NCBI GenBank assembly: GCA_024641475.1
Contig: JAHECZ010000015.1
Span: 1-59,523 of the forward strand
Direction: 5' to 3'
DNA length: 59,523 nucleotides
Source: Gammaproteobacteria bacterium
GTDB taxonomy: Bacteria; Pseudomonadota; Gammaproteobacteria; UBA6429; Thiohalophilaceae
Both the position numbers and the translations under genes were made by a program. The notes beneath the pieces were generated by a model. That model made no database searches, had not been told where the DNA came from, and saw only the letters and a list, made by a program, of their open reading frames with translations. This document shows, in pieces, positions 1 through 59,523 of the stretch (within the stretch, counting starts at the first letter, position 1; each line of letters starts with the position of its first letter).

Positions 1-1112
1 CCATGCCCACGCCCGGCATCGCATACTTAACACGCACCTTGCATTGCAATGCCGGGATCGTTATCAGCGCTTCTCACAATCCATTTGATGATAATGGAAT
101 CAAATTTTTCTCGGCAGAAGGCGCTAAATTGGCAGATGATGTGGAAATGCAAATTGAAGCGATGCTAGAACAACCAATGCACACGAATTCATCGGCGCAA
201 TTAGGCAAGGCTACGCGGGTACGTGATGCCGATGGTCGTTATATTGAATTTTGCAAAAGCGCGGTGCCTTACAGCCTGTCGCTCAATGGATTACGTATTG
301 TGCTGGATTGCGCCAATGGAGCGACTTACCATGTGGCACCCTGTGTTTTTGAAGAGCTCGGCGCCAGTGTTATAGAGATCGGTACATCACCGGATGGATT
401 GAATATTAACCTGAATTGCGGATCCACCAAACCCGCACTGTTGCAACAAGTAGTAAAGGAACATAAAGCGGATCTCGGGATTGCACTGGATGGTGATGGC
501 GATCGTGTCATTATGGTGGATCATACTGGCGAACTCGTTGACGGCGATGAATTGCTGTTTATCATCGCTGCTGCACGGGCTCGTGCCGATCGCCTGCACG
601 GAGGTGTTGTCGGCACCCTGATGAGCAACCTGGGTTTGGAACATGCCTTGAAAGCGAATCAGATTCCATTTGCACGCGCCAAGGTCGGGGATCGCTATGT
701 AATGGAAATGTTGCACACCAATCAATGGCTCATTGGCGGCGAATCTTCCGGGCATATTATCTGTCTGGATCGTTCCACGACCGGTGACGGCATAATTTCT
801 GCACTACAGGTTCTTGCGGCCATGATAAATTCGGGCAAGTCACTGCTTGAACTACGCTCAGCGATGTTTAAATATCCGCAAACCTTATTGAATGTCCGCA
901 TGGCCAAACGTATCGATATCCAGACGAATACCCTTGTTCAAGCGGCGGTCCGGGATGTTGAAGCGCGCCTGGCCGAAAGCGGCCGTGTGCTGTTGAGGCC
1001 TTCGGGTACTGAGCCGGTCGTACGGGTGATGGTAGAAGGGCAAGATGCCCAGCAAGTTCAGCAACTGGCGGGGCAAATAGCGGATGCTGTCAAAGCGGCA
1101 GTAGGTGCCTGA
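1..1112 (+). CDS. glmM: phosphoglucosamine mutase, 5' end outside window
   Basis: Interconverts glucosamine-6-phosphate and glucosamine-1-phosphate in the cytoplasm, on the route to UDP-GlcNAc for peptidoglycan and LPS. The visible 370 codons hold the phosphoserine loop SASHNP near the start (catalytic Ser about residue 24 of the visible part), the metal-binding loop DGDGDR and the C-terminal phosphate-binding RPSGTEP. Family members are about 445 residues, so some 75 N-terminal residues lie upstream of base 1; the first in-frame ATG at base 3 is therefore internal. The next gene is tpiA, an order common in gammaproteobacteria. Confidence 0.96.
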
Positions 1113-1125
1113 TTTCCTTAGCCAC

Positions 1126-1141
1126 TCACCCTAAGGGGTGA
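1126..1141 (+). terminator. small hairpin after glmM
   Basis: A 6-bp perfect stem, TCACCC and GGGTGA around a TAAG loop, lies 14 bp after the glmM stop. The following bases are only moderately T-rich (ATTTCCTC). It could be a weak terminator or an mRNA-stabilising hairpin. Confidence 0.35.
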
Positions 1142-1219
1142 ATTTCCTCATTGATTTCTAGGACTTATAACGGTAAGCTTTCGCGCTCTTTTTTGTCCAT
1201 CGCTCGGAGAATGTAATAC

Positions 1220-1975
1220 ATGCGTAAACCCTTGATTGCCGGTAATTGGAAGATGAATGGTAGTGTTGCCGGTAATAAATCCTTGCTGGACGGGATTTTG
1301 GCAGGTATCGGCGCGGTCAAGACCGCCGGCGTCGCCGTGTGTGTACCATATATATACATTCCCGAAGTAGCTGCCCGTTTACAGGGAACCTCCGTTGCCT
1401 GGGGAGCGCAAAATGTCAGTACAGAAGCTAAAGGTGCGTTTACCGGTGAAATCGCTACCTCGATGCTGGTTGATTTTCACTGCCAGTACGTGATCGTGGG
1501 ACACTCAGAACGGCGTACCCTTTATGGCGAAACCGATACACTTGTAGCGACCAAGTATGGTGTGGTTCGGGCCGCGGGCATGACCCCGATATTGTGTGTC
1601 GGTGAGACACTCCAGGAGCGCGAACAAGGTATTACCGAACAAGTGGTTGCGCGGCAGATTAATGCTGTTATTCAAGCACATGGCGTCGCTTCACTGGCTA
1701 AAGGGGTTATCGCGTATGAACCCGTCTGGGCAATTGGTACTGGCAAAACAGCCAGTCCGCAGCAGGCGCAGGATGTTCATGCCTATATCCGCAGTATGCT
1801 TGCCAAGCAGGATAAAACCGTCGCGGAAGGAGTCGTGATTCAATATGGTGGTAGCATGAATGCACAAAACGCCGCAGAATTGCTGGCAATGCCGGATATC
1901 GATGGAGGCTTGATTGGTGGAGCTTCCCTGAAAGCCGAAGATTTTTTAACTATTTGTAAGGCAGCGAATCGCTGA
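1220..1975 (+). CDS. tpiA: triosephosphate isomerase
   Basis: Interconverts dihydroxyacetone phosphate and glyceraldehyde-3-phosphate in glycolysis and gluconeogenesis. The 251 residues match the usual length. Visible landmarks are the N-terminal GNWKMNG with the catalytic Lys, VGHSERR with the catalytic His, AYEPVWAIGTGK with the catalytic Glu and the start of flexible loop 6, and the phosphate-binding YGGSM and GLIGGASL segments. The ATG at 1220 is preceded by CTCGGAGAATG as ribosome-binding region. secG follows 10 bp after the stop, so the two are probably co-transcribed. Confidence 0.98.
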   Translation: MRKPLIAGNWKMNGSVAGNKSLLDGILAGIGAVKTAGVAVCVPYIYIPEVAARLQGTSVAWGAQNVSTEAKGAFTGEIATSMLVDFHCQYVIVGHSERRTLYGETDTLVATKYGVVRAAGMTPILCVGETLQEREQGITEQVVARQINAVIQAHGVASLAKGVIAYEPVWAIGTGKTASPQQAQDVHAYIRSMLAKQDKTVAEGVVIQYGGSMNAQNAAELLAMPDIDGGLIGGASLKAEDFLTICKAANR

Positions 1976-1985
1976 AGGTTGATCC

Positions 1986-2351
1986 ATGTTACATAATATT
2001 TTGTTAGTTATTCACGTATTACTGGCCATTGGCATGGTCGGCCTTATTCTATTACAACAGGGTAAAGGTGCCGATGCCGGGGCGGCATTTGGCAGTGGCG
2101 CATCAAGCACGGTATTTGGCGCACAAGGTTCCTCGTCATTTTTAAGTCGCACCACGGCTATCCTGGCGACGTTGTTTTTTATAACCAGCCTGAGTCTGGC
2201 TTACCTGGCGAAAAACGATACGAAACCTGGCAGTGTAATGACGCCAACGCAGCAGCAAACAGTACCGCCACCTGCGGCATCGAGTCCGGCGCTGCCCGTG
2301 GAGCAACCCAAGCCAACGACACCTCCACCGGCCAACCTGCCGGTGAATTGA
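1986..2351 (+). CDS. secG: protein translocase subunit SecG
   Basis: Small inner-membrane subunit of the SecYEG channel that helps SecA-driven export. The 121-residue product has two hydrophobic helices (about residues 3-22 and 55-74), joined by the conserved [18 protein letters not shown] stretch and followed by [10 protein letters not shown], all typical of SecG. The C-terminal tail (about 80-121) is rich in Pro, Thr and Gln and is lineage-specific. It follows tpiA and is followed 17 bp later by tRNA-Leu, an arrangement shared with several gammaproteobacteria. Confidence 0.96.
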
Positions 2352-2368
2352 TCGATAAACGAAATATC

Positions 2369-2453
2369 GCCGAAGTGGTGGAACTGGTAGACACGCTATC
2401 TTGAGGTGGTAGTGGCGTATGCTGTGCGGGTTCGAGTCCCGCCTTCGGCACCA
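2369..2453 (+). tRNA. leuU: tRNA-Leu(GAG)
   Basis: An 85-nt class II tRNA with encoded CCA. The acceptor stem GCCGAAG pairs with CTTCGGC. The anticodon stem CTATC/GGTAG encloses the loop TTGAGGT with anticodon GAG. A long variable arm and the T-loop TTCGAGT follow. It sits between secG and the DedA/nuo region, the usual gammaproteobacterial place. The last 22 nt are repeated at 2572-2593. Confidence 0.96.
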
Positions 2454-2571
2454 AATTAACATTTATTGCTTTATCCACACGTTATTGCTGCGTGCGGGTG
2501 GATTCGCACCATCCCTGGTGCTCACCCTTCGGGCATGCTTCGCATGTCCCGTTTTGCTCCAGGCAAAACGG
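2454..2571 (+). other. hairpin-rich tRNA tail between tRNA-Leu and its partial copy
   Basis: These 118 bp separate tRNA-Leu from a copy of its 3' end. They hold three inverted repeats: GTGCG/CGCAC, GGGCATGC/GCATGTCCC with one bulged base, and a perfect 8-bp stem CGTTTTGC/GCAAAACG with a 5-nt loop. No credible protein-coding gene is seen. The plan resembles the rtT repeats downstream of E. coli tyrT, which also begin from copies of the tRNA 3' end. Confidence 0.6.
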
Positions 2572-2593
2572 TCGAGTCCCGCCTTCGGCACCA
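2572..2593 (+). repeat. 22-nt duplicate of the tRNA-Leu 3' end, including CCA
   Basis: This 22-nt segment is identical to bases 2432-2453 of tRNA-Leu (3' half of the T arm, acceptor strand and CCA), 140 bp downstream. No 5' half is present, so it is not a functional tRNA. It may be processed as part of the tRNA transcript, or mark an old integration or duplication. Confidence 0.85.
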
Positions 2594-2682
2594 ATTTAGA
2601 TTCAATCTTTAGTTCTGCATTGTTCCGAGCGTAGTCGCGATTGTAAACTTATGCTTTTCATCGTATTGCCTGCTCACCTACA

Positions 2683-3348
2683 ATGGGGCAGGGGATTTTC
2701 TCACTCGATACGATTCGCATGACTATAGAGCAGTTTGTTACTGATTACGGGTATTTGGCCATTTTTCTGTGGACCTTTGTCGAAGGGGAAACAGTCGTCA
2801 TCGTGGCGGGTTTTTTTGCCCATTTAGGATTGCTCGATGTAAATCTGGTGGTTCTTTCTGCTTTAGTGGGTAGTTTTAGTGGCGATCAGCTCTATTATTA
2901 TATTGGTCGACATGGCGGGGCCAAGCTCATCGCCAAACGCAAAACATGGCAACAAAGTGCGCAGCGGGTCTATCAGATTCTGCATCGTCATCAATACTTT
3001 CTCATTCTGACTTTCCGTTTCTATTATGGTCTGCGCAATGTCACGCCGTTTGCGATTGGTGCAGCACATATTCCACGAATTCGTTTTTTTGTTTTGAATC
3101 TGATGGGCGCGTGTATCTGGGCAGTATTGTTTAGTTACGGCGGGTATTATCTCGGTGAAACATTGAAACAGTATCTCGATGACTACCACCGCTATGCCAT
3201 GTACATTCTGGCAGGGATTCTTTTATTTGCTGCGCTTGTCTGGATTGTCAAACGGGTGCGTTTGAATCGCACGGTTGCCAACGTGGGTGAGTTGCCGGAT
3301 AAATCGCTGAATAAAGACACAAATAACAAGCTACCGCCGTCAAATTAA
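2683..3348 (+). CDS. DedA/SNARE-associated family membrane protein
   Basis: A 221-residue inner-membrane protein of the DedA family, whose members include lipid (undecaprenyl- or phosphatidyl-phosphate) flippases. Visible family features are an N-terminal re-entrant region with FVEGETVVIVAGFFAHLG, then FSGDQLYYYIGRHGG, and FRFYYGLRNVTPFAIGAA, which carries the conserved Arg and Pro residues. C-terminal hydrophobic helices lie about 135-155 and 175-195. Two starts are possible: ATG 2683 and ATG 2719 (MTIEQF, closer to the usual family N-terminus). Neither has a strong ribosome site. The substrate cannot be told from sequence. Confidence 0.9.
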   Translation: MGQGIFSLDTIRMTIEQFVTDYGYLAIFLWTFVEGETVVIVAGFFAHLGLLDVNLVVLSALVGSFSGDQLYYYIGRHGGAKLIAKRKTWQQSAQRVYQILHRHQYFLILTFRFYYGLRNVTPFAIGAAHIPRIRFFVLNLMGACIWAVLFSYGGYYLGETLKQYLDDYHRYAMYILAGILLFAALVWIVKRVRLNRTVANVGELPDKSLNKDTNNKLPPSN

Positions 3349-3444
3349 TCACCTTGGGAGACGATGTTGTCCCCGAAAATTTTTATACCACCTAAAAACC
3401 ATTTAACCCACTGTATTTTCTGGTGTTTTCAGGAAATTGTGAGC

Positions 3445-3473
3445 TTGACCTCATCTGCGGTCTGACCTAGACT
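3445..3473 (+). promoter_or_regulatory. predicted sigma-70 promoter of the nuo operon
   Basis: TTGACC (-35, 3445-3450), a 17-bp spacer and TAGACT (-10, 3468-3473) lie in the 219-bp gap before nuoA. Transcription would start near 3480, giving a leader of about 88 nt. Identified by eye only. Confidence 0.5.
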
Positions 3474-3491
3474 CACCGACACTTTGCGCTC

Positions 3492-3506
3492 TTAACATAT
3501 TGTTAA
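3492..3506 (+). promoter_or_regulatory. 15-bp palindrome in the nuo leader
   Basis: TTAACA-TAT-TGTTAA is a perfect 6-bp inverted repeat about 12-26 bp past the predicted nuo start site, a position where a bound repressor would block transcription. The regulator is unknown. Confidence 0.4.
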
Positions 3507-3552
3507 CCAAACCTGATGCCACTGCGGTGGTGCCATAAAAATAAAACAGGGG

Positions 3553-3559
3553 TAGGAGG
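3553..3559 (+). promoter_or_regulatory. ribosome-binding site that fixes the GTG start of nuoA
   Basis: TAGGAGG ends 8 nt before GTG 3568. The nearby ATG at 3563 hits a stop after two codons (ATG CTG TGT TAG), so the GTG is the only workable start. Confidence 0.75.
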
Positions 3560-3567
3560 GTCATGCT

Positions 3568-3924
3568 GTGTTAGAGAACTACCTGCCGGTATTGCTCTTC
3601 ATGAGCGTCGGTTTAGTCATCGGTGCGGCCATGATTGCCCTGGGCTTTGTGCTGGGTCCGCGTCGTCCTGACGCTGAAAAAACATCTCCTTATGAATGTG
3701 GCTTCGAGGCCTTTGAAGATTCGCGCATGAAATTTGATGTGCGTTACTATCTTGTAGCCATCCTGTTTATTTTATTTGATCTGGAAATTGCCTTTTTATT
3801 TCCCTGGGCGATTGTGCTGGATGCAATTGGCGTATTTGGCTTTGTCGCCATGCTGATTTTCCTGGCGATACTGGTGGTCGGTTTTATCTATGAGTGGAAG
3901 AAGGGAGCACTGGAATGGGAATAG
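3568..3924 (+). CDS. nuoA: NADH-quinone oxidoreductase subunit A
   Basis: Membrane subunit of proton-pumping complex I. The 118 residues carry three transmembrane helices (about 7-29, 62-84 and 89-111) and the conserved loop [21 protein letters not shown] with the exposed Cys (Cys39-loop equivalent). It starts with GTG, supported by TAGGAGG 8 nt upstream. It is the first gene of a complete nuoA-N operon, and its end is 10 bp past the nuoB start, implying translational coupling. Confidence 0.97.
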
Positions 3925-4394
3925 AAGGCATTCTCAGCAAAGGTTACGCCACCACCACACTGGATGGTCTGATTAATTGGGCGCGCACCGGTTCGATGTG
4001 GCCGATGACCTTCGGTCTGGCCTGCTGTGCCGTGGAAATGATGCACGCCGCGGCAGCCCGTTATGATTTGGATCGCATGGGATTGATATTTCGTCCCAGT
4101 CCGCGTCAATCTGATGTGATGATCGTTGCCGGTACACTGGTAAACAAGATGGCGCCGGCCTTACGCAAGGTGTATGACCAGATGCCTGAACCACGTTGGG
4201 TGATCTCGATGGGTTCCTGCGCCAATGGCGGTGGCTATTATCATTATTCCTATTCCGTCGTACGCGGTTGTGATCGCATTATTCCAGTTGATGTTTACGT
4301 GCCGGGATGCCCGCCAACAGCTGAAGCGTTGATCTACGGCATCATCCAATTACAAAATAAAATCCGTCGCACCAATACCATTGCGCGGGCATAA
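3915..4394 (+). CDS. nuoB: NADH-quinone oxidoreductase subunit B
   Basis: Peripheral-arm subunit holding iron-sulfur cluster N2, the last electron carrier before quinone. The tandem cysteines in [11 protein letters not shown], plus [12 protein letters not shown] and VPGCPPTAE, supply the four cluster ligands. The start chosen is ATG 3915 (MGIEGIL), 7 nt after GGGAG and overlapping nuoA by 10 bp; an in-frame ATG at 3894 would add seven residues inside nuoA. The 159-residue length is typical. nuoC follows after 24 bp. Confidence 0.97.
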
Positions 4395-4418
4395 CCATAA
4401 CTATTACACGGAAACGGC

Positions 4419-5045
4419 ATGTCGCAATATTACACCCGGTTAGCTGAGCGAATTCGTGAGCGTTACGGTGATCGCATTTCCAATGCGGTGGTCAGTAATG
4501 GTGAGCTAACCGTAACGATCGATAAGGGCTGCATACAATCCATCGGTGAGAGTTTCCGCGACGATGCCGAATTTGCTTTTGAACAATTAATTGATTTATG
4601 TGGCGTGGATTATTCGGATTACGGCAATGGCGCCTGGGAAGGCCCACGATTTGCCGTGGTGTATCATTTGTTGTCGATAACGAATAATCATCGCCTGCGT
4701 CTGAAAATATTTGTCGATGGTGAGCCACCTGTCGTCGATTCCGTAACGAATTTGTGGGCCTCGGCCAACTGGTTTGAACGTGAAGCGTTCGATCTGTTCG
4801 GGATTTTATTTGATGGTCATCCGGATCTGCGTCGTATCCTGACCGATTATGGTTTTATCGGTCATCCATTCCGCAAGGATTTCCCCTTGATTGGCCAGGT
4901 CGAAATGCGCTATGACCCGGAACAGGCGCGTGTGGTGTATCAACCCGTGAGCATTGATGCGCGTGTCAACCAACCGCGCGTGATTCGTGATGATCATCGC
5001 TATATCGCGAATCAACCCGCCAAGGACATGCCAAAGGAAAAATAG
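4419..5045 (+). CDS. nuoC: NADH-quinone oxidoreductase subunit C
   Basis: 30-kDa-type peripheral subunit of complex I, which packs against NuoD near the quinone site. The 208 residues contain the family signature [23 protein letters not shown] split over the middle of the protein (about residues 112-134), followed by GHPFRKDFP. nuoC and nuoD are separate genes here, unlike the fused nuoCD of enterobacteria and Pseudomonas. The stop is 1 bp before nuoD. Confidence 0.97.
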
Positions 5046-5046
5046 T

Positions 5047-6300
5047 ATGCCCGAGATTCGTAATTACACATTGAATTTCGGACCGCAACATCCAGCGGCG
5101 CACGGCGTATTACGCCTGGTGCTGGAAATGGACGGCGAAGTGATTCAACGCGCCGATCCGCATGTCGGTTTATTACATCGCGCCACCGAAAAACTGGCAG
5201 AAAGCAAACCGTATAACCAAAGTATTCCCTACATGGATCGTCTTGATTACGTGTCCATGATGTGTAATGAACATGGATATGTATTGGCACTGGAACGGAT
5301 GCTGGGTATCGAACCGCCGGAACGTGCGCAATATATCCGTGTGATGTTTGATGAAATCACCCGCATCCTGAATCATTTGATGTGGTTAGGCACGCATGCA
5401 CTGGATGTGGGTGCGATGACCATGTTTCTGTACTGTTTCCGCGAACGTGAAGATCTGATGGATATGTACGAAGCGGTATCCGGTGCACGTATGCACGCCA
5501 GTTATTATCGGCCGGGCGGGGTGTATCGCGATTTACCCGAACGTATGCCGCAATACGGCACGACCCGTTATCGTGGTGCAGCGGGCATGAAACGCATGAA
5601 TGAAAATCGCAACGGTTCATTGCTGGATTACATCGCAGACTTTGCCGACCGTTTTCCCGGCTATATCGATGAATACGAAACACTGTTGACCGACAATCGC
5701 ATCTGGAAACAACGTACCGTGGGTATCGGTGTAGTTTCACCCGAACGTGCTTTGCAGTTGGGTTTCACCGGGCCGATGTTGCGTGGTTCGGGTTTTGCCT
5801 GGGACTTACGCAAGAAACAGCCGTATGAAGTTTACGACAAGATGGTATTTGATATTCCGGTGGGCGTGAATGGCGATTGTTATGATCGTTATCTGGTGCG
5901 CATGGAAGAGATGCGCCAGTCAAACCGCATCATTCGTCAATGTATTGAATGGTTGCGCAAGAACCCCGGTCCGGTGATGCTGGAAGATCACAAGCTGGCA
6001 CCGCCCAAGCGTGAAGAAATGAAAGGCGATATGGAAGCCTTGATTCACCATTTCAAATTATTTACCGAAGGCTATACCTTGCCTGCGGGCGAAGCATATG
6101 CGGCAGTGGAACATCCCAAGGGTGAGTTTGGTGTATATCTTGTCTCCGATGGCGCCAACAAACCCTATCGACTGAAAATTCGTGCGCCCGGTTTTGCACA
6201 TTTGGCCGCAATGCATGAAATGTCGCAGGGACACATGCTGGCGGACGTGGTGGCGATCATCGGTACCATGGATATCGTGTTTGGAGAAATCGATCGATGA
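5047..6300 (+). CDS. nuoD: NADH-quinone oxidoreductase subunit D
   Basis: 49-kDa-type subunit that forms the quinone-binding pocket with NuoB. The 417 residues open with [15 protein letters not shown], whose His lies at the quinone site, and continue with [14 protein letters not shown] and the conserved DRLDYVSMM. The open frame reaches back to 4987, but ATG 5047 ([12 protein letters not shown]) gives the family N-terminus and abuts the nuoC stop. It overlaps nuoE by 4 bp (ATGA). Confidence 0.98.
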
Positions 6301-6812
6301 TATTCGCGCAGCGCAGCAAGGATCAAACCAAGATTGCACGGATTTCTGCCGTATCACGTGCTGACATCGATCAGTGGGTTGCCAAATATCCTGCCGAACG
6401 TAAACGTTCTGCGGTGATGGCGGCACTACGTATCGTGCAGGATCAAAATGGCGGCTATCTCACCAATGACTTGATTGAGGCTGTCGCTGAATATCTGGAT
6501 ATGGAAGCAATCGCCGTGTACGAAGTTGCGACCTTTTATTCCATGTATGAAATGTCAGCCGTTGGCAAACACAAAATCTGTGTTTGCACCAATATTTCCT
6601 GCATGCTGTGTTCATCCGATCAGGTGGTGGCGCATCTGGAAAAGAAACTCGGAATTAAAATGGGTCAGACCACGGCCGATGGCAAGTTCACGTTGAAAGA
6701 AGTGGAATGTCTGGGTGCCTGTGTGAATGCGCCCGTGATGCAGATTGGTCGGCAATATTATGAAAAACTCACACCGGCGGCGATCGACGATATTCTGGCG
6801 GGGTTGAAATAA
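6297..6812 (+). CDS. nuoE: NADH-quinone oxidoreductase subunit E
   Basis: 24-kDa-type subunit carrying the [2Fe-2S] cluster N1a next to FMN in the NADH dehydrogenase module. The four cluster cysteines are visible as CTNISC and CLGACVNAP, preceded by [11 protein letters not shown]. At 171 residues it has the usual length. The start overlaps the nuoD stop as ATGA, indicating coupled translation. Confidence 0.97.
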
Positions 6813-6816
6813 ATCT

Positions 6817-8082
6817 ATGGCAAACGAAGTCTGCTTCCGCACCTTGCAATTTGATCAGCCCTATAGTCTGGAGAATTATCTGCGGGTAGGTGGTTATTCC
6901 ATGTGGAAGAAGATTCTGCAGGAAAAAACCCCCGCCGAAAAAATCATTGAAGAGATTAAAGCCTCCGGATTACGCGGCCGTGGCGGCGCCGGCTTTCCCA
7001 CCGGTTTGAAATGGAGCTTTATGCCGCGCAATGCCGCGGGACAAAAATACATCGTGTGTAATTCCGATGAAGGCGAACCGGGTACCTGCAAGGATCGCGA
7101 TATCCTGCGCTATAACCCGCATCAATTGATCGAAGGCATGGCGATTGCCGGTTACACCATCGGCGCCACGGCCGGTTACAACTATATCCGCGGTGAATTC
7201 TGGGAGCCGTATGAACGTTTCGATGCCGCACTGACGGAAGCCTATAAGGCCGGTTTGCTCGGCAAGAATATTCAAGGTGCCGGTGTGGATTTTGATTTGT
7301 ATTCGCACCTGGGTGCAGGCGCCTATATCTGCGGTGAAGAAACCGCGTTACTCGAATCCCTCGAAGGTAAAAAAGGTCAGCCACGTTTCAAACCACCATT
7401 TCCGGCCGGGTTTGGTTTGTATGGTCGTCCCACCACGATCAACAACACCGAAAGTCTGGCATCGATCCCCGTCATTTTGCAGCAAGGCGGCAAATGGTTT
7501 CTGGAAATGGGCAAGCCCAATAACGGCGGCACCAAGATTTTTTGCGTCAGCGGTCATGTGAATAACCCCGGTAATTTCGAAGTGCCGCTGGGTACACCCT
7601 TCGCAAAATTATTGGAGATGGCGGGTGGGGTGCGCAAGGGCCATAAACTCAAAGCCGTGATTCCCGGTGGATCATCCGTGCCGGTATTACCGGCGGAAGT
7701 TATTATGCAGACCAATATGGATTACGACTCACTGGCAAAAGCGGGCAGTATGCTCGGTGCCGGTTCGGTGATTGTGATGGATGATTCGACCTGCATGGTG
7801 CGAGCTTTGGCGCGCTTGTCACATTTTTATTTTGAAGAATCGTGCGGGCAATGCACGCCGTGTCGTGAAGGCACCGGCTGGTTAGCGCGCATGATGCATC
7901 GTCTGGAGCACGGTGAAGGCCGGGTGGAAGATCTGGCTTTGCTGGATGATGTCGCCAATCGTATCGGCGGCCGCACGATTTGTGCGTTAGGCGATGCGGC
8001 AGCGATGCCGGTGATGAGTTTTATTAAACATTTCCGTAATGAATTTGAATATCACATCACGCATCGCAAGTGCATGGTGTAA
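6817..8082 (+). CDS. nuoF: NADH-quinone oxidoreductase subunit F
   Basis: 51-kDa-type subunit that binds NADH and FMN and holds a [4Fe-4S] cluster (N3). Visible are the glycine-rich nucleotide loop [30 protein letters not shown] at the FMN site, [16 protein letters not shown], and the cluster ligands in [12 protein letters not shown] (about residues 345-355) with a fourth Cys in RTICALGDA. Length 421 residues. It begins 4 bp after nuoE. Confidence 0.98.
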
Positions 8083-8101
8083 CAACAGATAAGAATGACA
8101 C

Positions 8102-10477
8102 ATGAGTGACTTGTTAAACATCGAGATCAACGGTCGGCCGCTGCAGGTAAAACCCGGCACCATGGTGATCGAGGCAGCAGATGACGCCGGGATCGTCATT
8201 CCGCGTTTTTGCTATCACCGTAAATTGTCGATTGCCGCCAATTGCCGCATGTGTCTGGTCGAAGTGGAGAAGGCACCCAAAGCCGTGCCGGCGTGCGCCA
8301 CACCGGTTACTGAAGGTATGAAGGTGTTTACCAAATCCTCCAAGGCAATCGAAGGCCAGAAGAGTGTCATGGAATTCCTGTTGATCAATCACCCGCTGGA
8401 TTGTCCGATTTGTGATCAGGGTGGCGAATGCGAGTTGCAGGATCTGGCGATGGGTTTTGGCAAGGATGTATCGCGCTATCATGAAAACAAACGCGTGGTG
8501 CGTGAAAAGAATCTCGGCGCGCTGATTGCAACCGATATGACACGTTGTATTCATTGCACCCGTTGTGTGCGTTTTGGCCGCGAGATTGCCGGCATCATGG
8601 AACTGGGCGCATCGGGCCGTGGCGAGCACATGGAAATTGAAACCTATATGGAAAACGCGGTCGGATCAGAACTTTCCGGTAACGTGATCGATCTGTGTCC
8701 GGTGGGTGCACTGACTTCCAAGCCATATCGCTATAGCGGTCGTCCCTGGGAGAATAATTCTATCAGTGCTATTTCGCCGCATGATTGCGTGGGCTCCAAT
8801 CTGGCTGTTGAGGTTCGACGCAACCGCGTGATGCGCGTGTTGCCGTATGAAAATGAAAGCATCAACGAAGTCTGGTTAGCGGATCGGGATCGCTTCAGTT
8901 ATACCGCATTGTATGCTGAGGATCGTCTGCAACAACCGATGATTAAACAGGGCGAGACCTGGCGTACTGTCGATTGGGAAACCGCGTTGAGTTATGCCGT
9001 GGAAGGGTTGCAGCGCGTCAAAACCGCCAACGGTGCAGAACAACTCGGCGCACTGGTTTCTCCAACGGCAACACTGGAAGAACTGTATCTGATTCAAAAA
9101 CTATTGCGTGGTCTGGGTAGTAATAATATTGATCACCGCTTACGCCAACAGGATTTCAGCGATCAGGAAATTGCGCCGGCATACCCGCATCTGGGGCAGG
9201 CCATTGCGGATGTGGAAAATCTGCAGGCAGCATTGTTGATTGGCTCCTATACACGCAAGGATCAACCGCTGCTGGCGCATCGCTTGCGCAAGGCTGCCAA
9301 ACGCGGTGCCAAAATCAGTGCGGTCAACAGCATCGATTACGATTTTAATCTGCGGCTGGCACAAAACCGGGTTGTCCATCCTTATGTAATGCCGACCGAG
9401 CTAGCGGCTATCGCCAAAGCCTTGGCGCAACAAACCAAACAAACCGTGCCAAGTGCCTTGCAAGGATTTATTGAAAAAGCCCAGGTCGACGCCGCCCATC
9501 AGCAAATCGCGACCGATTTACGTGAAGCCACTTCATCCAGTTTATTCATCGGCAGCCAGGTAATGACACAGCCCAATCTGGCATTGATTCGTGCCCTGGC
9601 CAATGTGATTGCTACCTTATCGAATTCCACATTGGGATATTTGCCCGAAGGTGGCAACGCGACCGGTGCCTGGTTAGCCGGTGCGATACCGCATCGCGGC
9701 CCTGGCGCAACGGCCATCAGTGGCGCAGGTAAAACAGCTGCACAAATGGTGCAAGATGGTCTACGCGGCTTATTGTTATGGCAAATTGAACCTGAATTCG
9801 ATTGTGCGGATCCGGCTAAGGCTATGCAGCAAATTGGCGCAGCCGATTTTGTGGTTGCGGCATCGAGTTACATCACGGATACAATGCGATCTTATGCCGA
9901 TGTGTTATTACCGATTACACCGTATACCGAAACACCGGGCACCTTCGTGAATATTGAAGGTCGCTGGCAGAGTTTCAGCGCGAGTGTCAAACCGATGGGT
10001 GAGGCACGTCCAGGGTGGAAGGTATTACGTGTATTAGGTAATTTCTTTAAACAAATTGGATTTAATTATCTTTCTTCCGAAGAAGTTCGCGGCGAACTCG
10101 ATACGTTAACGGTAAATGTGGCAGCGGATACGCGCAGCGATATACAACAGTCACCCGCTGAATTAGTGCGGCCAGATCTGGTACGTATTGGGCATGTTCC
10201 GATGTATGCGGTTGATGCGATGACACGTCGTGCGCCGCCATTGCAGCACACTGCCGATGCGGTGACCGCAATGGTTGCGATTAATGCTGCAACCGCCACC
10301 CGCCTGGGCTTGCAAGGTAAATCCCGTGTCAACGTAAAGCAGAACGGCCAAAGTGTCAGTTTACCTATATATATAGAGGCAGCCGTACCGGATAACTGTG
10401 CCTTTATTCCCGTAGCAGTGCCGGGGTGTGAAGCCCTGGGACAAAGTTACGGCGCAGTTGAGTTGCAGGGAGAATAG
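8102..10477 (+). CDS. nuoG: NADH-quinone oxidoreductase subunit G
   Basis: 75-kDa-type subunit that passes electrons from NuoF through several iron-sulfur clusters. In order: an N-terminal [2Fe-2S] ferredoxin domain (FCYHRKLSIAANCRMC plus ACATPV), a His/Cys-ligated [4Fe-4S] motif (DCPICDQGGECELQD), a second cubane motif (CIHCTRCVRFGREI), then a molybdopterin-oxidoreductase-like domain to residue 791. The C-terminal domain is usually without cofactor in this family. nuoH starts 3 bp after the stop. Confidence 0.97.
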   Translation: MSDLLNIEINGRPLQVKPGTMVIEAADDAGIVIPRFCYHRKLSIAANCRMCLVEVEKAPKAVPACATPVTEGMKVFTKSSKAIEGQKSVMEFLLINHPLDCPICDQGGECELQDLAMGFGKDVSRYHENKRVVREKNLGALIATDMTRCIHCTRCVRFGREIAGIMELGASGRGEHMEIETYMENAVGSELSGNVIDLCPVGALTSKPYRYSGRPWENNSISAISPHDCVGSNLAVEVRRNRVMRVLPYENESINEVWLADRDRFSYTALYAEDRLQQPMIKQGETWRTVDWETALSYAVEGLQRVKTANGAEQLGALVSPTATLEELYLIQKLLRGLGSNNIDHRLRQQDFSDQEIAPAYPHLGQAIADVENLQAALLIGSYTRKDQPLLAHRLRKAAKRGAKISAVNSIDYDFNLRLAQNRVVHPYVMPTELAAIAKALAQQTKQTVPSALQGFIEKAQVDAAHQQIATDLREATSSSLFIGSQVMTQPNLALIRALANVIATLSNSTLGYLPEGGNATGAWLAGAIPHRGPGATAISGAGKTAAQMVQDGLRGLLLWQIEPEFDCADPAKAMQQIGAADFVVAASSYITDTMRSYADVLLPITPYTETPGTFVNIEGRWQSFSASVKPMGEARPGWKVLRVLGNFFKQIGFNYLSSEEVRGELDTLTVNVAADTRSDIQQSPAELVRPDLVRIGHVPMYAVDAMTRRAPPLQHTADAVTAMVAINAATATRLGLQGKSRVNVKQNGQSVSLPIYIEAAVPDNCAFIPVAVPGCEALGQSYGAVELQGE

Positions 10478-10480
10478 CGC

Positions 10481-11566
10481 ATGGCATTGTGGCAATGGCT
10501 CGTGGATCAATACCAAAGCTGGCAACCGGTGTCGGGCTATCTCGTGCATATCGTGGCCATTACGATCCCCTTGTTTGTCTGCGTGGCGTATCTGACCCTG
10601 GCCGAACGCAAGATCATTGGTGCCATGCAGGTGCGCATGGGACCAACACGCGTGGGTTGGAAAGGCCTGCTGCAACCCTGGGCCGATATGTTCAAGCTGA
10701 TGTTCAAAGAGATCATTATCCCCAGTGGATCGAATAAGATTTTATTTTTAATTGCGCCGATTCTATCTCTTGCACCTGCGATGGCCGCATGGGCAGTTGT
10801 ACCGTTAGATGCAACTACCGTGTTAGCGGATGTCAATGCCGGGCTGCTGTATGTGCTGGCGGTGACGTCGATTGGTGTCTATGGTGTGATCATTGCTGGT
10901 TGGGCCAGCAATTCCAAATATGCCTTGCTAGGTGCATTGCGCTCTTCGGCACAAATCGTGTCCTATGAAATCGCCATGGGCTTTGCGCTGGTTGGTGTAT
11001 TGATCGCCGCTGGCAGTATGAACCTGGGTGATATTATCATTGCGCAAGCAGGCAATCATGGTCCGTTTAATTGGTTTTGGTTGCCATTGCTACCGTTGTT
11101 CGTAATCTATTTTATTTCCGGGGTGGCGGAAACCAACCGCGCGCCTTTTGACGTGGCCGAAGGTGAATCGGAAATTGTTGCCGGTTTCCATGTCGAATAT
11201 TCCGGTATGGCGTTTGCCGTGTTCTTCCTGGCTGAATACGCCAATATGATTTTGATTTCGGTGTTGGCAGCCGTCATGTTCCTCGGTGGCTGGTTATCCC
11301 CCTTGCAGGGTTGGGTTTCCGATGCCACGCTGGCAACGCCGTATATCGGTTGGATACTGGACGATGGCTTCCATTGGTTGTTGGCGAAGATCAGTATTTT
11401 TCTATTCCTGTATTTATGGTTCCGCGCTACCTTTCCGCGTTATCGCTATGATCAAATCATGCGACTGGGCTGGAAGGTGTTTATTCCGATCACCATCGTG
11501 TGGATTATCGTGGTCGGTGGCATGGTCCTGGGTCATGTCGGACCCTGGTGGGATCACCCAGGTTAA
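10481..11566 (+). CDS. nuoH: NADH-quinone oxidoreductase subunit H
   Basis: Membrane subunit that joins the peripheral and membrane arms and lines the quinone channel. The 361 residues form about eight transmembrane helices. Conserved segments are [19 protein letters not shown] near residue 42, [19 protein letters not shown], and [16 protein letters not shown], which has the acidic residues facing the quinone pocket. It lies tightly between nuoG and nuoI. Confidence 0.98.
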
Positions 11567-11578
11567 AAGGGCACAGCT

Positions 11579-12070
11579 ATGAGCAACGCAGCGCGATTCG
11601 TTAAAAGCCTGTTCCTGTTTGAACTCTGGCAGGGCCTGGGCGTGACCTTGCGGCATTTTTTATTTGTACGCAAAGTGACGTTGCAATATCCGGAAGAGAA
11701 GGCGCCAATCTCGCCCCGTTTTCGTGGGTTACATGCCTTGCGTCGTTACCCCAATGGCGAAGAGCGTTGCATTGCCTGCAAGCTTTGTGAAGTGGTTTGC
11801 CCGGCATTGGCGATAACCATTGAATCCGAACAGCGCGCCGATGGTACACGTCGTACTACACGTTATGACATCGACCTGACCAAATGTATTTTTTGCGGTT
11901 TCTGCGAAGAATCCTGCCCGGTCGATTCGATCGTCGAAACACATATTTATGAATATCATGGCGAGCAGCGCGGTGACTTGTATATGACCAAGGACAAATT
12001 GCTGGCCGTCGGGGATAAATACGAAGCAGAGATTGCCGCCGCACGCGGTCACGATGCACGTTATCGATAA
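11579..12070 (+). CDS. nuoI: NADH-quinone oxidoreductase subunit I
   Basis: 23-kDa-type ferredoxin subunit with two [4Fe-4S] clusters (N6a and N6b) leading to NuoB. The ligand motifs are [16 protein letters not shown] and [16 protein letters not shown], each CxxCxxCxxxCP. The 163-residue length is normal. AAAAGGGCACAGCT precedes the ATG as ribosome site, 12 bp after nuoH. Confidence 0.98.
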
Positions 12071-12096
12071 CGAGTAAGCAACCAAGAAGAAACGCT

Positions 12097-12702
12097 ATGG
12101 GTGTGGAGAAAATTCTTTTTTATCTTTTTGCTGCGATTATGCTGGCGAGCGCAACGGCGGTAATTACCGTGCGCAATCCGGTACGTGCGGCATTGTTCCT
12201 GGTGCTGACATTCTTTGCCAGTGCGGCAATCTGGTTATTGCTGGAAGCGGAATTTCTCGCGGTGGCTTTGGTGCTGGTGTATGTCGGTGCGGTTATGGTG
12301 TTGTTCCTGTTCGTGGTGATGATGCTGGATGTCAACCTTGCGCGTTTGCGCGAGGGTTTTGCGCGGTATTTGCCGATCGGCGTGTTGATCGCCTTGTTAA
12401 TGATTACGGTACTGGTGATGATCGTCGGCCCGGAACAATTCGGTCTGGCGAAGTTTGCCGAACCGCTGCGGCATGATGCGGATTACAGTAACACCCGCGA
12501 GCTGGGTTTGATTCTGTATACCGTGTACGTCTATCCATTTGAAATTGCCGCCGTGATCTTGTTGGTAGCGATCGTCGCTGCGATCGCGCTGACATTACGG
12601 CGTCGGCCTTATACCAAATACCAGAATCCGGATGAACAAATTTCGGTGAAACGTGACGATCGCATCCGTTTGGTGGATGTGCCTACCGAGCAAAGGAAAT
12701 AG
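12097..12702 (+). CDS. nuoJ: NADH-quinone oxidoreductase subunit J
   Basis: Membrane-arm subunit with five hydrophobic helices in 201 residues. The conserved third-helix region around [21 protein letters not shown], which contains the glycine-bearing pi-bulge that shifts during turnover, is clear. The charged C-terminal tail after residue 170 varies in this family. A ribosome site AAGAAG lies upstream and nuoK follows after 8 bp. Confidence 0.95.
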
Positions 12703-12710
12703 GTGAAAAT

Positions 12711-13016
12711 ATGATTGCCTTATCCGATTATTTGATTCTGGCTGCCATTTTGTTTGGTATCAGTATTGCCGGGATATTTCTGAATCGTAAAAATGTGATC
12801 ATCCTGTTGATGGCCATTGAATTGATGCTCCTGGCCGTGAACCTGAATTTCATCGCCTTTTCCCGCTATTTGGGTGATACCGCCGGACAAGTATTCGTGT
12901 TTTTTATTTTGACGGTGGCAGCAGCCGAAGCCGCTATCGGCCTGGCGATATTGGTGGTGTTGTTCCGTAACAAGCGCACCATTAACGTCGATGACCTGAA
13001 CCAGATGAAGGGTTGA
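12711..13016 (+). CDS. nuoK: NADH-quinone oxidoreductase subunit K
   Basis: Small three-helix subunit (101 residues) in the proton-pumping arm. The membrane-buried Glu residues essential for pumping are seen in [16 protein letters not shown] and in [14 protein letters not shown]. The start follows the strong AAAGGAAATAGG region at the end of nuoJ. nuoL begins 4 bp after the stop. Confidence 0.97.
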
Positions 13017-13020
13017 GCAC

Positions 13021-15015
13021 ATGACTGCGACTATGCCAAACATGTATCTCTGGATCGTCCTGGCACCGTTGATTGGTGCGATTGTCGCCGGCCTGTTCGG
13101 TAAATCCATTGGCCGTGCCGGTGCGCATACGGTCACGATTCTCGGCGTAGCCATCGCCTGTGTGCTATCACTGCTGGTGTTTAACTATCATGTGCTGGAA
13201 GGCCATGCCGCCTATAACGGTTCGGTGTATACCTGGCTGGTCAGTGAAGGTGTCAAATTCGAAGTGGGCTTTCTGGTCGACAACCTCACGGCAATGATGC
13301 TGGTGGTGGTGACCTTTGTATCACTGATGGTGCATGTCTATACCATTGGTTATATGCACGAAGATCCGGGTTACCAACGTTTCTTCAGTTACATTTCGTT
13401 ATTCACCTTCTCAATGCTGATGCTGGTGATGGCGAATAATTTCATGCAGCTGTTTTTCGGCTGGGAAGCGGTCGGTCTGGTTTCGTATCTGTTGATTGGT
13501 TTTTGGTATACCCGCGAATCCGCCATCTTTGCCAACCTCAAGGCATTTTTGGTCAATCGGGTTGGAGATTTTGGATTTATCCTCGGAATAGCCGCTGTAT
13601 TACTGTATTTCAATTCACTGGATTATGCGACGGTATTTGGTCATGTCGATATGGTCAGCGATAAAACCATTCAAATTTTCAGTGGCCATAACTGGTCAGT
13701 CATCACGGTCATCTGTATTTTGTTATTTATCGGTGCCATGGGTAAATCCGCACAATTTCCGTTACATGTGTGGCTACCCGATTCGATGGAAGGCCCGACA
13801 CCGATCTCTGCATTGATCCACGCGGCAACGATGGTGACGGCGGGTATCTTCATGGTGGCGCGCATGTCGCCCTTGTTTGAATTATCCGAGACGGCGTTGA
13901 TGTTTGTGATGATTATCGGTGCGATCACCGCGCTGTTCATGGGTTTTCTGGGTTTGGTGCAACACGATATCAAGCGTGTCGTCGCGTATTCGACCTTATC
14001 GCAATTGGGTTACATGACCGTGGCCTTGGGTGCGTCGGCGTATGCCGCCGGCATTTTCCATTTAATGACCCATGCGTTTTTCAAAGCGCTGTTATTCCTA
14101 GGGGCCGGTTCGGTGATCATTGCGATGCATCATCAGCAGGACATGCGGCAGATGGGTGGTCTACGTAAATATATGCCGATAACCTGGCTCACCTCATTGA
14201 TTGGTAGCCTGGCTTTAATTGGCACACCATTTTTTTCCGGTTTCTATTCCAAGGATGCGATCATCGAAGCGGTAGGGGAGTCGCATCTGGCGGCAGCCAG
14301 TACCGTGCACATCATGTTATTGGTTGGCGTGTTCATTACTGCGTTATATAGCTTCCGCATGTATTTCCTGGTATTTCACGGCAAGGAACGCATGGATGAC
14401 CACACGCGTGAACACTTGCATGAATCACCCTGGGTCGTCACTTTACCGTTGATCGCGCTGGCGATACCGTCGGTAATTATTGCCTGGTTCTTCTTTGGCG
14501 ATATTGTCTTCGGTGATTTTTTTGGGGATGCCATTTTCGTATTGCCAAATCATGACGTGTTAGGTGATCTGCATGAACATAACTGGGTTGATATGGCTTT
14601 GCATGCTGTGGTCACATTACCATTCTGGTTAGCGATAGGTGGTGTGGTGACAGCCTGGTATTGCTATCTGGTTAATCCTCGTGTGCCTGTCTGGTTCGAA
14701 ACCAGGTTCTCGCTCATTTACAATTCCCTGGTACAAAAATACTGGTTCGACCAACTCTATCAATTTGTCTTTGCTGCGGGTGGACGGGCCTTGGGCAAGT
14801 TGCTGTGGCAGGTCGGTGATGTGCAGCTGATCGATGGTGCGATGGTAAATGGTTCGGCGCAATCGGTCGGTGTGATGTCACGTGTGATTCGCCATATTCA
14901 AACCGGATATCTTTACCATTATGCCTTTGCGATGATCCTGGGCCTGATCGCATTATTGGTGATATTCGTGCCGGGCTTGTCGGGCAAAATGATGTCGTTA
15001 CTACGGTTCTCATAA
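13021..15015 (+). CDS. nuoL: NADH-quinone oxidoreductase subunit L
   Basis: Distal antiporter-like proton-pumping subunit of complex I, 664 residues with many transmembrane helices. Family landmarks are FFGWEAVGLVSYLLIGFW (Glu144 equivalent), GAMGKSAQFPLHVWLPDSME (Lys229 equivalent), and SALIHAATMVTAG. The long C-terminal amphipathic helix and last transmembrane segment along the membrane arm are consistent with residues about 540-664. Confidence 0.98.
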   Translation: MTATMPNMYLWIVLAPLIGAIVAGLFGKSIGRAGAHTVTILGVAIACVLSLLVFNYHVLEGHAAYNGSVYTWLVSEGVKFEVGFLVDNLTAMMLVVVTFVSLMVHVYTIGYMHEDPGYQRFFSYISLFTFSMLMLVMANNFMQLFFGWEAVGLVSYLLIGFWYTRESAIFANLKAFLVNRVGDFGFILGIAAVLLYFNSLDYATVFGHVDMVSDKTIQIFSGHNWSVITVICILLFIGAMGKSAQFPLHVWLPDSMEGPTPISALIHAATMVTAGIFMVARMSPLFELSETALMFVMIIGAITALFMGFLGLVQHDIKRVVAYSTLSQLGYMTVALGASAYAAGIFHLMTHAFFKALLFLGAGSVIIAMHHQQDMRQMGGLRKYMPITWLTSLIGSLALIGTPFFSGFYSKDAIIEAVGESHLAAASTVHIMLLVGVFITALYSFRMYFLVFHGKERMDDHTREHLHESPWVVTLPLIALAIPSVIIAWFFFGDIVFGDFFGDAIFVLPNHDVLGDLHEHNWVDMALHAVVTLPFWLAIGGVVTAWYCYLVNPRVPVWFETRFSLIYNSLVQKYWFDQLYQFVFAAGGRALGKLLWQVGDVQLIDGAMVNGSAQSVGVMSRVIRHIQTGYLYHYAFAMILGLIALLVIFVPGLSGKMMSLLRFS

Positions 15016-15028
15016 CAAGGTAAATGTG

Positions 15029-16561
15029 ATGCTGGATAATTACCTGCTGAGTTTATTAATCTGGTTGCCGATCGTGGGTGGCATGCTGGTGCTGGCGACG
15101 GGTGGCGACAAGAATTCGTCGGAAGCCCGAGTGCTGGCGCTGGTGATCAGTCTGGTGATATTGATCCTGTCGGTATTGCTGTACCACAAGTTCACCCTTG
15201 GTACGGCACAAATGCAGTTTGTCGAGCATCATGCCTGGTTCAAACTGGGATCGTTGCAGGCATTTTATTATCTGGGTGTGGATGGCATTTCCTTACCCTT
15301 AATTATGTTAACAGCCTTTATTACCGTGATCGTAGTGATCGCCGGTTGGGAAGTCATTCAATATAAAACGGCACAATACATGGCCGCCTTCCTGTTTATG
15401 GAAGGCCTGATGATCGGCGTGTTCTGCGCACTCGACGCGGCATTGTTCTATGTCTTCTGGGAAGCGATGCTGATACCGATGTTTATCGTGATCGGCATGT
15501 GGGGTGGAGCACGGCGCGTTTATGCCACGATCAAATTTTTCTTGTATACCTTCTTTGGTTCGGTGTTCATGCTGGTGGCCTTGTTATACCTCGCCTTCCA
15601 CATTGGCAGCTTTGATATTCTACAGATGCATGCCGCCAAAATCGGGATGACTGCGCAACTCTGGATCTTTATCGCCTTCTTGTTGGCATTTGCGGTGAAA
15701 GTCCCGATGTGGCCGGTCCATACGTGGTTGCCGGATGCGCACGTGGAAGCACCAACCGGTGGTTCAGTGGTGCTGGCCGCCATCATGTTGAAATTAGGTG
15801 CGTACGGTTTCTTGCGCTTCTCGTTACCAATCACACCGGACGCCAGCCATACTCTGGCCGGGCTGATGATTCTGCTGTCGTTGATTGCCGTGGTATATAT
15901 CGGCTTCGTCGCGCTGGTACAGCAGGATATGAAAAAACTCATTGCCTACTCATCGATCTCGCACATGGGGTTTGTCACGCTCGGATTTTTTATTATCTGG
16001 TCGATTGCAGCAAACCAGGGGAACTATACCGGTGCGGTGATGGGTATTGAAGGTGCGATTGTACAGATGGTGTCGCACGGATTTATATCCGGTGCGATGT
16101 TCTTGTGTGTTGGCGTCATGTATGACCGCATGCACAGCCGCATGATCAAGGACTACGGTGGTGTCGTGAATACGATGCCGAGCTTTGCGGCATTTGCCGT
16201 GTTGTTTGCCATGGCCAATGCCGGGTTGCCCGGTACCTCCGGTTTCGTTGGCGAGTTCATGGTGATCCTCAGCAGCTTTAAAGCGAATTTCTGGTTTGCC
16301 TTCCTGGCGGCGACTACTTTGATTCTCGGAGCAGGCTATACCTTATGGATGGTCAAGCGGGTAATCTTTGGTGCCGTTGCAAACGATAATGTCGCCAAAC
16401 TGACCGACATTAACCGACGTGAATTCTTTTTCCTTGGTTTACTGGCCATCATGGTATTAGCCTTTGGACTATACCCGGCACCGTTGTTGAATGTCATGGA
16501 TGCCAGCGTTAGCAATTTGGTTGAACACGTTATTCACAGCAAGCTGATTCCGGGTGGTTAA
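15029..16561 (+). CDS. nuoM: NADH-quinone oxidoreductase subunit M
   Basis: Second antiporter-like pumping subunit. The roughly 510 residues include FYVFWEAMLIPMFIVIGMWG (pumping Glu), FAVKVPMWPVHTWLPDAHVE (pumping Lys), and a late ISHMGFVTLGFF. AACAAGG lies 8 nt before ATG 15029. An in-frame GTG directly before it (15026) is less likely. The stop lies 1 bp before the nuoN start codon. Confidence 0.97.
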   Translation: MLDNYLLSLLIWLPIVGGMLVLATGGDKNSSEARVLALVISLVILILSVLLYHKFTLGTAQMQFVEHHAWFKLGSLQAFYYLGVDGISLPLIMLTAFITVIVVIAGWEVIQYKTAQYMAAFLFMEGLMIGVFCALDAALFYVFWEAMLIPMFIVIGMWGGARRVYATIKFFLYTFFGSVFMLVALLYLAFHIGSFDILQMHAAKIGMTAQLWIFIAFLLAFAVKVPMWPVHTWLPDAHVEAPTGGSVVLAAIMLKLGAYGFLRFSLPITPDASHTLAGLMILLSLIAVVYIGFVALVQQDMKKLIAYSSISHMGFVTLGFFIIWSIAANQGNYTGAVMGIEGAIVQMVSHGFISGAMFLCVGVMYDRMHSRMIKDYGGVVNTMPSFAAFAVLFAMANAGLPGTSGFVGEFMVILSSFKANFWFAFLAATTLILGAGYTLWMVKRVIFGAVANDNVAKLTDINRREFFFLGLLAIMVLAFGLYPAPLLNVMDASVSNLVEHVIHSKLIPGG

Positions 16562-16562
16562 T

Positions 16563-17999
16563 ATGCATTTTGATTTGAACCAGTTATCTCTCGCCTTACC
16601 GGAAATTCTCCTTTTGTCGATGGCCTGCGTGGTATTGATTGCCGATTTGTTTGTCACCGAACGCAGTCGTGGCGCTACCTATATCCTGGCACAGATCACC
16701 TTGGTCGCCGTATTTCTGATGGTGTTGGCTACAGCCATAGACAAGCCACAACTTGCCTTTAGTCATACTTTCATTCGTGATGGATTAGGTGATCTGCTGA
16801 AATTATTTGTTTTGGGCATCGGGTTTATGGTGTTTCTCTATTCCAAGGATTACTTGAAATCCCGTGATGTCTGTTTCGGTGAATTTCATGTACTGGCTTT
16901 GTTCGGCATCCTGGGTATGATGATCCTCATCTCGGCCAATAATTTACTAACGATTTATCTTGGTCTCGAGCTGCTGTCGCTGTGTTTGTATGCCATGGTC
17001 GCATTGCAACGCGATTCGATACTGGCTTCTGAATCCGCCATTAAATATTTCATCCTCGGCGCCATTGCGTCGGGCATGTTGCTGTATGGTATGTCAATGA
17101 TCTACGGCATGACCGGTTCATTGGATCTCACTGTGATCAATCAGAACGTTGTGCAACATAAAACCGACATGGTACTGATATTTGGTCTGGTATTTGTCAT
17201 GGTCGGGGTTGCTTTTAAACTCGGCGCTGTACCATTTCATATGTGGGTACCGGATGTGTATCAAGGTTCACCGACCGCCGTTACCTTGTTCCTCGGAACT
17301 GCTCCTAAAATTGCAGCGTTTGCAATGCTCATGCGTTTGCTGGTCTATGGGCTGATGGGACTCTATGCCGAATGGCGTGACATTCTTATTGTATTGGCCG
17401 TGGCGTCCATGGCCATCGGCAATATCGTGGCAATATCGCAAACCAATATCAAGCGTATGTTGGCGTACTCAACCATCTCGCATGTGGGTTTTTTGATACT
17501 GGGTGTGTTGTCCGGTACAGCTGCCGGTTTTGCCAGCGCCATGTTCTATACGCTGACTTATGCGGTAATGGCATTGGGCGCCTTCGGCATGATTATTTTA
17601 TTGAGCCGTTTTGGTTATGAAGCGGAACACATCGATAGCTTTAAGGGACTGAATCAACGCAGTAGCTGGTTTGCCTTTGTCATGTTGGTGTTGATGTTCT
17701 CACTGGCTGGTGTGCCCCCATTTATTGGCTTCTGGGCGAAATTAAACGTATTGATGGCACTGGTATCGGTCAATCTGACCTGGCTCGCTATTGTTGCGGT
17801 GGTGTTTTCCATTATTGGCGCCTTCTACTATTTACGCATCATCAAACTGATGTATTTCGATACGGCGCAGGACAGTCAATCGCTTGAGTGTCATACCGGT
17901 ATGCGGGTTGCCATGAGCCTGAACGGCTTAGCGATTTTATTACTGGGTTTTAAACCGGATTTATTGCTTGCTCTCTGCTTGCAAGTGGTTCCCGGCTAA
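16563..17999 (+). CDS. nuoN: NADH-quinone oxidoreductase subunit N
   Basis: Third antiporter-like subunit, 478 residues, closing the operon. The pumping residues lie in IYLGLELLSLCLYAMVAL and FKLGAVPFHMWVPDVYQGSPT, followed by STISHVGFLILG. The open frame extends to a GTG at 16554 inside nuoM, but ATG 16563 (MHFDLNQLSLALPEILLL) gives the family N-terminus just after the nuoM stop. No clear terminator is seen in the 175 AT-rich bases before the next gene. Confidence 0.97.
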   Translation: MHFDLNQLSLALPEILLLSMACVVLIADLFVTERSRGATYILAQITLVAVFLMVLATAIDKPQLAFSHTFIRDGLGDLLKLFVLGIGFMVFLYSKDYLKSRDVCFGEFHVLALFGILGMMILISANNLLTIYLGLELLSLCLYAMVALQRDSILASESAIKYFILGAIASGMLLYGMSMIYGMTGSLDLTVINQNVVQHKTDMVLIFGLVFVMVGVAFKLGAVPFHMWVPDVYQGSPTAVTLFLGTAPKIAAFAMLMRLLVYGLMGLYAEWRDILIVLAVASMAIGNIVAISQTNIKRMLAYSTISHVGFLILGVLSGTAAGFASAMFYTLTYAVMALGAFGMIILLSRFGYEAEHIDSFKGLNQRSSWFAFVMLVLMFSLAGVPPFIGFWAKLNVLMALVSVNLTWLAIVAVVFSIIGAFYYLRIIKLMYFDTAQDSQSLECHTGMRVAMSLNGLAILLLGFKPDLLLALCLQVVPG

Positions 18000-18174
18000 T
18001 TATTTCTGTTGTGTGCATCACTGTAAACTTTAAAATCTCTGCAATTTGAAACCAAATTAATAATAAGCATATACTAATAAACTGAAATAGTGCGTTAGTT
18101 TCTTTAATCCGTATATTAATTGTTGAAGTCACTTCCGGAATACTGCAAACTGCAACGTATTCAGGTAGCTGACT

Positions 18175-20145
18175 ATGCCATTACGTCATAAATTATTTCT
18201 CATCATTGCGCTGTTAAGCTGCGTGCCGCTGCTGGTGTTGCTATTCGGTGTGGTGAATCGACTTGAAACCGAAATTCGCGAACGAACCGAAAAAGAAGTC
18301 CATGTCAGTTTGGGCAAAATGGCAGAAGAGTTGCGATTGATTATTGACAATCAACAGTCAATCGCACGTGGCCTGATTCATGATTTGGCCATACGCCAGT
18401 TTGCCAGCGTGACTGAAAAACCGGTGGATAAGCGCGCCAGCAATCACGAGTATCAACAACGTGCGGAAACGCTCGAACAATTTTTCCTGAATTATCAAAA
18501 GGCAGTGCCTGATATTCAGGCTCTGCGTTTCATGGATCGGCAGGGTAAAACCCTGGTAAAGGTCAAGGAGGGAAAATTGATCCCTCCCAAACTATTCGAT
18601 GAAGAATATCGACGCATGTTTGTTTCTGATCAATCCAATAAAGCCTTTTTTAAGCAAGCGATAGCTCATCCATCCGATGTGATTATGTCGGATTTTGAAT
18701 TAGGGCAAACCACAGAAGATGCGGATTTTTGTCCGGCTATGGTGCGTTATACCGCCCGCATTCGTGATGAAGTAGATCATGAGCAGGGTGTGTTGGTGGT
18801 TAATATGTGGGGTAAGCGGCTTGATGCAACGATTGAAGCATCGCTGGGTGGTTATCCTGGTCAGGCTTATCTGGTGGAATTGAATGAAGATGCTGCGCGT
18901 GACGGAATATATCTCTATCATAAGGACAGCAGCCGACGCTTTGCAGATCAACTTAAATCAGAGTTTCGTTTCACCAGGCAAATTTCACCCCAGGAATGGC
19001 AATCGATTAAAAACAGTAAAGACGTCGGTACTTTAAGAAGTACGGATGGACGTATGTTTTTTTATCGTATTTTACGACCGTTTGTCACGCGCCCCGGCGT
19101 TGGCTGGCTATTAGTGATTGAAGCTGATACTGCAACAGTGCTCAAACCAGTTGAGAATATGCGTCAATCCATCTGGTGGCTATTAGGGATTTTGGTGTTG
19201 GCTAGTCTTATTAGTGCCGTGTTAGTGGCATGGCGAATGACCAAGCCGGTATATGAATTAGCCGACACGATGAAACGTTATGCGGATGGTAATTATGCCA
19301 GTGTTTATACAGAATCGCGCGGTGATGAAATCGGAGTCGCTGGCAGGGCATTCAATTATCTGACCTCACGTTTGCAGCAAACCGAACAGGAGCGGGACAA
19401 GGCTGTACGCGTGGCGTGTCAATCGGAACGTCTGGCTGCAGTAGGTCAGTTGGCTGCTGGAATTGGACACGAAATCAATAATCCATTAATGAATATTATG
19501 TCTCTGGCAGCATTAATTGAGGATGAAGTTCGCGATAAGGCGCCGCAAGCGTATGCGGATACGCAAATACTGCAAAAAGAAGGCAGGCGCTGCGCTGGTA
19601 TTGTGCAAGGTATTCTGAGTTTTGCACGTGAAAAACCGCCAGAATATTGCGAGTTTGATATGGCTGCGTTAATTGCGGAGACATTGCAATTGTTGCAGCA
19701 TCGTTTGGCAGCCGCTGATATACATACACATATCGATATGGAAAAAGGCCTGTCCATGTCGGGTGACTCAAGTCAATTACAACAAGTTTTAGTCAATGTC
19801 ATCCTTAATGCGGTACAGGCTTCGCCTGAACATGCTGAAATTCAGATACTTGCCCATAAAGACATGGATCATATTTCGATAGAGATTATCGATAGTGGTG
19901 TTGGAATCGACAAAGCCAATATCAATAAAGTTTTCGATCCGTTTTTTACTACAAAAAATCAGGGCGAGGGTACGGGCTTGGGGTTATCGGTGAGTTACGG
20001 GATAGTAAACCGCCACGGTGGAAATATTTATCTTGAGAATAACGCCGAGGCTGGCTTGCGGGTAATGATAATTCTGCCATTACGCGCCAAAGAATCTGTG
20101 GTTGCTGAAATTGATTTGGCGAAGGAGGTAATGCATGTCGCCTGA
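18175..20145 (+). CDS. membrane sensor histidine kinase (NtrB class) with large periplasmic domain
   Basis: Likely senses a periplasmic signal and phosphorylates the sigma-54 activator encoded next. Order: transmembrane helix about 7-27, periplasmic domain about 30-330 with Cache-like features, second helix about 332-354, HAMP about 355-408, then a HisKA helix with the phospho-acceptor His432 in GIGHEINNPL. An HATPase domain follows, with NVILNAVQAS (N box), IIDSGVGID (G1), FDPFFTTK (F box) and GTGLGLSVSYGIV (G2). The 656-residue gene overlaps the regulator by 11 bp. The kinase core resembles NtrB-type partners of sigma-54 activators. The true ligand is unknown; the sulfur genes downstream suggest a sulfur species. 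Confidence 0.93.
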   Translation: MPLRHKLFLIIALLSCVPLLVLLFGVVNRLETEIRERTEKEVHVSLGKMAEELRLIIDNQQSIARGLIHDLAIRQFASVTEKPVDKRASNHEYQQRAETLEQFFLNYQKAVPDIQALRFMDRQGKTLVKVKEGKLIPPKLFDEEYRRMFVSDQSNKAFFKQAIAHPSDVIMSDFELGQTTEDADFCPAMVRYTARIRDEVDHEQGVLVVNMWGKRLDATIEASLGGYPGQAYLVELNEDAARDGIYLYHKDSSRRFADQLKSEFRFTRQISPQEWQSIKNSKDVGTLRSTDGRMFFYRILRPFVTRPGVGWLLVIEADTATVLKPVENMRQSIWWLLGILVLASLISAVLVAWRMTKPVYELADTMKRYADGNYASVYTESRGDEIGVAGRAFNYLTSRLQQTEQERDKAVRVACQSERLAAVGQLAAGIGHEINNPLMNIMSLAALIEDEVRDKAPQAYADTQILQKEGRRCAGIVQGILSFAREKPPEYCEFDMAALIAETLQLLQHRLAAADIHTHIDMEKGLSMSGDSSQLQQVLVNVILNAVQASPEHAEIQILAHKDMDHISIEIIDSGVGIDKANINKVFDPFFTTKNQGEGTGLGLSVSYGIVNRHGGNIYLENNAEAGLRVMIILPLRAKESVVAEIDLAKEVMHVA

Positions 20146-21511
20146 AAAAATTCGACTTATGTTTGTTGATGATGATGCGGTAACGTGTCGTATTATGAAA
20201 CGAAACTGCGATATTCAAAAATATGAATGCAAGGTATATCAGGATGCGCAAGCATGTCTTGAGGAATTCAAGAAAAGCGGTGCCGATGTTGTGGTCAGTG
20301 ATTTGCGTATGCCTGGCATGAGTGGGTTTGAATTGCTCAGTGAATTACGCAATATTGATCAGGATGTGCCTGTACTCGTTATGACAGGTTATTCATCTGT
20401 AGAAAATGCCGTAGAGGCGATGAAACGCGGGGCCAATGATTTTATCAAAAAACCTTTTGATTTTTCGGAACTGAAACTGTTGATCGACAGGGTTTTAAAA
20501 GTAAGAAATCTGAAGCAGGAAAATGCCTTGCTTAAGCGTCGGCTCTTACCAGAAGGTAATCGGTTTGGCATGATCGGGGAAACGCCTGTTATGCGTTCTT
20601 TATATGCAACGATTGAGAAAGTGGCGGCAGTTTCCTGTAATGCCATTATCGCTGGGGATTCTGGCACAGGTAAAGAATTGGTAGCACGAGCCCTGCATGA
20701 TTTTAGTCCACGATGCGATAAGGCATTCGTCGCGATTGATTGTGGATCATTGAGTGATACTTTATTGGAGAGTGAGCTGTTTGGCCATGAGAAAGGCGCG
20801 TTTACCGGTGCAATGCAGCGCAAATACGGCCTGATGGAACAGGCTAATGGCGGGACATTGTTTCTGGATGAAATATGCAATATTTCTGATGCGATGCAGG
20901 TTAAGTTGATGCGTGCCATTGAAGACAAACGCATCATGCGCGTTGGGGGTACTGCGCCTATTCCTGTCGATATTCGTGTGGTTGCTGCCAGTAATCAGGA
21001 TATGCAAGCGATGGTAGAGGCAGAGAAATTACGGCATGATTTTTATCATCGCTTAAATGTGGTAACAATTCGTGTACCATCCTTACACGAACGTCGTGCA
21101 GATATCCCCGCTCTGATCAATCACTATGTGCAGGAATTTGCAGAGCGCTATAACCGCCAGGTAAAAGGCTTTGATCCCGCTTCATTACAGCATATCTGTG
21201 ATGCCAGCTGGAAAGGTAACGTGCGTGAATTACGTAATACCGTGGAGCGTTGCGTCATTCTTGCTGATGGTCCAAATTTAAGCTGGGGCCAACAGGACGA
21301 CAATCTCTCTATTGATCCCTCAAGTATGCCAGTACATTTTTCTGACGCCGAATTCGTATCATTGATCGAACTCGAACAGGAATATATTCACCATGTGTTG
21401 AAATGCACCAATGGTAAAAAAACCAAGGCCGCTCGAATCCTTGGCATCGATAAAACCACGCTATGGCGAAAATTGCGACGCACTGATGCTGTTGAACCCG
21501 ACATGGTGTAA
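20135..21511 (+). CDS. sigma-54-dependent response regulator (NtrC family)
   Basis: Transcription activator that remodels sigma-54 RNA polymerase using ATP. Domains: receiver 1-120 with phospho-acceptor Asp56 in VVVSDLRMPG, AAA+ domain about 145-380, Fis-type DNA-binding helix-turn-helix at the C-terminus (KTKAARILGIDKTTLWRKLR). The AAA+ part shows Walker A GDSGTGKE, the sigma-54 contact loop GAFTGA within ELFGHEKGAFTGA, Walker B GGTLFLDE and the arginine-finger region. It overlaps its kinase by 11 bp. Two promoters of the sigma-54 type lie next to it, in front of the dsrE-like gene and of soxY, which are its obvious candidate targets. Confidence 0.96.
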   Translation: MSPEKIRLMFVDDDAVTCRIMKRNCDIQKYECKVYQDAQACLEEFKKSGADVVVSDLRMPGMSGFELLSELRNIDQDVPVLVMTGYSSVENAVEAMKRGANDFIKKPFDFSELKLLIDRVLKVRNLKQENALLKRRLLPEGNRFGMIGETPVMRSLYATIEKVAAVSCNAIIAGDSGTGKELVARALHDFSPRCDKAFVAIDCGSLSDTLLESELFGHEKGAFTGAMQRKYGLMEQANGGTLFLDEICNISDAMQVKLMRAIEDKRIMRVGGTAPIPVDIRVVAASNQDMQAMVEAEKLRHDFYHRLNVVTIRVPSLHERRADIPALINHYVQEFAERYNRQVKGFDPASLQHICDASWKGNVRELRNTVERCVILADGPNLSWGQQDDNLSIDPSSMPVHFSDAEFVSLIELEQEYIHHVLKCTNGKKTKAARILGIDKTTLWRKLRRTDAVEPDMV

Positions 21512-21537
21512 TTTACAGACTGTTGGCTTCTGAACAG

Positions 21538-21552
21538 GTGCATTATGCACCA
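21538..21552 (+). promoter_or_regulatory. candidate enhancer site upstream of dsrE-like gene
   Basis: GGTGCATTATGCACC is a perfect 15-bp palindrome centred about 92 bp upstream of the -24 element at 21637. It shares the TGCA-N3-TGCA core with a dyad upstream of soxY (23241-23255). No T-run follows, so it is not a terminator. It is a likely binding site for the neighbouring NtrC-type activator. Confidence 0.55.
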
Positions 21553-21635
21553 CTTACGCTGCATGTTCGGAGCACAAAATTAACTTTTATCGCTAACATG
21601 CTGAAATTACTATTAAAACTCAACAGTTAATATTG

Positions 21636-21651
21636 TGGTATGGTTGTTGCT
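21636..21651 (+). promoter_or_regulatory. sigma-54 (-24/-12) promoter of the dsrE-like gene
   Basis: TGGTATGGTTGTTGCT matches the consensus TGGCACG-N4-TTGCW at all but two fixed positions, with GG and GC separated by the required 10 bases. Transcription would start near 21662, leaving a 5' leader of about 50 nt with an AAGAGGAG ribosome site before ATG 21714. Confidence 0.75.
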
Positions 21652-21713
21652 CTGTTATTACTGTCCTACGTTAAATTGATAATTTTTAAACATATTATAA
21701 AGAGGAGTTCAGC

Positions 21714-22199
21714 ATGAAATTATCCATAACATCTCTGGCATTGACCGCTGCATTAAGCATGAGCCTGGCGACAGCCTTTGCTGCAGACAAGACAATCGAT
21801 AGCAAGAAAGAAGCCAAAAATGGCTATCATCAAATTCATGTGGTTTATCATATAAATGAGATCAAAGATGCAACAGGTGCTTTGCGCAATGCCAAGAATC
21901 ACTTGAATGCGGTTGGTGATGAGAACATTGATATGATCGTTGTAACGCATAGCTCAGGTGCTTATGCGTTAGTTGATGGTTCCATGGGTGAAAAAGACAA
22001 AGAAGGCAAGACTCTGGATTTTCGCGATCAAATTGCTTCTTTAGCTAACCGTGGTGTGAAGTTCCAGATTTGTGCCAATACCATTAAGGGTAAAAAGATT
22101 GACGCGAAGAAAATTAGCGAATACGCTGAAATCGTTCCATCAGGTGTTGCGCAAGTCGCTGAATTACAAACCAGAGGGTATGCTTACGTCAAGCCGTAA
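21714..22199 (+). CDS. secreted DsrE-like protein
   Basis: A 161-residue protein with a Sec signal peptide (MKLSITSLALTAALSMSLA, probable cleavage after AFA near residue 23) and a DsrE/DsrF-like fold. The mature part runs HQIHVVYHINE, then a helix of NAKNHLNAVG, a strand NIDMIVVTHSSGAYAL and GVKFQICANTI with one Cys, the position of the reactive Cys in many DsrE-like proteins. Cytoplasmic DsrE proteins carry persulfide sulfur; periplasmic members have no settled role. It has a sigma-54 promoter and lies between the sigma-54 regulator and convergent soxYZ. Inference: a sulfur carrier or chaperone working with SoxYZ. Confidence 0.85.
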   Translation: MKLSITSLALTAALSMSLATAFAADKTIDSKKEAKNGYHQIHVVYHINEIKDATGALRNAKNHLNAVGDENIDMIVVTHSSGAYALVDGSMGEKDKEGKTLDFRDQIASLANRGVKFQICANTIKGKKIDAKKISEYAEIVPSGVAQVAELQTRGYAYVKP

Positions 22200-22224
22200 A
22201 CTCAGGTTAGTACTCTAATAAAAA

Positions 22225-22252
22225 ACGGGCGCTTGGTGCGCCCGTTTTTTTT
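22225..22252. terminator. bidirectional terminator between dsrE-like gene and soxZ
   Basis: ACGGGCGC and GCGCCCGT form a perfect 8-bp stem with a 5-nt loop, followed by a T-run on the + strand and preceded by an A-run, so it works for both convergent transcripts. Confidence 0.9.
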
Positions 22253-22285
22253 ACTATCTATTTTTTACTATCTACCAGGTTGTTA

Positions 22286-22618
22286 CTATTCGATCTTTGA
22301 TTCGCCGACTTCCTTGTTGCCTTGATTATCCACCCAGTTGAGTTTAATCGTGTCGCCTTTTTTGGCATTTTTAACCCGGAATGACAAGAATGGGTTTTTC
22401 GATACAGCAGGTCCCCACATACAGGTCATGACGGTCTTGCCATTATGATCACAATTTAACTCAGTTATAAAATGCGCAGGAACAGTTTGGCCTGAGGCCT
22501 TATCCTTGCGCAAACCCGATTCCATGTCGTGAAAAATAATCGCTTTAATCGTGGCGACGTTTGTTGCGCCATCTTCAATCCAGGCACGAATTTTCATTGG
22601 TTTAGTTGGCATTGCCAT
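22286..22618 (-). CDS. soxZ: thiosulfate oxidation carrier subunit SoxZ
   Basis: Partner of SoxY in the SoxYZ complex that carries sulfur intermediates during thiosulfate oxidation in the periplasm. The 110 residues fit the Ig-like SoxZ family: PTKPMKIRAWIEDGATNV, then PAHFITELNCDHNGKTVM, and the end DTIKLNWVDNQGNK. As usual it has no signal peptide and would be exported together with the Tat-dependent SoxY. It lies 31 bp downstream of soxY in the same transcript. No soxA, soxX, soxB or soxCD is present in the window. Confidence 0.95.
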   Translation of the reverse strand: MAMPTKPMKIRAWIEDGATNVATIKAIIFHDMESGLRKDKASGQTVPAHFITELNCDHNGKTVMTCMWGPAVSKNPFLSFRVKNAKKGDTIKLNWVDNQGNKEVGESKIE

Positions 22619-22649
22619 ATTTAATTCCTCTCAATCTATGTCCGAGTGA

Positions 22650-23120
22650 TTAACCGCCGCAGCCGCCAAGGGTAACCTTGACAGGTTTCTTGGAGCTGTA
22701 TAATTTGCCGCCGGATTTGACGACAGCGATTACATCGGATGTTTCACGCATCTTGATACGGCTGGTGACAAAGCTGTCGACGTTGGCAGTCATGTTGTAA
22801 CTCAGTGTGAGCGGGTTATTATTTTTTGGAACAAATACGGAAATTTGTTCAACATTGGGCAGGCTGGTTTTTACCGTAACCGAGACGACCGCGCCATTTT
22901 CCGCGATGTCCGGGGCTTCAATTTCGATATCCTTGCTGGCGGTAGCAGAGCTTGCGCCTGCGACGGTTTTCATGGCCTCATCCAGCGATTTGGCCTCAAA
23001 TGCGTTTTTAGGCCATGCTGCCAGTACGCTACGTGGGCTAAGTAACCCAGCACCGGCCGCAATTGCGACCGCACCCGCTGCCAGTGAAGCGCGCAGGAAG
23101 GTACGTCTAGTTTGTATCAT
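22650..23120 (-). CDS. soxY: thiosulfate oxidation carrier protein SoxY
   Basis: Periplasmic carrier whose C-terminal Cys holds the sulfur substrate. The protein ends with the conserved GGCGG swinging arm, exactly as in functional SoxY. It begins with a Tat signal (TRRTFLRASLAAGAVAIAAG) and is predicted to be cleaved after VLA. The open frame reaches 23141, but the chosen ATG 23120 has AAGGAG 7 nt upstream, giving 156 residues. The longer start would put the ribosome site inside the gene. A -24/-12 promoter lies 42-57 bp upstream of the start codon. Confidence 0.95.
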   Translation of the reverse strand: MIQTRRTFLRASLAAGAVAIAAGAGLLSPRSVLAAWPKNAFEAKSLDEAMKTVAGASSATASKDIEIEAPDIAENGAVVSVTVKTSLPNVEQISVFVPKNNNPLTLSYNMTANVDSFVTSRIKMRETSDVIAVVKSGGKLYSSKKPVKVTLGGCGG

Positions 23121-23127
23121 TGAGTAA

Positions 23128-23133
23128 CTCCTT
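23128..23133 (-). promoter_or_regulatory. ribosome-binding site fixing the soxY start
   Basis: AAGGAG on the minus strand lies 7 nt before ATG 23120 and inside the upstream in-frame extension, so translation begins at 23120 rather than 23141. Confidence 0.8.
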
Positions 23134-23161
23134 CTCGTCATAATGTGATTAAAAATCTATT

Positions 23162-23177
23162 AGCAATTCCTGTACCA
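23162..23177 (-). promoter_or_regulatory. sigma-54 (-24/-12) promoter of soxYZ
   Basis: The minus strand reads TGGTACAGGAATTGCT, matching TGGCACG-N4-TTGCW at all but two fixed positions with the GG and GC exactly 10 bases apart. The start would be near 23151, about 31 nt before soxY. It is very like the promoter at 21636. Confidence 0.75.
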
Positions 23178-23240
23178 TAAGAAATAATATAATAAAAACA
23201 ATAAGATATCTTGTCTGGCAAGAGGGAATTGGTACTATGT

Positions 23241-23255
23241 ATTGCAATATGCAAC
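23241..23255 (-). promoter_or_regulatory. candidate enhancer site upstream of soxYZ
   Basis: The + strand reads ATTGCAATATGCAAC, a dyad with 5-bp arms TTGCA/TGCAA. It shares TGCA-N3-TGCA with the palindrome at 21538 and sits about 72 bp upstream of the -24 element, a usual place for an NtrC-type activator. Confidence 0.5.
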
Positions 23256-23362
23256 CGCTCATGCCGAAAGATTCTAACTAAAATCAGTTCACCGTGATAT
23301 TCAGCTTCTTGATTAACGTCAATCATAGCGATGATTTTAGATATATGTATCTGAACCAAAGC

Positions 23363-23387
23363 AATCCGGATAAAATATATCCGGATT
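23363..23387. repeat. 10-bp inverted repeat upstream of tRNA-fMet
   Basis: AATCCGGATA and TATCCGGATT form perfect arms around a 5-nt loop. A short T-run follows 8 nt later on the + strand (TAGCTATTTTT). It may be a terminator or an operator; the rest of 23256-23469 is AT-rich with no gene. Confidence 0.5.
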
Positions 23388-23469
23388 TAGCTATTTTTAA
23401 GAAATATGCGCGGTTTATAAATCATTGATTGTAAATCCCTGATTTTTTGATAATATGCGCGGTCTTTGA

Positions 23470-23546
<77 letters not shown>

Positions 23547-23570
23547 ATTTTGTGCACAGTGGATTGCGTT

Positions 23571-23598
23571 TTGGTCTGTTCATCTACCGTGCTATAAT
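23571..23598 (+). promoter_or_regulatory. predicted sigma-70 promoter for the rimP-nusA operon
   Basis: TTGGTC (23571-23576), a 16-bp spacer and a consensus TATAAT (23593-23598) lie 25 bp after tRNA-fMet. Transcripts would begin near 23605, just before the leader hairpin. Confidence 0.6.
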
Positions 23599-23623
23599 GC
23601 CTTGCAATTTAGTGATTTAGAGA

Positions 23624-23647
23624 AGTGGGCCTTGAGCCCACTTTTTG
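23624..23647 (+). terminator. leader terminator/attenuator before rimP
   Basis: AGTGGGC and GCCCACT pair around a 5-nt loop and are followed by TTTTTG, between the operon promoter and rimP. The E. coli metY-rimP leader also holds terminators, so this may set read-through into nusA-infB. Confidence 0.75.
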
Positions 23648-23665
23648 TTTACGGGGTGAAAAGGC

Positions 23666-24133
23666 ATGGCAATGGGCCCAGTAGAACTGCAATTGATGGA
23701 CCTGATTGAGCCGACAGTGGCTGCCATGGGTTATGAATTGGTTGGGATAGAATATTTAGGCCAGGGTCAACATTCACGCTTGCGTGTGTTCATCGACCAG
23801 CCAACCGGTATCAGCGTTGATGACTGTGAACAGGTAAGTCGTCAGGTAAGCGCTATATTGGATGTGGAAGATCCAATCCGCGGACAATATGCACTGGAAG
23901 TTTCGTCGCCAGGTCTGGATCGGCCGTTATTTAAACTGGAGCACTTTGCTCGTTTTGTGGGACAGTTGATTAAACTGCGCTTACGCCAGGCACGCGCCGG
24001 GCAACGTAATTTTAAAGGTACGATAAGCGCTGTCACTGAGGGACAAATTGAATTGACTCTCGATGATGGTGTTGTGCTAAAGCTGGCTTTTACCGACGTG
24101 GATAAAGCCAATATTGTTCCTGAATTTGGTTAG
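23666..24133 (+). CDS. rimP: ribosome maturation factor RimP
   Basis: Cytoplasmic factor for 30S subunit maturation. The 155 residues have the two-domain RimP layout with GYELVGIEYLGQGQHSRLRVFID, GISVDDCEQVSRQVSA and the signature YALEVSSPGLDRPL near residue 80. It is the first protein gene of the rimP-nusA-infB-rbfA-truB-rpsO-pnp operon. ATG 23666 is preceded by ACGGGGTGAAAAGGC; an ATG two codons later (23672) is also possible. Confidence 0.96.
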   Translation: MAMGPVELQLMDLIEPTVAAMGYELVGIEYLGQGQHSRLRVFIDQPTGISVDDCEQVSRQVSAILDVEDPIRGQYALEVSSPGLDRPLFKLEHFARFVGQLIKLRLRQARAGQRNFKGTISAVTEGQIELTLDDGVVLKLAFTDVDKANIVPEFG

Positions 24134-24191
24134 GATTGACATGGAGCACGCGTTACGCAAACGTAATGTCTGTGGATGAACGAGGGTTACT

Positions 24192-25685
24192 ATGAATAAA
24201 GAAATATTATTGGTCGTGGATGCGGTATCGAACGAAAAAGGTGTTGAAAAAGACATTATTTTTCACGCCATCGAAGCCGCGCTGGAGATGGCCACCAAAA
24301 AACGTTATCACAATGATGTTGATGTGCGTGTTGCCATTGACCGTACCAATGGTGATTACGATACCTTCCGTCGCTGGGAAGTAGTTGCTGATGACGGCGT
24401 AGAGCATCCTGAGCGCCAAATTACAATTAGCGCTGAACAAATTGACAATCCTGGTGCGCAACTGGGTGATTTTATTGAAGAGCAAATCGAATCAGTGGAA
24501 TTCGGCCGCATTGCCGCCCAGACCGCCAAACAAGTTATTGTGCAAAAGGTTCGTGAAGCTGAACGCGCCCAGGTTTTTGATGAATATAAAGATCGCATTG
24601 GTCAACTGGTTATGGGTGTGGTTAAACGTCTGGAGCGTGGCAATATCTATGTTGATTTGGGAAATAACACCGATGCAATCATCCCACGCGAAGAAATGAT
24701 TCCACGCGAGTCAGTACGTAATGGCGATCGTGTTCGTGGTTTGCTCAAGGATGTTCGTCCTGAAGCACGTGGCCCGCAGTTGCTGGTCAGCCGCACTGAT
24801 GCACGTTTTCTCAAGGAATTATTCAAAATTGAAGTGCCGGAAATCGGTGAAGGTCTGATTGAAATTCTTGGGGCTGCCCGAGATCCCGGTTCACGCGCAA
24901 AGATCGCCGTACGGAGCATGGATAAGCGTATCGACCCGGTTGGTGCGTGCGTTGGTATGCGTGGTTCGCGTGTGCAGGCGGTTTCAAATGAATTGGCAGG
25001 CGAACGTATTGATATCGTGCTGTGGGATGAAAATCCGGCGCAATTTGTTATTAATGCGATGTCACCGGCAGAAGTTGAATCGATTGTGGTTGATGAAGAG
25101 TCCATGAGTATGGATATCGCTGTAAAAGAAGAACAGTTATCGCAAGCGATTGGCCGCGGTGGACAGAATGTACGGCTTGCCAGTGAATTATCCGGCTGGG
25201 AATTAAATGTCATGTCGGTCAATGATGCCGAAGCCAAGAGTGATGCCGAGAACGAAAAAATTACCAAAATGTTTATGGAGAATTTGGGCGTGGATGAAGA
25301 AGTCGCTCAGATTCTCGTTCAGGAAGGGTATTCCAGTATTGATGAAGTGGCCTATGTGCCAAAATCCGAGATGATAGCGATCGAGGAATTTGATGAAAGT
25401 ATTGTTGAAGAACTGCGTGGCCGTGCCAAGGACGTGTTATTAGCTCGTGCCATTACCAATGCTGAAACCGGTGGTAATACTCCCGCAGATGATTTGGTAA
25501 ATATGCGTGGTATGACCCGTGAATTGGCTAACAAGCTGGCTCAAAATGGTATTACTACGATGGAAGAACTGGCGGAACAGTCAGTCGATGATCTACTGGA
25601 TATCGAAGGGATGAACTCGGAATTGGCAGCTGAATTAATCATGACAGCACGCGAACCGTGGTTTGCTGCAGAAAATATCGGTTAA
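24192..25685 (+). CDS. nusA: transcription termination/antitermination factor NusA
   Basis: Binds RNA polymerase and nascent RNA to control pausing, termination and antitermination. In 497 residues: an N-terminal polymerase-binding domain, an S1 domain (about 135-200, [14 protein letters not shown]), KH1 and KH2 ([14 protein letters not shown] and [14 protein letters not shown]), and two C-terminal acidic repeats (about 360-425 and 435-490) typical of gammaproteobacteria. ATG 24192 follows GAGGG. infB starts 32 bp after the stop. Confidence 0.98.
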
Positions 25686-25717
25686 TTCTTAACAGGGTGT
25701 GAAGGTATAGCGATTAT

Positions 25718-28267
25718 ATGGCCGAAGTAACCATTAGACAGTTTGCAGAAGTTGTCGGAATTTCGATAGAACGCCTGCTGGAACAATTGCAGGAAGCCGG
25801 TGTGCATGTGAAAGACCCGGATGCCACAATCTCTGACGATGAGAAGATGGAATTGCTCGGTCACTTGCGGCGCAAGCAAAGTGGTGCTGATGCTCCGGAA
25901 GCGGGTGAAGCCAAGAAGATCACGCTAAAACGCAAAACTTCCAGTGAACTTAAACTTAGCAGTTCGCAGGGAAAAACCAAATCCGTTACGGTTGAAGTTC
26001 GACAGAAAAAAACTTATATCAAACGCAGCGTTGTGGTTGAAGAAGAAACCAAACGCATCGAAGAAGCCAAAGCCATACGCGCTCAGCAAGTAGCCGTACA
26101 GGAAGAGCAGGAACGCGAGACACGTCGAAAAATCGAAGAGCTGGAGAGCAAGAAGCAAGCTGATGAGGTCGCGCACCAACGTACTGTTGAAGATGCTCGT
26201 CTGGAAAAAGAGCGTGCCTTACTTGAAGTCAAACGCGCTGCCGAAAAAGAGCTTTCCAAGCAACGTGTTGTAGCAACTGAAGATGAAGCCGGAGAAAAAC
26301 AAAAAAGTAAAAAGGTTCGCCGGAAAGAACATTTTGACGATAAAGAAGTTATTGCCGAAGTTGATTCAACTCTGCAGGGCGAGGAAGCACCTGCAGCGCG
26401 CGTAGAGCTGCATGTCAGCGCTGATAAATCCGGACGTCGCAAGCGCAAAACAAAAACCAAGAAAGTTTCGGTGACTTCGACAGAAGGGCATGGCTTTACG
26501 ATGCCTACTGCGCCTGTAATCAGGGAAGTCGCTGTGGGTGATACCATCAGCGTGGGCGAATTGGCACAGAAGATGTCAGTTAAAGCCGCTGAAGTTATTA
26601 AAGTGCTCATGGGTATGGGTACGATGGCGACAATCAACCAGATTCTGGATCAGGATACTGCCGCACTTGTTATTGAAGAAATGGGCCACACGCTCAAAGT
26701 CGTCAAGGCAGATGCAATTGAAGATACGATCATCGAAGAACCTTCTGATGGGAATGCCGTACCTCGGCCGCCTGTCGTTACCATCATGGGCCATGTCGAT
26801 CATGGTAAAACCTCGTTGCTCGATTATATTCGCCGTACCCGTGTTGCAGCGGGTGAAGCGGGTGGAATTACCCAGCACATTGGTGCTTATCATGTTGAAA
26901 CTGACAACGGCATGATTACGTTTTTAGATACACCAGGTCATGAAGCGTTTACCGCTATGCGTGCCCGCGGTGCCAAGGCCACCGATATTGTGGTGTTGGT
27001 TGTGGCAGCGGATGACGGCGTTATGCCGCAAACGCGTGAAGCCATTGCGCATGCCAAGGCGGGTAACGTTCCGCTCATTGTCGCCATTAACAAGATCGAT
27101 AAACCTGATGCAGATCTGGATAAGGTTCGAACTGCATTAACGCAGGAAAATGTCATCCCTGACGATTGGGGTGGCGATACCATGTTTGTGCATGTATCTG
27201 CGCGCACGGGTGAGGGTGTCGATAAATTACTAGAAGCGATATTGTTACAGGCAGAAGTGCTTGAGCTTACCGCAGTGGCAGACGGGCCTGCACGCGGTGT
27301 AATTATTGAGTCGCGTCTGGACAAAGGACGTGGTCCTGTTGCAACGGTGCTGGTGCAACGTGGCACCTTGCAGAAAGGCGATATTCTTTTGGCTGGCCTC
27401 GAATATGGTCGTGTTCGCGCCTTGCTCGATGAAACCGGTAAGCAGGTTGAACGGGCCGGTCCTTCCATTCCCGTAGAAGTACTGGGACTGTCGAGCGTTC
27501 CTAATGCTGGCGATGAAGCGACGGTAGTGAGTGATGAACGTAAGGCGCGTGAAGTCGCTTCGTTTCGTCATGGTAAATTCCGCGATATCAAAATTGCGCG
27601 TCAACATGCGGCCAAGCTGGAAAACATGTTTTCGCAGATGGAAGAAGGCGAAGTTCGTACTCTCAATATCCTGCTCAAAGGGGATGTACAGGGATCGGTC
27701 GAGGCTATCAGTGACGCATTGATGAAATTATCCACTGACGAAGTTAAAGTCAAAATCGTCTCCAGCGGTGTAGGTGGTATTACTGAATCTGATGCGAACC
27801 TTGCGGTGGCATCAAGTGCCATCATTGTTGGTTTTAATGTGCGTGCTGATGCCAGTGCCAAACGCATTATTGAAGATGACGGTCTGGATCTGCGTTATTA
27901 CAGCATCATTTATGAATTGCTGGATCACGTCAAACAGGCGATGAGCGGCATGCTTGCACCGATGTTTAAAGAACAGATTATCGGTATTGCTGAAGTTCGT
28001 GACGTATTCCGTTCGCCGAAGTTTGGCAATGTTGCCGGCTGCATGGTCACGCAGGGCGTCGTCAAACGCAGTAGTCCAATTCGTGTATTACGTGAAAATG
28101 TCGTGGTGTATCAAGGCGAGCTCGAATCACTGCGTCGTTTCAAGGATGACGCGAGCGAGGTCAAGCAAGGGTTGGAATGTGGTATCGGCGTAAAGAATTA
28201 CAATGATGTCCAGCCGGGTGATCAGATCGAAGTATTCGAACGTATTCAAATCGTACGCAGTATCTGA
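25718..28267 (+). CDS. infB: translation initiation factor IF-2
   Basis: GTPase that places initiator tRNA on the 30S subunit and promotes 70S joining. The 849-residue protein has an N-terminal domain starting [11 protein letters not shown], a long charged linker (about 70-260, rich in Lys, Glu and Arg), and the G domain with G1 [10 protein letters not shown]3 DTPGHEAF and G4 NKID. Domains II-IV follow, ending with [10 protein letters not shown]. Internal start sites giving shorter forms are known in E. coli and were not assessed here. Confidence 0.98.
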
Positions 28268-28321
28268 GCTTAAATTTATTTAGTCAGATCGGCGACTGTT
28301 AACCAGAACCTAAGTCCTGCC

Positions 28322-28720
28322 ATGCCAAAAGATTTTGATCGCACCCGCCGTGTGGCTGAGCAGATCCAGCGTGAGCTGGCTCAGCTTATCCAGTTTCAGA
28401 TCAAGGATCCGCGTCTGGGAATGGTCACCGTTTCCAGCGTGGAAGTTAGTCGCGATTTTTCCAATGCCAAAGTCTATGTGACGGTGTTTACGAAAGATGA
28501 TTCGCCGAAACAGACTATGGAAATTCTGCAACAGGCCGCTGGATTTCTTCGTCATGAACTCGGGCAGCGTTTACGTTTGCGTACCATCCCGCATTTGCAT
28601 TTTCACTATGATGAATCCATTGCCCGTGGTGCACACCTGTCGGCATTAATCCATACCGCTATGACTAAAAATTCGCCGGAACCTGCGCAAGAGGACGAAG
28701 ATGGCACAGAGAAAAAATAA
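28322..28720 (+). CDS. rbfA: 30S ribosome-binding factor A
   Basis: Assists late 30S maturation and 16S 5'-end processing. The 132 residues hold the KH-like RbfA core: RTRRVAEQIQRELAQLIQ, DPRLGMVTVSSVEVSRDF, YVTVF and LRLRTIPHLHFHYDES. The acidic tail is typical. It overlaps the truB start by 20 bp, implying coupled translation. Confidence 0.97.
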   Translation: MPKDFDRTRRVAEQIQRELAQLIQFQIKDPRLGMVTVSSVEVSRDFSNAKVYVTVFTKDDSPKQTMEILQQAAGFLRHELGQRLRLRTIPHLHFHYDESIARGAHLSALIHTAMTKNSPEPAQEDEDGTEKK

Positions 28721-29624
28721 AGGCCGGCGGGTAAATGGGATTTTGTTACTCGATAAACCGTTGAACATGACTTCCAATGGTGCTTTGCAGCAAGTGAAGC
28801 GTCATTTTCAGGCAAATAAAATTGGACATACTGGCAGTCTGGATCCGCTTGCCAGTGGCTTATTACCGCTGTGCCTGGGTGAAGCGACAAAATTTTCGGC
28901 CTATTTGCTGGATGCGGATAAAAGTTACGAAGGAATTTGCCGCCTGGGTAAACGTACCACGACCGCTGATGCTGAAGGGGATGTGATTGAGGAACATCCA
29001 GTCCCTCCTTTGACCGAGGTACAATTACAGCAGGTATTGCGACAATTTATCGGTACGATAGAGCAGATTCCGCCGATGCACTCCGCGATTAAAGTACAGG
29101 GGCAACCCTTATATAAGTTGGCGCATCAAGGCATTGAAATCGAGCGCAAGTCGCGTGAGATTACCATTCATGAATTAACCTTGCTTTCAATGCAGCCGAC
29201 AGAATTTCATTTTAGCCTGCGTTGCTCTAAGGGTACCTATGTCCGAACCTTGGCTGAGGACATTGGTCGTGTGATTGGCTGTGGGGCCTACTTGGGTGGC
29301 TTACGCCGAACACAGGTTGGGCCATTTTCACTGGGTAATGCGGTCACGCTTGATTCAATTGCTGTGCTGGCAGCTGAGCAGGATTTTCCGGCCCTGGATG
29401 CCCTGCTTTTACCGATGGAAGCAGCGCTTTCGCAGTGGCCTGCCCTGCAATTGACGGAAAATTCCACCTTTTATGTCCGCCAGGGGCAACCAGTGCAGGT
29501 GGCCAAAGCCCCAACCGCAGGGTGGGTGCGGCTGTTCGGGCAAAATAGTCAGTTTTTAGGGGTCGGCGAGATTATGGATGACGGCCGGGTTGCTCCTAAA
29601 AGACTGGTTGATACCCATTCATGA
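28701..29624 (+). CDS. truB: tRNA pseudouridine(55) synthase TruB
   Basis: Makes pseudouridine 55 in the T loop of tRNAs. In 307 residues the catalytic motif GHTGSLDPLASGLLP (Asp about residue 47) is intact, with KSYEGICRLGKRTTTADAEG, HSAIKVQGQPLYKLA and the C-terminal PUA-like region. AGAGGAC precedes the ATG inside the end of rbfA. It sits in the canonical rbfA-truB-rpsO order. Confidence 0.97.
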   Translation: MAQRKNKGRRVNGILLLDKPLNMTSNGALQQVKRHFQANKIGHTGSLDPLASGLLPLCLGEATKFSAYLLDADKSYEGICRLGKRTTTADAEGDVIEEHPVPPLTEVQLQQVLRQFIGTIEQIPPMHSAIKVQGQPLYKLAHQGIEIERKSREITIHELTLLSMQPTEFHFSLRCSKGTYVRTLAEDIGRVIGCGAYLGGLRRTQVGPFSLGNAVTLDSIAVLAAEQDFPALDALLLPMEAALSQWPALQLTENSTFYVRQGQPVQVAKAPTAGWVRLFGQNSQFLGVGEIMDDGRVAPKRLVDTHS

Positions 29625-29637
29625 CAGGTGATAGTCC

Positions 29638-29667
29638 TTGTATCTGAGTGGCCCACGCAGGTAAAAT
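29638..29667 (+). promoter_or_regulatory. possible internal promoter before rpsO
   Basis: TTGTAT (29638-29643), an 18-bp spacer and TAAAAT (29662-29667) lie in the 92-bp gap before rpsO, where E. coli also has an rpsO promoter. By-eye match only. Confidence 0.4.
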
Positions 29668-29716
29668 ACGGCCTCTTTTTTCCTACCTAATTTTATTTTG
29701 AATACAGGAGTTTAGA

Positions 29717-29986
29717 ATGTCGCTGAGCGCCGCACAAAAGGCCCAGGTAATGAAAGATTACCAGCGTGATCCCAAGGATACCGGTTCACCGGAAGTCCAG
29801 ATTGCCCTGTTGTCTGCCAATATTAATGAACTGTCTGAGCACTTTAAGAATCACGTTAAGGACCATCATTCACGTCAAGGCTTGCTGACCATGGTCAGTC
29901 AACGCCGCAAATTGCTCGATTATCTCAAGCAAGAAGATATCGAGCGTTACCGCGATATCATTAATCGTCTTGGTCTGCGTAAGTAA
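29717..29986 (+). CDS. rpsO: 30S ribosomal protein S15
   Basis: Primary 16S rRNA-binding protein of the small subunit platform. The 89 residues match S15 throughout, with [20 protein letters not shown], the RNA-contacting DHHSRQGLL and [10 protein letters not shown]. The strong AACAGGAG lies upstream. pnp follows after 30 bp, the standard rpsO-pnp pair. Confidence 0.99.
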
Positions 29987-30016
29987 AAACGCGATTCACA
30001 CGCAATAGAGGAACAG

Positions 30017-32101
30017 ATGACAGCACCCGTAACGAAAGAATTCAAGTACGGCCGACATACCATTCGCATTGAAACCGGGGAAATTGCCCGCCAGGCTACT
30101 GCTGCGGTGATGGTCAGTATGGACGAAACCGTGGTGCTGGTCACCGCTGTTGTTGAAAAAGAACCAGATGAAGTCCGTGATTTTTTCCCACTCACCGTTA
30201 ACTATCTGGAAAAGACCTACGCAGCTGGCCGGATTCCGGGTGGCTATTTTCGCCGTGAAGGTCGTCCTACGGAAAATGAAACACTGACGAGCCGTTTGAT
30301 CGATCGTCCGTTACGTCCCTTGTTCCCGGATGGATTTACCAACGAAATTCAAGTCGTTGCTACCGTGCTGTCGATGGATCCGCAAATCAATCCGGATATT
30401 CCTGCCATGATTGGCGCCTCAGCGGCAATGGCCTTGTCGGGCGCACCATTCAATGGACCGATCGGCGCAGCGCGTGTTGGTTACAAAGATGGACAATATA
30501 TTTTAAATCCCTCGGCCACCGAACTGGATGAATCCGCACTGGATCTGGTTGTGGCGGGTACGGAGAAAGCCGTCTTGATGGTGGAATCCGAAGCCAAATT
30601 GCTTTCTGAAGAAGTGATGCTGGGCGCCGTGGTATTTGGTCACGAGCAAATGCAAGTTGTCATCAATGCGATCAAAGATTTGGTCAAGCAGGTTGGTGTC
30701 ACGCCATTAAATTGGGTGGCAGCCAAACATGATGAAGCTTTCAAAAAATCTGTCATTGCTGAATGCAGCAAAGGTTTGACCGAAGCGTATGGTATTGGTG
30801 AAAAGCAAGCTCGTTATGCGCGAATTGATGAAACTACCAAGGCGACATTAGCGAAGTTATGTGCGGCTGATGGCAGTAATGAACGTACAATTCTGAACAT
30901 TATTGAGGAAGTGAAGAGCCAAATCGTACGTGGCCGAATTATTGAAGGTGCACCACGTATCGATGGACGTGACAATAAAACCGTACGGCCGATTACCATT
31001 CGTGTCGGTGTACTGCCCCGTACCCATGGTTCAGCATTATTTACCCGTGGTGAGACTCAAGCCTTGGTCGTCACGACATTAGGCACTGAACGCGATGCGC
31101 AGATTGTCGATGCGCTGGAAGGGGTCTATAAAGAACCTTTCATGTTGCAATACAACTTCCCGCCGTATTGTGTTGGTGAAATGGGTCAGGTTGGTTCACC
31201 CAAGCGTCGTGAAATCGGTCATGGCCGACTGGCGAAGCGTGGTGTGGTTGCGGTCATGCCGGAAGAAAGTTCTTTCCCGTACAGTGTTCGCGTCGTATCT
31301 GAAATTACCGAGTCGAATGGCTCCAGCTCAATGGCGAGCGTTTGCGGTAGCAGTTTGTCATTGATGGATGCAGGCGTTGTTTTGAAAGCGCCGGTTGCAG
31401 GTATTGCCATGGGCTTGATCAAGGAAGCGGATAAATTTGCAGTTATCACTGACATCCTGGGTGATGAAGATCATTTAGGCGATATGGATTTCAAAGTTGC
31501 CGGTAGTAAAGATGGTATTTCTGCATTACAAATGGATATCAAGATCGACGGTATTACCAAAGAGATCATGAAAGTCGCCCTGGAACAGGCCAAGGCAGGA
31601 CGTTTGCACATTCTGGAAAAGATGAATGCTGTGCTCAGTGCACCGCGTGAAACCATGTCCAAATTTGCACCGCGTTACGTGACATTAAAAATCCATCCAG
31701 ACAAGATTCGTGATGTGATTGGTAAGGGTGGTGCGACCATTCGTGCCATAACTGAAGAAACCGGTTGCGCGATTAATATCGACAACGATGGCACAGTCAA
31801 GATCGCCTCCAGCGATGTGGCTGCAGCGGATGAAGCCCGTCGGCAAATTGAACAACTTACCGCTGATGTGGAAGTTGGTGCAGTATATGAAGGTAAGGTC
31901 TCTAAATTGATGGATTTTGGTGCATTTGTGACCATTTTGCCGGGCCGCGATGGCCTGGTACATGTCTCGCAGATTTCACATGAGCGCGTAGAAAATGTCA
32001 GTGACAAGCTCAGTGAAGGCGACAGCGTACGCGTCAAAGTTCTGGAGATCGACAAACAGGGCCGTATCCGTCTGAGTATGAAAGCACTCGCAGAAAATTA
32101 A
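30017..32101 (+). CDS. pnp: polyribonucleotide nucleotidyltransferase
   Basis: Phosphate-dependent 3'-5' exoribonuclease and degradosome component. The 694 residues show two RNase PH domains ([20 protein letters not shown], then [16 protein letters not shown] with the active-site region), an intervening helical domain, a KH domain ([17 protein letters not shown], about 562-578) and a C-terminal S1 domain ([18 protein letters not shown]). It ends the operon before a strong terminator. AGAGGAACAG is the ribosome site. Confidence 0.98.
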
Positions 32102-32127
32102 TAAAAACAATAAGATAGCAGTATAAC

Positions 32128-32155
32128 TAGGGCCCCTAACGGGCCCTATTTTTTT
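32128..32155 (+). terminator. terminator after pnp
   Basis: TAGGGCCC and GGGCCCTA form a perfect 8-bp stem around CTAAC, followed by seven T residues. It closes the rimP-pnp operon. Confidence 0.92.
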
Positions 32156-32182
32156 GCACGTAATTTGCATAGTACATGGACT

Positions 32183-32199
32183 GTCACCAGGCTGGTGAC
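32183..32199 (+). promoter_or_regulatory. 17-bp palindrome upstream of the lipoprotein gene
   Basis: GTCACCAG-G-CTGGTGAC is a perfect 8-bp inverted repeat with one central base, ending 14 bp before ATG 32214. It is not followed by T residues, so an operator or a translation-blocking hairpin is more likely than a terminator. Confidence 0.5.
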
Positions 32200-32213
32200 G
32201 TAAATTCAGGATC

Positions 32214-32780
32214 ATGCTGATGCAAGTGTCGAATTGTATACGCCCAAGTGTCTATATATTAGTCATACTGGCTTTGAGTGGTTGTACCGGCACGAGCAAA
32301 ATAGCACCACCGGATGAAATTAAAACCACGAATGCCACGATGATATATGGTTACGTTGAAGCCGATAATGATGTGATCGAGCAAGTGGATATTTTCGAGT
32401 ATGGCCAAATCTATGTGCCACCATTCAACAAGCCACCCCGGGTGCTCGTCTTCGATAATGGCGTTTTTATGGTGGAAAATCTCAAACCTGGTAAATATAT
32501 TATTGCGGGGTTTCGTTCGGAAAAAAATCAATACAACATGGCACGCAGTGTGCGGCAAATGTATCAGAAGGTGTTAACGGTCGAGGCGGGTGATATTTTG
32601 TATGCCGGCTCATACCGCTTACAGATCACCGAACGCGGCAAGCTTGATTATGGTAATTTCCTGGTGACACAACTGCTGCGACCAGGTGAGCGCGATATTC
32701 TAAAAAAACTCTATGAAATCACTACTGGCACAGGCTGGCAGAATAAAATCGAACGGCGCCTGAAAGAACTTCGCCAGTAA
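32214..32780 (+). CDS. predicted lipoprotein of unknown function
   Basis: A 188-residue protein with a lipoprotein signal: hydrophobic helix SVYILVILAL then lipobox LSGC (Cys about residue 24), so it is probably anchored to a membrane facing the periplasm. The mature part looks like an all-beta domain (MIYGYVEADNDVIEQVDIFEY, PRVLVFDNGVFMVENLKPGKY), resembling carboxypeptidase-regulatory-like folds, then a charged helical tail. ATG 32220 is a better-spaced alternative start after CAGG. No named family is recognised. It stands alone behind the pnp terminator with a palindrome before it. Confidence 0.75.
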   Translation: MLMQVSNCIRPSVYILVILALSGCTGTSKIAPPDEIKTTNATMIYGYVEADNDVIEQVDIFEYGQIYVPPFNKPPRVLVFDNGVFMVENLKPGKYIIAGFRSEKNQYNMARSVRQMYQKVLTVEAGDILYAGSYRLQITERGKLDYGNFLVTQLLRPGERDILKKLYEITTGTGWQNKIERRLKELRQ

Positions 32781-32925
32781 TCACCAATATCGTTAGATTC
32801 TTGTAGTAGCATCATGTATACGGTGTAGCTTCGCCCAATTGTAATTTTTCAGTTACTCTCTGGTTTGTATGACCTCTGTGATTTACACTGTGAAAATCAT
32901 AACAAAATAACAGCATAGGGACGTT

Positions 32926-33738
32926 ATGTTTGACCAAATATCGGCTTTATCCCGTCATATGTCGCTGAATAATCAGTATGGTATGGGTGTAGGATTGATT
33001 TTACTGAGTATAGGTTCGTTCACTTATGCAGAGTCAGCCAGACAAGTGGACAATCTACAGCCTAAAACAACTCAACAACAAATCGGGTATAGCCTGGGGT
33101 ATGAGTTCGGCGAGTATCTGGCTGAACTCAAGCACCGCAACACAGAAGTTGCGCTGGAAACTGTATTGCAGGGCATTATCGACGCGCGGCAGGGCGCACA
33201 ACCGCAACTGACAAAAGAACAGATGCATACAGTACTCAATGAGTTAAAGCAGTCATCACTTGTGAATGACAAACTCAACTCAGTGAATACTCAGATCAGA
33301 AAACAACCGGCCAGGACTGGTCGCCATATGGATGACTATGCCAAACTCAATGCCAAACGCGACGGTGTGGTGGTGCTGCCTAGTGGTGTGCAGTATGAAA
33401 TTTTGCAAAAAGGTAAAGGTGACAAGGTTAAAGCAACGGATACCGTTACAGTTAATTATGAAGGCACGCTAACCAATGGCGTTGTGTTTGACGGAACATA
33501 TAAAGATGGTAAGCCGGTACATTTGGTCCTGGATGAAGTAGCCGTACCCGGATTAAAGGAAGCGCTACTACAAATGCAAGTTGGGGATAAATGGCGTGTT
33601 GTTATCCCGCCAGCACTGGGTTTTGCAAACTCAGGCAACAATCTATTACGTCGACGGGATTTGATTTATGAGATCGAGCTAATCGGACTCAATATGGATA
33701 AGGAAACCGAATCATCTCGGCCCGGTCCGGAAAAATAA
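32926..33738 (+). CDS. periplasmic FKBP-type protein with altered active site
   Basis: 270 residues: membrane-targeting N-terminus (hydrophobic about 20-33, MGVGLILLSIGSFTYAES), an FKBP_N-like dimerisation helix region (GYSLGYEFGEYLAELK) and a C-terminal FKBP domain from about 150. The FKBP domain keeps VTVNYEGTLTNGVVFD, but the pocket Trp found in VIxGW is Leu here (VAVPGLKEAL), the pocket Phe becomes Leu (VHLVLD), and the loop Tyr is Phe (LGFANSG). This suggests weak or no prolyl isomerase activity and a chaperone role. It is convergent with the cytochrome/binding-protein gene next to it. Confidence 0.85.
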   Translation: MFDQISALSRHMSLNNQYGMGVGLILLSIGSFTYAESARQVDNLQPKTTQQQIGYSLGYEFGEYLAELKHRNTEVALETVLQGIIDARQGAQPQLTKEQMHTVLNELKQSSLVNDKLNSVNTQIRKQPARTGRHMDDYAKLNAKRDGVVVLPSGVQYEILQKGKGDKVKATDTVTVNYEGTLTNGVVFDGTYKDGKPVHLVLDEVAVPGLKEALLQMQVGDKWRVVIPPALGFANSGNNLLRRRDLIYEIELIGLNMDKETESSRPGPEK

Positions 33739-33754
33739 ATCACCGGATTACTTG

Positions 33755-35416
33755 TTAAGGCAAGATTCGCTGACTGGCTGCGACAAGTTTATCGGATTCT
33801 GCAGTCGCATAGCGAAATAACGCGCCACCACGTACAGCCATGCGTTGCGAAGGCCCCAGGCTCATACGTCCATAGTATGCAATATGACTATCCGGGTTGA
33901 TCAATGTGGTGCCGTCATCATATTTGGATACCAGGGTTTCCAGTGTTTCCAGTAAATGTTCACGGTTCAACGGGATTGACGGTCGGCGCACTTCCTGGGA
34001 ACGAATCTCCGCTAATGCCTCGTTAAACAGATAACATGCGGTATAGGCATCCGCTTGTTGGCGTAAATTAGTGTCGTGCGGTAAATTGTGCCAATCCAGC
34101 CATTGTTCGAGTCGAATTTTTGCAATCTGACCTTGTACACTTAAATCGTCAAATAGAGAGATATACGCAAGTTTTATCTTCCATGCCGGAGGCAATATGC
34201 TCGATCCTGGTGGGGACAGTAGTGCGGAAATAAATATTGCGTTAACCGGAGGTTCTGGCCATACCTCGACAAGTTGTTGTATTTCTGCAGGACGTAACCA
34301 TAACATCAGTTGGGCCCTGTCATCGATATTCCGTAACGCTAATGCTGGCGCAGTGATGCGGAAACGGCGGTCATCACGCGGATTCGTTACGTTGGGCTGA
34401 GATTTACGTAGTTCTTCGGCAGCCTGTTTTCCAGTAGAGTCGGAATAGATCTGTACAAGTGTGCCATCATTTGCTGTTCTGGTTTGCAAATGCCGGGCTA
34501 ACAGACGTGCTTCAAGTGTAACGCCAGGAGAAAAATAAACAGAGTAATAGTTCGATTTTTCTTCAGGGGCAATTTCCAGCGAAGGCAGGATGCATGGAAT
34601 CTGCTGAACCTCACAGAAATGATGCACAGGTATCCAGCTTGCAGCGCCGATGCCAGAGAGCACTGCAAATACGGGTTGTTTATTGTTGTACTCAATGAGT
34701 TGGTTTGACCAGTTGTCGGTATTGCCTGAGAGTTTCCACACATGTAACTGCCAGGATTTACCTGCAGTACGTGATGAGGTGCTCCATGCTTGAATCACAC
34801 CAAGTACTGCGTCAGTTTCTTCTGTTGTTACTTCATCCGTAATGATAGTTGCGAGGTGGATCGTAGTTGTCGTAATCCCGGGGGCTGATGTGGCAGAGAG
34901 TTGTTGCAAATAAGCGGTGAGTCCTGCCATGGCAGTATTATCAAGTGTATAGCGCAGCATCGGTGCAACCAATGCTTTACCTGCAGAATCAATGCCATCA
35001 TGCAAGGCACGGTTTAGGCTCTCTGCCGTATAGGCTGGACGAGTCAGCGCACGCTCCCAGGATTCGTTGGGGATGTAGTGGTGGCTCGGGTCAAGAAATG
35101 ATCCGGAAAAACGTGCAGGGTTAAATAACAACTTGCCCATCACTGGAGGGATAAATACCGTTTTATCCAGCGAGCCTTCGACTGAACCCATGCCACTGCG
35201 GCGGTGACAGGTGATACAGGCAGCAGCAGATCCTTCCAACGTCAAGCCATCAATGCGACTGCCACGCAATGGTTGCCTATTTGGAAGTATGCCGAGTTCG
35301 TAAATTTGACGGCCAATTTCAATTTGTGCTGAATCAAAAGTATTCGTAGCGCTATACCCATACACCATTGTGCCTAGCAATGGCAGAATACATAAGATTC
35401 TCACGATGAACACCAT
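33755..35416 (-). CDS. cytochrome c fused to periplasmic binding-protein-like domain
   Basis: A 553-residue exported protein. After an N-terminal signal (IVRILCILPLLGTMVYGYS) comes a c-type cytochrome domain with one heme site CITCH (residues 67-71) and Met candidates for the sixth ligand around 92 and 155. From about 185 to 550 it resembles a type 1 periplasmic binding protein of the branched-chain amino acid class (AVLSGIGAASWIPVHHFCE, DGTLVQIYSDSTGKQAAEEL, AYTACYLFNEALAEI). It lies 6 bp upstream of the second FKBP gene's end and in line with the multicopper oxidase, all on the minus strand. Inference: a periplasmic electron carrier coupled to ligand binding. No ABC permease is nearby. Confidence 0.82.
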   Translation of the reverse strand: MVFIVRILCILPLLGTMVYGYSATNTFDSAQIEIGRQIYELGILPNRQPLRGSRIDGLTLEGSAAACITCHRRSGMGSVEGSLDKTVFIPPVMGKLLFNPARFSGSFLDPSHHYIPNESWERALTRPAYTAESLNRALHDGIDSAGKALVAPMLRYTLDNTAMAGLTAYLQQLSATSAPGITTTTIHLATIITDEVTTEETDAVLGVIQAWSTSSRTAGKSWQLHVWKLSGNTDNWSNQLIEYNNKQPVFAVLSGIGAASWIPVHHFCEVQQIPCILPSLEIAPEEKSNYYSVYFSPGVTLEARLLARHLQTRTANDGTLVQIYSDSTGKQAAEELRKSQPNVTNPRDDRRFRITAPALALRNIDDRAQLMLWLRPAEIQQLVEVWPEPPVNAIFISALLSPPGSSILPPAWKIKLAYISLFDDLSVQGQIAKIRLEQWLDWHNLPHDTNLRQQADAYTACYLFNEALAEIRSQEVRRPSIPLNREHLLETLETLVSKYDDGTTLINPDSHIAYYGRMSLGPSQRMAVRGGALFRYATAESDKLVAASQRILP

Positions 35417-35422
35417 GACCGC

Positions 35423-36130
35423 CTATTTACTGGCAGGAGTGCTTTTCTTTTCGCCCACAGAAATCAACTCGACATCAAAGACCAAGGTACGATGGGCTAA
35501 CGGTCCACGATCGCCGTAGGCAAGTTCCGACGGGATTATGAGTTGAATCTTGCCGCCTTCCTTGATCAACTGCAGACCTTCGGTCCAACCTCTGATGACG
35601 CCATTGAGTGGAAAACTGGTGGGTTCACCGCGTTTATAGGAACTGTCGAACTCGTTACCATTGGTGAGAGTGCCACGGTAATTTACAGTTACTTTATCGG
35701 TTGGATTTGGCGTCAGGCCCTTACCTGCTTCTATGATGTGATATACCAGGCCACTTTTGGTGGTATGCATGTCAGGTTTTTTGAGCGCTTCGTCAAGATA
35801 ATTTTTATCAGAGGCAATGTTAACCAGATCAGTGTCGCGATGTCTGGATTGTTGTTCAGTAACCACCTTGCGTTTTAGATCCACCAGAGTGGTATGCATA
35901 ATCTGAGGATCCAATAATGGTTTTCCTCCAGCGATGGCATCTTCAATGCCTTTGACAACAGCAGCTGAGTCCACTTTAATATTTTGCTGCTTTAAATCAT
36001 TGCCTATCTGATAGCCAAGGCTGTAATTGATTTTCGCCGTTTCGTTCTTCAATTGTGTAGGTGCATCGGCAAGAACCTGGCTGGTGGCAACTATCAATAC
36101 AGTCAGGCTGGTTAATATAATCATTTTCAT
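35423..36130 (-). CDS. FKBP-type peptidyl-prolyl isomerase (FkpA/Mip-like)
   Basis: A 235-residue exported isomerase: signal peptide ILTSLTVLIVATSQVLADA, an N-terminal FKBP_N dimerisation region (INYSLGYQIGNDLKQQNIKVD), and a complete FKBP domain from about 130. Pocket residues are intact (NYRGTLTNGNEFDSSY, GVIRGWTEGL, ELAYGDRG), unlike the copy at 32926. The frame extends to 36253, but ATG 36130 (MKMIILTSL) directly precedes the signal peptide and has AGAGAG upstream. It may help fold the neighbouring large secreted proteins. Confidence 0.92.
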   Translation of the reverse strand: MKMIILTSLTVLIVATSQVLADAPTQLKNETAKINYSLGYQIGNDLKQQNIKVDSAAVVKGIEDAIAGGKPLLDPQIMHTTLVDLKRKVVTEQQSRHRDTDLVNIASDKNYLDEALKKPDMHTTKSGLVYHIIEAGKGLTPNPTDKVTVNYRGTLTNGNEFDSSYKRGEPTSFPLNGVIRGWTEGLQLIKEGGKIQLIIPSELAYGDRGPLAHRTLVFDVELISVGEKKSTPASK

Positions 36131-36201
36131 GAGGTACTCTCTTTGTTGTTCGAGATTATTTAGTTGAAATTGATTGCAATTTTTTTCACATAATTTATTC
36201 A

Positions 36202-36226
36202 GAAAAGGGCTGCCCGAGGGCAGCCC
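36202..36226 (-). terminator. terminator after the multicopper oxidase gene
   Basis: GGGCTGCCC and GGGCAGCCC form a 9-bp perfect inverted repeat (8 bp if a 4-nt loop is needed), followed on the minus strand by TTTTCT. It separates the oxidase transcript from the FKBP gene. Confidence 0.85.
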
Positions 36227-36259
36227 AACTATTCTGATTAACCTGAATGGCAAGCAATA

Positions 36260-38713
36260 TTATTGAACGGCATTGCAACCCGGTGCGGTTGCCTTGTCGC
36301 CAACACAGTAAGGCACCATCATTTCATTGTCTTCATGCTCAACAATGTGGCAGTGCCATACATATAAACCGGCAATATCGAATGTCGCATTAATACGAGT
36401 CACTTCTCCTGGATACGCGATGACGGTATCTTTCCATCCAGTCTCAGTGGCTTCCGGACTATTGACGGCACCGCTTAGTGCCATGGTGGCAGGATCAAAG
36501 GCTTCACGTTCAACCACTTTGAATTTCACCAGATGCACGTGTATAGGATGTGCATCTTCAGTGGTATTCCATAATTCCCAGGTTTCAGTTGTGCCAACGG
36601 CAGGATTAGTCGCCAATGGATCAGCCCAGAGCGTTACGCTGCCACCTGCGGCACCATTCACTCCCAGTACAGCGGCTTTTGGTGCCATTGGTACGGCATT
36701 AGCTAATGCACCCGTGGTATCAACACAAGATCCAGGATTCATCGGATCCGGTATCGCGGCTGTATCTTGCACAATTTCTCCGGTGGGTGATATGGCAACA
36801 CAGATTTGCGATGATTCTTCTTCCATCAATGCCAGATCACGTGCGCTGGCAAGTACTGGTCCATTCGCAGGATCTTTTGCGTCCGGCAAACTCAGCACCA
36901 ATTTTTCAGGTGCAGTGGCGGAATATTTACTGCCTGGATCAGTTTTACCGGTGCCATTAATCGCGACATTGACAACAAACTCCATAACCTGGCCCGTCGT
37001 GTCCGGATCCGCTGCTGCATCCGGGAATCCACCAAAAGGCGCATCCGGTGCGGTATTGATCATTCGCACGCGCGTGCCATTCGGAAGACCGGAAAAATCC
37101 ACCAACACATCGGCACGTTCAGCCAATCCCATCAACAAGGCAGTTTCCGGAGCGGCGGCGGGTGTAGGTGCAGGGATTTTACCGTTGCCAGTAAGTATTG
37201 TTCGGAAACCAGTTTCAATTTTCACCACACTTGGCAACAGACTTTGCTCTGCACCAATTTGGTAAATGGGGATTTCCTGATTTGTGATCTGGTTTGTCAC
37301 AGGGTCTACGACAAACATCGACAAATTCAGGAAGCGCGAGTTACAACCATTCAATAAACGGAAACGATACATGGCTTGCGCAACTGTATGCGTCGGCCAT
37401 GCAACCCCATTTACCACCATGACATTGAAGAATGCTTCTGGATTCCAGATCGGTGAAATATCCGAGGGACCTGTTCCCAGCGTATTTATTTTCAGCCCGT
37501 TATTACTGTTTGCTAAGGGACCTGAATCCTGGCCATCACCCAGGCCTTCAAAGAACGCTCGATTGGCAGGATAAAATAACGAGCCATCCGCATTAAATGA
37601 GCGATCCTGAATCACAATTGGAATTTCCCGGTACTGTTCTCTACCTGAACTTTTACTGGTAGCAGGGAAATTGGTTTTGGTAAATGTATCACCGAGCTTG
37701 GGAGCGGGGCCTGGCAGAATGCCAGATTTCAAGCCTGTTTCGCCCGTTTTGGGATCGCGAATCAACCAAAATCCAGCGGGACCTGCGTAAACATTACTGC
37801 GGGTCATGCCGAGGGTATGATCGTGATACCACAATGTAGTGGAAGGTTGCGTATTGGGATAAGTGAATTTTGCCTGGCCGTTTTTGGCGTTCGTTACCAC
37901 ACCGTATTGATTGACCAAGGATCCTGTCGTTGCATAAGCAGCGGGTATATTGTTTGCGTCCGGTAACCACCACGATTCCGGGTATCCATCACTTTCTGGG
38001 CCAACGTGTGCACCGTGCACATGTGGAATCATGGGTACGGGGCCGCCATATGGCTCGGCGAGTAGTGCGTTATTAGCAGGGCGACAGTCTTTGGTTTTGG
38101 CCGGATTCGTGCAGGGAAGTTGCTCCGGGTTTGCCCAGTGTAAAGAACGATCAACTGGCAACAAATGACTCAAATAATTACACGCAGGATCTTTGGATCT
38201 CCTTTTGCTTTTCGCACAGGCAATCGGATCGACCAGCAAATCATTCATCCAGGTAATGGTTGCGGTTGTATTAACTGTGTTTTCGATGGTATATGACGGA
38301 TAGTTGAATTGGGAATTGGGAGCAGGTGCGATACCCATGCCACCACCGTATTTTGTCGAATCAGGCATCCCATCAACATCCGGTCCATAACTCCAAATTG
38401 TCGTAGCAGGAAATGTGTCGTTGCGGCCATTGAGAGAATTCCATATCCCGCCCGGGAGTATCTGCTGTTTGAATTGCCGCTCGGAAATGATGTAGTTGTT
38501 ATTGGCGTTGGTGTATTTCATTACTGGTGGAATTAAAAGTGGTGTAACAAACTTTGGAATAGATAACGGATCCAGTGTTCCGCCAGCGAGTGGTTGTGCT
38601 TGCAATGCTGTAGACGCCAATAGCAAGCTGGAAACAACCAGGCTCATGCTTAAATGAATAAGTCGCCGGTATCGAGAAGAAATGTCGGTGTGATGTGCGC
38701 GAAAAAAAGTCAT
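36260..38713 (-). CDS. large periplasmic multicopper oxidase
   Basis: An 817-residue cupredoxin-fold oxidase coupling one-electron oxidation of an unknown substrate to reduction of oxygen. Copper motifs are complete: HVHGAH (about residues 231-236) and WYHDH (296-299) in the N-terminal half, HPIHVH (722-727) and HCHIVEHEDNEMM (787-799) at the C-terminus, the last giving the type 1 Cys, His and axial Met. A signal peptide spans about residues 17-40. It is longer than CotA/bilirubin-oxidase relatives because of insertions between domains. ATG 38713 (MTFFRAHH) with AAGGGG upstream is preferred over ATG 38743. Possible substrates include metals, phenolics or a partner cytochrome; the adjacent cytochrome gene favours the last. 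Confidence 0.93.
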   Translation of the reverse strand: MTFFRAHHTDISSRYRRLIHLSMSLVVSSLLLASTALQAQPLAGGTLDPLSIPKFVTPLLIPPVMKYTNANNNYIISERQFKQQILPGGIWNSLNGRNDTFPATTIWSYGPDVDGMPDSTKYGGGMGIAPAPNSQFNYPSYTIENTVNTTATITWMNDLLVDPIACAKSKRRSKDPACNYLSHLLPVDRSLHWANPEQLPCTNPAKTKDCRPANNALLAEPYGGPVPMIPHVHGAHVGPESDGYPESWWLPDANNIPAAYATTGSLVNQYGVVTNAKNGQAKFTYPNTQPSTTLWYHDHTLGMTRSNVYAGPAGFWLIRDPKTGETGLKSGILPGPAPKLGDTFTKTNFPATSKSSGREQYREIPIVIQDRSFNADGSLFYPANRAFFEGLGDGQDSGPLANSNNGLKINTLGTGPSDISPIWNPEAFFNVMVVNGVAWPTHTVAQAMYRFRLLNGCNSRFLNLSMFVVDPVTNQITNQEIPIYQIGAEQSLLPSVVKIETGFRTILTGNGKIPAPTPAAAPETALLMGLAERADVLVDFSGLPNGTRVRMINTAPDAPFGGFPDAAADPDTTGQVMEFVVNVAINGTGKTDPGSKYSATAPEKLVLSLPDAKDPANGPVLASARDLALMEEESSQICVAISPTGEIVQDTAAIPDPMNPGSCVDTTGALANAVPMAPKAAVLGVNGAAGGSVTLWADPLATNPAVGTTETWELWNTTEDAHPIHVHLVKFKVVEREAFDPATMALSGAVNSPEATETGWKDTVIAYPGEVTRINATFDIAGLYVWHCHIVEHEDNEMMVPYCVGDKATAPGCNAVQ

Positions 38714-39214
38714 GGTAGTGCCCCTTTGTTTTTGTGTGTCCAAAATTCAAATAATTTACGATCACATTGTTTTTATTCGGGTGATGTAGACATCTTGAGC
38801 CAATCAAGATGAAAAATGGCTCACTACAATTCTTGATAAAACTGTGATCTTGCGCGCAAATCTAGACTTAAAGAAAGATTAAATCAATGTGAAGAGATTG
38901 TGAAATATTCACACTAAAAGAATGCGTGATTTTCAATTCAGAGGTAAATGAAGTTTTGTGCGTTAACGTACATTGCATCGATAATAAATTGAATTATAAA
39001 ACGTTATTGCGCTAAATTATGTTGATAACGACCAATCAAATATTATCCATTTGAATAAAGTTTAACTAGATTGTGTGCTTTTATTACACATATCCATCTT
39101 GAAATTATTTCTAAAAAAATATATTTATTTGAAATAAAAAAATACGATGGATAAAAAGTGCTCTAAATAAAATGATTAAATCTGTGTGAGTTAAGTTACA
39201 TTTGATGAAAAATA
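38714..39214. other. AT-rich intergenic region upstream of the oxidase
   Basis: About 500 bp without a credible gene, strikingly rich in A and T. It must contain the oxidase promoter (minus strand). One perfect 8-bp inverted repeat is visible, CATCTTGA/TCAAGATG at 38791-38811 with a 5-nt spacer, about 80-100 bp upstream of the oxidase start. I see no sigma-54 element here. Confidence 0.6.
38791..38811 (-). promoter_or_regulatory. inverted repeat upstream of the multicopper oxidase
   Basis: CATCTTGA and TCAAGATG are perfect arms around GCCAA. With no T-run after it on the minus strand it is more likely an operator or activator site than a terminator. Confidence 0.35.
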
Positions 39215-39241
39215 AAGCTCAGGAATAATCCTGAGCTTTTT
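39215..39241. terminator. terminator downstream of acs
   Basis: AAGCTCAGG and CCTGAGCTT form a 9-bp stem with a 6-nt loop. T residues follow on both strands. It lies 16 bp past the acs stop on the minus strand. Confidence 0.85.
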
Positions 39242-39256
39242 AAAATAACAACTCTG

Positions 39257-41209
39257 TTACTTATTCGCGCGATTGTCGATGAGATCTTGTACAACAGCAG
39301 GATCGGCAAGCGTACTGGTGTCACCTAAATTACCGAGGTCATTTTCAGCAATCTTGCGCAAGATTCGGCGCATGATTTTTCCAGAACGGGTTTTGGGTAA
39401 GCCAGGAGCAAATTGAATCACATCCGGTTTGGCAAAGGGACCGATTTCCTTTCTGATCATATCGACAAGTTCCGATTTGAGTTTGTCGGAGGAGTCCACG
39501 CCTTTCACTAAAGTCACATAGGCATAAATTCCCTGGCCCTTGATGTCATGCGGAAAACCGACGACGGCAGCTTCTGCTACAGCATGATGCAATACCAGTG
39601 CGCTTTCCACTTCGGCCGTGCCAATGCGATGACCAGAGACATTCAGTACATCATCCATGCGCCCGGTGATCCAGTAGTAGCCATCTTTATCGCGTTTGGC
39701 GCCGTCACCACTAAAATAATTACCTGGATATTGTTTGAAATAGGTATCCACAAAACGCTGGTGATCACCATAGACAGAGCGCATCTGACCAGGCCAGGAA
39801 CGGGTAATGACCAATGCCCCACTGGCTTCACCATTACCCGGGATTAATTTGTTAGTCGTGGTATCAATAATTCCAGGAACAATGCCAAAAAATGGCAGCG
39901 TGGCTGAACCAGGTTTCAGTTTGGTGGCACCAGGGAGCGGGGTGAGCATGTGTCCACCGGTTTCGGTTTGCCACCAGGTATCAACGATTGGGCAACGCCC
40001 TTCGCCAATGACTTTGTGATACCACTCCCACGCTTCCGGATTGATGGGTTCACCAACCGTCCCAAGAATACGTAATGACTTGCGTGAGGTTTTCTTTACT
40101 GGCGCTTCACCATCACGCATCAAGGCGCGAATTGCAGTCGGTGCGGTATAGAACACACTGACTTTATGTTTGTCGACGACTTGCCAGAAACGTGAGGCAT
40201 CCGGATAGTTGGGGACACCTTCAAAGAACAGCGTGGCAAAACCATTGGCTAATGGGCCATATAACAAATAACTGTGGCCGGTGACCCAACCGACATCGGC
40301 GGTACACCAGTAAATATCATTATCATTTAAATCGAATGTGTATTTAGTCGTCATGGCAGCATAGACCAGATAACCGCCGGTCGTATGTAGCACACCTTTA
40401 GGTTTGCCGGTTGATCCCGAGGTATACAAGATAAACATCGGATCCTCGGCATCCATCTGTACTGGCTCGCATTGTGCCTTCGCGTTGGCCATCGCCTCGT
40501 GATACCACACGTCGCGATCTTTGTGCCAGTTTATCGCGCCGCTGGTATGTTGAATCGTAATGACGGTGTGCACGTTAGGACATTTTTGTAATGCCTGATC
40601 GGTATTGGCCTTGAGGGGCACTTTCTTGCCACCACGCACGCCTTCATCGGCGGTGATCACCACACGACAGTCCGAATCGAGAATACGATCTTTTAATGAC
40701 TCAGGCGAAAAACCGCCGAATACTACCGAATGTACAGCGCCGATGCGAGTGCAAGCCAGCATCGCATAACCCGCTTCGGGGATCATCGGCATATAAATAC
40801 AAACCCGATCACCTTTTTTAACACCGCGGCTGATTAATACATTGGCAAATTTGCACACCTGCACGTGTAATTCTTTGTAGGTAATCTTTTTGTCATCCTT
40901 GGGATCATCGCCTTCCCAGATAATGGCCACCTTGTCGGCTTTGGTGGCGAGATGACGATCAATACAATTGTAACTGACATTGAGTTTGCCACCTTCATAC
41001 CATTTGATATGAAGATCGCTGGCAGCAAAGCTCCAGTCACTGACCGTGTCCCATTTTTTATACCAGGTAACAAACTTCTCGGCTTGTTCAGCCCAAAAAC
41101 CATCACTATCCCTGGTCGAACGTTGATACATGTCTTGATACTGTTGTGCGGTTATATGTGTGGTGGCTTGAATATTGGCCGGGACATCGTAGATTTTGAC
41201 TTCAGACAT
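39257..41209 (-). CDS. acs: acetyl-CoA synthetase
   Basis: Makes acetyl-CoA from acetate, ATP and CoA through acetyl-AMP. The 650 residues show [19 protein letters not shown] (ATP binding), [13 protein letters not shown], the hinge region [19 protein letters not shown], and [14 protein letters not shown] with the catalytic Lys that is acetylated in regulated homologues. The frame extends to 41281, but ATG 41209 ([10 protein letters not shown]) has AAGGAGG five bases upstream. It is probably monocistronic, with its terminator at 39215. Confidence 0.98.
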
Positions 41210-41214
41210 GTTGT

Positions 41215-41221
41215 CCTCCTT
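41215..41221 (-). promoter_or_regulatory. ribosome-binding site fixing the acs start
   Basis: AAGGAGG on the minus strand, five bases before ATG 41209, lies within the longer open frame and rules against the upstream ATG at 41281. Confidence 0.8.
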
Positions 41222-41354
41222 CTTTGGGATAGGGCCACTCTGGCTACTCTGAGTGGTCAGATAATGATTGTGCAGCACCATGGTGTCTGGCTCAAGTATT
41301 ACAGCGAAAATTTACCACAAGATTGTGGTTTATAGAATTGGCAGGAGCCCAGGA

Positions 41355-42113
41355 TTAATCTTCGGTGCGTTTACGCAGAGTTTCGATCGAATGAATATAG
41401 CGCTGAATAATTGCTCCATCTGTCATACCGATATTCCTGAAAGAACATCCCAGACGTTGCCCGGCAGCAGGCTTATGTTTGTTTACGGGAAAGTGCGCAC
41501 GAATGTCCAGATGAACAACGAATTTACCGTGTCCAGGCAAATCCAACGTGCAATTTTCCAGAACCTGACCATTTTCGACTTCTATTTGTGATGTATCGTC
41601 GCTGAGAGAAATACCACCGACACTGATATCAAATACACCTAACCGGATGCTGCGGCCATCCTTAAGCGGGATTTCACAACTACTCGGCATGCCACGCGGA
41701 ACTTTGACACGATAGGCTTGCCGGCGTTGCAACCAGAGCATGCTGGCTGGGATCGGTATGGCAATGACCGCTTCATTCTGGAATTTCGCTTTGGTCAGTG
41801 AGTTAGTGGAAAATTGTACGGTCACGCCTTCGAATTGCGATTTAAAAATAACGCGACCGGACTGCAATAACTGTTGCATCTGTTTTTCATCAACGCCGTA
41901 ATCCAATACCACCAGATCCATGTCGCGGATAACATCAATAACCAGGGTATTCATGGTTGAGCCATTCTCATAATGAGCCGTAACCATGGATTTGCCTTTA
42001 GCCAATTGCTTAAAGCGTTGCATGATCTCGCTTTTACCGTGCAACATATATTGATCGAGATTTTCAATATTATCGCCGCGCTGAGTTTTAGTTTTTTCTT
42101 CTGTCATCGCCAT
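41355..42113 (-). CDS. YcgR-like PilZ-domain protein (flagellar brake family)
   Basis: Cyclic-di-GMP receptor. The 252 residues have an N-terminal YcgR domain (about 15-125) and a C-terminal PilZ domain. The c-di-GMP motifs are present: RRQAYRVKVPRG supplies the RxxxR arginines (about 132-137) and DISVGGISL the [D/N]xSxxG signature. In E. coli YcgR slows the flagellar motor when bound to c-di-GMP; no flagellar gene is nearby here. It starts 3 bp after gluQRS and is probably co-transcribed. An ATG two codons later (42107) is also possible. Confidence 0.92.
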   Translation of the reverse strand: MAMTEEKTKTQRGDNIENLDQYMLHGKSEIMQRFKQLAKGKSMVTAHYENGSTMNTLVIDVIRDMDLVVLDYGVDEKQMQQLLQSGRVIFKSQFEGVTVQFSTNSLTKAKFQNEAVIAIPIPASMLWLQRRQAYRVKVPRGMPSSCEIPLKDGRSIRLGVFDISVGGISLSDDTSQIEVENGQVLENCTLDLPGHGKFVVHLDIRAHFPVNKHKPAAGQRLGCSFRNIGMTDGAIIQRYIHSIETLRKRTED

Positions 42114-42116
42114 CGT

Positions 42117-43055
42117 TCAATCTGCTTGGGACTGGTCATTGGAGGATTTATCGGCCAGATCCCGGGTTTCATCAAGGGTAATGTGGCTGCATCGTGGTAT
42201 TTGATCAGAATCCCAATTATTTTTGGCCCAGTCCCAGATGTTGACCAGTGTGTCCTGTTGTAGTTCTGCTGGGGGTGTTTGACCCAATATATTCAAGGTG
42301 GTCCATAGTGAAGCCACTGGCCGGGTATTATCAAGCGGTGCTGCCTGGGATTGTTTGCTGAGTTTTTGTCCAAGTGGGTTTACTATTACCGGCAAATGTT
42401 GATAGCGTGGCGTAGCTAAATTGAGTGCTTGCTGAATGACTATCTGACGGGGAGTCGAATCCAGCAAATCTGCGCCGCGCACCACCTCAGTCATACCTTG
42501 CTCAGCATCATCAACCGCCACTGCCAACTGATAGGAATATAAGCCATCGGCTCGTTTCACGATAAAATCGCCTATCTCTTCAGCCAGTCGAAATGGCACA
42601 CTGCCCTGTATGCCGTCTTCCAGAGTCATCATTTGGTCCGGACAATGAATTCGCCAGGCCACCGGGTCTGGGCCGGCTTCAGACCGATTCCGACAAATGC
42701 CCGGATATACCGGTTGGTTGCCGTAGCTGTCTGATAAGCTTTTGCGGCTACACGAACAGGGATAGATGAGCTTGTTGGCACGGAGAGTATCCATGGCATT
42801 CTGATATATATCCAGCCGCTCATGCTGAAAGCTTAATTGATCCCATTCCAGACCATGGGCCTCGAGGGTCTTCAAGATGCTCACTGTGGCGCCGGTCACT
42901 TCGCGAGGCGGATCGATATCTTCGATCCGTACCCACCACTCACCTTGCTGTGATTTTGCGGTCAAATAGCTGGCAACAGCGGCGATTAGGGAGCCAATGT
43001 GCAAATTACCGGTCGGAGAGGGGGCAAATCGTCCCCGGTAGCGCAGCTTAGTCAT
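42117..43055 (-). CDS. gluQ: glutamyl-Q tRNA(Asp) synthetase
   Basis: Adds glutamate to queuosine in the tRNA-Asp anticodon. It is a class I GluRS-like catalytic domain without the anticodon-binding half, 312 residues. Seen are the HIGH-like NLHIGSLI, the Zn-site region YPCSCSRKSL with Cys residues, and the KMSKS-like GQKLSKQ. ATG 43055 (MTKLRYRGRFAPSPTG) overlaps the nitroreductase stop by 8 bp. In many gammaproteobacteria gluQ directly follows dksA; here two other genes lie between. Its substrate needs the queuosine pathway, to which queF at 53450 belongs. Confidence 0.95.
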   Translation of the reverse strand: MTKLRYRGRFAPSPTGNLHIGSLIAAVASYLTAKSQQGEWWVRIEDIDPPREVTGATVSILKTLEAHGLEWDQLSFQHERLDIYQNAMDTLRANKLIYPCSCSRKSLSDSYGNQPVYPGICRNRSEAGPDPVAWRIHCPDQMMTLEDGIQGSVPFRLAEEIGDFIVKRADGLYSYQLAVAVDDAEQGMTEVVRGADLLDSTPRQIVIQQALNLATPRYQHLPVIVNPLGQKLSKQSQAAPLDNTRPVASLWTTLNILGQTPPAELQQDTLVNIWDWAKNNWDSDQIPRCSHITLDETRDLADKSSNDQSQAD

Positions 43056-43716
43056 ACCAGCGGGTAAAATCTTTGACGGCAACCCGTTTAAGGCGATAGT
43101 TATTCACCGGATGTGCCATATCCGCATAACCCAGGGCCATGCCACAGACTAAATCAAGCGAATTGGGTAAACCCAGGATTTCACGCACGATATCCGGATA
43201 TTCTGCCAACGATGCCTGGGGACAGGTCTCCAAGCCATGCTGCCGAGCTGCCAGCATGACATTTTGAATGAACATCCCCATATCGAGCCAGGAGCCTTTT
43301 TCCATACCAACATCCAATAGAAAGAACAGTCCAACAGGCGCGCCAAAAAACCGATAGTTATCGGCCCAGGCTTGTTTTTGTCGGGTTTTATCGGATTTTT
43401 CAATTCCTAATGCCTCATAAAGCGCTTTGCCGGTCTCAATCCGACGCCCTCGATAAGGTTCTACCCAGTGTAGTGGATAGTACTGATAGTCTGGATTGCT
43501 GGGTAATGTGCGTTCACGGGCGTCTATCAGGCGTTGTGTTAGCTGATCTTTAATGGCACCAGTGACAACGCATACCTGCCATGGCTGGCTATTTACCCCC
43601 GAGGGGGCCCAGCGGGCGGCATCTAAAATTGCTTCAATCGTGGGGGGTGGCACCGGATCATTTTTAAAGGCGCGAATGGCTTTTCGATCGATCATGGCGT
43701 CAATGATGGATAGCAT
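43048..43716 (-). CDS. nitroreductase family flavoprotein
   Basis: A 222-residue FMN-dependent NAD(P)H oxidoreductase-like protein. Family features are DRKAIRAFKNDPVPPPTIE (FMN phosphate contacts), AARWAPSGVNSQPWQVCVV, and the late GMALGYADMAHPVNNY. Substrate is unknown; family members reduce nitro compounds, quinones or enones. It overlaps gluQRS by 8 bp, so the two are translationally coupled. The 110-bp gap to the divergent DUF3579 gene should contain promoters. Confidence 0.93.
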   Translation of the reverse strand: MLSIIDAMIDRKAIRAFKNDPVPPPTIEAILDAARWAPSGVNSQPWQVCVVTGAIKDQLTQRLIDARERTLPSNPDYQYYPLHWVEPYRGRRIETGKALYEALGIEKSDKTRQKQAWADNYRFFGAPVGLFFLLDVGMEKGSWLDMGMFIQNVMLAARQHGLETCPQASLAEYPDIVREILGLPNSLDLVCGMALGYADMAHPVNNYRLKRVAVKDFTRWYD

Positions 43717-43826
43717 GGCGATTCCCTGGTTGGGCGGCGAGCATGATTAAAGAAGTGCCCATAAATGCCGAAGTTTAATGCAGCACAGTAACGCATTATT
43801 TCATTATTAGGTATTGGGATAAAACC

Positions 43827-44147
43827 ATGGCTTCTGCAGAAGATTATTTTGTGATCTCAGGCATACGTGAGGATGGCAAGAAGCTGCGGCCTACTGACTG
43901 GATCGAAAGAATATCGTCCAGCCTTGCCAGTTTTGACGAAGATCGACGCCTACGTTATTCGGTGAGCGTCAAACCCTGCATCGTCAATGGCGAGAAATGC
44001 CTGATTGTGGCGCGTTGTTTGGAAACCGCGAATCCAGAAGCCTATCGTTTTGTAATGGAATTTGCGGCCAGTAATCAATTAAAAGTCCAGACGGATCGGC
44101 GTGAAGACGAACGTGCTCTGGGCTGCGCCTTGCCAGGGATTAAATAA
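43827..44147 (+). CDS. DUF3579 family protein
   Basis: A 106-residue cytoplasmic protein. The sequence (YFVISGIREDGKKLRPTDW, ERISSSLASFDEDRRLRYS, IVNGEKCLIVARCLETANP) matches the small DUF3579 family of beta- and gammaproteobacteria, of unknown function. No signal peptide or membrane segment. It is divergent from the nitroreductase and convergent with dksA. Confidence 0.8.
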   Translation: MASAEDYFVISGIREDGKKLRPTDWIERISSSLASFDEDRRLRYSVSVKPCIVNGEKCLIVARCLETANPEAYRFVMEFAASNQLKVQTDRREDERALGCALPGIK

Positions 44148-44173
44148 CTTTTCCCGAGCCTGCCAAGCGGCAA

Positions 44174-44830
44174 TTAGCCGCGTTGTTTTTCGCGAATTTC
44201 ATCCAGGCTTTTGCAATCAATACACAATGTAGCGGTGGGGCGAGCTTCCAAACGGCGTAAACCAATATCCACGCCACATTGCTTGCAATAGCCATAGTCA
44301 CCCGAATCGATGGTTTCGAGCGATTCATCGATTTTCTTGATTAATTTGCGTTCCCGATCACGGGCACGCAGTTCCATCGCAAACTCTGATTCCTGGGTGG
44401 CGCGATCATTCGGGTCGGGAAAATTGGCGGCTTCATCTTGCATGTGATGTACGGTGCGATCGACTTCCTGCATCAATTCCACCTTCCAGCCTTCCAATAT
44501 CTGGCGAAAGTGTTCGCTCTGGTCATCGTTCATGTATTCCTCGCCTTTTTTAATTGCGTAGGGCGTGAAATTTTTAAATTCAGATAATAAATCGCCTGTC
44601 GGTTTAGGTCTTGGCACAGCGATGGCTTTAACCGCAGCTTTTTTGGCTGGGGCGGGTTTTTTCCTGGCAGCGCTAGCTGTTGTCGTCGCAGCGGCCTTTT
44701 TAGCGACAGGCGCTTTCTTTGCTGCGGGCTTGGCCGCTTTGGCTGGTTTACTTGGTTTAGCTGATTTGGCAGCGGCCTTGGGTTTGGCTGTGGCGGACTT
44801 CTTCGCTGGGGCTTTTTTCTTAGCTGACAT
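44174..44830 (-). CDS. dksA: RNA polymerase-binding factor DksA with histone H1-like N-terminal tail
   Basis: DksA acts with ppGpp in the secondary channel of RNA polymerase to retune transcription. Residues about 80-218 are a full DksA: coiled-coil with the acidic tip DPNDRATQESEF, then the zinc finger CKQCG...CIDCK. Residues 1-72 are a low-complexity Lys/Ala/Pro tail (KKAPAKKSATAKPKAAAKSA and similar) like bacterial H1/AlgP proteins. E. coli DksA is 151 residues with no such tail. ATG 44830 follows GGAGAA by 6 nt; ATG 44842 is less likely. The tail could bind DNA or RNA nonspecifically. Confidence 0.95.
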   Translation of the reverse strand: MSAKKKAPAKKSATAKPKAAAKSAKPSKPAKAAKPAAKKAPVAKKAAATTTASAARKKPAPAKKAAVKAIAVPRPKPTGDLLSEFKNFTPYAIKKGEEYMNDDQSEHFRQILEGWKVELMQEVDRTVHHMQDEAANFPDPNDRATQESEFAMELRARDRERKLIKKIDESLETIDSGDYGYCKQCGVDIGLRRLEARPTATLCIDCKSLDEIREKQRG

Positions 44831-45044
44831 TCGGTTCTCCAACCATACAAAATGAAATACGACGCGCTTCTATAGCAAAAACAGGTGACAGGTGCAATCG
44901 TCTTGTTCCAGGCCTGCCACACGAGCGAGTGTCTAAGGGGGGCTTATCTTAATGAAAATCTGGGAAAAATCTAGCCCAATCGGCAAGGTGTGGTAGTGCT
45001 GCAGTTAGGCTAATCTACGCGACTTAAATTTTGGAGCGGGAATC

Positions 45045-45815
45045 ATGCGGTTAGAGGCGTTGTTATTCGATGTGGATGGGACTTTGGCGGACACGGAGCG
45101 TGATGGCCACCGGATTGCCTTCAATCAGGCTTTTCTGCAGGCGGGCCTGGATTGGGATTGGACGGTGTCATTGTATGGCGAACTGCTGAGTGTCACGGGT
45201 GGCAAAGAACGGATTCGTCATTATCTGGATCACTATCGTCCGGAATTCCGGCGACCAGCTGATTTTGCCGGATTTGTTGCCAACTTACATAAATCCAAAA
45301 CCAGCATTTACACACGTATGCTGGAAGAAGGCGGCATACCGTTGCGACCCGGGGTGAAGCGCATATTAGAAGAAGCGCTCAACGCCAACTTGCGCTTAAG
45401 TATTGCCACCACGACCACACCCAATAATGTCACTGCATTGCTACGCAGTACCTTGGGTGCAGATGGCGAGCGCTGGTTTGAGGTCATTGCGGCAGGCGAT
45501 ATTGTGCCCGCAAAAAAACCGGCGGCGGATATTTATCTTTATGCATTAGAGAAAATGCGATTAGCTGCAACGGCTTGTCTGGCATTTGAAGATTCTGAAA
45601 ACGGGTTGCTAGCCAGCCAGGGCGCCAAACTGCCAACGATTATCACTATGAACGACTATACCGTGAACCACAATTTCGCTACGGCGACATTAGTGCTGGA
45701 TCATTTTGGCGAACCGACGCAACCTTTTCAGGTGATGCAAGGTGATGTTGGTCGTCATACGTATGTGGATGTGGCACTATTACAGGAACTTCATCAGCGT
45801 CATAGTGGATCTTGA
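45045..45815 (+). CDS. HAD-superfamily phosphatase, CbbY/phosphoglycolate phosphatase-like
   Basis: A 256-residue HAD hydrolase. Motif I is FDVDGTLADTE (nucleophile Asp9, Asp11), motif II is in SIATTTTPNN, motif III Lys in VPAKKPAADIY, motif IV FEDSENGLLAS. The cap domain insertion between I and II is of the CbbY type. CbbY proteins act on Calvin-cycle sugar phosphates such as xylulose-1,5-bisphosphate, but no Calvin gene is in view, so the substrate is open. Its stop overlaps the aminotransferase start by one base (TGATG). Confidence 0.92.
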   Translation: MRLEALLFDVDGTLADTERDGHRIAFNQAFLQAGLDWDWTVSLYGELLSVTGGKERIRHYLDHYRPEFRRPADFAGFVANLHKSKTSIYTRMLEEGGIPLRPGVKRILEEALNANLRLSIATTTTPNNVTALLRSTLGADGERWFEVIAAGDIVPAKKPAADIYLYALEKMRLAATACLAFEDSENGLLASQGAKLPTIITMNDYTVNHNFATATLVLDHFGEPTQPFQVMQGDVGRHTYVDVALLQELHQRHSGS

Positions 45816-46972
45816 TGACATCATCCAAGCCACGCCTTGCGACGATTACACCTTTTCATGTCATGCGCCTGCTGGCGCGTGCCAGGGAACTGGAAGCCGG
45901 TGGACGAGACATCGTCCACATGGAAATCGGTGAACCGGACTTTCCCACACCCGCACCGATCATCGCCGCCGCACAGGCAGCCATTGCCACCGGTAAAATG
46001 TATTACACCGCCGCCACCGGCATGCTGGCATTGCGTGAACGCATTGCAGAGTTTTATCGGCAACGTTATGCCGTTACCGTTTCACCACAACGTATCATTA
46101 TTACACCGGGAGCCTCCGGTGCGTTACTGATGGCGTTGGCGGCAGTGCTGAACGTCGATGAAGAGATCATCGTTAGCGATCCCGGGTATCCCTGTAACCG
46201 CAATATGGCCGAATTTCTTGGCGCACGCGCCTGTTCCGTGCCAGTTACGGCAAGCAACGGTTATCAACTCACAGCGAAGCTGTTACAGCAATATTGGACA
46301 GAACAAACTCGTGCGGTGTTGCTCGCATCACCCTCCAATCCCACCGGGACGATTATCGCCACTGCGCAATTGCGTGAAATTAACGACTATGTTGTCCGGC
46401 AAGATGGCAAATTGTTGGTGGATGAAATTTATCATGGCCTGACCTACAGGGAATCACCTGTTTCGATTTTGAATCTCACCGATCAGGCCTATGTCATCAA
46501 CAGTTTCTCGAAATATTTTGGAATGACCGGTTGGCGCCTGGGCTGGTTAGTGGTGCCGGAAGGTGTTACTGAACAAATCGATCGTATCGCCCAGAATATT
46601 TATCTGGCTGCACCCACACCATCACAACATGCCGCACTGGCTGCGTTTGAACCGCAAACACTGGCGATTCTGGAACAGCGTCGCGAGGAATTTGCGCGCC
46701 GACGGGATTTTTTATTACCGGCATTGCGCGAACTGGGTTTTGAGATTGCAGTTGCACCGCAAGGCGCATTCTATATTTATGCTTCCTGTGAACGCTTTTC
46801 TTCCGATAGCATGGCATTCTGTGAAACATTACTGGAAAAGGCCGGTGTGGCGATCACGCCGGGTATTGATTTTGGTGTAAATCAGGCCAATACATATGTG
46901 CGATTTGCCTATACAACGTCGATGGATCAACTGCAGGCAGGGATAAATCGATTGCGGCAATTTCTGCTTTAA
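45815..46972 (+). CDS. pyridoxal-phosphate aminotransferase, class I/II
   Basis: A 385-residue fold-type I aminotransferase of the AspC/YfdZ-like group. Lys233 in SFSKYFGMTGWRLGW binds PLP; other marks are GEPDFPTP, GASGALLMALAAV, SPSNPTGTI and the C-terminal YVRFAYTTS with the carboxylate-binding Arg. The amino donor and acceptor are not predictable. ATG 45815 shares one base with the upstream phosphatase stop, so the two are coupled. Confidence 0.95.
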   Translation: MTSSKPRLATITPFHVMRLLARARELEAGGRDIVHMEIGEPDFPTPAPIIAAAQAAIATGKMYYTAATGMLALRERIAEFYRQRYAVTVSPQRIIITPGASGALLMALAAVLNVDEEIIVSDPGYPCNRNMAEFLGARACSVPVTASNGYQLTAKLLQQYWTEQTRAVLLASPSNPTGTIIATAQLREINDYVVRQDGKLLVDEIYHGLTYRESPVSILNLTDQAYVINSFSKYFGMTGWRLGWLVVPEGVTEQIDRIAQNIYLAAPTPSQHAALAAFEPQTLAILEQRREEFARRRDFLLPALRELGFEIAVAPQGAFYIYASCERFSSDSMAFCETLLEKAGVAITPGIDFGVNQANTYVRFAYTTSMDQLQAGINRLRQFLL

Positions 46973-46979
46973 CAATAAT

Positions 46980-47000
46980 GGGTCCGGGATCGCCGGACCC
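46980..47000. terminator. hairpin between convergent genes
   Basis: GGGTCCGG and CCGGACCC form a perfect 8-bp stem with a 5-nt loop between the aminotransferase and the convergent beta-barrel gene. T-runs are poor on both sides, so termination would be modest. Confidence 0.6.
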
Positions 47001-47023
47001 ATAAATCAGAGTCAATCGTGTTT

Positions 47024-47542
47024 TTAGAATTTATATTGCACACCGGCCGACATATGCGTGATATCCGAATTGATGTCGGTATATTCGATAATCATATTTA
47101 ATTTTGGCTGTAGTGCAATAGTGACACCAATCCCCAGCGACAAATCCAGACCATCATCAACTCGCCAGACATAACCCGAAGAATTAACCTTGACGTGGGA
47201 ATACAGCAATCCGGCGCGGCCGCGCAGACTGATTTTATTATCCAGTGGGTACGTCAATACACCATATCCGGCAATGCTGTAATAAGACACACTGATATTG
47301 CCAAATACAGGATGGTTTGTATCCGGATCGGAAACAGACGCCGAAACTTCACCTTCCAACGCGAAATATTTGTGTACCGTCGGCATGGGTCGACCATAAG
47401 TGGCGACGACTGACAGCCCATCGCTGAGTCCATCAATATTGGCGATAGCGAGCTGACCATTCATATAGTCACCATTTTGTGCCATCGCACTGCTGCCTGC
47501 ACAGGCGAGTGCCAGTCCGGCCAAGAATTGCTTTGTCTTCAT
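47024..47542 (-). CDS. small outer-membrane beta-barrel protein
   Basis: A 172-residue exported protein with signal peptide (QFLAGLALACAGSSAMAQ). The mature part alternates polar and apolar residues as in beta-barrels and ends with a C-terminal Phe (HMSAGVQYKF), the outer-membrane assembly signal. Likely an eight-stranded OmpA/OmpW-like barrel. No enzymatic function seen. It is divergent from the DUF6600 gene. Confidence 0.82.
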   Translation of the reverse strand: MKTKQFLAGLALACAGSSAMAQNGDYMNGQLAIANIDGLSDGLSVVATYGRPMPTVHKYFALEGEVSASVSDPDTNHPVFGNISVSYYSIAGYGVLTYPLDNKISLRGRAGLLYSHVKVNSSGYVWRVDDGLDLSLGIGVTIALQPKLNMIIEYTDINSDITHMSAGVQYKF

Positions 47543-47771
47543 TCTAATTATCCTGATTAGGTTATACGGTTTAAACCGCGGGCGGATTATCGATGAATTT
47601 GTACCCGATATGCCACAACCGGACGTATTGATTTGCGGGTTGGCTCACAAACCCATCGAATTGAATCGTCGTCAGATTCTATTCAGCTTCCCTGGTGTAA
47701 CTTGCCAGCATCTTAATTTAAACTTAGTCCGAGCTCTGATGTCATATCGGTTATCCCGGTTGTTCAGGAAG

Positions 47772-47779
47772 GGAGGAGG
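47772..47779 (+). promoter_or_regulatory. ribosome-binding site fixing the DUF6600 start
   Basis: GGAGGAGG lies 7 nt before ATG 47787, inside a longer open frame starting at 47610. It marks 47787 as the true start. Confidence 0.85.
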
Positions 47780-47786
47780 TAAAAAA

Positions 47787-49079
47787 ATGAATCGTCTATT
47801 AACAATTCGTGCCACTCGATGGCTAATCATCCTGGCTTTAGTATTGGGAAGTTCATTTGCGCGTGCTGATGTCTCGATTGAGCTCGGGGTTTTTTACGAT
47901 AACCTGGCGCCCTATGGAGCCTGGGTTGATCATCCGCGCTATCAAACGGTATGGATACCAAACAATATGCCTGCCGGTTGGCGTCCCTACACCCGTGGGC
48001 ATTGGGTCATGACCGATCCCCATGGTTGGACATGGCAATCGGATTTTGACTGGGGTTGGGCACCATTTCACTACGGCCGTTGGGCTTTCGATAATCGCTA
48101 TGGCTGGTTCTGGGTGCCTGGGCAGGTCTGGGGTCCGGGTTGGGTGGCCTGGCGCAGTGGTGGTGATTATATCGGTTGGGCGGCACTGCCACCCGAAGCC
48201 GGTTGGGACGATGATTATGGTATCCAATATATTAATCATGATGAATTTTATGGCGTTGCCGCGACGTCGTGGATATTTGTGCGCGAGCGCTATTTCGTCA
48301 CGCCGCAGATTTATCGCTATGCGTTTGTGCCGTCGCGCAATACGCGGATATTGCGCGTCACCAACAATATCACCCGGTTCCGTGTTGAAGATCACCGGAT
48401 CGTGAATCACTGTATACCCGTACGACGTATTGAAGAAGTGACACGCCAACCAGTGAGAGTCATGCATATCAATGAGTATGATGATCATCATCGCTGGCGT
48501 GAATCGCGTCACGATGCGGATCGTATCAATATCTATCGGCCGCGGATTAATCGGGTAGAAGCGAGTGCGCCGCTTCGGCAAAATCAGCAACAGCGTTCCT
48601 CGTCGTCGCAACGTCTGATCATTAAGGAGCGGCATGATGATATTTACCGCTTGGGTGAGCAACCCGCGAATAAATATCCGCAGCAGCGTAACGAACCGCG
48701 TCGGTTAGGTGAACAGCCGATCAACAAATATCCGCAACAACCGCGTAGTGAACAGCGCCGTGAAGAGTCGCATGAAGAACGACGTGAGATTCACCGTCTG
48801 GATGATTCAACGCGACGCATCACCGCACCGCCGCCACAAATAGTGCCGCGTCACGAAGAACGGCATGAGCAGCGCGAGATACAAGGCACACGTACCAGTC
48901 CGGGATTAGGGGCGCCTGCACCGCATCATGAGCAACAGCAGGAACGCAAGCTGGAGAAACAGCAGAAAAAAGCCGCGCGCAAAGCCGAAAAGAAACACCA
49001 GAAGGATGAACGAAAAATTGAGCGTAAGGAACAACAGGAAAATAAGAAATCATTTGGACGTGACGACGACAGACGCTGA
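47787..49079 (+). CDS. secreted DUF6600-type protein with charged low-complexity tail
   Basis: 430 residues. A signal peptide (about 8-28, cut after ARA) is followed by a Trp/Tyr/Gly-rich domain of the DUF6600 kind (FYDNLAPYGAWVDHPRYQ, GHWVMTDPHGWTWQ, WGPGWVAWRSGGDYIGWAAL). From about residue 265 it becomes Arg/Glu/Gln-rich and ends in a Lys/Glu/Arg tail. Two copies of a repeat with RLGEQPxNKYPQQ occur near 290-320. Function unknown; an envelope-associated protein is likely. Confidence 0.82.
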   Translation: MNRLLTIRATRWLIILALVLGSSFARADVSIELGVFYDNLAPYGAWVDHPRYQTVWIPNNMPAGWRPYTRGHWVMTDPHGWTWQSDFDWGWAPFHYGRWAFDNRYGWFWVPGQVWGPGWVAWRSGGDYIGWAALPPEAGWDDDYGIQYINHDEFYGVAATSWIFVRERYFVTPQIYRYAFVPSRNTRILRVTNNITRFRVEDHRIVNHCIPVRRIEEVTRQPVRVMHINEYDDHHRWRESRHDADRINIYRPRINRVEASAPLRQNQQQRSSSSQRLIIKERHDDIYRLGEQPANKYPQQRNEPRRLGEQPINKYPQQPRSEQRREESHEERREIHRLDDSTRRITAPPPQIVPRHEERHEQREIQGTRTSPGLGAPAPHHEQQQERKLEKQQKKAARKAEKKHQKDERKIERKEQQENKKSFGRDDDRR

Positions 49080-49131
49080 TACCTGCGCATCGTTTTTTTT
49101 CTCTACCTCGGGAGAGAGCAGAGTGAAGGAG

Positions 49132-49866
49132 TTAACTGAGTAGCTGGTTGTTTCGAGATGATTGTTCAACTTGCAACAAAGTCGCCCCGGCCACCGCCAA
49201 GGGCATCACTAACAAATTAAATATCGGAATCAGCAGCGCCACGGTCACGGCGCTGCCGAAGCCCAGATACAACAGACGTCGCGTCGCAACGTGTTGGCGA
49301 ATATCACTGAATACCAGGCCGTGATTGCCCAATGGGTAATCGAGATATTCCAGACTCATCGCCCACGCACTGAAGAAAAACCATAACAGTGGCGCCAACG
49401 GTGAAATGACTAACGACAAAATAAGAATCAACATGGCCCACATCGCAAAATAGATCCATTTCTTCATTTCGCTCCACAAGATCATTCCTGTCTCATGCCA
49501 CAATGGTCGTTCACTGCCCGGTGGTGCTGTGCCGGTTAAATGCTGTTCGAGTTTCGCCGCGAGCAACCCATTGAACGGTGAGCCCACCAGATTGATCACA
49601 AAACTAAAGCCAAAGAACAACAACAGCACCGCCAATAGCGCAAACACAATCCACAGCAACGAACTCAACCACGACAACCAGTTCGGCAACCAGGCCGTCA
49701 GAGAATCCACCAGTTCACTGAAGTAATTGCCGCTGATCCAGAATAACGCAACGAATAACACGATATTGATTAGCAAGGGGATAATGACGTAACGCTTCAC
49801 GCCGGGTTTGTTCAACAGCGGCAGCGCCCGCCAAAGGGTCATAAAGCCGAGGGTAAAATCACGCAT
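49132..49866 (-). CDS. cysZ: sulfate transporter CysZ
   Basis: 244-residue inner-membrane protein of the CysZ/EI24 family that imports sulfate for assimilation. It has about four long hydrophobic segments (near 25-48, 67-95, 137-165 and 200-228) and family motifs at FTLGFMTLWRALPLL, FSFVINLVGSPFNGLLA and LEYLDYPLGNHG. It is convergent with the DUF6600 gene. The region beyond its start holds the REPIN patch. Confidence 0.92.
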   Translation of the reverse strand: MRDFTLGFMTLWRALPLLNKPGVKRYVIIPLLINIVLFVALFWISGNYFSELVDSLTAWLPNWLSWLSSLLWIVFALLAVLLLFFGFSFVINLVGSPFNGLLAAKLEQHLTGTAPPGSERPLWHETGMILWSEMKKWIYFAMWAMLILILSLVISPLAPLLWFFFSAWAMSLEYLDYPLGNHGLVFSDIRQHVATRRLLYLGFGSAVTVALLIPIFNLLVMPLAVAGATLLQVEQSSRNNQLLS

Positions 49867-49926
49867 TGCTGTACCTTGCTTGAATTGATTCGGTGAGAAT
49901 AAAAGATTCCGACAGTGATATCCAGA

Positions 49927-49966
49927 TTTTGTAGTTTTGTAGTTTTGTAGTTTTGTAGTTTTGTAG
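49927..49966. repeat. tandem array of five TTTTGTAG units
   Basis: Five perfect 8-bp units in a row. The last unit ends in the GTAG that begins the adjacent REPIN copy A. Unit number is likely to vary by slippage. Confidence 0.95.
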
Positions 49967-50091
49967 GTTGGGGTGAGTTTACGAACCCCAACAACAAGAG
50001 TCGATTAAACAGCTAATTTTATCGTGTATGAATATGGCGGGCTAACGGCGAATGTTTGTGAACAAACGTTGGGGTTATCACCCCAAGCAAC
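49963..50091. repeat. REPIN-like element, copy A
   Basis: A 129-bp element that starts GTAG followed by a hairpin (GTTGGGGT/ACCCCAAC, 10-nt loop), then about 80 bp of conserved middle, then an inverted hairpin (GTTGGGGT/ACCCCAAG, 4-nt loop). The right end is degenerate (GCAAC instead of CCTAC). Copies at 51774 and 52022 are the same length. The GTAG tag at the foot of each hairpin is the mark of REP sequences moved by TnpA-REP (RAYT) transposases. Confidence 0.85.
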
Positions 50092-50125
50092 ATTTATTCA
50101 CTTGAAATGAAATATCTCGTTGGCA

Positions 50126-50521
50126 TTAACGAAACGGATTCGTGATAGTCAATCCTTCAATATTCATCCCAGCGTGCATATCTTCGGTTAATAAAGTCGA
50201 TGCCCCAGTGAGTAGGGCAGCAGCACAAATCAAGGCGTCATAAAACGAATATTGGTAACGCTTGGCAATATCTCTGGCTTTATCGTGCATTTCGACCGTA
50301 ATGGACACTACCTCAGTTGCTGCCCGAACCGCAGCCAACAATTGCTCGATTTCATCCCATGACATTTTCAGTTTTCGTAAACATACCGAGACGATTTCAT
50401 TCAATACCTGGACACTGATAACACCGCGTGCACTCAATATCATTTCGGCGCGATCCGCCTTGGCATGATCGCTGGAAAGCAAATAGAGGATAACGTTGCT
50501 ATCAATAAAACATAGGCTCAC
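50126..50521 (-). CDS. vapC: PIN-domain ribonuclease toxin (VapC family)
   Basis: A 131-residue PIN-domain nuclease, the likely toxin of a toxin-antitoxin pair. Acidic metal ligands are visible: Asp in CFIDSNVILYLL (residue 7), Glu in LNEIVSVCLRK, Asp in YQYSFYDALICAAALL and Asp in LLTEDMHAG. The start overlaps the antitoxin stop by 4 bp (ATGA), the usual antitoxin-first layout. It lies directly beside REPIN copy A. Confidence 0.92.
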   Translation of the reverse strand: MSLCFIDSNVILYLLSSDHAKADRAEMILSARGVISVQVLNEIVSVCLRKLKMSWDEIEQLLAAVRAATEVVSITVEMHDKARDIAKRYQYSFYDALICAAALLTGASTLLTEDMHAGMNIEGLTITNPFR

Positions 50522-50760
50522 CGTTGCGTATCCCGATCATTCGCCTCAAGCCGATCAAAGTGAAAATCGGCAGGAAGACGTCCACGCAACAGTCGCAAAC
50601 GCACCAGCAGTTCGTTGAGTTCGGGCTTTTTGGAGACCTCAAACGCTCGCATACCCACTGCATGCAGTTCGATTTCTTCACCTTCCTTCAGATTTAGCGC
50701 TTCAACGACAGACGCAGGCAACCGGACAGCCAATGAATTACCCCACTTAGAAACTTGCAT
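50518..50760 (-). CDS. AbrB/MazE-family antitoxin
   Basis: An 80-residue antitoxin with an N-terminal swapped-hairpin DNA-binding domain (MQVSKWGNSLAVRLPASVVE) and a C-terminal toxin-binding tail. The frame opens at 50784, but the earlier ATGs lie in the promoter; GAGG is 8 nt before ATG 50760. The palindrome over its -10 element fits autorepression by the antitoxin-toxin complex. Confidence 0.9.
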   Translation of the reverse strand: MQVSKWGNSLAVRLPASVVEALNLKEGEEIELHAVGMRAFEVSKKPELNELLVRLRLLRGRLPADFHFDRLEANDRDTQR

Positions 50761-50775
50761 ACACATGACCTCAAA

Positions 50776-50801
50776 GATATACATTATATAAAGTGTATAT
50801 C
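50776..50801 (-). promoter_or_regulatory. toxin-antitoxin promoter with overlapping operator
   Basis: GATATACA and TGTATATC are perfect 8-bp arms 10 bp apart. Between them on the minus strand is a consensus -10, TATAAT (50788-50783), so a bound repressor would cover the promoter. Confidence 0.7.
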
Positions 50802-51003
50802 ATTTTATGCATAAATACCAAGCAATGCGCTGACCGACCTCAACACGCTACGGTATAGCAGCAAAGCCTATTTAACTCTATGTTTAATATAGATAAATTG
50901 ATGGATGACCAGGATCAGTATATTTTGCCTTTACATCGATAGATATTGTCTTGAGGGTTGGTTGCTTTAATTCATCCGACTTTAACCTTTTTGGTTTTAT
51001 TTG

Positions 51004-51249
51004 ATGGTTGCACTTGAGGATGTGCAGAAATTTGGAATTGGTTTTAAATATGCAAGTATCACTTTTTTTGGTGGGAATAAGAAGCTGAACTATACAACGA
51101 GTTTTGGATTTGAAAAGATCGGCACAATATCCTTTACGAGTTTCATTGATGTCGAAAAATTGATACTGAGTTGTTCCGGACTATTATGCCAAGCAGCGCG
51201 GTTGCTCAAAAGTCACAAACAGCAAATTGATCAGAGCTTACTCAAATGA
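51004..51249 (+). CDS. uncertain small ORF upstream of the lipoprotein gene
   Basis: An 81-codon frame (MVALEDVQKFGIGFKYAS at the start) whose stop overlaps the next gene as ATGATG. There is no clear ribosome site and I recognise no family. The overlap and strand suggest it may be translated together with the lipoprotein; otherwise it may be a remnant. The 220 bp upstream show nothing definite. Confidence 0.35.
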   Translation: MVALEDVQKFGIGFKYASITFFGGNKKLNYTTSFGFEKIGTISFTSFIDVEKLILSCSGLLCQAARLLKSHKQQIDQSLLK

Positions 51250-51746
51250 TGCACAAAGCGATTTTTTATTTACTATTCACGTTTTCGTTACTGGTAGCGT
51301 GTTCACAACAAATACGCCAAAATGAAACATCGCCATTATATGCTCGTTTTACAGAATATCGGAATATAGAAAAGAATAACAAGAGCGAACAACAGTTCTA
51401 CTCACCCAAGCTATGGTCTGCAATTACGGAGGCCCGCTCACGAACCGCAAAAGAACAAGGGCTCAGTGCTATTTTATTACAGTTCCCAGTAAATATGTCG
51501 AAGATAACCAGCAACAAAGAAGTACATAACGGTAATACAGGTTGCCTGATGGTCATGGGAATTGATAATAAGGGCGCGCAAATGGATTACTATGTATCTT
51601 TCATTCACGAAGATGGACGATGGGTTTTTGATGAAATTCGGATGAAATACTTCCTGGATGGGACGCAGCGATTCCTTAAAGAGGCAGTCTGTAATGAAGA
51701 AAAACAGAATCTATTATGGGTAGAATATATGCAGTCACAACACTAA
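51246..51746 (+). CDS. predicted lipoprotein of unknown function
   Basis: 166 residues with a lipoprotein signal: hydrophobic FYLLFTFSLLVAC, Cys about residue 19. The mature domain (YVSFIHEDGRWVFDEIRMKYF) suggests a small alpha/beta fold like DUF4878/NTF2-like lipoproteins, but this is a guess. Tandem ATGs at 51246 and 51249 are both possible starts. REPIN copy B begins 27 bp after the stop. Confidence 0.7.
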   Translation: MMHKAIFYLLFTFSLLVACSQQIRQNETSPLYARFTEYRNIEKNNKSEQQFYSPKLWSAITEARSRTAKEQGLSAILLQFPVNMSKITSNKEVHNGNTGCLMVMGIDNKGAQMDYYVSFIHEDGRWVFDEIRMKYFLDGTQRFLKEAVCNEEKQNLLWVEYMQSQH

Positions 51747-51773
51747 CAATCTACGGATTTGGTTTTGCAGTCC

Positions 51774-51902
51774 GTAGGTTGGGGTGAGTTTACGAACCCC
51801 AACAACAAGAGTCGATTAAACAACTAGTTTTATCGTGTATGAATATGACGGGCTAACGTCGAATGTTTGTGAACGACTGTTGGGGTTATCACCCCAACCT
51901 AC
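51774..51902. repeat. REPIN-like element, copy B (best preserved)
   Basis: 129 bp with perfect 14-bp terminal inverted repeats GTAGGTTGGGGTGA and TCACCCCAACCTAC. Each end folds into a GTAG-tagged hairpin. The middle is nearly identical to copies A and C. Confidence 0.9.
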
Positions 51903-51919
51903 ATTTAATACTGTTTCCG

Positions 51920-52018
51920 TCACCTTTGTCCTTGTCGCACCTCTTCAAACTTTTCATTCGGGGACTGGCGTAGATATTCATACGTAGCGACTAATGTGTG
52001 TAACGCTTTATTGTTAAG
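51920..52018 (-). pseudogene. short coding-like remnant between REPINs B and C
   Basis: On the minus strand 32 codons run open to a TGA, with a plausible amphipathic sequence (NKALHTLVATYEYLRQSPNE, then a charged end). Its upstream end runs into REPIN copy C, as if a gene had been cut by the element. No family recognised; it may be chance. Confidence 0.25.
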
Positions 52019-52021
52019 CCC

Positions 52022-52150
52022 GTAGGTTGGGGTAAGTATACGAACCCCAACAACAAGAGTCGATTAAACAGCTGGTTTTATCGTGTATGAATATGACGGG
52101 CTAATAGCGAATGGCTGTGAACAAACGTTGGGGTTATCACACCAACCTAC
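52022..52150. repeat. REPIN-like element, copy C, overlapping the kinase stop
   Basis: 129 bp, same plan as copies A and B, with a single change in the right hairpin (CACACC for CACCCC). Its right end supplies the last four codons and stop of the FGGY kinase. Confidence 0.88.
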
Positions 52151-53450
52151 ATTTAAATCCTTTTCGTGCCAGCAATGCTGCGCCATACGCCGCTTCGGTA
52201 TGCGGTGGGTTGATCATAGGCACCTTTAACATCTTTTCGCGAATGCGCGTCCACGCAGGATTCTGCGCGCCACCACCGACGGTGCGGATTGATGTAGGCA
52301 ATGGCGCGCCGAGTTCGGCCAAACGTTGATAGCCTTGTTGCTCGATGCGCCCAATGCCTTCGAGCATGGCTTGCAAGAATGTCACGTCATTATCGGGTCG
52401 TGGTGCGAGGCGTGGTGCTAATTGTGGATCGGCAAGCGGAAAACGTTCGCCAGAGCGTAGCAACGGATAGTAATCCAATCCGGTGGGATGATCCGGATCG
52501 AGTTGCTCTGTCAGCGTTTGCAATTGTGCATCGCTGAAATATTCTTTTAATACCGCGCCACCGCTATTGGATGCACCGCCGACTAGCCAGTATTTGCCGT
52601 ATGGCTGACTATAGATGCCATAACGCGCATCGAAGATCGGTTTGTCACTGACAATTTTTAACACCAGGGTTGATCCCAAAGACGTGACGGCTTCTCCGGG
52701 ATGTTGCACGCCGGTGGCGAGCACCGCGGCATGACTGTCGGTTGTGCCAGCACAGATCACGGTGCTGTCTAAAAATCCAAACTGTCTGGCGATGTCGTGA
52801 TCGATCGCTGCGATCACCTCGCCTGGCACATGGACGTGCGGCAACATTGCTGTGGGTAAGTTGAGATCGTTCATCCAGGCTGGCCATTGGCGTTGCACGG
52901 GATCAAAGCCGGTCTTTAAACAATTGTTCACGTCACTGTGACCGAGGCGACCGGTAAAGCGGCTGGTGATCCAGTCAGCCTGATGCGCCAGATGCGCAAC
53001 ACGTTCAGGCGGGGTGTATTCCAGCAACCACAGTAATTTGGCCAGGCCACCGCTGACACTGCGGGCAGGCGAGCTTGCCGGGACAATTGTTGCAAGTCGC
53101 TGCGCCTGATCAACAGCACGGGCATCGTTATACAGCAGCGCATTGCCCAATGGCAGGTTGTATTCATCGATCAGCATGACCGTACCCGAGGTGCCATCGA
53201 CGGCGAGCGCCGCAATGCAGGCGAGGTCGAATTGCTCCGCCAAATGTACTAACACGGTGTGCACGGCTTGCCACCAGGGTAAGGCGGGTTGTTCGGCGCG
53301 GGAATCAAAGTGAATCGGGGGCGGCAGCGGTACCGCATGATAGGCAATTTCTATTCCGGAGCTATCGATGATACTGGCGCGGACACCGGAGGTGCCCAGA
53401 TCAATCCCCAGAAAATATGGCGTGTCGGAATGAGGACCGACGGGGTCCAT
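52137..53450 (-). CDS. FGGY-family carbohydrate kinase (D-ribulose/xylulose kinase-like)
   Basis: 437-residue sugar kinase with an N-terminal FGGY fold (FLGIDLGTSGVRASIID, AVDGTSGTVML) and a C-terminal ATPase half (GTTDSHAAVLATG, TSLGSTLVLK, RTVGGGAQNPAWTRIREKM). The compact length and motifs resemble the D-ribulose kinase subgroup more than XylB, but the substrate is inferred only. ATG 53450 shares one base with the queF stop (TGATG). The last four residues and stop are encoded by REPIN copy C. Confidence 0.88.
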   Translation of the reverse strand: MDPVGPHSDTPYFLGIDLGTSGVRASIIDSSGIEIAYHAVPLPPPIHFDSRAEQPALPWWQAVHTVLVHLAEQFDLACIAALAVDGTSGTVMLIDEYNLPLGNALLYNDARAVDQAQRLATIVPASSPARSVSGGLAKLLWLLEYTPPERVAHLAHQADWITSRFTGRLGHSDVNNCLKTGFDPVQRQWPAWMNDLNLPTAMLPHVHVPGEVIAAIDHDIARQFGFLDSTVICAGTTDSHAAVLATGVQHPGEAVTSLGSTLVLKIVSDKPIFDARYGIYSQPYGKYWLVGGASNSGGAVLKEYFSDAQLQTLTEQLDPDHPTGLDYYPLLRSGERFPLADPQLAPRLAPRPDNDVTFLQAMLEGIGRIEQQGYQRLAELGAPLPTSIRTVGGGAQNPAWTRIREKMLKVPMINPPHTEAAYGAALLARKGFKCRLV

Positions 53451-53839
53451 CAAGGCAGGCTGACGGGCTCGGGGGCTTGCCAACCGGGTTGGCGATATTC
53501 GGCGACCACGCTGGTATAGATGCCGCCTCGCACATTAAAGTCACCGGTCAGCCGCATGAAGCGGGGCTGAGTGGCCTTGACCAGATCATCCAGGATGCGG
53601 TTGGTCACGGCCTCATGGAAAGCGCCTTCATCACGAAACGACCAGATGTACAGCTTCAAGGATTTGAGTTCGACACAGGTTTTATCCGGGACGTATTCCA
53701 GATGTAGCTCGGCAAAATCCGGCTGGCCGGTCTTGGGACACAGGCAGGTGAATTCCGGCAGGCGCATACGAATGGTGTAATCGCGCTCCGGGATCGGATT
53801 CACGAAGGTTTCCAGAGACTTAGTGGGTTGGGTCGACAT
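53450..53839 (-). CDS. queF: NADPH-dependent preQ0 reductase QueF
   Basis: Reduces 7-cyano-7-deazaguanine (preQ0) to preQ1 in queuosine synthesis. A 129-residue short-type enzyme with the catalytic Cys34 in [15 protein letters not shown], Asp41 just after, and substrate-binding [10 protein letters not shown]. It provides queuosine for tRNA-Asp, the substrate of GluQ encoded at 42117. It is divergent from smc and translationally coupled to the sugar kinase. Confidence 0.97.
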
Positions 53840-53944
53840 GGGGCGAACGATACCGGACCGGCGTCACGCAGACAAGAGTCGTCCGCAGAAATAGTGGGAT
53901 GTCAATCTTGTCGATGCCTTCACCGATCGAGTATCTTAGCGCGC

Positions 53945-56900
53945 ATGCGTTTACGTAAAATTAAAGTCGCCGGCTTCAAATCCTTCGTTGATCCGACCAC
54001 CATCCCGCTGCCGGGCCAGCTCATCGGCATCGTCGGGCCCAATGGCTGTGGCAAATCCAATGTGATCGATGCAGTGCGCTGGGTGATGGGTGAATCCTCC
54101 GCCAAACAGCTGCGCGGCGACTCGATGACCGATGTGATTTTCAACGGCTCCACCAGTCGCAAACCGGTTGGCCAGGCCATGGTCGAGCTGATCTTTGATA
54201 ATAACGAAGGTAAGCTCGGTGGCGAATACGCCGCTTATAGCGAAATTTCCATTCGACGCACGGTAAGTCGTGACGGTCAATCCAATTATTTCCTGAATGG
54301 TACGCGCTGCCGCCGCCGTGACATCACCGATATTTTCCTCGGCACGGGCCTGGGGCCACGCAGTTACTCGATTATCGAACAGGGCATGATCTCGCGCATC
54401 ATCGAATCCAAGCCCGAAGATCTGCGGGTGTTTATCGAAGAAGCCGCCGGTGTATCCAAATATAAGGAACGCCGTCGCGAAACCGAAATTCGCATTCGGC
54501 ATACGCGTGATAACCTCGATCGTTTGAATGATCTGCGCGATGAGCTCGATAAACAAATTGCGCATTTGAATCGACAGGCCAAAGCCGCCGAACGCTACAA
54601 GAATCTCAAAGAAGAAGAACGGCTGTTGCAATCGCAATTGCTGGCGTTACGCTGGCAGACGCTGGATGGTCGCCTTAAATTAGTCGAATCGCAATTGCGC
54701 GATAAGGAAACCGCGCTGGAAGCGGCACGCGCCAAACAACGTAATATCGAATCCGAGATCGAGAAGCAACGTGAAGGTGTGACCGAAGCCAATGATGGCC
54801 TGAATAAAGTGCAAAGCCGTTATTACAGCGTTGGCTCTGATATCGTGCGGCTGGAACAGTCAATTCAACATTCACGTGAACGTCGCCAGCAACAACAACA
54901 GGATTTGCAACAGCTCGAAAAAGATCTGAATGCGGCGCAGCATAATTTGAGTGCGGACCAACAACGCATTGCCCAGATTCAACAAGAGATGGCGGCAATC
55001 GAACCGGTTCTCGCCAATGCCCAGGCCGATGAACAAACGGCGCTGACGCAATTGCAACAGGCCGAACAGGCCATGCAGCACTGGCAACAGGAATGGGATC
55101 TGTTTAACCAGCAGGCCGCTGAACCGGCTCGCGCGGCGGATGTCGAACGTGCCCGTTTGCAACAACTCGAACAACAGCAACAACAATTAATGGCGCGACA
55201 GACTCGTCTGCGCGATGAATTAAAGGCCCTCGAAGCGCAGGATTGCAGTGCAGATCTGGGCGACAAACAATCGCAGTTACAGAATCTCGAAGCTCAACTG
55301 CAACAACACCAGCAGGCCTTGCAACAGCAACAACAACAGATTACGGCAACGCGCGCACAGATCACCTCGCTGACCCAACAGCTCGATGGTGGTCGCAATC
55401 AGTTACAACAGATGCTGAGCAAGCAGGCGTCACTGTCGGCATTGCAACAGGCTGCCTTGGGCAAACAACAGGCGGGCGTTAATCAGTGGTTGACCAGCCA
55501 GAACCTGAGCAATGCCAAACGTCTGGCGGAAACGCTGAACGTGGATAATGGTTGGGAGCGCGCGGTAGAGTGTGTATTAGGCTCACATCTCGAAGCCGTG
55601 TGTGTGCCACAACTCGATGCTCTCTTTAATAATATCGCCAGCTTTGGTAAAGGCCAGTTAACACTGGTGGAAACCGCGACTAAACATGCGGCCACCGGTA
55701 GCGCCAAGGCAACCCGACTGCGCGATAAAATAGCGTCAGACATTGCCGTGCTGGCTGTGCTCGATCATGTTTATGCAGTTGATTCATTAGCGGATGCGAT
55801 GGCCTTACGGACGCATTTGGAACCGCATGAATCCGTGGTCACGCCCGAAGGTATCTGGCTCGGTGTGGGGTGGTTGCGTATTGTTAAAGAACAGGATGTT
55901 CATAGTGGTGTATTGCAACGCGAACAGGAACTCAAAACCTTAAATGCCCAGATTACTCAGGCACAGGCACAGGCCAGCGAGTTGCAAGAACAACTCGAAA
56001 TTGCCCGCGCTACCTTGCACGAGGTGGAACAGGCTCGTGATGCTGAACAATCCAGATTACAACAGGGCAGTCGTGCTCATGCGGATCTCAAATCGCAGTT
56101 TGGCGCCTTGCAGGCACGTCTGGAACAGAATCGGGCACGTGTTGCACAGTTGCAGCATGAAGTAAACGAAGTTACTAACCACATTACGCAATCGCAGGAA
56201 CAGCAGCAACAGGCTCGCGCTCGCGAACAACAGGCGCAGGAATTGATCGGTGGTCACGATCGCCGTCGTGAAGAACTGGTACAACAACGTCAGCATGCCC
56301 AGACCAGTCTGGAACAGGCACGCACTCAGTCGCGTGGGGTGCGAGATAACGCCCAACAGATGCGGCTCAAGGCCGAGGCATTGCGTACCGAGCAGGCGTC
56401 TTTACAGCAGGCGCTGCAACGAATTGACTCGCAACAGACACAATTACATAAACGCCGTGAAGAACTACAAAACGTATTGAAAGACAGCGAAGCACCGATT
56501 CAACAAATGAATCAGGAGCTGGATGAATTGCTCAAGGCGCGTGTTGAACTCGAAGCGCAGGTGCTGACAGCGCGAAATAAAGTACAGGAAATCGAGCAGC
56601 ACCAGCGTGAACTCGACGAACAGCGTACCCAGGCCGAAGAAGCCGCGCAGGCGATACGCAATGATATCGAGGAAATTCGCGTGGGTTCACAGGAAACGCG
56701 TGTACGTTGCCAGACCATACTTGAACAGGTGACTAAAGCTGGGTTCCAGATTGCAGAGCTGCTGCAGGCATTACCGCCGGAAGCCAATGAACAGCAATGG
56801 CAAACTTCGACTGAAGAAGTGGCACGCAAGATCGAACGTTTGGGTGCGATCAATCTGGCCGCAATTGAAGAATATACCCAACAGTCTGAACGCAAACAGT

Positions 56901-57454
56901 ATCTGGATGCGCAGCATAAAGACTTGACCGAGGCGCTGGAAACACTGGAGCAGGCGATCAAGAAGATCGACGTGGAAACACGGACCCGCTTCAAGGAAAC
57001 CTTCGACAAGGTCAACACCAAATTACAGGAACTGTTCCCTCGCTTGTTCGGCGGTGGTCATGCGTATCTGGAATTGACCGGCAACGATATTCTTGAAACC
57101 GGTATCGCAGTGATGGCGCGCCCACCGGGTAAACGTAACAGTACGATTCACTTGTTATCCGGTGGTGAGAAAGCCTTGACCGCGGTGGCACTGGTATTTG
57201 CGATTTTTGAATTGAACCCGGCACCGTTCTGTATGCTGGACGAAGTGGATGCGCCGCTGGATGACGCCAACGTCGGGCGTTACAGCAGCATGCTGCAACA
57301 TATGTCGGATCGCATCCAGTTTATTTTCATTACGCATAATAAAGTCACTATGGAAGTAGCGAGTCACTTGACCGGTGTCACGATGCACGAACCAGGCGTA
57401 TCGCGTCTGGTGGCTGTTGACGTCGACGAAGCTGTCAAACTCGCTGCCGTTTAA
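53945..57454 (+). CDS. smc: chromosome partition protein SMC
   Basis: Chromosome condensation ATPase. The 1169 residues have an N-terminal Walker A (GPNGCGKSN, about 32-40), a long Gln-rich coiled coil, a hinge in the middle (about 500-660), a returning coil, and a C-terminal head with the signature LLSGGEKAL and Walker B CMLDEVDAPLDDAN. The frame extends to 53828, but ATG 53945 (MRLRKIKVAGFKSF) is the family N-terminus. Gene order smc-zipA-ligA is typical of pseudomonad-like gammaproteobacteria. Confidence 0.98.
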   Translation: MRLRKIKVAGFKSFVDPTTIPLPGQLIGIVGPNGCGKSNVIDAVRWVMGESSAKQLRGDSMTDVIFNGSTSRKPVGQAMVELIFDNNEGKLGGEYAAYSEISIRRTVSRDGQSNYFLNGTRCRRRDITDIFLGTGLGPRSYSIIEQGMISRIIESKPEDLRVFIEEAAGVSKYKERRRETEIRIRHTRDNLDRLNDLRDELDKQIAHLNRQAKAAERYKNLKEEERLLQSQLLALRWQTLDGRLKLVESQLRDKETALEAARAKQRNIESEIEKQREGVTEANDGLNKVQSRYYSVGSDIVRLEQSIQHSRERRQQQQQDLQQLEKDLNAAQHNLSADQQRIAQIQQEMAAIEPVLANAQADEQTALTQLQQAEQAMQHWQQEWDLFNQQAAEPARAADVERARLQQLEQQQQQLMARQTRLRDELKALEAQDCSADLGDKQSQLQNLEAQLQQHQQALQQQQQQITATRAQITSLTQQLDGGRNQLQQMLSKQASLSALQQAALGKQQAGVNQWLTSQNLSNAKRLAETLNVDNGWERAVECVLGSHLEAVCVPQLDALFNNIASFGKGQLTLVETATKHAATGSAKATRLRDKIASDIAVLAVLDHVYAVDSLADAMALRTHLEPHESVVTPEGIWLGVGWLRIVKEQDVHSGVLQREQELKTLNAQITQAQAQASELQEQLEIARATLHEVEQARDAEQSRLQQGSRAHADLKSQFGALQARLEQNRARVAQLQHEVNEVTNHITQSQEQQQQARAREQQAQELIGGHDRRREELVQQRQHAQTSLEQARTQSRGVRDNAQQMRLKAEALRTEQASLQQALQRIDSQQTQLHKRREELQNVLKDSEAPIQQMNQELDELLKARVELEAQVLTARNKVQEIEQHQRELDEQRTQAEEAAQAIRNDIEEIRVGSQETRVRCQTILEQVTKAGFQIAELLQALPPEANEQQWQTSTEEVARKIERLGAINLAAIEEYTQQSERKQYLDAQHKDLTEALETLEQAIKKIDVETRTRFKETFDKVNTKLQELFPRLFGGGHAYLELTGNDILETGIAVMARPPGKRNSTIHLLSGGEKALTAVALVFAIFELNPAPFCMLDEVDAPLDDANVGRYSSMLQHMSDRIQFIFITHNKVTMEVASHLTGVTMHEPGVSRLVAVDVDEAVKLAAV

Positions 57455-57489
57455 TATCGCGGGCAGTTAGCTGAAGAGGAGTGCGAGCG

Positions 57490-58254
57490 ATGGATATGCT
57501 GCGCTTGTCACTGATCATCGTGGGTGCGCTGATTATTGCCGGTGTTTACTGGTGGAGTCGGCGTGAATCCATGCCTGCCGTTAAAAAACCTGTTCAGCGT
57601 ATCGTTCCTCCTGAAACAACAGATCAGGACGAATCACCCTCTATACCGGTTATGGATACATCTACCTCATTCGCTGCGACCTCCTTGGGCGAAATGGATT
57701 TACATTCTTATGGACAGATCGTCCCGGAACGTGAACCCGTGAAACCAGCTGCGGCAAGTACGCCGTCTAAACGACCCGCTGCGGCTATGCTGTATGCCAC
57801 GACCAGCGGTGCGCAATTAATTATTTCTCTGACTATTATTGGCCATCATGGAAAACGCTTTACAGGCGAAGCCATATTGCAGGCAATGCATGAACAAAAT
57901 CTGGTTCATGGTGAGATGCGGATTTTTAATTATTTTTCCGCCGAATCCAGTCAGGTGCCGATACTGAGCGTTGCCAATATTCTGGAACCCGGAGTATTTG
58001 AATTGGACAATATGCGGTCCTTCGATACGCCGGGGCTGGTGGTATTTCTGAAATTGCCCGGTCCCCTGGAGGCGCGTGCTGCATTGGAGACCTTGCTGAC
58101 GATTGGACGAGGATTGGCAGATCGTCTGCATGGGGATCTGTGTGATGAATCCCGCAGTGTGCTGACCCAGCAAACCATCGGCTATTTACGGGAAAAAATT
58201 GAGGCATTCCGGTTTAAACAAAAAATGTCGCAGCTGGGAACGAAGGCAGACTGA
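57490..58254 (+). CDS. zipA: cell division protein ZipA
   Basis: Anchors FtsZ to the inner membrane at the septum. In 254 residues: N-terminal membrane helix (LSLIIVGALIIAGVYWW), a Pro/Ala/Thr linker to about 100, and a C-terminal FtsZ-binding domain (QLIISLTIIGHHGKRFTGEA, GEMRIFNYFS, SVANILEPGVFEL, GLVVFLKLPGP). ATG 57490 has AAGAGGAG 8 nt upstream, so the GTG at 57481 is not used. Confidence 0.96.
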   Translation: MDMLRLSLIIVGALIIAGVYWWSRRESMPAVKKPVQRIVPPETTDQDESPSIPVMDTSTSFAATSLGEMDLHSYGQIVPEREPVKPAAASTPSKRPAAAMLYATTSGAQLIISLTIIGHHGKRFTGEAILQAMHEQNLVHGEMRIFNYFSAESSQVPILSVANILEPGVFELDNMRSFDTPGLVVFLKLPGPLEARAALETLLTIGRGLADRLHGDLCDESRSVLTQQTIGYLREKIEAFRFKQKMSQLGTKAD

Positions 58255-58329
58255 CGGTATAGGGGTAGGTCATCTGCCAGAATAAAAACTCTTTTCGTAG
58301 CGACTCGGCTTCCTGTCTCACCGCTATGT

Positions 58330-58349
58330 GTGCGACATTCCTGTCGCAC
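58330..58349. repeat. perfect hairpin between zipA and ligA
   Basis: GTGCGACA and TGTCGCAC form an 8-bp stem with a TTCC loop. No T-run follows, so it is more likely a REP-type or mRNA-processing element than a terminator. The rest of the 166-bp gap shows nothing clear. Confidence 0.6.
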
Positions 58350-58408
58350 TGTCGCTAACTTCATCTCGGCCAGCAACACCACGTAGATAATGCAATTGAG
58401 AAACATAA

Positions 58409-59523
<1,115 letters not shown>

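Follow-up and report, generated by a model that had tools for sequence, protein, structure and literature searches.

The sox locus and its dyads

The window, by which is meant the whole 59,523-nucleotide stretch of DNA analysed, contains a histidine kinase gene, the gene of an NtrC-type response regulator (RR1), a dsrE-like gene and, on the other strand, soxY and soxZ (Table 1). The start of the RR1 gene overlaps the end of the kinase gene (20135 against 20145), and the locus is flanked by a nuoN-like gene (identified by eye) on one side and a tRNA-Met gene on the other. The gene names nuoN, rimP, nusA, lysA and dapF were all assigned by eye and are presumptive. The sensor part of the kinase has only weak likeness to dCache and HK_sensor_dom_bact, both matches being below the Pfam cut-offs. 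In RR1, the receiver (PF00072), sigma-54 AAA+ (PF00158), lid (PF25601) and Fis-type HTH (PF02954) domains all score above their cut-offs. The GAFTGA loop, Walker A and B motifs and phosphorylatable Asp are all present, which fits a group I enhancer-binding response regulator, and rpoN is present in the genome.

Table 1. Features of the sox locus, in window coordinates.
Feature	Position	Strand	Remarks
Dyad 3, TGCAAACTGCA, probable autoregulatory site	18144..18154		31 bp before the histidine kinase start codon
Histidine kinase	18175..20145	+	HAMP, HisKA and HATPase_c domains
RR1, NtrC-type response regulator	20135..21511	+	Receiver, sigma-54 AAA+ with GAFTGA, Fis-type HTH
Dyad 1, GGTGCATTATGCACC, putative RR1 enhancer site for dsrE	21537..21551		Core 21539-21549
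-24/-12-like sigma-54 promoter of dsrE, TGGTATGGTTGTTGCT	21636..21651	+
DsrE-like protein	21714..22199	+	N-terminal signal-like stretch, by eye
soxZ	22286..22618	-	
soxY	22650..23141	-	
-24/-12-like sigma-54 promoter of soxYZ, TGGTACAGGAATTGCT	23162..23177	-
Dyad 2, ATTGCAATATGCAAC, putative RR1 enhancer site for soxYZ	23241..23255		Core 23243-23253

The initial annotation described two TGCA-N3-TGCA dyads at enhancer distance from sigma-54 promoters of dsrE and soxYZ, and proposed that these define the recognition sequence of the activator. Dyad 1, with 6 bp arms around three bases, exists, although it had been placed at 21538-21552, one base to the right of its true position. Dyad 2, with 5 bp arms, is exactly where it was reported, and the 11-base cores, TGCATTATGCA and TGCAATATGCA, do differ at a single position. 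Measured from the middle of the dyad, the -24 element begins 92 bp away at dsrE, as annotated, and 71 bp away at soxYZ, rather than 72 bp. A third dyad, ahead of the kinase gene, had been overlooked. The sigma-54, -10 and -35 matrices used here, their thresholds and the convention by which start sites are placed from -24/-12 elements are our working assumptions.

Numbers alone do not set the dyads apart. There are four exact TGCA-N3-TGCA sequences in the window against 2.69 expected (at least four in 32 of 100 shuffles) and nine one-mismatch -24/-12 matches against 7.47 expected (at least nine in 36 of 100 shuffles); the dsrE element has two mismatches to the search pattern and is therefore not counted among the nine. 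In the 3.16 Mb genome there are 69 exact dyads, compared with 25 for the reversed pattern, a control of different base make-up, and the 11-mer alone is therefore no predictor of targets. When the dyad is combined with TGG-N9-TGC, five places remain in the genome. Two are dsrE and soxYZ, a third runs from the dsrE dyad in the opposite direction into RR1, and the others are at 38009 and C128:10869. The fourth exact dyad of the window (TGCACCGTGCA, 38009-38019) has TGG-N9-TGC within range.

Conservation of the dyads and their association with RR1

Within the family, 28 of the 40 genomes searched contain an RR1 orthologue. In an even draw of 369 genomes across the class, RR1 was present at 60 % identity or more in 20, the window's own included, plus one partial match. 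These loci were examined with wider flanking sequence. A DsrE-alignment scan of named genomes yielded 64 loci, including those of Thiohalophilus thiocyanatoxydans DSM 16326 (L175) and of a Sulfuriflexus MAG (L209), and duplicates were then removed. In total, 53 loci were counted. Their regulators share 52-76 % identity with RR1, and only one falls below 59 %. The exception, L058 (52 %), was retained for its syntenic kinase and dsrE. Five loci with regulators 49-55 % identical, for which orthology is doubtful, were left out of the counts (L059, L148, L149, L150, and L152); the last four nonetheless have dyads before the dsrE-like gene, and in L059 no dsrE was found.

Conservation between relatives had been set beforehand as a test of the proposal, and the dyads are conserved. 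An exact dyad is present in 46 of 51 RR1-dsrE intergenic regions (49 of 51 allowing one mismatch; dinucleotide shuffles: mean 0.34, maximum 2), upstream of soxY in 26 of 28 (mean 0.27, maximum 3), and upstream of the kinase gene in 41 of 47 (mean 0.51, maximum 3). The middle three bases are mostly A or T across loci; the core is invariant in part because of the way sites were chosen, with no more than one mismatch allowed. Spacing is also constrained. From the start of the dyad to the -24 element there are 74-77 bp at soxY in 22 of 22 cases and 95-101 bp at dsrE in 28 of 38, the remaining 10 falling at 84-120 bp, and in 41 of 41 cases the kinase dyad begins 28-36 bp ahead of the inferred start codon. 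At soxY, a -24/-12 element was found in 22 of the 23 readable loci in which the GAFTGA loop of the regulator is intact.

A chance origin of the dyads is ruled out by this footprinting of orthologous upstream regions. That they are chance palindromes of AT-rich intergenic DNA, kept through recent common ancestry only, would agree with a window count no higher than in shuffles, but the dyads have been kept in the proportions given above despite diverged surroundings and with regulators down to 52 % identity, making this explanation scarcely credible. Many random dyads had been named at the outset as evidence against the proposal, and the 69 in the genome do partly bear this out; conservation between relatives nevertheless holds.

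Where RR1 is missing, the dyads mostly are too. Among 14 loci with a dsrE homologue, readable upstream sequence and no visible RR1 adjoining, one has a dyad (L206, near a contig start), in a control that mixes distance with absence (five of the 14 are more than 55 % identical to the window's DsrE and nine are under 55 %) and that considers RR1 next door only, L201 and L211 being from MAGs that also carry an RR1 locus. The clearest case is L184, in which dsrE and soxYZ are kept, with no kinase or RR1 match upstream in the locus and no dyads. The 12 genomes of the family with no RR1 match gave 14 soxY matches, spread over nine genomes, and 13 of these have readable upstream sequence. Taking all soxY copies together, a single one of the 13 shows an RR1-type dyad (L262, from a fragmented assembly with RR1 present in its congeners); dyads of the type found with the paralogue described next occur in three (L256, L260, and L265), and nine have none.

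A paralogous regulator, RR2, is 49-53 % identical to RR1 (52 % in the window's genome), and GAFTGA is kept in 20 of 20 RR2 proteins. Of 20 RR2 loci, 15 have a soxY match close by and 12 have a dyad, 13 sites in all, in the 450 bp downstream. The dyad core is bordered by CG in 12 of these 13 sites and in none of the 124 exact RR1 sites. This suggests two paralogous systems with a common operator core, which would be told apart by the flanking CG. An RR2 system with downstream soxY(Z) and CG-flanked dyads is seen, for example, in the window's own genome (L090, contig C43) and in L093, L101, L107, and L109, and most RR2 loci with a dyad also have -24/-12 elements. Another regulator with a similar recognition helix, such as RR2, might then bind the dyads at the RR1 loci as well, the neighbouring RR1 being incidental; the shared core, the 69 genomic dyads and the presence of several sigma-54 activators in the genome are in keeping with this. 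It is nevertheless unlikely, given the difference in CG flanks, the 13 readable soxY loci of RR1-less family genomes, of which nine have no dyad and three, in genomes with RR2, have the RR2 type, and the joint absence of a neighbouring RR1 and dyads in L184.

Conservation, spacing, the site ahead of the regulator's own operon, the rarity of dyads where RR1 is missing and the divergence of flanks from those of RR2 together support the proposal that the dyads are the recognition sequence of the adjacent activator. On this sequence evidence, we consider it probable (roughly 0.8) that they are binding sites of RR1, phosphorylated by the adjacent kinase and opening the sigma-54 promoters of dsrE and soxYZ. 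What the sequences show is conservation, spacing, association with RR1 and flank divergence; binding, phosphorylation, looping, autorepression and the signal are inferred, as follows. The kinase would sense a signal, guessed from the targets to be a reduced sulfur compound, and would presumably phosphorylate RR1, which in its phosphorylated form would bind the dyads, at about -97 (soxYZ) and about -118 (dsrE) from the predicted start sites. From there it would probably loop to the sigma-54 RNA polymerase and open the -24/-12 promoters by ATP hydrolysis, while limiting its own operon through the third dyad.

Upstream of the kinase gene, the -10-like hexamer of best score begins 8-10 bp ahead of the dyad in 27 of 41 regions (TGCTATAAT in L035) and 19 bp after the dyad start in five; in the other nine, the window included, it is elsewhere, and the window lacks a clear -10 element adjoining this dyad. 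Bound RR1 would cover or crowd the kinase promoter in the 27 and five regions of the relatives, and by extension from these RR1 probably represses its own operon via the third dyad. Eleven loci (L032, L034, L035, L039, L043, L044, L045, L047, L049, L054, and L056) have a further exact dyad 100-138 bp upstream of the kinase start, and at the same place the window has a one-mismatch copy.

Upstream of soxB, there is one exact dyad in each of nine out of 30 loci, 192-349 bp before the SoxB match (L224, L227, L232, L233, L238, L241, L243, L245, and L247), with a -24/-12 score below 10 in the 420 bp upstream in eight of these nine. The soxB locus of the window's genome (L239) has no dyad. With only nine of 30 loci bearing one, soxB was rejected as a general target.

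Loss of the sigma-54 contact loop

The GAFTGA loop is missing from nine RR1 orthologues (L050-L054, L056-L058, and L156). It reads NAFSGA in five members of the genus g13 and is deleted in a sixth (L057); in two of g14 it is KGVNDA or HGVNDA, and in L058, from another family, it is GALPGA. The phosphorylation site is retained in all nine. The Walker motifs and arginine finger are retained in g13, and altered in g14 and L058; in g14 the alteration affects Walker A, and in L056 Walker B too.

All eight loop-lost loci with a readable dsrE promoter lack a -24/-12 element (score below 10), yet the exact dyads are kept (dsrE 8/8, soxY 5/5, and kinase 7/8). Among loop-intact loci, 37 of 42 have the -24/-12 element at dsrE. 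Of the five exceptions, L137 and L140 have dyads with one mismatch, L055 and L147 have no dyad, and L033, from the window's genus, has the loop GSFTGA and decayed -24/-12 elements, TGGACTATTTATTGTT and TAGTATGGGAATTGAC. GSFTGA is not a sign of loss, because L036, L038, L135, and L195 combine it with good promoters. Likewise, sigma-54 itself has not been lost, because rpoN was detected in all eight loop-lost genomes examined for it. Two genomes with intact loops and good promoters (G004 and G009) gave no rpoN match; their assemblies are fragmented, at 91 % and 70 % complete, and the missing rpoN is probably due to assembly gaps.

Over 50 loci, loop and promoter are associated with a Fisher p of 2.4e-6. 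In a tree built without the loop columns, and without L192 (partial regulator) and L151 (contig end), there are at least three loop changes, two of them forced by well-supported branches, and an independent-pairs test of the association is not significant (median p 0.5). The Fisher value therefore does not come from independent events, because the tree needs only three changes and the pairs test gives 0.5. Judged from the tree, g13 and g14 may share one loss, so that there would have been two to three independent losses.

The retention of dyads in relatives without GAFTGA and -24/-12 elements implies a putative sigma-54-independent mode there. A -35/-10-like pair follows the dsrE dyad, beginning 18 bp beyond it, in the loop-lost L050-L052 and in L033 (near-consensus TTGACA-17-TATATA), with scores that overlap those of loop-intact loci; such a pair would put the dyad near -58. 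After the dsrE dyad, the best -35/-10 scores range from 5.7 to 9.7 over the eight loop-lost loci, and L033 reaches 10.8; the median for 37 loop-intact loci is 7.0 and their maximum 9.9. At soxY, the loop-lost loci and L033 have scores of 5.8-8.9, and the median for 20 intact loci is 8.6. With this overlap, the statistical case for sigma-70 promoters in the loop-lost relatives failed. We regard as evenly balanced the idea that in two to three lineages the sox regulator shed its loop and the promoters shed their -24/-12 elements in concert, the unchanged dyads being reused with sigma-70 promoters from a class-I-like position, while in the same cells rpoN and the RR2 system, with the same core, CG flanks and its own soxYZ, stayed on sigma-54.

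RR1 could also bind the dyads as a repressor or sigma-70-type regulator, with the -24/-12 matches incidental, since kinase dyads abut or lie near -10-like elements in many relatives, the loop-lost forms retain their dyads, and the soxB dyads mostly lack a good -24/-12 element. The -24/-12 elements, however, stand at a near-fixed spacing of 74-120 bp from the dyad, and they occur with an intact GAFTGA or GSFTGA and are missing in every readable loop-lost locus; this alternative is considered very unlikely.

Comparison with known systems

Of the NCBIfam models, those of ZraR (414.4 bits), AtoC (409.7 bits), and NtrC (TIGR01818, 402.2 bits) fit RR1 best, all with scores below the respective curated cut-offs of 760, 714, and 558.6. 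An NtrC-type box was rejected as the operator, with five window matches within two mismatches against 3.09 expected and none between 18 and 23.3 kb. In the open-access literature, subscription papers being mostly outside the search, no description of the RR1 sox system or its operator was found.

The operator core is not new, as it equals that of the LuxO/VanO box of Vibrio, TTGCA-N3-TGCAA (PMC3352281). ChIP-seq data for LuxO of V. cholerae list the sites ttgcaaaatgcaa, ttgcaatttgcaa, and ttgcattttgcaa (PMC10328515), and another report places LuxO sites some 100 bp ahead of the sigma-54 site (PMC11407668). The likeness extends to an NtrC-type response regulator, sigma-54 promoters, and an identical TGCA-N3-TGCA core. 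RR1 is, however, not LuxO by the curated model (307.7 bits, cut-off 800), it has a cognate kinase next door, its predicted targets are sox and dsrE rather than qrr RNAs, and the outer TT/AA flank is not required at its sites.

The nearest functional analogue is TspS/TspR of Acidithiobacillus caldus, a sigma-54-dependent two-component system adjoining sox genes, with the published site TGTCCCAAATGGGACA (PMC6335251, PMC12194929). The RR1 site is different, there being no match to the TspR site within three mismatches in the window, and the likeness is one of gene context.

Taken together, the sequence comparisons support the dyads as the LuxO-type operator for a sox two-component system, to which a third site and a series of apparent sigma-54 losses can be added. 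For this system, which is conserved in many gammaproteobacterial sulfur oxidizers, the RR1 dyads supply an operator and a set of targets that can be tested. The RR1 loci also form a natural series in which sigma-54 dependence has apparently been lost and the operator kept. NtrC proteins without GAFTGA, from Caulobacter and Rhodobacter capsulatus, are reported to act at sigma-70 promoters (PMC10274813), and 3 of 11 activators of a Thioalkalivibrio are listed as lacking GAFTGA (PMC5744179). The nine loop-lost RR1 proteins resemble the former as members of the NtrC family without the sigma-54 contact loop. They differ in that intact and loop-lost forms are found in one orthologous group, with the operator kept; GAFTGA loss has so far been known for single proteins, whereas here a single syntenic locus offers both forms for comparison.
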